Shown: positions 1-49,051 of the stretch, piece by piece
Position numbering within the stretch: position 1 is the stretch's first letter
Layout of the letters: the number at the start of each line of letters is the position of its first letter
Assembly (NCBI GenBank): GCA_001399795.1
Contig: LIHK01000017.1
Coordinates: 1 to 49,051 of the forward strand
Origin: Candidatus Bathyarchaeota archaeon BA2
GTDB lineage: Archaea > Thermoproteota > Bathyarchaeia > Bathyarchaeales > Bathyarchaeaceae
Direction: 5' to 3'
DNA length: 49,051 nucleotides
Program-made: the position numbers and the translations under genes
The notes under the pieces: generated by a model
Database searches by the model: none
What the model was told of the DNA's origin: nothing
What the model saw: only the letters and a program-made list of their open reading frames with translations

Positions 1-330
1 GTTATAACTACGATATCTCTGCTTGCCTTTTTCATATCACCCCAAAACTTTGCCCAAAGAATAGGCTTAGGCGTGACAACGCTCCTCTCAGCTACGGCAT
101 TTCACCTGGCGCTTCTTAGCGGTATTCCCCCAGTTGGTTATCTGACTCTAGCGGACAGAATGATGCTTTCCATCTACACAATTTTCCTCTACAACCTCTC
201 AGCTTCCGTATACATCATGAGACTTGTAGACGCAAAGAAAACAGAAGAAGCCAAAAAATTCAATAAGAAAGCACTGAAAATACTGCCAATACTGATAATC
301 ATCTTAGTAATAGCTCAACTTATCTTCTAA
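1..330 (+). CDS. C-terminal part of a pentameric (Cys-loop) ligand-gated ion channel, 5' truncated by window edge
   Basis: Frame is open from base 1. RIGLGVTTLLSATAFHLAL (M2-like pore helix) - PPVGYLTLADRMMLSIYTIFLYNLSASVYIM (M3-like) - LPILIIILVIAQLIF (M4-like) matches the transmembrane pattern of prokaryotic pLGICs. Confidence 0.7.
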   Translation, partial: VITTISLLAFFISPQNFAQRIGLGVTTLLSATAFHLALLSGIPPVGYLTLADRMMLSIYTIFLYNLSASVYIMRLVDAKKTEEAKKFNKKALKILPILIIILVIAQLIF

Positions 331-497
331 ACTACGCAATGCATGCATAACGCCGAAAAACCAACTTTTTCAAGAGTTAAAGTCAATTTCTGGATATTTT
401 TCTGAAAGGGAAGAGGATTGCGTCTTAACCCCGATATTTTGAACCGATATTTGAACCTATCCTAGTTATCATTTTAAAATCTATTTATAAGAAGTTT

Positions 498-617
498 TTG
501 AGTATGTTAGCACCAGGGAAGAGGTTTGAATCATTGGCTCAGGAGCGGATCTTACGATCTTAAGCTGGATGCCTTTCAGGTCCGGCTAACCAGTAGCTTA
601 AGGTCGTTAGTACTCAA
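498..617. ncRNA. Candidate structured non-coding RNA
   Basis: Long stem ACGATCTTAAGCTGG (554-568) / CCAGTAGCTTAAGGTCGT (590-607) nested in outer pair TTGAGTA (498-504) / TACTCAA (611-617); TATA-like TTTATA about 483-489 just upstream on +; no convincing ORF. Confidence 0.4.
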
Positions 618-652
618 TGAACGGGTTTGATTCTAGCCAGATTATACAAAAC

Positions 653-2965
653 TCAGCTTGAAATTAACACGTACGATACTCGCTTGCTTAGGGCGGAACG
701 CTGAACTGGAAACCAGAAGGACGAAGGCAAATATTTCGCTGATACACGACTGAAACCATATAACATGTTAACCGATCCGCATGATGGACACCTTGACAAT
801 ATCCCATAAAAAGTCTTTTGACAACTTGCACAATAAGCGAGATGCCGATTGAAAGCGTAAAGTCCCACGGCATATGTCCCAACTATTTCTTTAGTTGCAG
901 ATAAAAGCTCTTTGGGGTCCTGTTCCGAATCGGCGAGCTGTATGACGGCGAGGTGGCCTCCCGGAGTTAATTTATGAAACCTCTCCTCAATGCTTAGGCG
1001 CTCCTTCCAAGAAACGTCGGCTTCTAAGGGTAAGGCGACTAAGTCCGTGTAAAAAGGCTGTTCTCTAGTGCCCCGCGCGCGAACCTTGGCCCACCCACAC
1101 TTTTCTAAATCCAATTCCGCCAGCCTTTTTGCGGCGTCGGCGTCCGGCACCATAGCTAAGGATACTCGAGTTTCAGGCTTCTTTGTGTACCTCTGAACAT
1201 TATGGGAAAGGTATTTTACTATTTTCTCAGCGAAACCCAAAGTCTTGTCGTCTTGATGTAGAGGCTTTCCGAAAAATGATTCAATTGTTTCGTTCAATCC
1301 TATGAAGCTGACGAGGCGGGAGGCGTTTTCAAGTCTGAAGTAATGGTCGCCATCGGCTTTTTGTGTGAAGAAGGGGAGGAGTTGCTCTCCTGCGCGTTGT
1401 TTGAGTGTGTGGTATTTTATTTCTAAGGCGCGTAATGCCATTTCCAGTTGCTCGTCTAGGAGGTCGAAAAAGCGGTTTTCCTTTCCTTCTGCTTCGTATG
1501 ACAGCCTTGGCAAGTTCATTATCACGTTGTCGATGTTTCCCGTTTGCAGGGTGTCTAGCTCCCAGTCTTCTTTCCAGTCGGCGGCAAATCTGCATCCTGT
1601 CGCGGTGTAGGAAACGTGCTCTTGCCCTTTGTGGCAAAGGTTTGCAAAGTATGGGAGACCTTTTTCGGCTGCAAGTTTGTGGGCCTTGAAAAGGAGAGGT
1701 TCGCATTCCCTGTTTTTGAGGGCTTCTGGTCGTATCTTTATGATTATGCTAGGGTTGAAAACGGGTTTATGCTTGTCGTCTTCAAACATCACTTCTAGGA
1801 GGAGAGAAGCAATTAGACGGCTTTCCTCAACAAAATCCCCGTAACAGCCCATTTTCCTTCCGCTAGGTCCAATAACCTCTTTTTCTTTCAGAAAGTTGGG
1901 AACAACAAATTCCAAACCCAGTGAGGCTTCTACGGGAAAACCTTCATTTGAAAGGGACTGATTTAGATTGAAGACAAAGAGGCGTAGGGCTTCTCTAATT
2001 CTCTCTTCTGGAAGGCCGTGGGCAAATGGAGCTAGAAAAATGTTGAAAAAGTCTAACGCCTGTTCTCTGGATATTTCTGTTGAAGCGATTTTGAGAACGT
2101 TGGAAGCTGTTAAAAGCTCGGACTCAAAGCTTTTGGGTGGAAGGTAGGAGGGGCCCGTGGAGTCTATTCTTCCAAGGCTTAATCCGTGTTGAAGAAAGAA
2201 GCGAAGGTCGTGCATGAACTCGTTTGGTTTCAAAATCCAGCAGCCAAGGTTGTTGAGGTGGAGGGTTCCGGAGAGGTGGGCGTCGGCTATGTCCCTTGGA
2301 AGCACATTGAGGAGAGTGTATTCTTCAATCACGGCATCGCCTGCTGCCTTATGAACAGCCTCAACTCCTAAGGATGTGGCGCTTATCGACCTTATTAGCT
2401 GGGTGACGTCGAAGACTGGGAGTCCCAAGCGTGTGAGTTTGTGGCGATATTCTTCAAGGCCCTTTTCAATTAGAATTGTGTTGACGATTTCCCGTATGAG
2501 GGGGGCTGTGAGGTATTTTGTTTTGAATTCTGATAGGCGGTTTTCCGTTTCTCTGGCTATTTTCTGGGCTAGGTCTACGGGAACGTTTGCCTCTTTGACT
2601 AGTGCCTCAACGATTTTGTTTCTGTCAAATTCTTCTATGGCTAAGCGTGAGGTTCGAACAAGCATTTTTCTTCTTTTGAAGAAACGTTCTTCGATTTCTT
2701 CTGTGAAGCCCAAGATCGTTCTGCCGAGGTCTGTGAGGCGGTACTCCTTTGTTTCAACGTCGGGCTCTATGAGATCTGCTTTGAGGAGGTATTTTAGGTG
2801 GTAGGCGAATCTTCCAGCGTCTCGGCTGGGGTTTAGTTTCAGGATTTTCATGAGTTCTGTGTAGGATAAGGGTCCTTTTTCGAGAAGCAGATTTAGGATA
2901 GTCAGTCTTAGGGAGGATGAAGCAGCCTTGAGGGTTCTTAAGCCTCTCTTTCGTCTTCTAGGCAT
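653..2965 (-). CDS. nrdD: Winged-helix + ATP-cone + anaerobic ribonucleotide reductase (NrdD)-like fusion protein, glycyl-radical Gly apparently absent
   Basis: N-terminal ArsR-like wHTH (SSLRLTILNLLLEKGPLSYTELMKILKL...), ATP-cone (VRTSRLAIEEFDRNKIVEAL...), NrdD core (ADAHLSGTLHLNN, GCRFAADW, GNIDNVIMNLPRLSYEA), C-terminal CxxC...CxxC then SRVSAKYLP. Confidence 0.85.
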   Translation of the reverse strand: MPRRRKRGLRTLKAASSSLRLTILNLLLEKGPLSYTELMKILKLNPSRDAGRFAYHLKYLLKADLIEPDVETKEYRLTDLGRTILGFTEEIEERFFKRRKMLVRTSRLAIEEFDRNKIVEALVKEANVPVDLAQKIARETENRLSEFKTKYLTAPLIREIVNTILIEKGLEEYRHKLTRLGLPVFDVTQLIRSISATSLGVEAVHKAAGDAVIEEYTLLNVLPRDIADAHLSGTLHLNNLGCWILKPNEFMHDLRFFLQHGLSLGRIDSTGPSYLPPKSFESELLTASNVLKIASTEISREQALDFFNIFLAPFAHGLPEERIREALRLFVFNLNQSLSNEGFPVEASLGLEFVVPNFLKEKEVIGPSGRKMGCYGDFVEESRLIASLLLEVMFEDDKHKPVFNPSIIIKIRPEALKNRECEPLLFKAHKLAAEKGLPYFANLCHKGQEHVSYTATGCRFAADWKEDWELDTLQTGNIDNVIMNLPRLSYEAEGKENRFFDLLDEQLEMALRALEIKYHTLKQRAGEQLLPFFTQKADGDHYFRLENASRLVSFIGLNETIESFFGKPLHQDDKTLGFAEKIVKYLSHNVQRYTKKPETRVSLAMVPDADAAKRLAELDLEKCGWAKVRARGTREQPFYTDLVALPLEADVSWKERLSIEERFHKLTPGGHLAVIQLADSEQDPKELLSATKEIVGTYAVGLYAFNRHLAYCASCQKTFYGILSRCPSCGSVNMLYGFSRVSAKYLPSSFWFPVQRSALSKRVSYVLISS

Positions 2966-3058
2966 GTTTGGTTCACCATGCTTAACCTATTATAGTATGG
3001 TTCAGTTTAAAAAATTAAAGTAGGATTGTACATGTCGCCTGTAGAAGATAGTGGTCTT

Positions 3059-3093
3059 TTGTCGGACGAGGAAAAAATTTTATTGTCAGACAA
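3059..3093. promoter_or_regulatory. Paired palindromic element, TTGTCNGACAA x2 with 13-bp AT-rich spacer
   Basis: TTGTCGGACGA-GGAAAAAATTTTA-TTGTCAGACAA; near-identical copy on the opposite strand at 21408-21442. Confidence 0.5.
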
Positions 3094-3143
3094 ATGAGGA
3101 GAGGCTAGAATTTTTCTAAGAGAACACTTATGTAAACCCTGTT

Positions 3144-3419
3144 CTATGTGATTTTTGAGAGGGGCCGTCGGCTAGCATGGTCTAGGCTCTGAGCCTCGGG
3201 CGCTCGGGACGGGAGTTCAAATCTCTCCGGCCCCACCACTCTTGGCTTCTGAGACGTGCTTACGCACGTCGATATATAGTTTGTTTCTGGATTAGCGTTT
3301 GTTAGGCGTTGGATTTCTTGTTCTAAGCTTTTTTCACAAATCCTGCTGAGGTTTAAGCCTGTTTCTCTTGCTTTTCGCCAGATTTTAGGGTCGATGCGTA
3401 TGGTAACAAGTTTCTTCAC
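3144..3419 (-). CDS. Short RHH/CcdA-like antitoxin-type protein; ORF C-terminus runs antisense through tRNA-Pro
   Basis: MKKLVTIRIDPKIWRKARETGLNLSRICEKSLEQEIQRL resembles small antitoxin-type DNA-binding proteins and the neighbouring ORF; last ~30 codons are tRNA antisense. Confidence 0.5.
   Translation of the reverse strand: MKKLVTIRIDPKIWRKARETGLNLSRICEKSLEQEIQRLTNANPETNYISTCVSTSQKPRVVGPERFELPSRAPEAQSLDHASRRPLSKIT
3161..3238 (+). tRNA. tRNA-Pro(CGG), CCA encoded
   Basis: GGGGCCG/CGGCCCC acceptor, TGAGC-CTCGGGC-GCTCG anticodon arm, GGGAG-TTCAAAT-CTCTC T-arm, A discriminator + CCA; 75 nt without CCA. Confidence 0.85.
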
Positions 3420-3452
3420 GGCTTCCTCACCTGGCTATTGTATTTACTGTAT

Positions 3453-3635
3453 TTACAGTCTGGTTCCCGTGTTTTGTAGCTGTTGGATTGCTTGTTTTAG
3501 GCATTCTTCGCGGGTTCTGCTTATGTTTAGGCCGAGCTCCTTCGCCGTTTCCCATACCTCCGGGTCTATTCGTATGCTGAACAGCTTTCTTCTTTTTTGT
3601 GTCTTTGCTCTTGCATGGACGATTGGTATTCCCAC
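3453..3635 (-). CDS. Short RHH/CcdA-like antitoxin-type protein (tandem paralogue)
   Basis: RKLFSIRIDPEVWETAKELGLNISRTREECLKQAIQQLQN aligns directly with the 3144-3419 product. Confidence 0.55.
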   Translation of the reverse strand: MGIPIVHARAKTQKRRKLFSIRIDPEVWETAKELGLNISRTREECLKQAIQQLQNTGTRL

Positions 3636-3827
3636 TTTGATCTCTCCTTTACGTTATGTTTTACAGTTGTATATACAAATACAACTCTTTAAAAAGTCAA
3701 CGTAAATCCATGTGTGAATTTCCATCAAAATCGGCTTTGGAGTTCACATGAACGCTGACCAAGCCATTAAGTAGCGAAAACGCCTCCCTTTCTTAATTGA
3801 GGTTGAAATTGGGGAGAGGTGATATTA

Positions 3828-3986
3828 GTGAGTAAGAAAGCCATAATCATGATCCATCTCGTGGAGGAAAGTGCTGAAAAGGCCAATGAAGAGATCGAGA
3901 AAGAAATCTTTGATGAACTTTTGCATTACCCGCAAAAGATTCCTTGGTTAAAGAAGGTTGAGAAGGTCACGGTTAAAGAAGCCTAA
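3828..3986 (+). CDS. Small conserved-looking protein, 52 aa, GTG start
   Basis: GTG with upstream GGGGAGAGGTG; VSKKAIIMIHLVEESAEKANEEIEKEIFDELLHYPQKIPWLKKVEKVTVKEA; not in supplied ORF list. Confidence 0.55.
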   Translation: MSKKAIIMIHLVEESAEKANEEIEKEIFDELLHYPQKIPWLKKVEKVTVKEA

Positions 3987-4136
3987 AAGAGCGGGATATT
4001 TCTCAAGGCAGATCCTAAATGTTATTTGTTTAGTGGTCCGCGTATCTTGGGTTTATACTGCTCCAAAACGCTACCCTTAGGATCCACAAAGACCTTCTCA
4101 TCTTAATTTAAGATGATGTCGTTTCTATATGTGCTT

Positions 4137-4843
4137 TTAAGAAAGATAGATGCCAATTATTACTAAAGTTACGTAATCAACTATCGTAAAGCTCAACGGA
4201 AGAAGCGACACATCTCGTGTTGTTAACATATGGCTTTGGAGATATGCTTCAAACTTCTCTCTAAACTTCGACGTTGGATATAGTAGCCAAACAGCAATGA
4301 TCAAGGCCGGTACTACTATTCCCGATAGGAAATAGATTGAAGGCTGCGAATACAGTGTGTACTGGAACGTCAAGTTTATCGAGGTTACGGTATCCGCGAG
4401 GTATGTTACCTTTATCAGGTAGTACCTGGTCATTGATGCGGCGTGATGGATGTAGCCAACGTCCACCGGATTTGTCAAACCGTCAATGTAAGATTTGGTT
4501 GCTGGACCCATCGCACCGGTGTATAACGTTTTGTCCTTCCAGGCCGAAACTGTTGCGTCCCACCACTGAACCCTAATCTCAAACTTTGAGAACTTCGCGT
4601 TGTCCACCGCTGATGTTAGCTTAATACTAATCGTACATACTCTGAACGCGTCTGTTGTCACCTTGAATGCAAACGTGTCGGGGTTAGCATCGCTTGGTGC
4701 ACCAGGTTGCTGGGAGCCCGCTGGAGTGCCCATGCTTGGCACACATCAGTGGCGTAAATTGTCCAAGAGGCGCTGGTAGCCCCTAAGGTGAATTGTTGTG
4801 GCGCGGCCAGGGCGATACAAGCTACTAAAGCTAAAACGATCAT
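4137..4843 (-). pseudogene. Secreted/membrane-anchored protein with signal peptide, interrupted by apparent 2-nt frameshift
   Basis: Signal peptide ORF (MIVLALVACIALAAPQQFTLG...TDV) overlaps in another frame the body ORF (PSMGTPAGSQQPGAPSD...PSIYFLSGIVVPALIIAVWLL); removing one TG from GATGTGTGCC joins them. Confidence 0.5.
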
Positions 4844-4885
4844 TATGAATGCTTTTCATCCCCAGTATTGCCCTCAGTTTTCTAA

Positions 4886-5662
4886 TCAATTTATGTATAT
4901 TGTGATACGAAGACCGACAAAGGAGCCTATCAGGAGGTAGTATATGGTACAGGCGATTTCCCCGACCCTTGGAGTCCGGAGTCAGAAAACCGAATATATT
5001 CCATTTATTGCACTTATACGCCTGTTAATTACGAACTCGATTTAGAAGTTCAATGGACAAACGTAGACTTCGACGAAATCAATGAGGAACTTTGTATATA
5101 TGGAGGAACGATGGATGCAGAAAACATCAGGGTTGACGTTTGGAACGGCTCCGATTGGGAAAATGTCTTTACTGATCTGAACCCCGGATGGAACAATGTT
5201 TCAGTTTCTTCCTATTTGACCTCTTCAAACTTTACAATCAGATTTAAGGGTGGCAACGAAACCGGCGATACTACTCAAAGCAGCTGGAACATAGACGCAA
5301 CGCTTTTACACGTTTGGACAGAGTATTACGAATACGTGCTCAACATCACAAACCTCAGTTCCAGCACGGATTACCAGGCCAAACTGGAGATCACATCCAC
5401 CAACGGCATAAGTCGCCTAACAAACTTCACCGCATACCTCCACGATGGAACAACGTCGAAACAGGTTGAAATATCCAACGGGGAAATCACCAAATCCATG
5501 GGTTCATGGTACTCCATCACCACGTCAACGACAATCTACCTTTCCCTTACAATCAAGGTTAGTGCCTCTGGAAGCTCCACCGTCGACCTTAGATTACACG
5601 TTGTCAAAAGCGGCACAACATCGCCAGAAGCGACTCAAACAGTGACGATCAACCTGACTTAG
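4886..5662 (+). pseudogene. 5'-truncated surface/secreted protein remnant
   Basis: Frame open from 4886 without a good start (CDTKTDKGAYQEVVYGTGDFPDPW...), Ser/Thr/Asn-rich with many N-x-S/T sites, ends at 5662. Confidence 0.5.
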
Positions 5663-6031
5663 TGAACGACTCGACAGCATTCAAATCGTCGAAAGCAAGA
5701 ATCACGTGCATGAGGATGGCACGAGGATGCCGTCCCTCTTTTCCAAAATAGGTAGACTTTTGTTTGTGTTAGGAAGCCGAGGGTGCGGAGCATTTTAGCC
5801 AGTTTTTCGAGGCTGGCATTATTGACTTGAATACAAAACTCGTCGTGTTTTAAGTAGGCTTTGTGGTAGTAGGAGCACAAACGTTTGCGGTAAATACCTA
5901 CTGCCTTAGAAAGGTCCTTGAGGACGTTTTCACCACTTTAGAGAATATACTTTCAATAAAAATGTCTCGCTTAACTTTGTCGGGAAGTCCTATATAAAGG
6001 TAAAAGCTTCGTTCAACAAGATGAGAGAGTT

Positions 6032-6406
6032 ATGGCGAGCCTTGAAAGGGTTAAGCTGATCGAGCGTTTACTCAATGAAGCCACCACTTATCTGGAAAAG
6101 GGCGATGCTGTTCAGTCCTCTGAGAAGCTTTACAAGGTAGCCGAGGAGTGCATCAAAGCCCTTGCAGAGCGCTTAAACCTCAAAGAGGTTAAGGAAGCCG
6201 AGGAGAAAGGCCGATGGACAGTAACGCTTCTCGAAAAAGCCGTCGGGAAACTTGTGGACAAATTAGGCATGGACGTTGAGCTCGGATGGGCCGAGGCAAA
6301 CTACCTGCACATATGGGGGTTCCATGAAACAAAGCTCGATGAGGAAGATGTTAAGAGAAGGGTACCCATAATAAGAAGGCTTACAGAGCTAACACAGAAA
6401 ACTTGA
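6032..6406 (+). CDS. PaREP1-family/HEPN-like protein
   Basis: MASLERVKLIERLLNEATTYLEKGDAVQSSEKLYKVAEECIKALAERLNL...WAEANYLHIWGFHE pattern. Confidence 0.65.
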   Translation: MASLERVKLIERLLNEATTYLEKGDAVQSSEKLYKVAEECIKALAERLNLKEVKEAEEKGRWTVTLLEKAVGKLVDKLGMDVELGWAEANYLHIWGFHETKLDEEDVKRRVPIIRRLTELTQKT

Positions 6407-6440
6407 CATTTGCAAATCAGGGGAATATACTTTTTATTTG

Positions 6441-6605
6441 GCGCAAGCTGTTTTTCTGAGAAAATATTGTTTTTAACATTCTGCTGCTATTAGCTATTAG
6501 ACTTCAAATATAACTTGGGGATGTGTGTCCTACTCGTTTCATGAGGTCCTCGTCAGTTGTTAGGAGTAGGATTTAAAGAGGGCCATAGAGGAAGTCTATC
6601 TACAG
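6441..6605 (+). repeat. Dispersed non-coding repeat, copy A
   Basis: TTTTTCTGAGAAAATATTGTTTTTAACATTCTGCTGCTATTAG ... GAAGTCTATCTAC matches 45776-45917. Confidence 0.7.
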
Positions 6606-6836
6606 ACAGAAAACATCATGAATCCGCTATTTGTTGGTTAACGCCACAACAGTACAAACCATCTTAGAAAATCTGAAAGCAGCCATGCGAATAGACGAAA
6701 AAGACAACGTATACAAAGTCGAAGATCCAATGTTGCGAACTCTCCTTCTAACCTCAGAAATAACTTAGGGGGCTAAGTACTTAACAGGGTTAAGCACAAA
6801 TCTCGGGAAAATTCGCCTTGACTAAAAAGAAAAAAG

Positions 6837-6893
6837 GGAGTTGCGGGAGACTTCACCATTAGGGTCCAAGAGCAAATCCGGGCGGCTCCACCA
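6837..6893 (+). pseudogene. tRNA-like remnant with acceptor-like ends and CCA
   Basis: GGAGTTG (6837-6843) can pair with CGGCTCC (6883-6889) followed by ACCA, but only 54 nt lie between the ends and the T-arm is broken. Confidence 0.3.
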
Positions 6894-6901
6894 CACTCTG
6901 T

Positions 6902-7567
6902 CTAAGTTATTTGTTTTCTTGCTTCTGCGAGTAGGTCTGTCAGAACAGCGAAGGCCTTGCTAACATCCTCCATAGCCAACACTATTATCGTGTCAGTGAA
7001 GCAGCTCATGGTTTCTTCTATGTTGATGTGCCCCCTTGAAACCGTATTGTAGAAAGCCAGCGCGCATCCAGGCGTATCTATTATTTCGTCTGGACTGCGA
7101 ATGATAATTGTCGCCAAATTTTGTTTTTTATTGAGAACATCCCTTTCTCGAAACATGGAGTAAATTTCATTGAACAATCTTTGATCGAAAACCAACGTAA
7201 TTGCAGACATGCCCTCTATGACTTGGAAAAATTCTCCTGGAAAATCAACTAGGCTTTTCCTAATTTTCTCTAGATTTCTTTTCGTTTTCTCAACAGAAAC
7301 TTTAGCCACATCGGTTCTGATGTTTATGACACTTCCTGCAACAACTTTCGTTATCTTACCTCGCAATGGTTTGTAGCCTGTCTTCGCCCGTTTAACAGAG
7401 GTTATTAGGCTTTCAAGTTTAACATGTTGACCCAGAATTTCTTCTACCTTTGGCTTCAACATCCTTGCTATGGCGCTGTAGTTGCCGTAGTCCCTCTGTA
7501 ACGCGTCTTGCAGTGAGAGGTCACCTTCTATTAGGTTTTGTACGATTTTTGAGATTGAATTGACCAT
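6902..7567 (-). CDS. ACT-domain-like putative regulatory protein, divergent from argG
   Basis: C-terminal FFQVIEGMSAITLVFDQRLFNEI...GHINIEETMSCFTDTIIVLAMEDVSKAFAVLTDLL resembles ACT repeats. Confidence 0.6.
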   Translation of the reverse strand: MVNSISKIVQNLIEGDLSLQDALQRDYGNYSAIARMLKPKVEEILGQHVKLESLITSVKRAKTGYKPLRGKITKVVAGSVINIRTDVAKVSVEKTKRNLEKIRKSLVDFPGEFFQVIEGMSAITLVFDQRLFNEIYSMFRERDVLNKKQNLATIIIRSPDEIIDTPGCALAFYNTVSRGHINIEETMSCFTDTIIVLAMEDVSKAFAVLTDLLAEARKQIT

Positions 7568-7656
7568 TTCTGGTCACTTCCGCCCAATTTTTTATTAAAT
7601 TGACCAAAACATATATAAAACTTTCCTTGCACTAACATCGCTAAGCTGGAAGAAGA

Positions 7657-8865
7657 ATGAAAGACACGACCCTGTTAGCATACTCTGGCGGGCTAGATAC
7701 GTCTGTACTAATAAAATGGATTCAACAAAAATACGATTCCGAAGTGATAACACTCACAGTAGACGTTGGCCAACAAAATGACTTAAAAGCCATAGAGAAA
7801 AAGGCAAAAAGCCTTGGAGTCAAAAAGCACTACTCAATAGACGCCAAAGAAGAGTTTGTCACCAACCACGTTTTTCCAGCCATAAAGGCAAATGCCCTAT
7901 ACGAAGGAAAGTATCCAGTGAGCACAGCCCTGGCGCGGCCACTAATTGCATCAAAAATGGTTAAGATCGCTGAGGAAGAGGGGATAAAGGCTGTCGCTCA
8001 TGGCTGTACTGGAAAGGGCAACGACCAAGTTCGCTTTGACATAACAATCAAGTCACTGGCTCCACGTCTGAAAATAATAGCTCCAGTTCGGGAATGGGGA
8101 TTAACAAGGGACGAAGAAATAAAATTTGCGAAGGCTAACGGAATCCAAATATCTCCTACAACCAGCCCCTACAGCATAGACCAAAACCTATGGGGCAGAT
8201 CAATTGAATGCGGCGTCCTAGAAGACCCCAGCCATGAACCACCAGAAGAAGTTTTTGAATGGACCGTTCCACCCGAAAAGGCACCAGACAAACCCGAATA
8301 CGTCACCATCGAATTTGAAGGTGGTATTCCATGCGCCATAAACGGGGAGAACCTAAACCCAGTAGGCTTAATTCAGACGCTCAACAAAATTGCTGGGAAA
8401 CACGGTGTTGGACGCATCGACCATATGGAAGATAGACTAGTCGGAATTAAATCAAGGGAAATTTACGAATGCCCAGCCGCCACGGTTCTTCTAGAAGCCC
8501 ACAAAGACTTAGAGAAAACGGTACTAACACGCCACGAGGTTTTGTTCAAACAGCAGATTGACGCCCAGTGGACATTCCTAGTTTACACAGGCTTATGGAT
8601 GGACCCGCTGAGGGAAGACCTTGAAGCCTTCATCAATAAAACTCAGGATCGCGTCTGCGGCGAAGTCAAAGTGAAACTGTACAAAGGTGGACTTCAGGTT
8701 GTGGGTCGTTCCTCACCCATGTCACTTTACGATGTAAACTTAGCAACCTACGACATTCAAACCACCTTTGACCAATCCTGCTCTAAAGGCTTCATCGAGC
8801 TTTGGGGATTACCCACAACCATGTCCAACATTCTGAAAAAGAAGAAGGAAGGAGAAAAGAAATGA
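7657..8865 (+). CDS. argG: Argininosuccinate synthase
   Basis: LLAYSGGLDTSVLIKW, GCTGKGNDQVRF, PYSIDQNLWGRSIECG. Confidence 0.97.
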   Translation: MKDTTLLAYSGGLDTSVLIKWIQQKYDSEVITLTVDVGQQNDLKAIEKKAKSLGVKKHYSIDAKEEFVTNHVFPAIKANALYEGKYPVSTALARPLIASKMVKIAEEEGIKAVAHGCTGKGNDQVRFDITIKSLAPRLKIIAPVREWGLTRDEEIKFAKANGIQISPTTSPYSIDQNLWGRSIECGVLEDPSHEPPEEVFEWTVPPEKAPDKPEYVTIEFEGGIPCAINGENLNPVGLIQTLNKIAGKHGVGRIDHMEDRLVGIKSREIYECPAATVLLEAHKDLEKTVLTRHEVLFKQQIDAQWTFLVYTGLWMDPLREDLEAFINKTQDRVCGEVKVKLYKGGLQVVGRSSPMSLYDVNLATYDIQTTFDQSCSKGFIELWGLPTTMSNILKKKKEGEKK

Positions 8866-10190
8866 AGGGTCCAAAAATAGTTTCGCCCATACCAGGGCCT
8901 AAAGCCCAGAAGATCATCAATTTACATAAGAAAGTTATCATGACGACGACAATGGTTCCATATCCAATCGTTGGAAGCGAAGCCCAAGGCGCCCTAGTAA
9001 AAGACATTGACGGAAACGTTTATCTCGACTTTTCATCAGCGGTAGCCGTTGCCAATGTCGGCCACAACAACCCTGAAGTAGTTAAGGCTGTTAAGGCACA
9101 AGCCGAGAAACTCATCCATTTTGCTGGCAACGACTACTACAACGAACCTCAGGCGCAGTTAGCTAAAGAACTGGTTTCTATTACGCCGGGCAAGTTTAGC
9201 AAAAAAGTCTTCTTTTCAAACAGCGGAGCAGAATCTGTAGAATGCGCCTTCAAACTGGCAAGGTGGCATACAAAAAAACCAGGCATGATCTCTTTTCTCG
9301 GTGCATTCCACGGCAGAACTTTTGGCGCCTTAAGTCTAAGCTCATGTAAGTCTCTTCATAGAAAACATTTCTTACCTTTGGTACCATCTGTGGTGCATGT
9401 TCCCTATGCCTACTGCTATCGCTGCAGCTTTAATCTAGAATATCCAGACTGCGACGTATGGTGCGCCTCCTACATTGAGGAAGTTCTTCAACACTCTTAT
9501 CCTAAAGAGGATGTTGCAGCATTAATCGCGGAGCCCATCCAAGGCGAAGCTGGATACATTGTTCCGCCGAAAGAGTTCTTGCCAAAACTGGAGAAAATCT
9601 GCAAGAAAAATGGCTTCATATGGATAGTTGATGAGGTTCAATCTGGCTTTGGAAGAACTGGCAAGATGTTCGCCTGCGACAATTATGGCGTTCAACCAGA
9701 CATTATCTGCCTGGCAAAGGCGTTGGCAGCCGGTTTACCTATGGGAGCCACCGTAGCCAGGTCAGAAGTCGCCAATTGGGAGGAAGGAGCCCACTCTAAT
9801 ACCTACGGTGGAAACTTGTTAGCCTGCGCCGCATCCTTGGCAAACATACGCATCATAAAAAAGGAGAAACTTTGCGAAAAGGCTTTCAGTCTAGGCGAAC
9901 ACGCCTTGGAAAGGCTCAACGAAATTAAGGAAGAAAGCAAAATTGTTGGGGATGCCCGTGGAAAAGGTTTGATGATTGGAGTTGAATTTGTTAAGGACAA
10001 AAAAACCAAGGAAAACGCTGTCAAGGAAACCGAAAAAATCACTGTTGAGGCGTTTAAAAAAGGGTTGATTCTTCTACCTGCTGGAGCCAGCTGTGTCAGA
10101 ATAGCTCCTCCCCTCAATATTCAACCTGAACTTCTCGACAAAGGTTTCGACATCTTATCTGACGCCATAAAAGCTGTTGAAAGTGGTTAG
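8862..10190 (+). CDS. Class III aminotransferase (acetylornithine/ornithine/GABA type)
   Basis: ATGA overlap with argG; GAFHGRTFGALSLS, VDEVQSGFGRTGKMFA, LAKALAAGLPMGA. Confidence 0.9.
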   Translation: MKGPKIVSPIPGPKAQKIINLHKKVIMTTTMVPYPIVGSEAQGALVKDIDGNVYLDFSSAVAVANVGHNNPEVVKAVKAQAEKLIHFAGNDYYNEPQAQLAKELVSITPGKFSKKVFFSNSGAESVECAFKLARWHTKKPGMISFLGAFHGRTFGALSLSSCKSLHRKHFLPLVPSVVHVPYAYCYRCSFNLEYPDCDVWCASYIEEVLQHSYPKEDVAALIAEPIQGEAGYIVPPKEFLPKLEKICKKNGFIWIVDEVQSGFGRTGKMFACDNYGVQPDIICLAKALAAGLPMGATVARSEVANWEEGAHSNTYGGNLLACAASLANIRIIKKEKLCEKAFSLGEHALERLNEIKEESKIVGDARGKGLMIGVEFVKDKKTKENAVKETEKITVEAFKKGLILLPAGASCVRIAPPLNIQPELLDKGFDILSDAIKAVESG

Positions 10191-10191
10191 T

Positions 10192-11706
10192 ATGTCTAAG
10201 CTCTTACGTGGGGGAAGAATAACTTCTGTAAGAAAAGATGTTGCGAAGTTTACTTCTTCCATTAAGAGTGACCAAAGATTATTGAAGCCAGTAATTGAGA
10301 TTAACGAAGCCCATGTTGCAATGATGATGGAACGAAAAATTATCGAGTGGTCAAATGGCGTTAAACTCCTCCAAGCTTTAAGCGAGGTAAAACCAAAGAT
10401 GAAATTGAAGTCCTCCCTCGAAGACGTTCACATGGCTGTTGAAGAAGAAGTCACAAAGAAAGTTGGCTCAGAAATTGGCGGAAACCTACATATCGCCAAG
10501 AGTAGAAACGACCAAGTGGCAACAGCCATCAGGATGAAGCTACGTGAAAATCTAGTTAACCTGATGACTTCAATGGTTGGACTGCAAGAAGCCTTAACCA
10601 AACTAGCTGAGGAACACGTCAGAACGGTTGTTCCGGGTTACACGCATCTACAGCCAGCTCAACCCGTTACCTTTGCCCATTATCTCTTGTCCTATGTGGA
10701 TGAGCTGGAGAGAGACTTCCAGAGGCTAGAAGAAGCTTACAAAAGAGTTAATTTATGTCCAATGGGTGCAGGAGCATTAGCCACCTCAAGCTTTCCAATA
10801 AACCGCGAAATGGTCGCTGAGCTACTTGGTTTCAGCGAAGTTCTTGAGAATTCCATCGACGCTGTAAGTAGCCGAGACTTTGTCCTAGAAACCATGGCGG
10901 TTCTCACTATAATAGCTGTGGGCATAAGTCGATTGGTCGAAGATTTGATCGTTTGGAGCTCCCCCGATTTCGGTGTAATTGAGCTTCCAGATCGCTTTTC
11001 TTCGACTAGCAGCATAATGCCGCAGAAGAAGAATCCAGACTTGCTAGAGGTTATCCGAGCAAGAATGAGCCATGCACTCGGTAACTTTGTAACATCGGTT
11101 ACCACCATGAAGGCGTTGCCATCCAGCTACAACCTGGACTTCCAAGAAATTACTCCTCGCCTTTGGGAAACACTGGAAAATATTACCAGCTCTTTGGACG
11201 TGCTCTCCAAACTTGTCGCAAACTTGAAGGTGTCTAAGAACGTTTTCAGTAAGCCCCATCTCAGCTTCTTAGCCTCAACGGAACTGGCTAACATGCTCGT
11301 TCGAAAGTATAAAGTTCCCTTCAGAACCGCCCATAAAATAGTTGGCTTGCTGATTAGATTTTTAACAGAGCACAAGTTAGTTCTTGATGATGTAACGCCA
11401 GAGCTGCTGCAAAAAGTCGCCCAAGATTCATCTGGTATTTCGTTAAACATAAATATGGAAGATATACGCGAAGCCACTGACCCCTTAAAAATTGTCAAAA
11501 GGCACAATGTCAGAGGGGGGCCTTCACCAACCGAAGTCAAAAGGATGTTAAAAATTCGAAAAAAGTGGACAGCTCAGGCAAGGTCAAATTTGTTAGAAAG
11601 GGAACACAAAATGAAGGAAGCGGAGGACAAACTACAATCCGTAGTCCAATCTTATTCAACTTCAGACAAGGCGAGTATCGTAAAGCTTAAAAGTTCAAAG
11701 GGATAG
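10192..11706 (+). CDS. argH: Argininosuccinate lyase
   Basis: GGNLHIAKSRNDQVATAIRM, PGYTHLQPAQPVTFAHYL, SSIMPQKKNPD. Confidence 0.97.
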   Translation: MSKLLRGGRITSVRKDVAKFTSSIKSDQRLLKPVIEINEAHVAMMMERKIIEWSNGVKLLQALSEVKPKMKLKSSLEDVHMAVEEEVTKKVGSEIGGNLHIAKSRNDQVATAIRMKLRENLVNLMTSMVGLQEALTKLAEEHVRTVVPGYTHLQPAQPVTFAHYLLSYVDELERDFQRLEEAYKRVNLCPMGAGALATSSFPINREMVAELLGFSEVLENSIDAVSSRDFVLETMAVLTIIAVGISRLVEDLIVWSSPDFGVIELPDRFSSTSSIMPQKKNPDLLEVIRARMSHALGNFVTSVTTMKALPSSYNLDFQEITPRLWETLENITSSLDVLSKLVANLKVSKNVFSKPHLSFLASTELANMLVRKYKVPFRTAHKIVGLLIRFLTEHKLVLDDVTPELLQKVAQDSSGISLNINMEDIREATDPLKIVKRHNVRGGPSPTEVKRMLKIRKKWTAQARSNLLEREHKMKEAEDKLQSVVQSYSTSDKASIVKLKSSKG

Positions 11707-11719
11707 GTGAGATAGGGCT

Positions 11720-12877
11720 TTGAAGGCACATTTTAGCCCCAACAAATGCGGAAAAGCTGTTCTAGTTTTAGAAGACGGCTCCCACTTTTTCGGTCATGGT
11801 TTTGGGGCGGCAAAGAAGGTTTCAGGCGAAATTGTCTTTTCCACGTCCATGATTGGATATCCTGAGGCGCTGACAGACCCCTCTTACAATGGACAGATTC
11901 TAACATTAACTTACCCCCTCATCGGCAATTACGGTGTTCCACCCTACGATCTTGAGTTAGGCATTCCATTGTATTTTGAGTCGGAAGGCATCAAGGTAAC
12001 AGGTCTCGTTGTCCATGAATTATGCCAGAAGCCCTACCACTGGGCATCCACCAAAACCCTAGATAAATGGCTCAAAGATGAAGGCGTTCCAGGCATATAC
12101 GGAATCGACACCCGAAGGCTCACTAAGAAGCTTAGAACCAAAGGCGTTATGCTCGGAATTTTGCAAGTGTGCGAAGAGGGAGAAGAGCCTAACCTTGAAG
12201 AACTCTTGAAGGAAGCTGAGAAGGTCCCAGATCCAAACCTAAGAGACTTGGTTAGAGAAGTAACAGTCAAAGAACCTGTTTATCACAAGGTTGGAGGAAG
12301 CAAAGTAGTTGCTTTGATTGACTGCGGCGCCAAATACAACATTATACGAAGCTTCCTGAAACGTGGAATCAACGTCGCAAGAGTGCCCTACAATTTTTCG
12401 GCAAAAGAAATCTTGGAATATAAACCAACCTGTGTGGTAATAAGCAACGGCCCTGGCGATCCGAAAAAATATGTTAAAACCATAGAGTGTGTCCGAGAAC
12501 TGGTTGAGAAAAACATCCCTATAATGGGCATATGCCTGGGAGTTCAGATTTTGGCGTTAGCTATGGGCGGAGACACTTTTAAACTAAAGTATGGACACAG
12601 GTCTCAAAATCAACCAGTGCTTGATCTGGAAACAGGCAGATGCTACATCACAACCCAGAATCACGGATACGCTATAGATTTAAACTCTCTAAAAGGAACC
12701 AGCTTAGATGTACTGTTCATTAACGCCAATGACAAAACAGTTGAAGGAATAAAACACAAAAACAAACCAGCCTTTGCTTTTCAATGGCACCCAGAAGCCG
12801 CGCCAGGTACATACGATACGGAATTTCTGTTTGAAAAATTCTTAAAACTCGCGGGGTTTGTAAATGCCAAAATTTGA
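11720..12877 (+). CDS. carA: Carbamoyl-phosphate synthase small subunit (TTG start)
   Basis: LEDGSHFFGHGFGA, PIMGICLGVQILALA, FQWHPEAAPGTYD. Confidence 0.96.
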   Translation: MKAHFSPNKCGKAVLVLEDGSHFFGHGFGAAKKVSGEIVFSTSMIGYPEALTDPSYNGQILTLTYPLIGNYGVPPYDLELGIPLYFESEGIKVTGLVVHELCQKPYHWASTKTLDKWLKDEGVPGIYGIDTRRLTKKLRTKGVMLGILQVCEEGEEPNLEELLKEAEKVPDPNLRDLVREVTVKEPVYHKVGGSKVVALIDCGAKYNIIRSFLKRGINVARVPYNFSAKEILEYKPTCVVISNGPGDPKKYVKTIECVRELVEKNIPIMGICLGVQILALAMGGDTFKLKYGHRSQNQPVLDLETGRCYITTQNHGYAIDLNSLKGTSLDVLFINANDKTVEGIKHKNKPAFAFQWHPEAAPGTYDTEFLFEKFLKLAGFVNAKI

Positions 12878-15800
12878 GTGGATACGTAAGGTTTTGGTTC
12901 TCGGCAGTGGAGCCATAAAGATCGGAGAAGCCGCAGAATTTGATTACTCGGGAAGCCAGTGTCTCAAAGCCCTAAGAGAAGAAGGCATCGAAACCGTTCT
13001 AGTAAATCCCAACATAGCAACAATCCAGACTGACCCCCGCTTAGCAGGAAAGGTTTACCTCTTACCCGTCACGCCAGAATACGTCGAAAAAGTCATTGAA
13101 AAAGAAAGGCCAGATGGAATTCTCCTGGGATTCGGAGGACAAACAGCACTAAATTGCGGAGTTCAGCTTGCAAAAAGGGGCGTTTTCGAGAAATACAATG
13201 TTAAAGTTTTGGGGACACCCATCAGAGCGATAGAAGACACCGAAGATAGAGAGCTTTTCAGGCAGGCAATGATTCGGGCAGACATTCCAATACCTAGAAG
13301 TAAATCTGCCACTTCTGTTCAGGAAGCCATTGAGGTTGCTGAGGAGATAGGTTATCCAGTCATCGTTCGAGTGGCGTATATTCTAGGCGGTAAAGGGTCT
13401 GGTGTAGCACATAACGAGAGTGAATTAAAGGAGATAGTTAATCGAGCCTTAGTCCAGAGCATGATATCGCAGGTGCTCATCGAAGAATACGTGGGTCACT
13501 GGAAAGAAATCGAGTTCGAAGTCCTGCGAGACTACACTAACAATTGCCTAGCCGTCTGCAGCATGGAAAACATTGATCCTATGGGAGTTCACACTGGCGA
13601 CTCAATCGTGGCAGCCCCTGCCCAAACATTGAACGACCGTGAATATCACTTACTTCGTTTGGCCTCAATAAAGGTCATACAAAGTTTAGGGATAGTTGGC
13701 GAGTGTAACATTCAGTGGGCTTTGCATACAGAATCAGAGGAGCACTGCGCTATTGAAGTGAACGCGCGGATGTCGAGAAGCTCTGCGCTTGCAAGCAAGG
13801 CAACAGGCTACCCCCTAGCTTACATAGCAACTAAACTGGCGATTGGCTATCTGCTTCCCGAACTAGTTAACATGGTTACAGGAGTTACAACCGCTTGCTT
13901 TGAACCAGCCCTAGACTATGTCGTGGTTAAGTTTCCAAGATGGGACCTACAGAAATTCAGGAATGTGGACAGGCATGTGGGTCCGCAGATGAAGTCTGTT
14001 GGAGAAGTTATGGCTATCGGGAGGTGCCTTGAGGAAACGCTACAGAAAGCTGTTCGCATGCTGGACATTGGAAAAGTAGGACTGGTTTGTAATCCCGAGG
14101 ACGAAGACTATGAACCAACAGAGACAATAAAGGATGTCCTAGCCAACCCCACAGACGAAAGACTTTTCAAGATAGTCAAAGCCCTGAAAAAGGGCATTTC
14201 AATCAAAGAGATTTACCAACTAAGCGGCGTTGACCCCTTCTTTCTACACAAAATTGAAAATGTCGTTAACATGGAGAAGAAACTACGTTCTATGAGTTTA
14301 AAACATGATGATGCCTTAGAAACGATTAAAGAGGCAAAACGCCTCGGATTTTCAGACAGGCAGATCGCTATTTGCTTCGAAACAGACGAAATGACTATAC
14401 GAAAACTGAGAAAAGAAGCGAACATAGTTCCCGTGGTCAAGCAAATAGACACGCTAGCCGCTGAATGGCCAGCTAAAACAAATTACCTCTACCTAACATA
14501 CGGTGGAGACGAGGATGACATAGATTTTCAATCGGGTAAAAGCAAAGTTATGGTTCTTGGAGCCGGCGTTTTCAGAATAGGGTCAAGCGTTGAATTTGAC
14601 TGGTGTGGAGTTAACACCATCTGGGCTCTCAAAAAGAATGGCGTTGAAGAAGCCATAATGGTCAACTATAACCCTGAAACGGTTTCAACGGATTACGACA
14701 TGTCCGATAAGCTGTATTTTGAAGAATTAACCCTAGAAAGAATTTTAGACATATATGATAAGGAAAAACCCTTCGGCGTAGTAGCAAGCGTCGGAGGACA
14801 AATTCCAAACAACCTAGCCCTAAAACTAGCCAATTCTGGTGTAAAACTGCTGGGTACGTCGGGTCAAAGCATAGACCGTGCAGAAGATCGATCAAAGTTT
14901 AGCGCTCTCCTAGACCAGCTTAGAATTCCACAACCAGAATGGAGTGGACTAACAACAACACGAGATGTCAAAGAGTTCGCTGAAAAAATCGGTTACCCAG
15001 TTCTCATTCGTCCAAGCTACGTTTTGTCAGGGTCTGCCATGAGAGTTGCCCATGCCGAAGACGAATTGGAGAACTATCTCAAATTGGCAACTAAAGTTTC
15101 ACGGGAACATCCTGTCGTAATTTCGAAGTTTATAGAGAAGGCTAAGGAAGTTGAGGTTGACGGCGTATCCGACGGCGAAGACATACTGATCGGAGCAATT
15201 ATTGAACACATTGAAGAAGCTGGAGTTCACAGCGGCGATGCGACGATGGGAATTCCAACTCAAACACTACCTAACAGCGTGATGAAAACCCTTGAAGATT
15301 ACACCTATAGAATCGTGAAAGCCCTTGAAATCAAAGGACCCTACAACATTCAATATCTCGTAAAAAACGGCGTCACCTACGTAATCGAATGCAATTTGCG
15401 TGCTTCAAGGTCCATGCCCTACGTCAGCAAAACTCAGGGAGTCAATTTGATAGAACTTGCCACCTTGGCGATGTTGGATAAAAAGTTTAGAGACTATGGA
15501 GTCACCGAAATACCATTGTCTATCCGACATGTTGGAGTGAAAGTGCCTCAGTTCAGTTTCATGCGTTTAAGCGGAGCTGACCCGGTTCTAGGAGTTGAAA
15601 TGCTAAGCACAGGGGAAGTAGCCTGTTTAGGAGAAAACTTTGCAGACGCTCTTTCAAAGGCGTTGCAGTCAGCTGATTTCAAGATTCCACCAGCTGGCGG
15701 TTCGGTTCTGATAACAGTTGGCGGCGAAGAGTTAAAGAAGAAGATTGTTCCCTTGGGAAAGGCGTTAAGGAAAATGGGCTTTAAAATTTATGCAACAGAG

Positions 15801-16142
15801 CATACCGCTGAAACCTTACGTAACGCCGGGGTAAACAACATTTCTGTTCTGCATAAAGTAAGAGAAGTTGGTAAGAAACCAAACATCGTTGACTACCTCC
15901 AGAACGGCAAAATAGATTTAGTGATTAACATACCAATGCCGAATCACGCGGGAAAATATTCAGAAGTCCTAAAAGACGAGTACACCATCCGAAGATTAGC
16001 TATCGAATTTAACATCCCGGTTGTAACAAACCTTGAGTTAGGTTCAGCCCTCATGAAGTTGTTAGAGCAACGCAACAGAAACAAGCTTACTATCCGTTCC
16101 CTAAATGAATACATGGACAGTCTAGCGTGGAAGTTTTGGTGA
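12864..16142 (+). CDS. carB: Carbamoyl-phosphate synthase large subunit
   Basis: VLGSGAIKIGEAAEFDYSGSQCLKALREEG; two ATP-grasp halves; 14-bp overlap with carA. Confidence 0.97.
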   Translation: MPKFEWIRKVLVLGSGAIKIGEAAEFDYSGSQCLKALREEGIETVLVNPNIATIQTDPRLAGKVYLLPVTPEYVEKVIEKERPDGILLGFGGQTALNCGVQLAKRGVFEKYNVKVLGTPIRAIEDTEDRELFRQAMIRADIPIPRSKSATSVQEAIEVAEEIGYPVIVRVAYILGGKGSGVAHNESELKEIVNRALVQSMISQVLIEEYVGHWKEIEFEVLRDYTNNCLAVCSMENIDPMGVHTGDSIVAAPAQTLNDREYHLLRLASIKVIQSLGIVGECNIQWALHTESEEHCAIEVNARMSRSSALASKATGYPLAYIATKLAIGYLLPELVNMVTGVTTACFEPALDYVVVKFPRWDLQKFRNVDRHVGPQMKSVGEVMAIGRCLEETLQKAVRMLDIGKVGLVCNPEDEDYEPTETIKDVLANPTDERLFKIVKALKKGISIKEIYQLSGVDPFFLHKIENVVNMEKKLRSMSLKHDDALETIKEAKRLGFSDRQIAICFETDEMTIRKLRKEANIVPVVKQIDTLAAEWPAKTNYLYLTYGGDEDDIDFQSGKSKVMVLGAGVFRIGSSVEFDWCGVNTIWALKKNGVEEAIMVNYNPETVSTDYDMSDKLYFEELTLERILDIYDKEKPFGVVASVGGQIPNNLALKLANSGVKLLGTSGQSIDRAEDRSKFSALLDQLRIPQPEWSGLTTTRDVKEFAEKIGYPVLIRPSYVLSGSAMRVAHAEDELENYLKLATKVSREHPVVISKFIEKAKEVEVDGVSDGEDILIGAIIEHIEEAGVHSGDATMGIPTQTLPNSVMKTLEDYTYRIVKALEIKGPYNIQYLVKNGVTYVIECNLRASRSMPYVSKTQGVNLIELATLAMLDKKFRDYGVTEIPLSIRHVGVKVPQFSFMRLSGADPVLGVEMLSTGEVACLGENFADALSKALQSADFKIPPAGGSVLITVGGEELKKKIVPLGKALRKMGFKIYATEHTAETLRNAGVNNISVLHKVREVGKKPNIVDYLQNGKIDLVINIPMPNHAGKYSEVLKDEYTIRRLAIEFNIPVVTNLELGSALMKLLEQRNRNKLTIRSLNEYMDSLAWKFW

Positions 16143-16180
16143 AAATAAGGCGATAAAAAGTAGGAACAACTAAACTTTGC

Positions 16181-16222
16181 CATGAAAAGCTTTTCATGCT
16201 TCTTTTGAGGGCGCGAAGCGCC
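16181..16222. other. Perfect 18-bp palindrome plus GGCGC-GAA-GCGCC hairpin 3' of carB
   Basis: CATGAAAAGCTTTTCATG (16181-16198); GGCGCGAAGCGCC (16210-16222). Confidence 0.6.
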
Positions 16223-16325
16223 ATGTACGTTTTATTGAAGTATAACCTAGAGTGCATGAAATAAAAAATTATTTTTTTATACATTCAGGCACGCATTGGA
16301 ATTTAGCCGGAGAATCTAGTTTAAG

Positions 16326-16883
16326 CTAGAGTAGCATTTTTAACAAATCTGCCTTTGTCACGATGCCAACAACTTTTCCCTTCTTTGATATCAAGACAGC
16401 GGGATAGACCTGTAAAAGACTTGAAATTAACGGTAAAGGGGCGTCTTCTCCAACTTGTGGAAACGCTTCATCCATAATATCTCCAACGGGCAGAGTAGAC
16501 ACCTCAGTCAAGTCTTTACCAGCTAAAACTTGACTTAGCATGGTTTTTTCTGAAATGCTTCCAATAGCATGTTCTCCATCGAAGACTGGAAGCTGAGAAT
16601 ATCCATGATCTGTCATCAACCGTACAGCCTTGGACACTGAGTCGTTTTTCTGAACACCAACAACTTTGGCGTGAAGCACTTCCTCGGCACGAACCTCCGT
16701 TTTTATCTCCATGCGTTCCAGCGCATCGAATATGGCCCTAACCTTTGTGTAGGAGGGATCAATCTTCCTTGATTCTAGTTTCGCGATTAGGGACTGGCTT
16801 ACACCAGCTAACCTAGCCAGCTGTTTCTGAGTCAAATTCAACATTCTTCTTTTTTTAGCAACTTCTTCAAGTGAAGGCAACAT
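16326..16883 (-). CDS. XRE-type HTH + CBS-pair regulator
   Basis: RRMLNLTQKQLARLAGVSQSLIAKLESRKIDPSY HTH followed by two CBS motifs. Confidence 0.9.
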   Translation of the reverse strand: MLPSLEEVAKKRRMLNLTQKQLARLAGVSQSLIAKLESRKIDPSYTKVRAIFDALERMEIKTEVRAEEVLHAKVVGVQKNDSVSKAVRLMTDHGYSQLPVFDGEHAIGSISEKTMLSQVLAGKDLTEVSTLPVGDIMDEAFPQVGEDAPLPLISSLLQVYPAVLISKKGKVVGIVTKADLLKMLL

Positions 16884-16996
16884 GCCATAAAATCGCCCTG
16901 ACGCGTCTTATATTCCTTTTGGAATAAAAATTTCAGAAAATTATTAATATTAGAATTCGGTGCTAAAGCTCCAAACAAGTTTAGGAGGTATCAGCG

Positions 16997-18508
16997 CTCA
17001 AGAAAATAGAAGCTTCGAAGAAAGAGCGATCAGTAGCAGAGATTAATGAAAAAATAAAGAGTGGAGACGCCCAGGTTTTAACCGCTGAAGAAATGAAGAA
17101 GCTGGTGGAAAGCAGCGGCATAGAAGTCGCGTACAAAGAGGTTGACGTGGTTACAACAGGAACCTTTGGAGCCATGTGCTCTTCAGGAGCCATCATAAAC
17201 CTTGGACACTCAGACCCCCCGATCAAAATCCAGAAAGCTTGGATAAACGACGTTGAAGTTTGCCACCCAGGCGCGGCTGTAGACCTCTACATCGGTGCAA
17301 CCGTAATGTCTGAAACGAGGCCCTTCGAGTACGGTGGCGGCCACGTGACAGAAGACCTGATCAGTGGGAAAGAAGTTGAACTCAGAGCAACAGCCTATGG
17401 GACAGACTGCTATCCCAGAACCAAGCTTAGGACAACACTCACAAAAGATGACTTGAACCAGTTTTACCTGCTGAATTTCCGTAATTGTTACCAACGCTAT
17501 AATTGTGCAACAAATAGCCGCGACGAAACTATCTACACCTACATGGGCAAGCTTCTTCCTAGGTTTGGAAACGCAACCTTCTCCGGTTCCGGAGGTCTTA
17601 ACCCTCTGATGAACGACCCAGACTACGAAACCATTGGCATCGGTACCCGCATCTTCTTGGGAGGTGGTCAAGGCTACGTAATAGGAGAAGGAACACAACA
17701 TGACCCTGGAAACCGTTTTGGCACCCTCATGGTTCGGGGAGACTGTAAGAAGATGAATTCAGAGTTCATCCGTGGAGCAGCCTTCACTAAGTACGGCACA
17801 ACCCTTTACGTTGGCATAGGCACACCCATTCCTATACTGAACGAGGAATTGGCCAGAAAGACTGCCATACTGGACGAAGAAATCCTAACAGACATAGTTG
17901 ACTACGGAGTTCCACGCAGGGAACGTCCAAAACTAGGAAAAGTAAGTTATAAGGAGTTAAAGTCAGGCACAATAACCATCAAGGACAAAAAGGTTAAGGT
18001 CAGCCCACTTTCAAGCTTAAAAACCGCTAGAAAAATCGCTGAAACGCTGAAATCTTGGATTGAAAACTCTTCCTTCTACTTAACAAGCCCTGTTGAACGC
18101 ATTCCAACAGACACAATATGCAGTCCGATGAAACAAACAGAGGAAATAGCCTTCGTTAACAGCGTGATGCACCCAGCTGTCACATGCACAGAAGAAGAGG
18201 AAATAGAAAATGTTGCTAATAGAATCATAAGCCATTCAGTGAACCACATAGTTGTGGCTGATGATGAAGGAAAACTTAAGGGAATAGTGACCTCATGGGA
18301 CGTCACTAAAGCGGTTGCTAAAGGAAAAAAGAAATTGGCTGACATAATCGTGAGAAAAGTTGTGACAACAAAACCCGACGAGTCGCTGGAAGCAGCTTCA
18401 AGGAAAATGGCTCAACATCAAATATCCGCTTTGCCCGTAATCGACCACGACAAAAAGGTTCTAGGAATAATCACGTCAGAAGATATCTCTAAACTTCTAG
18501 GAAGGTGA
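16997..18508 (+). CDS. DUF39 homocysteine biosynthesis protein with C-terminal CBS pair; start codon unclear
   Basis: Coding similarity (KKIEASKKERSVAEINEKIKSGDAQVLTAEEM) extends upstream of first ATG (17093); AGGAGGT at 16983-16989; family sequence IGTRIFLGGGQGYVIGEGTQHDP. Confidence 0.85.
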   Translation, partial: LKKIEASKKERSVAEINEKIKSGDAQVLTAEEMKKLVESSGIEVAYKEVDVVTTGTFGAMCSSGAIINLGHSDPPIKIQKAWINDVEVCHPGAAVDLYIGATVMSETRPFEYGGGHVTEDLISGKEVELRATAYGTDCYPRTKLRTTLTKDDLNQFYLLNFRNCYQRYNCATNSRDETIYTYMGKLLPRFGNATFSGSGGLNPLMNDPDYETIGIGTRIFLGGGQGYVIGEGTQHDPGNRFGTLMVRGDCKKMNSEFIRGAAFTKYGTTLYVGIGTPIPILNEELARKTAILDEEILTDIVDYGVPRRERPKLGKVSYKELKSGTITIKDKKVKVSPLSSLKTARKIAETLKSWIENSSFYLTSPVERIPTDTICSPMKQTEEIAFVNSVMHPAVTCTEEEEIENVANRIISHSVNHIVVADDEGKLKGIVTSWDVTKAVAKGKKKLADIIVRKVVTTKPDESLEAASRKMAQHQISALPVIDHDKKVLGIITSEDISKLLGR

Positions 18509-18930
18509 GGACTTTGGTTAGAATTCTCCTTAGATTCTCAGAGGAAATTGTTGACCAACCCATAACGGCGCAAGTAATCCTTGAACATGGAATTCCCATA
18601 AGCATCGTAGCCGCCCACATTGATTCTCAGGGCGGGGAAATCCTCGCAGAGGTGCCTGAAACGCACGTCGAGAAGATAATCGATGCCTTTCGCGAGAAGG
18701 GCGTGACCGTTACGGTTCCAAAACTAATTGAGGTAGACACTGAAAAGTGCTTTGAGTGTGGTGCTTGCCTCTCCCTCTGCCCAGTAAGCGCTATCGCATT
18801 CAAAGAAGATTCCTCAGTGGTTTTCGACGAGGAAAAATGCATTGGAAGCCCCTGCGGCCTATGCATTGACGCATGTCCAGCTAAGGCTATCAAACTAGTC
18901 GAACAGCATAGCTCCTATCTCAATAGGTAG
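18505..18930 (+). CDS. NIL domain + 4Fe-4S ferredoxin protein
   Basis: CFECGACLSLCPVSAI and CIGSPCGLCIDACPAKAI. Confidence 0.9.
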   Translation: MRTLVRILLRFSEEIVDQPITAQVILEHGIPISIVAAHIDSQGGEILAEVPETHVEKIIDAFREKGVTVTVPKLIEVDTEKCFECGACLSLCPVSAIAFKEDSSVVFDEEKCIGSPCGLCIDACPAKAIKLVEQHSSYLNR

Positions 18931-18971
18931 TAAGCTGAAATCAATAAAGTCCACGGTCAAGGAGGTTTAAA

Positions 18972-19736
18972 ATGGAGACAAAAAACCTGTTCAAACAAGT
19001 TTTCCAGCATAAAGAAACAAACTGCACCATAATATCAGACAAAGAAGATGCCATTAACACGGCAATATCGTCAATTAAGTACCATAGAAAGAAGCTTGAG
19101 AAATACGTCCTGAATCATCCAAAATTTCTTTATTCTCTTCAACCAGTTTCAGTGGAAAGGGGACCGAAAATAGTTCGGTTGATGGCTGACGCATCTAGGA
19201 AAGCGAATGTAGGACCCATGGCTGCTGTCGCAGGAGTGTTAGCTGACCTTGCCGTCGAAGACATGGTTCTCGCTGGAAGCAAAGTGGCTGTTGTCGAAAA
19301 TGGAGGAGAAGTCTCAGCTTTCTCAAATAGACCCATCGACACTGCCCTTCTAGCAGGGGACTCCCCGCTTTCAAAACAGATCGGCTTCAGGTTGAAGGAA
19401 TTTCCAGTAGGGGTTGCAACGAGTTCTGGCTTATATAGCCACGCATTAAGTTTTGGAGAGGCAGAAGCAGTAACGATTTTCGCTATAAATGCTGGATTAG
19501 CTGATGCTGTGGCCACGGCTGTCGGAAACATAATCAAAGGCGACGATTGTCGTGGGGCAGTTGAACGGGGAATCAACGAAGCCCTAAGCATAGACGGGGT
19601 TAGAGGAATATTAATTCTGTATAGGGGAATCGTTGGAAAGGCTGGTCAAGTTCCTCAATTAATCAAGGTGAGCACTAGGGAAATCGTGACTTTAGACCTT
19701 GCTTTTCTTCTTCCTGTCTTCAGCATATTTTGTTAG
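18972..19736 (+). CDS. UPF0280 (ApbE-like) protein
   Basis: SVERGPKIVRLMADASRKANVGPMAAVAGVLADLAVE, VENGGEVSAFSNRPID; GG(A)GGT RBS. Confidence 0.88.
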   Translation: METKNLFKQVFQHKETNCTIISDKEDAINTAISSIKYHRKKLEKYVLNHPKFLYSLQPVSVERGPKIVRLMADASRKANVGPMAAVAGVLADLAVEDMVLAGSKVAVVENGGEVSAFSNRPIDTALLAGDSPLSKQIGFRLKEFPVGVATSSGLYSHALSFGEAEAVTIFAINAGLADAVATAVGNIIKGDDCRGAVERGINEALSIDGVRGILILYRGIVGKAGQVPQLIKVSTREIVTLDLAFLLPVFSIFC

Positions 19737-20460
19737 GTAAGCAAGAATCCTTATTGCTCTTTCAGGAGTGGGATGAACCACTATTCCGTTCTTTTCAAAT
19801 TCCCTTAAGGCTTCTGACTCTTCTCCGGAGGTTGGAGGAGCCGCAAGGATAACTGGTTTCTGATATTTTTTAATCCTCTCAATTAATCCAGTTATTCCTC
19901 GTGTTGATTCCCACTCCATCATAATCTTTTCAAATTCCGCAAGCTGATTTCCAATGGCTGGGGGATATTGGTCGAAAATTTTACTAGGAGAACCGACGCT
20001 TGAAAGCGCAAGGACAGAATCAACATTCTCGTCTTTTAGGAGCATCCTAATACACACATAAGAATATTCCATAGTTCCGACCAAGTCAACTGGGTTTGAA
20101 TGGGACCAGCGCGGAGGTAAACGCTGATTTAACTTTTGCAACGTCTCTTGGTTAGTGGGGCTATCTCCAAACCCAGTTCCTCGCACATGCCAGCGGCTAC
20201 AACTCCAAAGCCTCCTCCCCGGTTACTATTCCCACCCTGTTTCCCTTTGGGAGGGGTTGACTAACAAGAGTTACAGCCACATCGAAGAGGTCTTGAATTT
20301 CTCTAACCTGTATAACACCCGCTTGCTTAAAACAGGCATCGTAAACATCGTCTGAGCCAGCTAGGGCGCCTGTGTGCGCTTTCGCGGCTTTAAGAGCTGT
20401 TTCTGTCTGCACAAACTCAGTATTTCTGCTATAATTTCGAGATTAATTCTCCTCGCCATT
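19692..20460 (-). pseudogene. ADP-forming acyl-CoA synthetase remnant, N-terminally truncated and frameshifted
   Basis: KAAKAHTGALAGSDDVYDACFKQAGVIQVREIQDLFD, then IVTG(frameshift)GFGVVAAGMCEELGLEIAPLT(frameshift)NQETLQKLNQRLPPRWSHSNPVDL. Confidence 0.75.
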
Positions 20461-20569
20461 TACATCACTAGAGAAACTTCTCTATCCATTCTTCCTCTAC
20501 ATTTGCTTCCTCAGATGTGATAAAAGTACCACGGTTCTGCTGCGTCTTCCCTAGCAACCAAAGTCTTGT

Positions 20570-20770
20570 TCAATTTTCGCTTGCGTTTACGCGTGATGAA
20601 AACTGATTCTCCCTGTTCAAGACGTTTTTGACTTCTTCAAAATCGATTTCCTCAACCTCTTCAACTTCAACGCTCTGGTTTTCATTGTTTCTCAAGAAGA
20701 ACAGCTGAAACAGTGGCTTTTCTTCATTGATTTCAACAAAGTTTTCTGAGATCAGTCTTTTTACCTCCAT
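20570..20770 (-). CDS. Hypothetical small acidic protein
   Basis: 66-aa ORF only. Confidence 0.25.
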   Translation of the reverse strand: MEVKRLISENFVEINEEKPLFQLFFLRNNENQSVEVEEVEEIDFEEVKNVLNRENQFSSRVNASEN

Positions 20771-21147
20771 TACTTGTTCCTCGAGAAGATCGGCTTTAAG
20801 AGACTCCCATATGAACGAGTCTCATCATATCGCTTTCAAGAGTGGATAAGCATGGAGCCACATCCTCCAATTTACTTCAGAGTAAATCGGTTAGAGAAAC
20901 TTGAAACTCCAGTAGAGATAAAGCATTCCTTTATCCAATCTGCCAAATATGTCACAAACGGGTTCCTTGCGAGCCTGCGATTTTGATACCCTTGCGCGTG
21001 CATATGACTGATCGTAACTATGGTTTGGAGCACTATTTCGCGCAATAATTTTTTACCGGTAAATTTATGTTCAAACGGCAAGCCCCACTCACAAATGCTC
21101 AAATTAAGCTTTTCTAGTTGAAATAAGCTTAAAATAAGCCCTAATTT

Positions 21148-21290
21148 TGGTGCGGGGGGCGGGATTTGAACCCGCGGAGGCCTGCGCCAGAGGATTTCTC
21201 AGGAAACCATGTCAATCCCCTTAAGTCCTCCCCCTTTTCCTAGGGGTTTCTTCTGACCTGCCTACTTAGACCTGGCTCGGGTACCCCCGC
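21148..21290 (-). tRNA. tRNA-Leu(UAA) with two introns, CCA encoded
   Basis: Exons 21290-21266, 21235-21220, 21195-21151; introns 21265-21236 (30 nt, D-loop) and 21219-21196 (24 nt, 37/38). Second intron forms GAGGA-CTTA-AGG-GGA...TCC-TGAG-AAA-TCCTC, a textbook BHB; mature 86 nt with long variable arm. Confidence 0.85.
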
Positions 21291-21407
21291 CACATCCAGG
21301 TTAAGATAATAAATTCTTTACTAAACTTAAAAACTTAGGTCCGCCTTTTCTAGGAAAGAGGCTAGAGGCGCCTTACAGATAGAAAAAAGTGGAGATAACA
21401 AAACCCT

Positions 21408-21442
21408 TTGTCTGACAAAAATTTTTTCCTTTTGTCCGATAA
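21408..21442. promoter_or_regulatory. Second copy of paired palindromic element (minus orientation)
   Basis: Minus strand TTATCGGACAA-AAGGAAAAAATTT-TTGTCAGACAA; same 13-bp spacer length as 3059-3093. Confidence 0.5.
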
Positions 21443-21590
21443 ATCAGCTATCTGTTAGATTAAGCGTTCCAAGTTTTGTGCTGTTTGTGCCACAAACAAT
21501 GTTGAGACTATGTATAGCCTCAACATGATTCGGTACTCGAATTACCGCGACCGCACAATACTAGATTTAAAAGAAAACCAGTCCAAGATT

Positions 21591-22259
21591 TCAATTCTCA
21601 AATTTGTTCCGATTTCTCTTCTGCCCCAAAAGATAGGGCAAAACCTCCCGCAAATCATCACCCTTAACCACAACATCCGCCCGCTCTTCCACCACCAAGC
21701 TACGCGGATTAAAGGCTATTGAGAAGCCTACCCTTTCAAACAGGGGTATCAGCGTTTCGTCATCCCCAACAGCAGCGCACTCATCCATTCCAAAATTGAA
21801 CTTCCCTAACATACGACCCAAAACCGCGCTCTTGTTGTGAACCGAAACTTTGACCTCCACTTGACCTGTGAGAAAACCATTTTCAACCTTCAAGTCGTTA
21901 GATAAGGAGTCATCAACCCCTATCTCCTTCTTAATTCTCTCCGTTACAAGGGATAAACCTGCACTTATCAAAACCACTTTCAAACCTCTACTTCTCAGGG
22001 TGGTTATAACCTCTCGCGCCCCATCAGTGTAGGGCATGCCATCAACTATTTTCTGAACGGTTTCAAGCTTCAAGCCAGTCCACAGAGAAGCGTCCAGCCT
22101 AGCCCAATAATCATAAGTAATAGCTCCTCGAGAGAACTGCTCAGCGTACTGTCTACCCTTATCCCAGGTACCCAGCTTTTCGTGTAAAAACTGCCAACTG
22201 CTAGTAACCTTAGTCAGGGTCCCATCCACATCGAAAACCACCAGCCTAGGCCCCTTCAT
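21591..22259 (-). CDS. HAD-family phosphatase (SerB-like)
   Basis: VVFDVDGTLTKVTSSW, VVLISAGLSLV, AAVGDDETLIPLFE. Confidence 0.85.
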   Translation of the reverse strand: MKGPRLVVFDVDGTLTKVTSSWQFLHEKLGTWDKGRQYAEQFSRGAITYDYWARLDASLWTGLKLETVQKIVDGMPYTDGAREVITTLRSRGLKVVLISAGLSLVTERIKKEIGVDDSLSNDLKVENGFLTGQVEVKVSVHNKSAVLGRMLGKFNFGMDECAAVGDDETLIPLFERVGFSIAFNPRSLVVEERADVVVKGDDLREVLPYLLGQKRNRNKFEN

Positions 22260-22383
22260 TTAAGAACGCTCCACTGTCGCCTCTAGTTTTTGATGCACCC
22301 GGCCAAAAAGAATCTTTCGCTGAAAATTGAGCGCTAGGGTTATAACAATCAACCCGTTAAGAAATAGGTTGGCGGGGAGAGCT

Positions 22384-22524
22384 GGGCGGGTATAGAAAGT
22401 TGTCCGCTTTCTACCGACGCCTAGCCAGGATAGGGCACGAACAACCAAACCATGGTTGGTGTAAGCCTCCTAAGCCTTAGGGGAGAGCTCGGGGTCGCGG
22501 GTTCAAGTCCCGTCCCGCCCGCCA
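22384..22524 (+). tRNA. tRNA-Arg(CCU) with three introns, CCA encoded
   Basis: GGGCGGG/CCCGCCC acceptor; introns about 22392-22417 (positions 8-10 region), 22441-22464 (29/30), 22473-22485 (37/38); mature anticodon arm CGAGC-CTCCTAA-GCTCG and GCGGG-TTCAAGT-CCCGT T-arm. Confidence 0.82.
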
Positions 22525-22600
22525 TCCAAAAGCCAATTTTGAGACTCTGCATCCGTTCAGTTTTGAAATGAAGCCAATTTTCGGTTTAAATTAGCACTTT

Positions 22601-23053
22601 CTATCGATAAAAGTAAGAGAAATCTTCTTTTTCCATTTCCATGCATGGTATGCTGGATTGCTGGGAAGACCTCACTTCCAACGATTGCCGATTTGAGGAG
22701 GAACTACGGCGCCTGTTGTCTTGTTTGGCTTCCTTTGCATCATCCGCTTCTTTAACTTCATTCACGTATTCCGCGAACGGGCGCTCCTCTCTGTCTTCGT
22801 ATTTTAGTCCCAGTTTTGAGTAGAGGCTTTTCAAAATGAGTTTTTCTATCACTGACGCGCCTGCACCAAATATTTTCTCTAGCCCTGTAGCGAAGGCTTC
22901 GGGCTTCTTGGGGATTTTATGTTTCTTGATGGAGTAGCTATTTTCGAGGTGGAAGAAAATCATTTGTCTGCCGCTTTCACCTAAAACGGTTAAGCCCTCA
23001 TCCACGGCCTCAATAAAAAGCTTATCGAAGGCTTTCCCTTTTTCTACCATCAC
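22601..23053 (-). CDS. NitrOD5-domain-like conserved archaeal protein
   Basis: FDKLFIEAVDEGLTVLGESGRQMIFFHLENSYSIKKHKIPKKPEAFATGLEKIFGAGASVIEKLIL. Confidence 0.55.
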   Translation of the reverse strand: MMVEKGKAFDKLFIEAVDEGLTVLGESGRQMIFFHLENSYSIKKHKIPKKPEAFATGLEKIFGAGASVIEKLILKSLYSKLGLKYEDREERPFAEYVNEVKEADDAKEAKQDNRRRSSSSNRQSLEVRSSQQSSIPCMEMEKEDFSYFYR

Positions 23054-23245
23054 CTACCCTCCATTCAGGTTTCCACCTTACCGACCTTTACTCTAGACAA
23101 TTTAACGGGCTGTATTCCCCCTTTTCCGAAGGATATTTGGTTGCTGAACAAGCACAACAGTTGCAATGAAGATCATAACCGCAATTATCTCAAGAACCGA
23201 AGGCATACTTATCACTGGTTGTCCACCGGCGCTACCTTTCACCAC

Positions 23246-23931
23246 CTATGTTATCGTGAATGGCACGATTTGCAGGCCTTTGTCGGTTATGATGACATTG
23301 TGGTATTTCCGGCTGTGGTTAGTTCCGCGCATCTTGTGTATTATGAATCTTGTCTTCAACTCTAAATCGTCGATCATGTTTTCAAGAAATATTACTGAAT
23401 CTGCTATGAACTCTTCGATTCCAAGTCCCATCGTTTTAGCGCCTTTAGGCACGCTACACGTCATGATAGTTGTGTAGCCGTGCGTCTTGAGATCCTGTAG
23501 GTCAGGTGCATGAGCATTCTATATTCCAGCTTTTCCGTGCAGGCTGAGAGAAACGCGTTCAATAAATCTATAACCAACCGTTTAGCATCTATCTCGTTCA
23601 AGGCGCCCAAAATGAATTCGATGTTAGCACTTAATCCTTCGCCCTTTAACGTTTCGAGGTCAACGATTCTTACGGACCCTTCTTGTTCCAGCTTTTCAAG
23701 ATCGAAGCCAAACCTAAGCATGTTACGCTTCAATGTCTTTGCATTCTCTTCGAACGTGGCGTAAACTCCTTTTTCGCCGTACTGAGTGGCACCGTTATAA
23801 GTAAACTGTGTGGAGAAAATGGTTTTACCGCTACCTGTTCCTCCAGCCAATAGAATGACATCGCCCCTGAGGAAACCACCCTCAATTAGATAGTCTAAGC
23901 CATCGATTCCCGTTGGTACACGCTTGATCAA
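23246..23931 (-). pseudogene. KaiC/GvpD/RAD55-like RecA-superfamily ATPase, apparent 1-nt frameshift
   Basis: GIDGLDYLIEGGFLRGDVILLAGGTGSGKTIFSTQF...HLTYRI then other frame KTHGYTTIMTCSVPKGAKTMGLGIEEFIADSVIFLEN. Confidence 0.75.
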
Positions 23932-24103
23932 TTAAACCACGAACAAAACTTGTCCCAAAGACGTATTTAACGGGTATGAACGCAGGATATGAATTATGAT
24001 ATAACAGAAGTTTTGCAAGAAATGAAATTAAGAATTCGTTTATAGATGTCTACTATTCATATATGAAGTTAAAATTAATTATCATGGACGCGCAATAGAT
24101 GAG

Positions 24104-25231
24104 GTGTGGCACTTCCTGATGGCTTTCAGTGAACTGAAAACATTTATCAAATCAACCTTCCTGGTCGCTCTTATCGTCACAGTTCTCTTTCTCGTTTTCT
24201 CATATTTCCTCGCAATGTTTTTGGGACCAACACTATTTTTCTTTACCCCGGAAGGTTTAAACAGCAGTATGCTCTATGTGCGAGAGCTTCCAATCTGGAT
24301 ATTCACTATAGTTGGTTTCGGTGTTCCCGTTCGGCTTAACGTCGGTCTATTCTTCTTGCTTCTTTGGAGCGCCTTTGCTATCTGCCTTGTCGCGGCTTGG
24401 CAATTCAGGGAAAGCCTCCAAGAAGTTATTGGAAAGAGCTTCTCTTGTCCCATGAAAAAACTTTTTAACAATTGTTTGTTTGCCGTGCCCATTCTAGCTA
24501 GCATGATACTCATTGCTGTCATTGCGATAACGGAGCTTCAGAAAGCTGGTGGCGTTCAAACGGGCGAGGCGTCTTTGCCGTCAAATCCCTTCGAAGCTTT
24601 TTTCTGGTTATCTTACGCCGCATTGGCTGAGGAAATCGGCTTTCGAGTAATCCCAATCGGCGCCTTCCTTATCATCTACCTCTTCTGGGTTAGAAGAAAG
24701 AACGCGGTGACACTTTCGTTGGGACAGCGCCTGAAACTATTCCTTACGGCGCCCCTATTTCCAGATGAAGGAAAGAAGATGGTTGGCTTGAGGACGGTGG
24801 GTGACTTCGGCGTCAGGGGCGGAATCACCTTAGGTGAATGGGTCATGGTCTTCTTTACTTCAATCGTTTTCGGTTTGGCTCACTACCTACTTGGAGGCGG
24901 TTGGGAAATTGGAAAGATCACTTCAGCTTCTGTGGTCGGCTTAGCCATGAGCTTAACGTACCTGCTCTATGGCGTTCAAGCCCCCATACTTCTACACTGG
25001 TTTTTCAACCACTACTTATGGTTCTTCAACCCCAGCGAACAAGGGGGACTACAGTTCGTCTCAAAATTATATCCCGATTTGCCTCTCGTATTTGCGCTGG
25101 CTGAACTCGCTATCATAATATTGGGTGTGCTTGGGTGGCTGACATTCGCGATTCTAGGGTTACGTAAAATGTTTAGATCTATCGCAAAAAGAGCTAAATC
25201 ACGGTTGATGTCGCTACTTCGAGCTTCCTAA
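24104..25231 (+). CDS. CPBP-family intramembrane metalloprotease-like protein
   Basis: EEIGFR motif, FGLAHYLLGG, LHWFFNHYLWF in multi-TM protein. Confidence 0.8.
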   Translation: MWHFLMAFSELKTFIKSTFLVALIVTVLFLVFSYFLAMFLGPTLFFFTPEGLNSSMLYVRELPIWIFTIVGFGVPVRLNVGLFFLLLWSAFAICLVAAWQFRESLQEVIGKSFSCPMKKLFNNCLFAVPILASMILIAVIAITELQKAGGVQTGEASLPSNPFEAFFWLSYAALAEEIGFRVIPIGAFLIIYLFWVRRKNAVTLSLGQRLKLFLTAPLFPDEGKKMVGLRTVGDFGVRGGITLGEWVMVFFTSIVFGLAHYLLGGGWEIGKITSASVVGLAMSLTYLLYGVQAPILLHWFFNHYLWFFNPSEQGGLQFVSKLYPDLPLVFALAELAIIILGVLGWLTFAILGLRKMFRSIAKRAKSRLMSLLRAS

Positions 25232-26512
25232 GATTTCCTCACAAAGATTCTTTATCTTAACCACTCTTTGTTCTCTCTTTTTCATGTCCCGCAAAACTAC
25301 TTTTCCTTCTTTAAGTTCCTCCGGGCCAACAATTACGGCGTGGGCGACTGCTTTTCTATCAGCGTCCGATAACGCCTTAGAAACCTTGCGCCCCATGACC
25401 TCAACCTCTACGGACAATCCAGCGCCCCTTAGCATTGACGACAGCCCTATAGCCTTCGCCCTAGATTCTTCATCGACAGGGATAACCACAACCCTCCTCT
25501 CCCTTGCAACTTTTGAGGGGATCCTTTGTTTGTCCATGGCTAGGACGATTCGATCAACTCCTTGGGCGACTCCTAAGGCGGGGGTTGGTTCACCTCCAAA
25601 GAGTTCGATTAATTTGTCGTAGCGTCCTCCACCGCTCAAGGCTATTTCAATTTCAGGAACGTACGTCTCAAATATTATTCCCGTATAGTATTCGAGACCC
25701 CTTGCGAAGCCTGCTTCTATCGTCACTTCAAGCTTGACCCCGCTTTCCGCCGTTAACTCGAGGATTTCCCGCAAATTTTCCACAGCGGCAACGGCCTTTT
25801 CATAATCTTGAACGCTTTCTTCTGCCCTCTTAAGAGTCTGGGAGAAGTCTTTTCCCTTGGTCTCAAATACTTTTTTTAAGGTTGCTAGACAGTTTTGCGA
25901 AGCACCTGATCCTCGTATGACTGTGAGTGCCTCTTCCCAAAGCTTTTTGTCCAGTAACTGCATGATTCTGTTCTGCTGTTCTTCCGTCACCCCTTCTTGA
26001 CTTAAGATTCCTCGCAAGATTCCTACGTGCCCTATCTTAAACCAATAGTCGCGAAGACCTAGCTTATCCATCAAATCTTTGGTAAGGATGAGTGCCTCCA
26101 CGTCGGCTTCTGGTTTGCTGGAACCAATAAACTCGTAATTAGCTTGCCAAAACTCTCGGAAGCGTCCATACTGGGGCTCGTCGTAGCGGTAGAGGCTTCC
26201 CACGCAGAAGAGCTTCACGGGTTTGGGCTCGTTCCTCATTTTGGTAGCCACCAATCTGGCTACGGAGGCTGTGAACTCAGGTCGTAAGGCAACTTTCCTG
26301 CCGCCCAAATCCTTAAAGGTGTACATGCGCTCCCGGATTTCCTCGCCGGATTTCGCTGCCAAAAGATTGTAGAGTTCAACGACCGGAGTGATGACCTCTT
26401 CATAGCCGTAGAGTTGAGCGAGTTTCCTTGAAACCTGTTCAACGTGCCTCATCCTTTCTGCTTCTTGAGGCAGGAAATCCCTCATTCCCCGGACTGTTCT
26501 GAACGCTGGCAT
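25214..26512 (-). CDS. hisS: Histidyl-tRNA synthetase
   Basis: GMRDFLPQEAERMRHVE, ALRPEFTASVARL, FARGLEYYTGIIFE, ALSGGGRYDKLIE. Confidence 0.96.
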   Translation of the reverse strand: MPAFRTVRGMRDFLPQEAERMRHVEQVSRKLAQLYGYEEVITPVVELYNLLAAKSGEEIRERMYTFKDLGGRKVALRPEFTASVARLVATKMRNEPKPVKLFCVGSLYRYDEPQYGRFREFWQANYEFIGSSKPEADVEALILTKDLMDKLGLRDYWFKIGHVGILRGILSQEGVTEEQQNRIMQLLDKKLWEEALTVIRGSGASQNCLATLKKVFETKGKDFSQTLKRAEESVQDYEKAVAAVENLREILELTAESGVKLEVTIEAGFARGLEYYTGIIFETYVPEIEIALSGGGRYDKLIELFGGEPTPALGVAQGVDRIVLAMDKQRIPSKVARERRVVVIPVDEESRAKAIGLSSMLRGAGLSVEVEVMGRKVSKALSDADRKAVAHAVIVGPEELKEGKVVLRDMKKREQRVVKIKNLCEEILGSSK

Positions 26513-26529
26513 TTATGTCACCGTGACTT

Positions 26530-27111
26530 TCATTTTAGGGTAAGTTGTGATAGGGAATAATAGACTATTTCTCCTCTTCTGTTTATAACGACAAGAATCA
26601 ATTTCTTCTTTAGGCTCTGAACATACCCTAATGCTCTCGCCAACTCTTCCACAGAAACTGGCTGGCCCTCTTGGATTCCAAATACGAGGTACTTAGCTGT
26701 TTCCTTCCCGTACTCCCCGCGTTCGTAAACTCGAAAGTCTATGCCAAGACCAAAACCTTCCCTTGCTACGTAGCCTCGGCTCCTCAGGTCCCTGTAGATC
26801 AGGTACCTAACCCAAGCGTTCTCATCCACTGATTGAAAACGCTTTAGGAGGTCTTTAAAACCCACTTTTTCTCCAGTTTCTTCGTCTTCAACCTCGATGA
26901 TTCCTTTGCCCAACAAGAAAAGCGCCTCGTAAAAAGTGAGGGTTAACTTCCCATTTTCAGAAACGCCGTAGCCTCGCGAGGAAAGTCCTTCGATACCTTC
27001 AGGTGAGGAAACCAGAACGTCATTCTCTCTCAGCGAAACTTTTATCTTCAATTCGGCAACGCGAGTCTCATCAGCCTCAGGTTTCAACTGCCCCAAAGCT
27101 ATAACCTTCAT
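26530..27111 (-). CDS. endA: tRNA-intron (splicing) endonuclease, catalytic His position apparently Thr
   Basis: VRYLIYRDLRSRGYVAREGFGLGIDFRVYERGEYGKETAKYLVF...LKKKLILVVINRRGEIVYY. Confidence 0.88.
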   Translation of the reverse strand: MKVIALGQLKPEADETRVAELKIKVSLRENDVLVSSPEGIEGLSSRGYGVSENGKLTLTFYEALFLLGKGIIEVEDEETGEKVGFKDLLKRFQSVDENAWVRYLIYRDLRSRGYVAREGFGLGIDFRVYERGEYGKETAKYLVFGIQEGQPVSVEELARALGYVQSLKKKLILVVINRRGEIVYYSLSQLTLK

Positions 27112-27350
27112 CTACTAACGCTATCATATGTACGTTTAAAATTTAACCTCTCAGTTGGGAGCCCAAAGGTTTTTAAGGTTGAAAACGGTGATGGATTGCA
27201 AAAGAGGTTGAAAACGTGAGGGGTCGTTTCCTCTTCTGACAACGCGTTTCTGCTACTTTTCTTAGCAAATTCCACAAACGATCGTTACAGTTTTCGGACC
27301 TCAACCTTATATGAATCATCATACGTCAAGACACCAATTCAGAAATATGA

Positions 27351-28634
27351 ATGAGGTTATCTGAGGGACAGATCATGAACATAATCGAAAAGATTTTGGC
27401 TAAAGCCTCAGGGAAAGACGAAGTCACCCCGGGAGAGATAGTGGAAGCCAGCGTCGACGTAGCTATGATACACGACCTAACTGGCCCCTTAACCATTGAG
27501 TCATTTCGAAAAATTGGAGCAAGGAAAGTTTGGGACAACAAGAGGATAGTCGTCATTTTCGACCACTTGGTTCCAGCCAACTCAGAGAGGGCAGCTAAGT
27601 TGCACAGCATCGTGAGAGAGTTTGTAGCAGAACAGAAAATAGAGAATTTTTACGATGTTGGTCGAGGAGGTATTTGCCACCAAGTGATGCCGGAAAAGGG
27701 TCATGTTAGACCTGGAGAACTAATTGTAGGCGCAGACTCCCACACATGCACCTATGGCGCATTCGGAGCCTTCGCAACAGGCATAGGAGCAACCGACATG
27801 GCTGCCGTTTTTGCAACAGGCGCGCTTTGGCTCAAAGTTCCCAGCGTTATCAAAGTAAATGTGGAGGGGCGATTCCAGAGATACGTTACGCCGAAGGATT
27901 TGATCTTGAATATGATGGGTGAGATCAAAGCTGATGGAGCCATCTACAAAGGAATAGAATTTGCAGGTTCTACCGTACGAAACATGAGTGTTGATGGCCG
28001 AATGACAATGTGCAACATGGCTATAGAGGTAAGCGCCAAAACGGGCATAGTAGAGCCAGACGAAACAACGCTAAACTACATCAAGGAGAGAACCAACAAA
28101 CCATTTCAAATCTTCGAGAATGACCATGACAGTGCCTACGAAAAGATTTTGAATTTAGACGTCACAAACATGGAACCCCAAGTTTCTTGTCCCCACTCAG
28201 TTGACAATGTTAAACCAGTATCAGAGGTAGCTGATGTCAGCATAGATCAAGCGTTTATAGGGTCTTGCACAAATGGTCGCATAGAGGATCTACGATTAGC
28301 AGCCAGCTTTTTAAAGGGCAAAAAAGTGAGGAATGGAGTGCGAATGATAGTGGTCCCTGCCTCGCGGGAAGTGTATCTACAAGCGTTGCAGGAGGGCCTC
28401 CTCGAAATCTTCTTGAAAGCCGGCGCTATCGTTGGCAATCCTACGTGTGGTCCATGTCTCGGTGGACACCTAGGACTCTTGGCCCCTGGGGAGATTTGCA
28501 TAAGCTCTTCAAACAGGAACTTTGTTGGAAGAATGGGAAGCCCAAAGGCTAAGGTGTATCTCGCTTCCCCTATCACAGTTGCGGCTTCAGCCATAACAGG
28601 TAAAATCACCAATCCCAGAGAATTGGAGGCTTGA
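27351..28634 (+). CDS. leuC: 3-isopropylmalate/homoaconitate dehydratase large subunit
   Basis: VGADSHTCTYGAFGAFATGIGATD, IGSCTNGRIEDLR, GNPTCGPCLGGHLG. Confidence 0.95.
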   Translation: MRLSEGQIMNIIEKILAKASGKDEVTPGEIVEASVDVAMIHDLTGPLTIESFRKIGARKVWDNKRIVVIFDHLVPANSERAAKLHSIVREFVAEQKIENFYDVGRGGICHQVMPEKGHVRPGELIVGADSHTCTYGAFGAFATGIGATDMAAVFATGALWLKVPSVIKVNVEGRFQRYVTPKDLILNMMGEIKADGAIYKGIEFAGSTVRNMSVDGRMTMCNMAIEVSAKTGIVEPDETTLNYIKERTNKPFQIFENDHDSAYEKILNLDVTNMEPQVSCPHSVDNVKPVSEVADVSIDQAFIGSCTNGRIEDLRLAASFLKGKKVRNGVRMIVVPASREVYLQALQEGLLEIFLKAGAIVGNPTCGPCLGGHLGLLAPGEICISSSNRNFVGRMGSPKAKVYLASPITVAASAITGKITNPRELEA

Positions 28635-28640
28635 CAAAGA

Positions 28641-29135
28641 ATGATCTCAGGAAAAGCGATAAAGTACGGAAACAACGTGAACACCGACGTTATTATTCCG
28701 GCAAAATACTTAGTTCTAACACTTGATCCAGCGGAATTAGCGAAACACGCAATGGAAGGTTTAGATCCCACGTTCTTTAGGAAGGCTCAAGGCGGAGTCA
28801 TAATTGTTGCTGGAAGAAACTTCGGCTGCGGCTCAAGCCGGGAAGAAGCGCCTTTGGCGTTAAAGCATGCTGGCGCTAAGTGCGTACTCGCGGAGTCCTT
28901 TGCCCGCATTTTTTACAGAAACGCCATAAACCTCGGCGTGCCAGTGCTTGAATGTTCCGGAGTTTCAGACAACGTTGAAGATGGCGACGAGTTAATGGTG
29001 AATCTAGAGACAGGATTGATTGAAAATCGGTCGAAGGGCTTAACTCTTCGCGCAACTCAGCTTCCAGAGTTCATTATGGAAATACTGAATGACGGAGGCC
29101 TAATAGAACACCTGAAGAAGAGGGGGATAAAATGA
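28641..29135 (+). CDS. leuD: 3-isopropylmalate dehydratase small subunit
   Basis: [33 protein letters not shown]. Confidence 0.95.
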
Positions 29136-30190
29136 GCGAATACCAAATAGCCCTAATCCCGGGAGACGGGGTCGGACCTGAACTAACCGAAGCAACCCTG
29201 AAGGTCTTAGATGCCGTTCAGAAGAGGTTTGACCTAGGTTTAAGCATCGTTAAGGTTGATGCTGGTGACGAATGCTTTAAACAGAAGGGTGTGGCTCTCC
29301 CCGAAGACACTGTAGAGGCGATAAAAAATTCGCACGCATGTCTGAAGGGTCCCGTGGGTGAAACGGCTGCTGAAGTCGTTGTTAAGCTGAGAATTATGTT
29401 TGATTTGTACGCCAACATTCGCCCCATAAAGGCCTATCCCTCAACCCCGTCCCTAAGGCCTGACATAGACTTTGTCTTTGTGAGGGAGAACACCGAAGAC
29501 GTTTACAAGGGCATGGAATTCATGCTAGACAACACTGCCATCTGCCTAAGGGTTATAACGAGGAAGGGGTGCGAACGAATAGCCAAAAAAGCCTTCGAAG
29601 TGGCTAGAAGGAGAAACGCCAAGAAAAAAGTTACAGCAGTCCACAAAGCAAACGTCATGAAAGTAACATGCGGCCTATTTGCAGAAGTTTGCAGGGAAGT
29701 GGCAAAACAATATCCAGACATAACATTTCAAGAGCAGTACGTTGACGCCGCAGCCATGCGCCTGATAAAGGAACCACAAAAATTCGACGTCATAGTGACC
29801 CCAAACATGTTTGGTGACATACTTTCCGACGAAGCTGCCCAACTTATTGGAGGCTTAGGCATGGTCCCAGGGGCAAACATAGGAGAAAACTTTGCCATAT
29901 TTGAGCCAGTTCACGGGTCAGCTCCAAGCAGAGTTGGGAAGCACACAGCAAATCCATGTTCCATGATCCTCGCCGCGAAAATGATGCTGGACTGGTTGGG
30001 TGAACAGCATGGCGATTCTAAGTGTTCGGCTGCGGCCCAAGCCGTAGACGAAGCAGTGGTTGAGACGTTGCGCAAGGGTATAACTGTTCCGGACTTCGGT
30101 GGAAGGGCTAAAACCGTGGAAATGGGAGAAGCCATCGCTGAGGAAATCTTGGAAAGTAACCGTTTAAATGGAGGAAATTTGTTAAAATGA
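29132..30190 (+). CDS. leuB: 3-isopropylmalate/isocitrate-type dehydrogenase
   Basis: IALIPGDGVGPELTEA, VRENTEDVYKGMEF, PNMFGDILSDEAAQLIGGLG. Confidence 0.9.
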   Translation: MSEYQIALIPGDGVGPELTEATLKVLDAVQKRFDLGLSIVKVDAGDECFKQKGVALPEDTVEAIKNSHACLKGPVGETAAEVVVKLRIMFDLYANIRPIKAYPSTPSLRPDIDFVFVRENTEDVYKGMEFMLDNTAICLRVITRKGCERIAKKAFEVARRRNAKKKVTAVHKANVMKVTCGLFAEVCREVAKQYPDITFQEQYVDAAAMRLIKEPQKFDVIVTPNMFGDILSDEAAQLIGGLGMVPGANIGENFAIFEPVHGSAPSRVGKHTANPCSMILAAKMMLDWLGEQHGDSKCSAAAQAVDEAVVETLRKGITVPDFGGRAKTVEMGEAIAEEILESNRLNGGNLLK

Positions 30191-30232
30191 GAAAACTTTC
30201 ATGTTTGAAAATCTTGTTTAGGAGTTGAAAAA

Positions 30233-31756
30233 ATGAAATCGAAAAATGTGAAATACGTAAGCATCTTTGACACGACGCTTAGAGACGGAGAACAAACCCC
30301 GGGAGTGTCGCTAACCACAGAGGAAAAATTGGAAATAGCACGCCAACTTGACAGGTTGGGTGTAGACGTTATAGAAGCTGGCACCCCAATAAGCTCGGAA
30401 GGCGAGAAAAGAGCAGTCAGAGAAATAACTAAAGCTGGACTGAACGCTGAAATATGCGCCCTCGCTCGCACCACAAGGGTAGACGTCGACGCGGCCATCG
30501 CCTGTGATGTCGGCTCGGTTCACACCTTTATATCAACTTCAGATGTACAAATGAAACACGCCGTAAACATGACCCCTGAACAAGTTTTGTCCGCAACCAT
30601 TGATTCCGTAGAGTACATTAAAGACCATGGATTGATATGCGAGTTTTCACCCATGGACGCCACGAGAACAGAGATAAATTTCCTGAAGCGAGTGTGCAAA
30701 GCTGCTGAGGAGGCTGGAGCCGACCGAATAAATATTCCGGATACCGTTGGAATAATGACCCCTGTAACCATGCGAAAACTTATTGAGGATGTTAAAAGCG
30801 TGGTGGGAGTCCCCATCAGTGTACATTGCCATAACGACTTCGGAATGGCAGTTGCCAACTCCCTGGCTGGAGTTGAGGCAGGGGCTTCTCAAATTCACGT
30901 AACCGTGAACGGGCTGGGTGAAAGAGCTGGAAACGCGGCACTAGAGGAAGTTGTAATGGCCCTTCATCTAATTTATAACCGAAAAACAGGGATAAACACT
31001 AAGCTACTCTACGACACTTCACGACTGGTGGCTAAATTAACGGGCGTTATGATACAGCCCAATAAGGCTATCGTAGGTGAAAACGCCTTTGCCCATGAGT
31101 CCGGTATACACACCCGCGGAGTCACCGTGGTTCCCTTAACCTTCGAGCCAATAAAGCCAGAGCTCGTGGGAAGAAAAAGGAAGCTTGTGGCTGGCAAACT
31201 GTCCGGTACCAGCGGCATCAAAGCGGAGTTGAAAGAGGCTGGAATCTATCCTAACAAAGATCAATTGGGAGAGATTGTTAGAAGGGTTAAAGAGTTGGGA
31301 GACAAGGGTAAAACAGTGACAGACGCCGATCTGTTAGCCATAACCAGATCAGTTATGGGAAAAGTGGTGAAGGAAAAGAGAATCGTCGACTTAACCGACC
31401 TGGCGGTAGTAACGGGAATCAGAGTTATTCCAACAGCCTCTGTGAGACTTGTGTTAGATGGAAAGGAGTACGTCACTTCGGAAACTGGTTTAGGTCCAGT
31501 GGACGCCGCCATCAAGGCTGTGCAAAAGCTTACAGCCGACCTAGCGGAAGTTAGGTTAAAGGAGTATCGGATAGAGGCTACAACTGGGGGCTCAGACGCC
31601 ATGGGTGAAGTGATAATAAAAGTTGAGGACAGAGATGGAAACGTTGTCTCGGCAAGGGCTACCCATGAAGACATAGTCATGGCTAGTGTTGAGGCAATGA
31701 TAAATGCGATTAACAAAAGTCTGCTGAAGAGAAGAAACCGGGACAAACAGGCTTGA
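30233..31756 (+). CDS. leuA: 2-isopropylmalate synthase family protein
   Basis: IFDTTLRDGEQTPGVSLTTEEK, SVHCHNDFGMAVANSLAGVEAGA, C-terminal LeuA-type domain. Confidence 0.88.
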   Translation: MKSKNVKYVSIFDTTLRDGEQTPGVSLTTEEKLEIARQLDRLGVDVIEAGTPISSEGEKRAVREITKAGLNAEICALARTTRVDVDAAIACDVGSVHTFISTSDVQMKHAVNMTPEQVLSATIDSVEYIKDHGLICEFSPMDATRTEINFLKRVCKAAEEAGADRINIPDTVGIMTPVTMRKLIEDVKSVVGVPISVHCHNDFGMAVANSLAGVEAGASQIHVTVNGLGERAGNAALEEVVMALHLIYNRKTGINTKLLYDTSRLVAKLTGVMIQPNKAIVGENAFAHESGIHTRGVTVVPLTFEPIKPELVGRKRKLVAGKLSGTSGIKAELKEAGIYPNKDQLGEIVRRVKELGDKGKTVTDADLLAITRSVMGKVVKEKRIVDLTDLAVVTGIRVIPTASVRLVLDGKEYVTSETGLGPVDAAIKAVQKLTADLAEVRLKEYRIEATTGGSDAMGEVIIKVEDRDGNVVSARATHEDIVMASVEAMINAINKSLLKRRNRDKQA

Positions 31757-31765
31757 TTTACCTCT

Positions 31766-32782
31766 TCAAACCTCATGTAATTGTTTAAGATCTTCTGGAG
31801 ATAAAACACCTTTCTCAGTTACGATAGCGCTGACGTACTTCATGGGCGTGACATCAAAAGCTGGGTTCATTGCTTTAACCCCCTCTGGCGCAATTCTTCG
31901 GGAAAAAAAGTGTGTAACCTCCTCTGGATTTCTTTCCTCAATAACTGCTTCGTTTGAAGTGTGGCTTAGGTCCATGGTTGAAGTGGGAGCCGCTACATAA
32001 AATGGAATTCCATGTTCATGAGCCAGCACCGCGATTGTGTAGGTGCCTATCTTGTTTATCACCGCGTCTCGAACTATCCTATCTGCTCCAACAAAAACCT
32101 TGTCCACCATTTGCCTAGACATAACAGAGCCCACCATGCTATCCGTGATCAACGTTACAGGGATGCCATCTCGTTTTAGCTCATAAGCCGTAAGCCTAGC
32201 ACCCTGAAGTTTAGGCCTCGTCTCAGTGGCAATCACGCTGACAGTCTTGCCCTGCTCCCACGCAGCCCTTATAACCCCTAACGCAGTTCCATAATCAACA
32301 GTAGCCAAGCTGCCCGTGTTACAGTGGGTGAGAACAGTATCCCCATCGTCAATCAGCTTGGATCCATGCTCGCCGATCTTGCGGTTAGTTTCAACATCCT
32401 CGTCTGCCATTCTTTGAGCCTCGTCAACAATAACCTTGGCTACGTCTTTTGCGTCACCTGAAGCTTCTCTTGCCTTTCTCGCGATTCGGTTGATTGCCCA
32501 GAAAGGATTCATCGCGGTGGGTCTCGTCCTTCTCAAGATTTCGGCTGACTGTTCAATTTCATTTATTAAATCTTCCTTCCTCTCGGCTTTGGAATAGTAG
32601 GCCGTGAGAGCCAAGCCATAAGCTGCTGCTACGCCTATGAGTGGGGCTCCCCTTAACTTCATGTCGTTGATGGCAGAAGCCACTTCATGACACTTCTTCA
32701 TTTTCAAGTAGACAAGTTCACTGGGTAGCTTAGTTTGATCTATTGTGACAACTAAGCCATCTTGCCACTCTATGGTTCTCAT
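31766..32782 (-). CDS. mtnA: S-methyl-5-thioribose-1-phosphate isomerase family protein
   Basis: IKDMKLRGAPLIGVAAAYG-type motif, VLTHCNTGSLATVDYGTALG, ETRPKLQGARLTAYEL. Confidence 0.9.
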   Translation of the reverse strand: MRTIEWQDGLVVTIDQTKLPSELVYLKMKKCHEVASAINDMKLRGAPLIGVAAAYGLALTAYYSKAERKEDLINEIEQSAEILRRTRPTAMNPFWAINRIARKAREASGDAKDVAKVIVDEAQRMADEDVETNRKIGEHGSKLIDDGDTVLTHCNTGSLATVDYGTALGVIRAAWEQGKTVSVIATETRPKLQGARLTAYELKRDGIPVTLITDSMVGSVMSRQMVDKVFVGADRIVRDAVINKIGTYTIAVLAHEHGIPFYVAAPTSTMDLSHTSNEAVIEERNPEEVTHFFSRRIAPEGVKAMNPAFDVTPMKYVSAIVTEKGVLSPEDLKQLHEV

Positions 32783-32835
32783 GCTTTCGCACCACCAAGT
32801 TCCACTATCCGCTGTTTGTAACTTTTATTTTTGTT

Positions 32836-33612
32836 GTGCATAACCGTAAAATCGGAGATTTGCCCTTTTATAGACTCGGCAACATGACAATTGGAGATTC
32901 TTCCATGAAACGGGAAGCTATGAATTTACTGGTTGATAAATTTGGGCAAAAATACTCGGATATTTTGGGAATAAACCTGAGAACCAAGGATGATGGAGAA
33001 ATTTTTAAATGGTTTTTGGCGTCCGTTCTGTTTGGCGCTCCTATAACTGAAAGTTCTGTCATAAGAACTTACAGGTGTTTTGAGAGCCATAGGGTATTAA
33101 CGCCCGAGAAGATTCTAGAAACTGGGTGGCAAGGTTTAGTTGACATACTTGATGAAGGTAGCTACACGAGATATGACTTCAAGACCAGCGACAAGCTTCT
33201 AGAGGTTATGGGCAATCTGCTAACCCGATACATGGGTAGCCTAAACCTTATCCATGGGCAAGCTTTGAACCAGTCTGATCTAGAAAAACGCTTGATGGCT
33301 TTGGGAAAAGGTGTGGGACCCGTGACTGTAAGCATATTCTTGCGGGAATTGAGGGGCCTCTGGGAGAAAGCTGATTCAAAGCCCACTCCCCTGGTTATTC
33401 TAGCGGCGAAAAACCTAGGTATAGTAAAGGAGGAAAGTCCTGAAAAGACATTGGAAGCGCTTAAAGAATTCTGGAGGAAAAATAGGGTTCCTCAGAAAAC
33501 TTTTGTGAATTTTGAAACGGCTTTGCTTAGGCTTGGCAAGGACTTTTGTAGAAAAGGAAAATGTAAGCAATGCGTGCTTAAGCATTACTGTCTAACAGCT
33601 ACTTGGGCGTAA
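32836..33612 (+). CDS. Endonuclease III/HhH-GPD DNA glycosylase-like protein with C-terminal Cys cluster
   Basis: MALGKGVGPVTVSIFLRELRG helix-hairpin-helix and CRKGKCKQCVLKHYC. Confidence 0.75.
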   Translation: MHNRKIGDLPFYRLGNMTIGDSSMKREAMNLLVDKFGQKYSDILGINLRTKDDGEIFKWFLASVLFGAPITESSVIRTYRCFESHRVLTPEKILETGWQGLVDILDEGSYTRYDFKTSDKLLEVMGNLLTRYMGSLNLIHGQALNQSDLEKRLMALGKGVGPVTVSIFLRELRGLWEKADSKPTPLVILAAKNLGIVKEESPEKTLEALKEFWRKNRVPQKTFVNFETALLRLGKDFCRKGKCKQCVLKHYCLTATWA

Positions 33613-34327
33613 GTTTTGCCACGACTTCAACTGGGCATCCTTTAGGAAGATGTATTTTATTTTGCCAATAGTCTCCGATGGTGATGAGGGAGTAAAATCC
33701 TGAAACTTCTGCCTTTGCCTTTTTAACAAGGTTTACAAGGGCTGCTTGGGTTTCCCCTGTCTTTATCATGTCGTCAACTATGAGCACGCTGTCCCTTCTC
33801 TTTAAAGCATCTTTCGGTATGTAAAGCGTCATGGTTACGCCCGAGTCCCTTAACACGTAGGTTTCTTCCAAAAAGGCTGGAACCCCAACTTCCTTGCTTC
33901 TCTTCGCTATTACCAAATCGACGCCCAACGAATTTGCAACAATAGCTGCGAGTGGTATTCCATCTACAGCCGCTGTTAGAACCTTTGTCACCCGCTTCCC
34001 GGCGAAGGCTGCAAGGGCGTGATGTGCTGCCTGTCTAAGTATGTTAAAATCGCCGATGATGAAAGTGTTGTCAAAATATCCATCTTCATTAAAGCGTATT
34101 CTTCGATGAAGCTCGGATTTCAAACCAACAAGCTTCGTCAAGATTTTCCAAAGTTCTCGGGCCCTCGAAGCATTTGGCAAGACGTGACCCTTAGTGTATC
34201 TGCTTAAAACAGTCACTGGCAAGTTGGTTTTGGCGGATAACTCCCGATAAGTATACTCCTTCTTGGCCGTTAGAAGCAATTCGACGGTCATCAACCGAAG
34301 CTTCAAATCCTCTACATGCGTGCTCAT
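33599..34327 (-). CDS. gfcR: HTH + phosphoribosyltransferase transcriptional regulator (GfcR-like); ORF extends upstream to 34435
   Basis: TYRELSAKTNLPVTVLSRYTKGHVLPNASRARELW HTH; SVLIVDDMIKTGETQAALV PRPP motif. Confidence 0.82.
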   Translation of the reverse strand: MSTHVEDLKLRLMTVELLLTAKKEYTYRELSAKTNLPVTVLSRYTKGHVLPNASRARELWKILTKLVGLKSELHRRIRFNEDGYFDNTFIIGDFNILRQAAHHALAAFAGKRVTKVLTAAVDGIPLAAIVANSLGVDLVIAKRSKEVGVPAFLEETYVLRDSGVTMTLYIPKDALKRRDSVLIVDDMIKTGETQAALVNLVKKAKAEVSGFYSLITIGDYWQNKIHLPKGCPVEVVAKLTPK

Positions 34328-34684
34328 TCCCATCATTCCTTTGAACAATAACAAATCAAAAGTGAAGTTGCAACTATGTATTTTTAACTTGAGCAATATA
34401 TAATTTCCGTATGCTTGGAACAACTTCGAAAACACTTCGGTTATGCAATGGGATAAAAACGTCTTTTATTACAAAACAACTTAAAATCACGCACCCATAA
34501 TCATTTAGACTTCGATTCGAAACAAATTTTTCTAGCGAGATTCTAAAAACATGGCGGCCCACGTAAATTCAAATCCCGATTTAAATTCCCACATTGAGCA
34601 TCTACATGTAGCAATGCCAAGGCGATAACCCCTTTCAATTTACCTGCTTCCGAGCTTTCTTTTTAGTTTAAATATCTTTCCGCT

Positions 34685-34714
34685 AATTTTACACTTTAGC
34701 TGAAGTGTAAAATT
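34685..34714. promoter_or_regulatory. Candidate operator: 12-bp perfect inverted repeat, 6-nt spacer
   Basis: AATTTTACACTT-TAGCTG-AAGTGTAAAATT, 8 nt before the start of the wHTH gene; TATA-like TTTAAATAT about 34664. Confidence 0.6.
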
Positions 34715-34722
34715 TAGTCGGG

Positions 34723-35064
34723 GTGTCAACATCGACGTATGAAAAAACTTTCTTTGTGAAATACTTGGGAGACTCACCCTACATAAAGGTGTTAGACTAC
34801 TTCATGGCCAATGATATCTATGACTGCTCATTGCAGGATGTGGCTGACGCAACAGAACTATCCAGAAACACAGTGCGCAAGGCAATAAAAGAAATGCTGG
34901 AACTTAAAATCATAAAACAGACAAGAAATGTGGGCAGGGCAAAAATGTTCCAGATAGACAAGGGAAACCAGTACGTAAGGCACTTAATAAAACTTGACCT
35001 CAACCTATCCAAGCAGTATTCTGATAGGCTAGAAAGAAAAGTTGAGGCGATAGCAGAGAAATAG
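34723..35064 (+). CDS. Winged-helix DNA-binding protein
   Basis: YDCSLQDVADATELSRNTVRKAIKEMLELKIIKQTRNVGRAKMFQID. Confidence 0.8.
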   Translation: MSTSTYEKTFFVKYLGDSPYIKVLDYFMANDIYDCSLQDVADATELSRNTVRKAIKEMLELKIIKQTRNVGRAKMFQIDKGNQYVRHLIKLDLNLSKQYSDRLERKVEAIAEK

Positions 35065-35123
35065 TAACCCTTCCTTTCTTCGTAAGCCCGAAAAGACGAT
35101 TATATAAAAAGACCGGAAATGAA

Positions 35124-35219
35124 TGGCGGGCCCGCGGGGATTTGAACCCCGGATCTCCGGCTTTCTCCTTCTCCAAGCAATAGAAGGCCGACGCCTTATC
35201 CTAACTAGGCCACGGGCCC
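35124..35219 (-). tRNA. tRNA-Arg(UCU) with one 18-nt intron at 37/38, CCA encoded
   Basis: GGGCCCG/CGGGCCC acceptor; TCGGC-CTTCTA|35180-35163|A-GCCGG; CTTC pairs GGAG with 3-nt bulges; CGGGG-TTCAAAT-CCCCG T-arm. Confidence 0.9.
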
Positions 35220-35289
35220 AGGCTGTCATAGTTTAAGAATTGGGTAAATATAATCTTTCATTTAACTTGTGTTTTGAGCTTTTCCTTGC

Positions 35290-38181
35290 CTATTCGATGT
35301 AGATTGCAGGGCGATACGGTCTGGCTGATTCAGCCTTTCTCTTTGGGTCGTGGCGTTGCGGATCATCTTCACGATAAGTTTGGACTTTAGCGTTGAATTC
35401 TTTTTCGAAGAAGCTTTCAGCTTCGCTCAATGCTTGGCTCTCGTCCACGGCTCCAACTTTTAATCTTCTATGTTTTTTGTCACTGGGCATCATGTTAATT
35501 TCTTCAATGACTTGGCTGGCAAATTTGGCAACTTTTTCCGCTATCCTTTTCAGGTCCGGATCTGTCATCAGTTCCTTCATCAAATTGCTTAAGGCAACTT
35601 TGGTGGAAATTGCCTTTTCAAGCATTGTCAAGTAGACTTTCCATTTCCATGACGCTGCGGAATAGTAGCAGATTTTCTTTGGCACCATTTTTGTTGCTCG
35701 AAGTATGTTCGAAGTATCTTCCAATACGTTTTCAATTAAACTTTCAGTTTCCTCGGCTTTCAGGTTAACTTTCTTTTCATCGGATATAGGCCATTCAGCC
35801 AAGGAGACAAAGCCTTCTTTTCCAATTTTGTTCCATGTTTCCTCGCAGATGTATGGTGCAAAGGGGGCTAGCAAGCGTATCCAAATCTCCAAAGCCTCTT
35901 TCAGGACCTTCGAGTCTGTTCTTTCCTTTCTTCGAACGTACCAACGAAAGTCGTTCCAAACTTCGAAGAGCGCGTTTTCTGTGGCTGTCCTAGTTTTTAA
36001 CGTTTCTATGCTTTCTGTCACCTTTTTTATTCGGTGTTGAAGCACACTGATAAGCCATTCTTCTAGGTGCCCTACCTCCTCTTCTTTCGCCGTTTCGATT
36101 ATGCTGTTGGCTAGGTTGTGGAAGCCTTGAATTTTGCCCCTAACGTCCCTTACATTTTCTCTTCTCCAGTCTGGGTCGTCCATTCCTTCTCCGCCCAGCA
36201 GTAATGCGCAGCGTGTTGCGTCTGCCCCGTATTGGTTTATGGCGTTTCTCAGGGTTACGAAGTTGCCCTTTGATTTTGACATTTTATTTCCTTCGATGCT
36301 TAGAACACCGTTTACGCCTATGCCCTTGGGCAAGTATTCTGGAAACAGCGCTACGTGTTGGAAGAGGAAGAAGGTTAAATGGTTTGGAACCAGTTCTTTT
36401 GCTGAAATTCTTAGGTCCACTGGATACCAGTATAGGAACTCGGTTCGCATCCCCTCCAAAACTTCACGGTTTATGTGTGATTTCTCAGCTATTTTTTTGA
36501 TGTTGCCTTTGCCATAGAATAGGTAGTCGAATACTTCTTCGGTCAGTTGCTCCGCCTTTATGTCATATTCTCTTATGTGCTTGTTTATTGTGTAGAAAGC
36601 CATGTAAACCGTTGAGTCGCTTAGGGTTTCCACGATCCAGCCCGGGCTCCAAGGTAGTGGCGTGCCTAAACCGGTTTTTCTTGCGCAAGGCCACTCTCTC
36701 AGCCAGTCAATTATGTTGAGAAACCATTGTATTGCTGATTCTGGATAGATTTTGGCTTGATTCAGCGCTTCCTTTGTCTTTTCCTTCCAAGCTTCATCTG
36801 AGTATTTTAGAAACCACTGTTCCTCAAGGACCTTAACTATGCAAGGGGTCATACAGCGACAGACAACTGGCTGGGGCAAATCGTACATAGAATCTGATAC
36901 GCCCCTCTCCCTAAAGTCGCGAATCAAACTTTCCTTTACTTCATAAACCATTCTGCCGGAATAATCACCGCAGATATCCTTCAAAACACCGTTGTGAAAC
37001 TCCTTTTTGTAAAGCAATTTCGTTGCTTCCTCAGCCTTAGAATCATACTGATCCTTTACTCCCATTTGCTCCACTAGCTCTACGGCTGGATGTTCCCCAA
37101 AGCCCTCCACGCGAATCATGGAAATAGATTCTATTTTCTTCACCTCATCGGGATCTATGCCAAACTCTTTCAGCAACTCAGGCTTTTCCTGCAAGTCTCT
37201 TAACGCCAAGTAGTCATAGGGCGCGTGGGCGGGGACGCTGTACACGACTCCAGTTGCGTTGGCGGGGCTTACGAACCATCCAGGCAGTATCAGCATTTTT
37301 CTGTCGCTTAGTGGGCTTAAGAAATGTTTTCCGATGATTTCTTTGCCCTTGAATCTGCTGACGGTCTTGACTTTTCTTTGCTGTTCTTTCAGTTTGTTGG
37401 CTGCAATTTCGCTGATGATCCATTGCTCGCCGTTGACGCGGGCTTTAACATAGTCGGCGTCAGGGTGTATCCACATGTTTGTCACGCCGTAGATGGTTTC
37501 GGGTCTGAAGGTGGCTGCGGGAAGGTAGGCATCGTCCATTTTGAACTTCATGAGTGTGTATTCTTCGGGTGCGACTCCTTCTCCAACTTGGCGGTCATGG
37601 TCTCCTGTGGGGCTTTCATCGTGGGGACACCAAACCACTGGGTATGTTCCTTGGACGATGTACCCTTTTTCTCGCAGTCGCTCGCATTGCCACTCGATAA
37701 ACTTGCTGAAAGTTGGATAGAGAGAGGTTGTGTGAAATTCCCTTCTCCAGTCTATTGAAAAACCTATGCGTTTTACGGCTTCCCGGCTCTGCTCCGTGTA
37801 GTATGAAGCCATACAAGCTGGGTCAACGAACTTTTTCAAGTCTTCCTCTGAAACTCCGTCGACTTCCCTTAAAGCACGGATGAAATCTTCGTCTCCAGTT
37901 TTCACCCGCTCGCTTGCCCCGGCTATGGTTTCGCCGGTCCAGTGCCAAGCCCAGGGAAACAAGACATTGTAACCTTGCATCCTCTTGAAACGGGCGTAGG
38001 CGTCGACGCGGGTGGCCGTGAAGCCGTGTCCCACGTGTAGTGGACCGTTCATGTAGGAGAAGGGAAAAGTGACCATACACTTTTTTCTGGACGGGTCTGG
38101 ATCAGCCTCAAAAATTTTAGCTTCTTCCCAAGCTTTTCGCCACTTTTCTTCAATCTGCCCTAAAACTTCCATGACAGCCAC
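35290..38181 (-). CDS. leuS: Leucyl-tRNA synthetase, archaeal type
   Basis: FPFSYMNGPLHVGHGFTATRVDAYARFKRMQGYNVLFPWAWHWTG; NKMSKSKGNFVTL. Confidence 0.97.
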   Translation of the reverse strand: MAVMEVLGQIEEKWRKAWEEAKIFEADPDPSRKKCMVTFPFSYMNGPLHVGHGFTATRVDAYARFKRMQGYNVLFPWAWHWTGETIAGASERVKTGDEDFIRALREVDGVSEEDLKKFVDPACMASYYTEQSREAVKRIGFSIDWRREFHTTSLYPTFSKFIEWQCERLREKGYIVQGTYPVVWCPHDESPTGDHDRQVGEGVAPEEYTLMKFKMDDAYLPAATFRPETIYGVTNMWIHPDADYVKARVNGEQWIISEIAANKLKEQQRKVKTVSRFKGKEIIGKHFLSPLSDRKMLILPGWFVSPANATGVVYSVPAHAPYDYLALRDLQEKPELLKEFGIDPDEVKKIESISMIRVEGFGEHPAVELVEQMGVKDQYDSKAEEATKLLYKKEFHNGVLKDICGDYSGRMVYEVKESLIRDFRERGVSDSMYDLPQPVVCRCMTPCIVKVLEEQWFLKYSDEAWKEKTKEALNQAKIYPESAIQWFLNIIDWLREWPCARKTGLGTPLPWSPGWIVETLSDSTVYMAFYTINKHIREYDIKAEQLTEEVFDYLFYGKGNIKKIAEKSHINREVLEGMRTEFLYWYPVDLRISAKELVPNHLTFFLFQHVALFPEYLPKGIGVNGVLSIEGNKMSKSKGNFVTLRNAINQYGADATRCALLLGGEGMDDPDWRRENVRDVRGKIQGFHNLANSIIETAKEEEVGHLEEWLISVLQHRIKKVTESIETLKTRTATENALFEVWNDFRWYVRRKERTDSKVLKEALEIWIRLLAPFAPYICEETWNKIGKEGFVSLAEWPISDEKKVNLKAEETESLIENVLEDTSNILRATKMVPKKICYYSAASWKWKVYLTMLEKAISTKVALSNLMKELMTDPDLKRIAEKVAKFASQVIEEINMMPSDKKHRRLKVGAVDESQALSEAESFFEKEFNAKVQTYREDDPQRHDPKRKAESARPYRPAIYIE

Positions 38182-38241
38182 TGGAACACCTTGAGAATTA
38201 AAAGTTTTGTTAGTCTCTGGAGAGAAAACTATCCCTCATGT

Positions 38242-39510
38242 TTAGCACCGCCAACTGAAGGAGCGAACTTTCTTTAATCTCTTGCTCTTTTTTTCCAGCT
38301 GTTTTTTTACGACTTCTTCAGCTTTCGCTAACGCGTCTGGGACCTTCTTGACTTGGGTTCCGCCTCCCTGAGCAAAGTCTGGTCTGCCGCTGCCTCCGCC
38401 CCCTAGCACAGACGCTGCCTCACCTGCAATTTCACTTGAGTCTATGCCCCGTTTTATCGCTTTTTTTCCAGCCATTACCACAATTCTTGCAGTTTTTCTG
38501 TCGGCTCCATGGAACACAGCAACCGTTTCTGGATTTTTTTTAACCAGTTCGCTGGCTGTTTTGATCATGAGGTCAACATCAAGTTTTTCAAACTCTTGTT
38601 TCACAAATTTTATTCCGTCAATTGGCTTTGCTACTCTGAGTTCTAGGCTTCTTTCGCTGACGGCAAATTGTTCGATGAGACGCTCTCTTTCACGTCGAGT
38701 TTCTTTCCATTCCTTGACGAGGCGTTTCGTGGCTTCTTCCAGTTTTTCAAGAGGCGCATTCAGTAACTCAGAAATTTTCCACAGCGATTTCTCCTTTTCC
38801 TGTACGGCTTCTAGGGCTGGGAGTCCAGCGCTGAACACGATTCTTTCGACGCCGTCCTGAATTCTTTCTGTGTGAACGATTTTTATGAACCCTATTTCTC
38901 CAGTGTTTTTCAGGTGTGTTCCTCCGCAGGCTTCAACTTCCCAGTCTCCGGATTTCACGACGCGGATTTCTCTCCCAGGCACCACGCCTCCTTGATATAG
39001 TCTAAAGCCGTAGCGTTTTTCTGCTTCTTCTCGTGGCACCCAGGCTGTTTCAACTGGTATGTTCCGTGCCACCGCTTGGTTTACCAGCCTTTCAATCTCA
39101 TGTATTTCGTCTAAGGTTAGTCGCCTGAAGTGGGAAATATCTATTCTAGACCTTTCAACATCTTTTTGGGCTCCAGCCTGCCAGACATGTTCTCCGAGTA
39201 CGCGCCTAGCGGCTCCCACAAGAACGTGAGTTGCTGTGTGATGCTTCATTAGGCTGTTTCGGTGTTCCCAGTCAATGGCTCCAACTACTTTGCTTCCTTC
39301 TTTGGGCACCAACCCCTTTATGACGTGAACGATGACGTTTCCGATTTTTTGGACACCCACAACCTCTGATCGGGTCTTATCAAATTTTAGATAGCCATGG
39401 TCCGCTGGCTGTCCTCCTCCCTCGGGATAAAACGCCGTTTTTTCTAGTACAATGTACTTATCCTTTAAGACTCGGAGAACCTTTGCTTCAAATTCTCTGA
39501 GCGTCTTCAT
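38242..39510 (-). CDS. alaS: Alanyl-tRNA synthetase, editing + C-Ala part (separate ORF)
   Basis: MKHHTATHVLVGAARR, EACGGTHLKNTGEIG, VLGGGGSGRPDFAQGGG. Confidence 0.93.
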   Translation of the reverse strand: MKTLREFEAKVLRVLKDKYIVLEKTAFYPEGGGQPADHGYLKFDKTRSEVVGVQKIGNVIVHVIKGLVPKEGSKVVGAIDWEHRNSLMKHHTATHVLVGAARRVLGEHVWQAGAQKDVERSRIDISHFRRLTLDEIHEIERLVNQAVARNIPVETAWVPREEAEKRYGFRLYQGGVVPGREIRVVKSGDWEVEACGGTHLKNTGEIGFIKIVHTERIQDGVERIVFSAGLPALEAVQEKEKSLWKISELLNAPLEKLEEATKRLVKEWKETRRERERLIEQFAVSERSLELRVAKPIDGIKFVKQEFEKLDVDLMIKTASELVKKNPETVAVFHGADRKTARIVVMAGKKAIKRGIDSSEIAGEAASVLGGGGSGRPDFAQGGGTQVKKVPDALAKAEEVVKKQLEKKSKRLKKVRSFSWRC

Positions 39511-41053
39511 AGTAGAGCATCTGAGTCTCGGGAAGTTCTGAAACTAAGGCTTCTAGTCCTTCTATTTTCTCCACTTCTCGCGGTGGAGGCGCTTGGATGT
39601 GTCTCTCGGCAACCTCTGCATAGAAGTTCTCAGGAACCTTCACCTGAAATCCCTCGCCCCCAGCTGTTTCCTCAACCACCTCTGGAGGAAGACCGTGGGA
39701 ATCGTAAAGTTCTACTAATTTTTCTGTTGGAATAGTGGAAAGTCCTTTAGCTTTCAAATCTTGAGTTATCCTTTTCACAAGCAAGCGTCCTCTTTTGAGG
39801 GTTTGCTTGAACTTATCTTGCTCCACCGAGAGCATTTCTAATACGTTATCTCGCATTTCTTTTAGGCGTGGAAAATCTCGCGACCAATAAGCAATCTGCA
39901 AGTCAATGATGTCAAGTAGTTTTTCCTCAATTGCAAGCATTCTAAGCAGGCGGTAGGTTCTGCGAAGCATTAGCCTAGTTAAGTATCCTTCACGAACGTT
40001 GGAGGGCACAATTCCCTCGGCAAGCATGAAAGCTAGGCACCTTGTGTGATCCACAACAGCGAAGGCATTTTCGACTGGAATCAACGTCTTGTTGAGCTCG
40101 TCAAGGCTTATTCCAACTTGTTCTGCGACCCTTTCTCGAACCTCTGTTCGGTCAGCATTTTTTTTCAGGATCATTGCACCGGAGACTTCCGCTACCTTAG
40201 CCAGCAGTTTGTTGTCAACTCTGCTTATGCTTGCCATCCTCAAAACTTTGTCCAGAATGGCCCCATACACTGCGTGGAAGCAACTAAGAGAGCCCTGTGA
40301 AAGCCAGGTGTATCTTTCGATTCCGTATCCTGTGTCAACGGTTCGTATGGGCAGTTCAATGAATTCACCGTTGACAACCTTGAACTTCATAAAAACTAGG
40401 GTGGAGAGTTCTAGTCCTCGGACAACTGTTTCAAGGTCTGGTCCCGCGTTTCCCCCGCCTGACCAAACGTCCTCTTTGTAAACGATTTCCTCAGATTTAA
40501 CTCCCAGCTCCTTTGTCAGAAACTCGTGGTGGTATCTCACGGTTTGGTCTTTCCAGTAGACTTCTTTGTCTGGGTAGTTGAAGGCGTGGTGTCCTCCCAT
40601 CTCAAAAATGGTTAGGTGTCGACCGAAGGTGGGTCCTACGTTGTCCACGTCCACAAATCTGATGCAGGGTTGGCTTATGACTAGGGGGTTAGCTGGTGGC
40701 GGAGTTATGCCGTTAGTAACGTAGGGTTGAAAGTCAACGATGCTTGCGGAGGTAAAGTAGAGGTCGTCTCTCCACCTAGCTACAACAGGATACGGTTTAA
40801 TCCTTTCGTGCCCATGCTTCTCGAAAAAAGATAGAAAGGCCTCCCGCGTCTTTTGAAAATTGTAACGTCTGCGAGTGGGTGGGTTATTGATAAAAGTTAT
40901 GGGTGCACAACCTTCCGGAGTTGATTCCCCGCAAGTTTTCTGATCTGGATTTTGTGTCCAGAAGTGCTCGCCACAAATCGGGCAGCGTTTTCGAACGTAT
41001 CCCAACTCGTCGAATAAGGGAACATGATACTCACTCTTTGGAAATCGTCTCAA
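39488..41053 (-). CDS. alaS: Alanyl-tRNA synthetase, catalytic + tRNA-recognition part (separate ORF)
   Basis: PLFDELGYVRKRCPICGEHFWTQNPDQKTCGE, FTSASIVDFQPYVTNGITPPPANPLVISQPCIRF, VDTGYGIERYTWL; ends LYYEDAQRI. Confidence 0.93.
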   Translation of the reverse strand: MRRFPKSEYHVPLFDELGYVRKRCPICGEHFWTQNPDQKTCGESTPEGCAPITFINNPPTRRRYNFQKTREAFLSFFEKHGHERIKPYPVVARWRDDLYFTSASIVDFQPYVTNGITPPPANPLVISQPCIRFVDVDNVGPTFGRHLTIFEMGGHHAFNYPDKEVYWKDQTVRYHHEFLTKELGVKSEEIVYKEDVWSGGGNAGPDLETVVRGLELSTLVFMKFKVVNGEFIELPIRTVDTGYGIERYTWLSQGSLSCFHAVYGAILDKVLRMASISRVDNKLLAKVAEVSGAMILKKNADRTEVRERVAEQVGISLDELNKTLIPVENAFAVVDHTRCLAFMLAEGIVPSNVREGYLTRLMLRRTYRLLRMLAIEEKLLDIIDLQIAYWSRDFPRLKEMRDNVLEMLSVEQDKFKQTLKRGRLLVKRITQDLKAKGLSTIPTEKLVELYDSHGLPPEVVEETAGGEGFQVKVPENFYAEVAERHIQAPPPREVEKIEGLEALVSELPETQMLYYEDAQRI

Positions 41054-41283
41054 ACTTTATCCTCCAACAGACACGAAGTTAGGTGACTTCAAAATTAGAA
41101 GTTCAAAGAGGAAATTAAAGTGTTGTGTAATGTAACCTAAAATTTCCCCCTTTTCTTTCCTGCTCCTTGCACCTAAATTCTTTGACCTTCAACGATTCAA
41201 CTACTCAAACACCCTTGAGTATTATTGCAACTACCAAGGTAATGGTTGCAACTTGTTATAGGACAAGTCTATAAAAGGCATGG

Positions 41284-41386
41284 TGTAAAAGTTGGTGGCA
41301 CACTTCCGGCCGATAATAGAAAGTTGCTGAGAAAAAAGAGAGAGAAAGGAATTACTGGCGCCTTCCATGTACCTCCGACTTTTACA
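41284..41386. repeat. Imperfect 19-bp inverted repeat enclosing 65 nt
   Basis: TGTAAAAGTTGGTGGCACA (41284-41302) vs TGTACCTCCGACTTTTACA (41368-41386), 16/19 complementary. Confidence 0.6.
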
Positions 41387-41581
41387 AAAACACGTATGGA
41401 AATTACTTCCATAAAAATCTTTCTATATTTTAATTCAGTTTTGGAGTGAAAATATTTATTGCTTTCAGTCATGTCATTATGCGGTCAATCAGGTTTCAAT
41501 ATACATATTTATTCGCTGTAAAATATCTGAAAAAGAGATAACAGTGTGAAGATACACTGCCTTCGAAAGTCTTCCATGCCG

Positions 41582-41914
41582 TTATCCGAACAGGGCTCCG
41601 AGACCTTCCAGTGCAGCTTCCTCTTTCGCCTTCTCCTCTTCCTCTTTCTTCTTCTCCTCTTTTGCTGGTTTTTCCTCTGCAGCTTGCGCAGGAGCCGTGG
41701 GTGCCGGTGTTGCAGTTATGAACGCTGGCGGGGTTTTGATTGCTTCGTCGATGTTAACTTCGGCTAGGGAGGCCACAAGAGCTTTTAGTCTGACAGGGTC
41801 TGCGTTTATGCCCGCGGCTGTGAGTACTTCTGTTAGATTCTTTTCGTTGATTTCCTTTCCAGCTTTGTGTAGAAGCATTGCGGCGTATATGTATTCCATG
41901 TTCTTTCCCTCCAT
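41582..41914 (-). CDS. rpl12: 50S ribosomal protein P1/L12
   Basis: [30 protein letters not shown] ... [25 protein letters not shown]. Confidence 0.96.
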
Positions 41915-41936
41915 CTTTTTCCATTATACTTCCTTT

Positions 41937-42830
41937 TCAACTTTTCTGAACAGAGCTTACGGATACAGCTTTTTCACTGACCGTGGCTAATCTCGAACTC
42001 AAACTTAACATTTCCGTATAAGCCTTTCTGATGAGGTTGGTGATCGTGTCGCGGGTCGGTGTGCCCGCGTTTAACGCCAGCTTGTACGCTTCATGATGGG
42101 CTGTTTGAAGAAGTAAGGCGATGTTCTCCGGAAGCGGATATACGGCTTTCAGCGACAGATTGAACGCATAAGCGTGGGCTTCCTCGACGCTTCGCCGAAA
42201 CTCATCCAAATCTAGTCGCAGTTGTTCTTCGGTTAGAATTAGTCCTTCATCATAAACAGCCTTCATGGTAAGCCCAACATCCACCGGCTTTACACCGAGC
42301 TTTGACAACACGCCCGCAAGCCTCGCTGTTATGATATCCCCCTTTTTTGCCACCAAGGTGTCGCGAGACACCCAAACGCTTCCAGCCTCTATTCTCGTGG
42401 GCAACCCCACGGCAGTGAATTGGCTTATGATGGGGCCTGGCGGAAGCCCCGTGTTTCCAGCATGAATGATCACGTCAAAGGCAGCTATATCCCCGGCCTT
42501 CGCGGTTGTTTTTACTCTGCTTTTTTCAAGGAGAATCACCAGCTTAAAGGGATTGAGGTTGGTGAAGAGAAAAATGTTGGATCCGCTTAAGTGTTCTTCC
42601 AAGTTTTCAATTCCAGGTTTTCCTTCGCGTTCGGCAATCGCCCTTTTCACTATGGTGTTTTTAACAACGCGAAGATGGACGCTTTTCTCCAGCTTTCTCC
42701 TCAATTCTTGAAGCTGGGCAGCCCTAACCTTTTGCAGACTGGCAATTCCAACGGCCTTGTATTGCTGTATGAGGCTTTTTATTTCTTTGGTCTCTTCAGC
42801 CTTTACCAACGTTGTTTGGCGGAGTGACAT
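41937..42830 (-). CDS. rplP0: 50S ribosomal protein L10/P0
   Basis: P0 pattern; IHAGNTGLPPGPIISQFTAVGLPTRIEAGSVWVSRDT; position between L1 and L12. Confidence 0.95.
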   Translation of the reverse strand: MSLRQTTLVKAEETKEIKSLIQQYKAVGIASLQKVRAAQLQELRRKLEKSVHLRVVKNTIVKRAIAEREGKPGIENLEEHLSGSNIFLFTNLNPFKLVILLEKSRVKTTAKAGDIAAFDVIIHAGNTGLPPGPIISQFTAVGLPTRIEAGSVWVSRDTLVAKKGDIITARLAGVLSKLGVKPVDVGLTMKAVYDEGLILTEEQLRLDLDEFRRSVEEAHAYAFNLSLKAVYPLPENIALLLQTAHHEAYKLALNAGTPTRDTITNLIRKAYTEMLSLSSRLATVSEKAVSVSSVQKS

Positions 42831-42839
42831 GGGCTTCTC

Positions 42840-43490
42840 CTACGTTTTCACTTTGACTGGTGGACCCATCGTGGTTTTTAGTTGGATCGACCTAATGTTT
42901 TTGATCCCTCTTTTAAGTTTTCCTTCGATCCTTCTAATAACTGCCTGAACGTTTTGAGCTATCTCCTCATCTGGCATGTTTTCGTTTCCAACACGGCATT
43001 GAAGAACTGGTTGCCCCCTAAGCCTCACCAACACCATTTTTCGATGTTTCTTGATTTGGTCTGCTATGTTGGCTGTTGGAGGTATCGGCGTCGGCATCTT
43101 CCCTGCTGGTCCCAGAGTTGCGCCAAGACTCCTCCCTACAATTGGCATCAGAGGAGCCTCAGCGATGAAAAGGTCGTAATTTTTAGCTAGTTCCTTTTGC
43201 TTTTTCTTGTCGCTCATTAGGGCTTCGAGGTCGCCCCTTTCGACAACTAAATCAGCCCCTGCCCTTTTGGCTTTTAGAGCCATTTCGCCTGAGGCGACAA
43301 CGCATATTCTGTTTTCCTTTTTAGGGGGATAGGGCAGCTCGATGAGTTCTTGGATTCTGCTCTCAGGCTTTTTTGGGTCGATATCCTGCAGATTTATGAC
43401 GAGTTCTATGGACTGGACAAAGTTTCTTTTTTCAGATTTGCCTTTCACTTCCTTTATTGCGTCAAGGATAACCTTAGTGTCAAGCGGCAT
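42840..43490 (-). CDS. rpl1: 50S ribosomal protein L1
   Basis: AEAPLMPIVGRSLGATLGPAGKMPTPIP. Confidence 0.95.
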   Translation of the reverse strand: MPLDTKVILDAIKEVKGKSEKRNFVQSIELVINLQDIDPKKPESRIQELIELPYPPKKENRICVVASGEMALKAKRAGADLVVERGDLEALMSDKKKQKELAKNYDLFIAEAPLMPIVGRSLGATLGPAGKMPTPIPPTANIADQIKKHRKMVLVRLRGQPVLQCRVGNENMPDEEIAQNVQAVIRRIEGKLKRGIKNIRSIQLKTTMGPPVKVKT

Positions 43491-43540
43491 GTTTGAAGCC
43501 TCGCGCCAGAGACGTATAGAAGTTACTTATAAAAAGCTTG

Positions 43541-44032
43541 TTACTCCTCCTTTTCAAACAACGAGTCATGTTTTCCTTCATCGATCTCCCTTTGTACTTC
43601 CCGTGGATCCTTATCTTCCACAGTTACACCCATGCTGACGCAACTTCCCAAAGCTTCCTTAACCGCAGCCTTTAGGTTCTTGGCTAAAAGTTCAGCGCCC
43701 TTAACTTTGGCTATGCGCATGACTTGTTCCATGGATAAATTTCCTATTTTTTCGGTTTTCGGGTTTCCTGAACCCTTTTCAACTCCTAACTCACTGACTA
43801 TCAAAGCGGAGGCTGTGGGTGTGCCTACGCTTACTTCAAACTCCTTTGTCTCCGTGTCCACAGTAATTTTCACTGGAACTTTCATGCCGGAGTAATTCTT
43901 TGTGACTTCATTAATTTTGTTCGCAACGGCGAGGACGTTGACGCCGAGGGGTCCAAGGGCTGGTCCTAGTGGCGGCCCAGCAGTTGCTTGCCCGCCGCTC
44001 ACCAGTGCTTCAACAACCTTTTTTTCACTCAT
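43541..44032 (-). CDS. rpl11: 50S ribosomal protein L11
   Basis: [30 protein letters not shown]. Confidence 0.96.
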
Positions 44033-44036
44033 TTCG

Positions 44037-44546
44037 CTATTCCTTCTTCGCCTTCTCGATGAGCTTTACGTAGTCGGCGTGGACTGTAATGGGTAAGGTG
44101 AAGGTTGCCTCCAGCAATTCTAGGGTTACCTCCTCTTTTGTTCTGTCAACCCTCGTGATTTTCGCCCTCATTCCTTTGAAGGGGCCTCCCACGATTTCGA
44201 CGATGTCATCTTCGTCCAGTTCCTCTATTACCGGCTTTACAACAATGTATCGCTCAACTTCAGGGAACGTCACGACTCCTGGGACTCTAGATCTAACGTG
44301 TTTGATCCCAGCTATAGCCTTTTCAACGGAGTGCGGTCCATCTGCCTCAATGAAAATGTAGCCCTTCAGTATTTCCGGCACAAGTATGGCTTTTATAGGC
44401 AACTTATTCATTTCAACCCTAGCCGCGATGAGGTCTGCAACATTTTTCTCCTGTCCCGCCGTGGTTCGCACGGCAAAGACTGCCGCGGAAATTTTCTCCG
44501 CTTCTCCCATGATTACATCTCCTTCATTATTCAGTAGGAGTACCAC
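44037..44546 (-). CDS. spt5: Transcription elongation factor Spt5; ORF start may be downstream of 44546
   Basis: [48 protein letters not shown] (KOW). Confidence 0.93.
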
Positions 44547-44721
44547 CGTGGAGTGCCATAGATATTAGACGAATGATAAATCCTACTCCACCGATTGCGG
44601 CAGTTCCGAGAAAACAGATTTTTATGGAAAGCCAAAGCTCGCTTCTGCCCGGCTTTTTGGCGAGTCTTAGCAATCTCGCAGACGATTTAAGAAATGACCT
44701 TAGTCCCATGGTTCTTCGCAT
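44527..44721 (-). CDS. secE: Protein translocase SecE/Sec61-gamma
   Basis: RLLRLAKKPGRSELWLSIKICFLGTAAIGGVGFIIRLI. Confidence 0.9.
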   Translation of the reverse strand: MRRTMGLRSFLKSSARLLRLAKKPGRSELWLSIKICFLGTAAIGGVGFIIRLISMALHGGTPTE

Positions 44722-44840
44722 CCTTTCAAAAATCAGTTCTGATATGTAAACTTATCTAGGCTACCAATTGTATAAAAAAATTCCAACACCTTTCCAGAGG
44801 GTTTTCTTTAATCTTCAAACTAGACAGCCCCCAAAAACCT

Positions 44841-45656
44841 TCAGACTTTTTCTATTGGCACGCCGATTTTATCCAGCGCTGAGATTAACCTGCCTTTATC
44901 TGCGCCTCTGATTCCCTTCCAGTCAAGAATCACCGATTCTACGGGTTCCATTGTTCTTTCGACGCATTGTTCTATTATTTCAGCGTCCACTCGTGGAATA
45001 GCATACTTCGGAATTATGTGGCCGAAGGCCGTTTGGGTGCTTAAAGCGATTCTCGTAAACTTTGCGTTGTAGTGGGGTCCACCGATGCCCAGTGCAACAG
45101 GGTAACTTGACCTTTTGGAAACGGCGGCCATTACAGAGTGAGCCACAGCCTCAGCCGCTTTCATATCCTCCCACTGCTTTGGTGAGCTTCCCAACTCAGC
45201 GAACATGGTGGGCACATCTAAAGACGGCCCATGATGTGTGCATTCGTAGGAAACTTTGTAGTCTAGTCCCATCTCTTCTCTTAGTCTGGACATTTCCAAA
45301 AGTGTGTCTTTCATGGCACTTGCTGGAGAGATGGAAACTTTTCTAGCTATGCCGCCATATTCCGCTTCTGCCAAGTTGCCTGGGGTGTGAACTGAGAGGG
45401 TTGGGATGCCGCTTTCGCTGCTGTGCTTGGATATGAAAATAAGTAGCTGAGGGGCGAAAAAATCGGTGATAAACTGGGTCTCAATGATTTCTTCCTCGGT
45501 GAAAATCAGCTTGACTTCTTGATCCTTAACCCTTTTTAAGTACACTGGATTTTTTTGGAATTCTTCTGAGAGTTTATCGAAGTCATAGTTGTCTAGGATT
45601 TTTTGAGCTATGTTCATGCCTGCGAGGTCTTCTGTTGAGACCACGATTAAAATCAT
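44841..45656 (-). CDS. dtdA: D-aminoacyl-tRNA deacylase, archaeal DtdA type
   Basis: SYECTHHGPSLDVPTMFAELGSSPKQW, ALGIGGPHYNAKFT. Confidence 0.92.
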   Translation of the reverse strand: MILIVVSTEDLAGMNIAQKILDNYDFDKLSEEFQKNPVYLKRVKDQEVKLIFTEEEIIETQFITDFFAPQLLIFISKHSSESGIPTLSVHTPGNLAEAEYGGIARKVSISPASAMKDTLLEMSRLREEMGLDYKVSYECTHHGPSLDVPTMFAELGSSPKQWEDMKAAEAVAHSVMAAVSKRSSYPVALGIGGPHYNAKFTRIALSTQTAFGHIIPKYAIPRVDAEIIEQCVERTMEPVESVILDWKGIRGADKGRLISALDKIGVPIEKV

Positions 45657-45775
45657 GGCGGCGTCTTCCTAACGGCTTATTGAAGGGGTGGCTTAGAAGA
45701 TTAAGGTTTTCTTTGACTGGCACAGAGGGATACTGGCTGACTGGCATCATTGGAGGAACCTCTTCCCTACTTGCA

Positions 45776-45917
45776 GCGCATAGTGTTTTTCTGAAAAAAT
45801 ATTGTTTTTAACATTCTTCTGCTATTAGGCTCCAAATAGACTGCTTGGTATGCACCGTGACTGCGTCGAGAATGTTGGGTAGCATATATAGGGGGCTATA
45901 TAGAAGGTCTATCTACG
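45776..45917 (+). repeat. Dispersed non-coding repeat, copy B, directly upstream of the transcarbamylase gene
   Basis: TTTTTCTGAAAAAATATTGTTTTTAACATTCTTCTGCTATTAG ... GAAGGTCTATCTAC. Confidence 0.7.
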
Positions 45918-45932
45918 GAGTCGAGGTCGACT

Positions 45933-46847
45933 ATGCATTTACTAACCCTTAAAGATTGGGCTTCAGAACAGATTAAAGAAGTAATTGACAAGTCTATCGA
46001 GATCAAGAAGAACCCAGATCGGTACCGAACCTCTTTAGAGGGCAAGTCCTTGGCCATGATCTTTCAGAAAACCTCCACTAGGACGAGGACTTCTTTTGAG
46101 GTGGCCATGACCCAGCTTGGGGGACACGCCCTCTACATGGATTGGAGAACGACAAACCTTGTCTTGGCAGATGTTAGAGACGAGACTAGATATCTCTCAA
46201 GAAACGTTGACTGTATTATGGCGCGTTTGCTGAAACACGCAGATTTGAAAGCCATGGCTGAGGCTTCCAGAGTCCCGGTTATAAATGGATGTGACGAAAA
46301 ATACCATCCTTGCCAAGCCATTTCCGACCTGATGACGATCAAAGAAAAGAAGGGCTTCCTAAATGGACTGAAACTCGTTTACATTGGAGTCCACAACAAC
46401 GTGTGCAATTCCCTGATAGAAGGCTGCACCAGGATGGGAATGAATATCACCACGGTTACGCCCATGGTGAACGAACCCTCCTTTGACAAAGAACTCGTTG
46501 AAGGAGCCAAAAGAACCGGGCTATACAAAACCACAATGGATGCCAGGGAAGCTGTGAAAGACTGTGACATAGTTTACACTGACACTTGGGTGGACATGGA
46601 GTTTTTCTTAGATCCAAAGTTTAAGGAAGAAAAGGAGAAAAGGATCAAGCTTATGATGCCCTATCAGGTCAACAAGGAACTGCTGAAGGAAAGTGACGCT
46701 CTAGTAATGCACGACATGCCCATCCACAGAGGCTACGAAATAACTGGCGACGTGGTGGAGAGCCCCAACTCAATAATCTATGACCAAAGCGAAAATAGGC
46801 TATACTCGGCAAAGGGCATACTGCTAAAACTTTTGGGCAAAACATGA
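45933..46847 (+). CDS. argF: Ornithine carbamoyltransferase-family protein (HCLP motif replaced by HDMP)
   Basis: FQKTSTRTRTSFEVAMTQLGGHA, YHPCQAISDLMT, VHNNVCNSL, MHDMPIHRGYEIT. Confidence 0.85.
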   Translation: MHLLTLKDWASEQIKEVIDKSIEIKKNPDRYRTSLEGKSLAMIFQKTSTRTRTSFEVAMTQLGGHALYMDWRTTNLVLADVRDETRYLSRNVDCIMARLLKHADLKAMAEASRVPVINGCDEKYHPCQAISDLMTIKEKKGFLNGLKLVYIGVHNNVCNSLIEGCTRMGMNITTVTPMVNEPSFDKELVEGAKRTGLYKTTMDAREAVKDCDIVYTDTWVDMEFFLDPKFKEEKEKRIKLMMPYQVNKELLKESDALVMHDMPIHRGYEITGDVVESPNSIIYDQSENRLYSAKGILLKLLGKT

Positions 46848-47054
46848 AACGAAATGGATACCCCCTCTGTGTAGACCCCCTAGGTTTTTCTTTAAATACT
46901 CCCAACATTCGAAAGCGTAGATGCGGTCACATTCCTCGGCGCTCACTTTTGTCCAAATAGCAATACGCGCGCACATGCTCGGACATAACATTAAAGACTT
47001 TGGGTCGAGAATATATAACTTGCTTGGGGATTTTGAGTCGTAGGTGAATTATGG

Positions 47055-48548
47055 TTGGGGCGAGACCTGGAGAAACTTTTCCGACTAAAAAAGGAGAAAT
47101 ATAGAATTAAACTAATTAATATAAAGTTCGACAAGTCTAAAGAACCAAGTTTAACTACAACCGTAGAGCTTGAGAGAGATGGTGAAGTTCAAACAATTGT
47201 TTCAGCTGAAGAAGATTTTTTCTCATATGTAAGCCATTTACATTCGATTCCACATGTCGAGGATGATGAAAGCGACTTTGTGTATATCGAGAATCCAGAT
47301 GATTTCTTCTCTATTCAAGAGAAGATTGTTGATATTTTTACGGAAAAGGTGAAGGAACTTATCATTTGTGAAAGAAGTATTGATGAGAAATATCGAAAAT
47401 TTAGTAAAAGAATTAAAGACTGTGAAAGAAAATGGATTCTTTCAGAAAAAAACATTAGAGTTTTTCCAACCAGTATGTGCCAAATTTTTTACGATGTGTG
47501 TGTCTTAATGATTAAAGATTCGATAGAGAAATTCGAGTTAATTGATAAGGCTGATTTTAATTTAAATGGTTTACAGAATCTCTTGCATAGGGGTCAAGAA
47601 TATGATGTAGGAGTATGCTTTAGCGCTTTTGTACTCACACCTAAAATTCCTATTGCAGAAAATGAACAATTTGATACAATTGTTGGCTTGATTACTTACG
47701 ATCTAAAGAACAGAAGACCACTATCCTTCAATTTGAACACTCTAAGACAATTCCAAAGAAAAATTGGCAATGTTGGTCAGCATGGTCTCTGGGAATGTGT
47801 ATTTGACCTTTTCGAAAGAACTACGAGAAATGATTCATTCAACAGCTTTCTTCCACTCCCGCTAAATATACGAGACTTTACTCCCCTTCCGTGGTTTTGT
47901 TATGCTTTCTTAAGCGGGATTCACCAAGACATCTTGATGGATGACTTTGCTTTGGATCTGCCCTTATTTATTACATTTGGAGCTCCTTTGGTCCTTCTTG
48001 AAAAACCAAGCTATATTTTCAATTCCGAGGAGCAAAAAGCGTTTATCATGCTTAGTTTTCGAGAAGATAATAAAATGTCTTATCATCAGGTGAGATTTGA
48101 CGTGTCAAAGGGAGAACCTAACTTACATTTAGATTATGAGATATACCCCGAAAAGGGTCCTTCAAGGAAAATCATAGATCACTCAGTAATAAGTTTCGAA
48201 GATATATGGGATTTCAGTGAAAATCTGGCAATTGGATTTCTGGCAGCTTCAGCTTATGATGTCAAATTTGACACAATTATTATACCTGATAAAATTCGCG
48301 GAATTAAGGAGGCTTTCAGGAAGAAGCCATTAACTGTTTACCCATTATTTGTGAGAAGTATGGCTGGAAGACCCTACAGGTGGATAAAGGAGAGACCTGA
48401 AGCCATCGATGCTCTAAAAAACATCGCAACAAGAAAGGAGATTGTAAATGGAGAAGAATTGATTTCAGAACTCGAAAACATGCATTTAATAAGGGAAGGA
48501 AAATTAACTATTTTAGGCGACATCGTATACGTAAGGCTTCAACAATAG
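47055..48548 (+). CDS. Uncharacterised 497-aa protein in AT-rich segment
   Basis: Single long ORF; no family recognised. Confidence 0.7.
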   Translation: MGRDLEKLFRLKKEKYRIKLINIKFDKSKEPSLTTTVELERDGEVQTIVSAEEDFFSYVSHLHSIPHVEDDESDFVYIENPDDFFSIQEKIVDIFTEKVKELIICERSIDEKYRKFSKRIKDCERKWILSEKNIRVFPTSMCQIFYDVCVLMIKDSIEKFELIDKADFNLNGLQNLLHRGQEYDVGVCFSAFVLTPKIPIAENEQFDTIVGLITYDLKNRRPLSFNLNTLRQFQRKIGNVGQHGLWECVFDLFERTTRNDSFNSFLPLPLNIRDFTPLPWFCYAFLSGIHQDILMDDFALDLPLFITFGAPLVLLEKPSYIFNSEEQKAFIMLSFREDNKMSYHQVRFDVSKGEPNLHLDYEIYPEKGPSRKIIDHSVISFEDIWDFSENLAIGFLAASAYDVKFDTIIIPDKIRGIKEAFRKKPLTVYPLFVRSMAGRPYRWIKERPEAIDALKNIATRKEIVNGEELISELENMHLIREGKLTILGDIVYVRLQQ

Positions 48549-48855
48549 AATTGAAGTCAACACGAAGTTGAATAGGAGACTGGAGAAGCTTTCAGAGGAC
48601 ATGAAGGATCCGGAGTATCCGTAAACCATTGAAGAGTTGCTGCCATGAAGACGAGTTAAAAAGTTTAACTCTGGTATCACCGTAGTATTCAAGAATGTAG
48701 CTGGTCGGTAAAGGAAGAATGGAAAGAGCCCCCAAAACTGAGGACTTCCCCGTATTATTTCTTCCAATAAGAAGTGTGAACTCTGAAAATTCTAATGGTC
48801 TCTCGCACTTTTTTACGCCCTTAAATTCTCGAATGTCCATCCGACTTACAAACAT
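48513..48855 (-). pseudogene. AAA/SMC-like ATPase N-terminal fragment, truncated, probable frameshift
   Basis: MDIREFKGVKKCERPLEFSEFTLLIGRNNTGKSSVLGALSIL (Walker A GRNNTGKS); continues in another frame as RLHGSNSSMVYGYSGS. Confidence 0.65.
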
Positions 48856-48940
48856 GGTAATTCACCATTTCTGACGTACATCCTTAGTAGGTTACTATGA
48901 GATACATAAATATTCTTTATCTTGCAGAGCAGAGAGTTTT

Positions 48941-49051
48941 CTACTTCAAAATCATTTGCGTAAACTGTTCAGGACTGAAATCCTCTAGGTCTTCGTATGT
49001 TTGGCCTGTTCCAATGAACACTATGGGCTTGTGGGTTACGTAGGTTACGCT
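48941..49051 (-). CDS. ftsY: Signal recognition particle receptor FtsY, C-terminal end, truncated by window
   Basis: SVTYVTHKPIVFIGTGQTYEDLEDFSPEQFTQMILK, the FtsY/SRP54 GTPase C-terminal pattern. Confidence 0.85.
   Translation of the reverse strand, partial: SVTYVTHKPIVFIGTGQTYEDLEDFSPEQFTQMILK

Follow-up and report, generated by a model that had tools for sequence, protein, structure and literature searches.

The locus analyzed here raises the question of what a ribonucleotide reductase (RNR) scaffold does when it lacks its glycyl-radical residue and is fused to a DNA-binding domain. The window, by which we mean the whole 49,051-nt stretch of DNA from Candidatus Bathyarchaeota archaeon BA2 that was analyzed, is contig C5 of a 1.46-Mb assembly in 57 contigs. 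A sequence-only reading of this DNA had claimed that one 770-aa open reading frame (ORF) joins a winged helix-turn-helix, an ATP-cone, and a core resembling the class III reductase NrdD, that Ala-Lys occupies the glycyl-radical site, and that the product may be a dead reductase serving as a nucleotide-sensing regulator. Every cell must match its supply of dNTPs to DNA synthesis, and bacteria control the transcription of RNR genes through NrdR. In this protein an ATP-cone is coupled to DNA binding, and it is rare in archaea (PMC9110341), so the transcriptional control of RNR in most archaea is unsettled.

Domain architecture and predicted fold

The claimed fusion held, and it is shown by matches to three domains that all exceed the curated Pfam cut-offs. 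The ORF occupies positions 653–2965 (stop codon at 653–655) on the minus strand, which the earlier reading had not given; all features of the gene described below lie on this strand. The ArsR-like winged helix (residues 13–85, positions 2711–2929) matched HTH_5 (PF01022, 26.0 bits for a cut-off of 22) and DUF7347, and its recognition-helix motif RDAGRFAYHLK is conserved across 50 orthologues. The most conserved part of the protein is the ATP-cone with its conserved extension (residues 102–190, positions 2396–2662), within which the PF03477 match covers residues 102–173 at 32.2 bits (cut-off 25.8). The NrdD-like barrel core (residues 202–735, positions 761–2362) was delimited with PF13597, AlphaFold2, and Foldseek, the NRDD match (PF13597) itself extending over residues 202–765 at 296.6 bits. 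An AlphaFold2 model built with 74 orthologues reached a mean pLDDT of 86, and all of its top 36 PDB matches in Foldseek were class III reductases, with TM-scores of up to 0.79 when normalised to T4 NrdD. The model predicts a class III RNR fold for the 770-aa protein; the occupancy of nucleotide sites cannot be read from it.

A tRNA-Pro (CGG) at positions 3161–3238 on the plus strand is divergent to the winged-helix gene, and a minus-strand ORF at 3144–3419 that reads through this tRNA is probably spurious. The downstream neighbour, at the very start of the contig (positions 1–330, plus strand), is a gene fragment encoding the C-terminal part of a pentameric ligand-gated ion channel transmembrane domain (Neur_chan_memb).

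Loss of catalytic residues

The claim of Ala-Lys at the radical site, with codons GTA TCA GCG AAA TAT, was also confirmed. The codons from 748 down to 731 read CGT GTA TCA GCG AAA TAT (R V S A K Y), with SRVSAKY standing for the canonical RVTGYY, and GCG (Ala743, positions 737–739) falls in the alignment column of the canonical NrdD radical Gly. A sequencing error at this codon was ruled out because the closest relatives (83–85% identical) also have SRVSAK.

The loss of catalytic residues is shown to be wider than the earlier reading had seen. The alignment places Glu249 (positions 2219–2221) where canonical NrdDs have the conserved beta-A cysteine (Cys79 in T4, Cys175 in E. coli), which takes part in the reductive half-reaction (PMC4493059; its role is also treated in PMC9669993). 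Class III enzymes carry MGCR or MCCR in the finger loop (PMC9669993); the window protein has TGCR, which keeps the Cys of the thiyl-radical position (Cys458, positions 1592–1594, by alignment to Prevotella copri NrdD) but not the Met. The formate-site Met is gone. Four zinc-ribbon cysteines (C712, C715, C726, and C729, positions 779–832) were identified in alignments and are invariant in alignments of 35 and of 74 sequences. The claim that the GC(R) cysteine and NLPRL remain is correct for the window protein, in which GCR and NLPR are both present, but the GCR cysteine is shared by few relatives.

Residue counts were obtained from an alignment of 137 sequences and cover 32 canonical NrdDs, 50 orthologues from the same order, and 54 other winged-helix members. 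MAFFT shifted the canonical finger-loop Cys by 1–2 columns, and the register was set by the GCR motif and a phmmer alignment. The radical column holds Gly in 31/32 canonical NrdDs, in none of the 50 same-order orthologues, and in six of the 54 other members (6/104 for the family as a whole), the rest being substituted or truncated. The beta-A Cys is present in all 32 canonical proteins and in 0/104 winged-helix proteins. The finger-loop Cys is kept by 9/50 same-order proteins, that of the window included, and by 1/54 elsewhere. No RVTGYY-type tail was found among 75 orthologues from a separate scan of named genomes, a set that overlaps the first. A number of orthologues do not extend past the Gly site, and truncation at or ahead of the zinc ribbon is frequent among ammonia oxidisers and other deep lineages.

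Since no member keeps the beta-A Cys, none has all three catalytic residues, and with the radical Gly and the beta-A Cys absent, RNR chemistry of the known kind is not expected. That no winged-helix member looks catalytic is an inference from sequence alone. The window protein also scores below the cut-off of the NCBIfam NrdD equivalog TIGR02487 (314.8 against 326.35 bits), a model to which the intact NrdD of the same genome scores 522.6. Relocation of the Gly elsewhere in the C-terminal tail was ruled out for the 50 same-order sequences; the six deeper relatives that keep Gly all lack the beta-A Cys. Thus, none of the outcomes that would have refuted the earlier reading (a Gly elsewhere in the C-terminus, an error at GCG, or homologues that all retain Gly) was borne out. 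Deep-branching members with Gly at the radical column and without the beta-A Cys include L194, L195, L196, L218, and L220, and they may reveal the succession of catalytic-residue losses.

Constraint on the domains

Conservation in the family is inverted relative to canonical NrdD. Among the 50 same-order proteins the mean top-residue frequency was 0.78 in the winged helix, 0.83 in the ATP-cone, and 0.56–0.63 in the barrel, falling to 0.33 in the radical tail, versus 0.65 in the ATP-cone, 0.67–0.81 in the barrel, and 0.87 in the radical tail of canonical NrdDs. This indicates that constraint has shifted away from the catalytic regions, towards the winged helix and the sensor domain. Overall dN/dS was 0.06–0.16 (around 0.1), and most pairwise comparisons gave lower values for the winged helix and the ATP-cone. 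The gene is therefore under purifying selection and not decaying.

Other reductase genes in the genome

The earlier reading had seen no nrdG in the window, which may be right, and had proposed looking for a second intact nrdD with nrdG in the genome. Both were found: an intact NrdD with RVTGYY is encoded on contig C57, with a glutaredoxin gene ahead of it, and a strong NrdG2 match (210 bits) lies on contig C9. The nrdD gene is thus on a separate contig of the assembly and not adjacent to the winged-helix gene. Given an intact NrdD and NrdG, the cell should not need the winged-helix protein for ribonucleotide reduction. No match to the NrdR model TIGR00244 was obtained in this genome.

Several further NrdD-like sequences were recorded. 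A third NrdD-like protein of 724 aa on contig C17 (L003:1471–3645) carries an HTH of another, FUR-like kind and lacks the zinc/glycyl tail; it is apparently another degenerate NrdD-HTH fusion. A viral origin of this paralogue was considered and rejected, as the viral collection holds no relative. A C-terminal fragment of a canonical NrdD lies at a contig edge of the same genome (C1:30–236, L004). Among the relatives, an extra C-terminal fragment of the winged-helix protein occurs inside a contig of genome G015 (L092:5549–5866), and genome G042 has two nrdD genes with long intein-like insertions (L061:3353–6274 and L091:2178–5438).

Distribution and phylogeny

A search for homologues with the same fusion revealed a family that is widespread in the phylum. 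Orthologues were detected in 57/61 sampled genomes of the same order, at 43–85% identity, and, within the class Bathyarchaeia, in about 108 of 151 genomes by a count of rows. They were also present in all 16 tested genomes positive for archaeal AmoA, which are therefore ammonia-oxidising archaea; NrdR was absent from 16/16 of these. In nine genomes from three ammonia-oxidiser families that were searched individually, the winged-helix gene was the only NrdD-like gene found. In a maximum-likelihood tree the winged-helix proteins formed one clade (SH-aLRT 93) separate from canonical NrdDs, although the tree has long deep branches and its root is placed only weakly. Strict mutual exclusion with NrdR was ruled out: ten same-order genomes (families f2, f6, and f7) have both, and in these NrdR adjoins a separate nrdD.

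Gene neighbourhood

Synteny, the strongest of the new lines of evidence, shows a recurrent linkage to RNR genes. Among 82 loci with enough downstream sequence, an RNR gene lay directly downstream on the same strand in 34 and upstream or on the opposite strand in none; RNR adjacency was seen in eight further loci beyond these. In Bathyarchaeia the downstream reductase is nrdD, usually with a glutaredoxin gene in between. For the ammonia oxidisers, the reductase concerned is of class II: nrdJ (TIGR02504, 731 bits for a cut-off of 400) comes next in 16/17 loci (8/8 in a first set, 8/9 in a second) with gaps of 38–408 bp and in all three families sampled; the sole exception, G251, is on a short contig. 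Because the loci share descent, the counts cannot be treated as independent; even so, linkage to reductases of two classes in lineages far apart amounts to at least two independent cases. A partner that can be a reductase of either class is not what a class-III-specific subunit would predict. No RNR gene adjoins the winged-helix gene in about half of the loci, and there pyrB and pyrI are often convergent neighbours; pyrB lies beside the gene in 28/57 same-order loci and 11/40 others, often with pyrI.

Candidate promoter elements

A candidate cis element, TACTTTAATTTTTTAAACTG, lies at window positions 3003–3022 on the minus strand, 38–57 nt upstream of the start codon. Its sequence forms a dyad that is near-perfect (ACTTTAA-TTTT-TTAAACT) and lies across the presumed TATA box. 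In 13 same-family sequences it is more conserved (0.89) than its flanks (0.42 and 0.53). Genome-wide statements on motifs rest on pattern searches. When the 20-mer was searched in eight genomes, the promoter of the winged-helix gene was the best place in each, and the only other matches were three single places with three mismatches each. The dyad fits autoregulation, but with its position on the presumed TATA box it could instead belong to the core promoter; no binding data exist, and autoregulation is no more than a possibility here.

The grx-nrdD promoter carries a second candidate operator, also without binding data, namely TTATACAGAATTTTATACAATT at C57:595–616 (L255). The family conserves this element, with practically a single copy in each genome. 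The conserved element of the nrdD operon, TTATACARAATTTTATACNATT, is unlike the winged-helix gene's own element. An operator shared by the two promoters was sought and not found, the elements being dissimilar and each essentially single-copy. Possible common words upstream of the winged-helix gene and of nrdJ in ammonia oxidisers have no statistics behind them and were not used as evidence.

A putative nucleotide-sensing regulator and its alternatives

We consider it likely that this reductase pseudoenzyme is a nucleotide-sensing transcriptional regulator of ribonucleotide reductase. The claim of a dead reductase acting as such a regulator is thereby supported, although DNA binding and (d)NTP binding are still inferences without binding data. 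ATP-cones are known to bind ATP and dATP and to control RNR activity and oligomers (PMC11226230). In the proposed mechanism, the ATP-cone, and perhaps the old substrate or specificity sites too, would bind ATP or dATP; the reductase scaffold would then change its dimeric or oligomeric state and so present or hide paired winged helices. The protein would in this way adjust how strongly its own gene and the adjacent nrdD or nrdJ are transcribed. Most simply it would repress when dATP is high, although the sign of control is a guess. The result would be a control loop like that of NrdR, with a dead reductase and another type of DNA-binding domain as its parts. That RNR genes are the targets of a nucleotide-dependent DNA binding by the winged helix is likewise inferred in the absence of binding data.

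Several points count against the regulator reading: neither DNA binding nor nucleotide binding has direct evidence behind it, and winged helices can also make protein contacts. To these are added the lack of a shared operator, the location of nrdD on another contig, the roughly half of loci without an RNR neighbour, and the co-occurrence with NrdR in ten same-order genomes. If the winged helix is a protein-contact module, the dead reductase could form heteromers with the active one and control its activity or activation. The NrdD fold, the control of RNR oligomers by ATP-cones (PMC11226230), and the adjacency to nrdD favour such a regulatory partner. However, the protein persists in ammonia oxidisers beside the class II NrdJ, a distant fold relative that is unlikely to share the NrdD dimer interface, and the barrel is under less constraint than the winged helix and ATP-cone, so we regard this explanation as unlikely. 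Similarly unlikely is a transcription factor for another target such as pyrimidine synthesis. This would suit the conserved convergent pyrB/pyrI neighbours, which also occur at loci without an adjoining RNR gene, but pyrB, being convergent, has no promoter in common with the winged-helix gene, whereas the recurrent co-directional downstream neighbours are RNR genes (with glutaredoxin) of two different classes.

A still-active radical enzyme, with the radical supplied in trans or by another residue, is very improbable. The finger-loop Cys and zinc cysteines kept in the window protein and near relatives speak for it, as does the Gly retained in a few deep relatives (6/54), but the beta-A Cys is in no member, the protein is present in aerobes, and the same genomes have an intact NrdD/NrdG or NrdJ. 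A decaying duplicate or annotation artefact, to which the orthologues that stop at or before the Gly site might point, is practically excluded by a dN/dS of about 0.1, phylum-wide retention, and 85% identity between genera. Returning to the regulator, a bolder reading is that a single early conversion in this archaeal phylum turned a dead class III RNR into a nucleotide-sensing transcriptional regulator of ribonucleotide reduction, in the role of the missing NrdR, which was then kept beside nrdJ in aerobic ammonia oxidisers after loss of the parent anaerobic enzyme. We lean towards this scenario by a narrow margin only.

Comparison with known systems

Neither such a fusion nor such a regulator was described in the open-access literature that we searched; subscription papers and preprints were outside the scope of this search, and a prior mention is not excluded. 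To our knowledge, no other radical enzyme scaffold has been reused as a gene regulator with its own allosteric domain as the sensor. If the proposal is true, the winged-helix protein would be such a case. A candidate conserved across a phylum beside a reductase gene, including in partly cultured ammonia oxidisers, makes archaeal RNR control directly testable.

With NrdD (PF13597, TIGR02487) the protein shares the barrel fold, ATP-cone, zinc ribbon, NLPR strand, and common ancestry. It differs in the absence of the radical Gly, the beta-A Cys, and the finger-loop Met, in the added N-terminal winged helix, and in its score below the TIGR02487 cut-off. It descends from NrdD, yet it is not an NrdD by the criteria tested. 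The likeness to ArsR/SmtB regulators (PF01022) is confined to a winged helix-turn-helix above the Pfam cut-off: the metalloregulator model NF033788 gave 26.5 for a cut-off of 55 bits, and the effector module is a reductase scaffold. On the one hand, the protein resembles NrdR, the bacterial repressor of RNR genes, in combining a DNA-binding domain with an ATP-cone, in its linkage to RNR genes in many lineages, and in its candidate autoregulation. On the other hand, it has a winged helix in place of the N-terminal zinc ribbon, carries a whole dead reductase, and gives no TIGR00244 match; it is not a member of NrdR because the defining zinc-ribbon domain is absent. By analogy, with DNA and nucleotide binding inferred, it probably works like NrdR.
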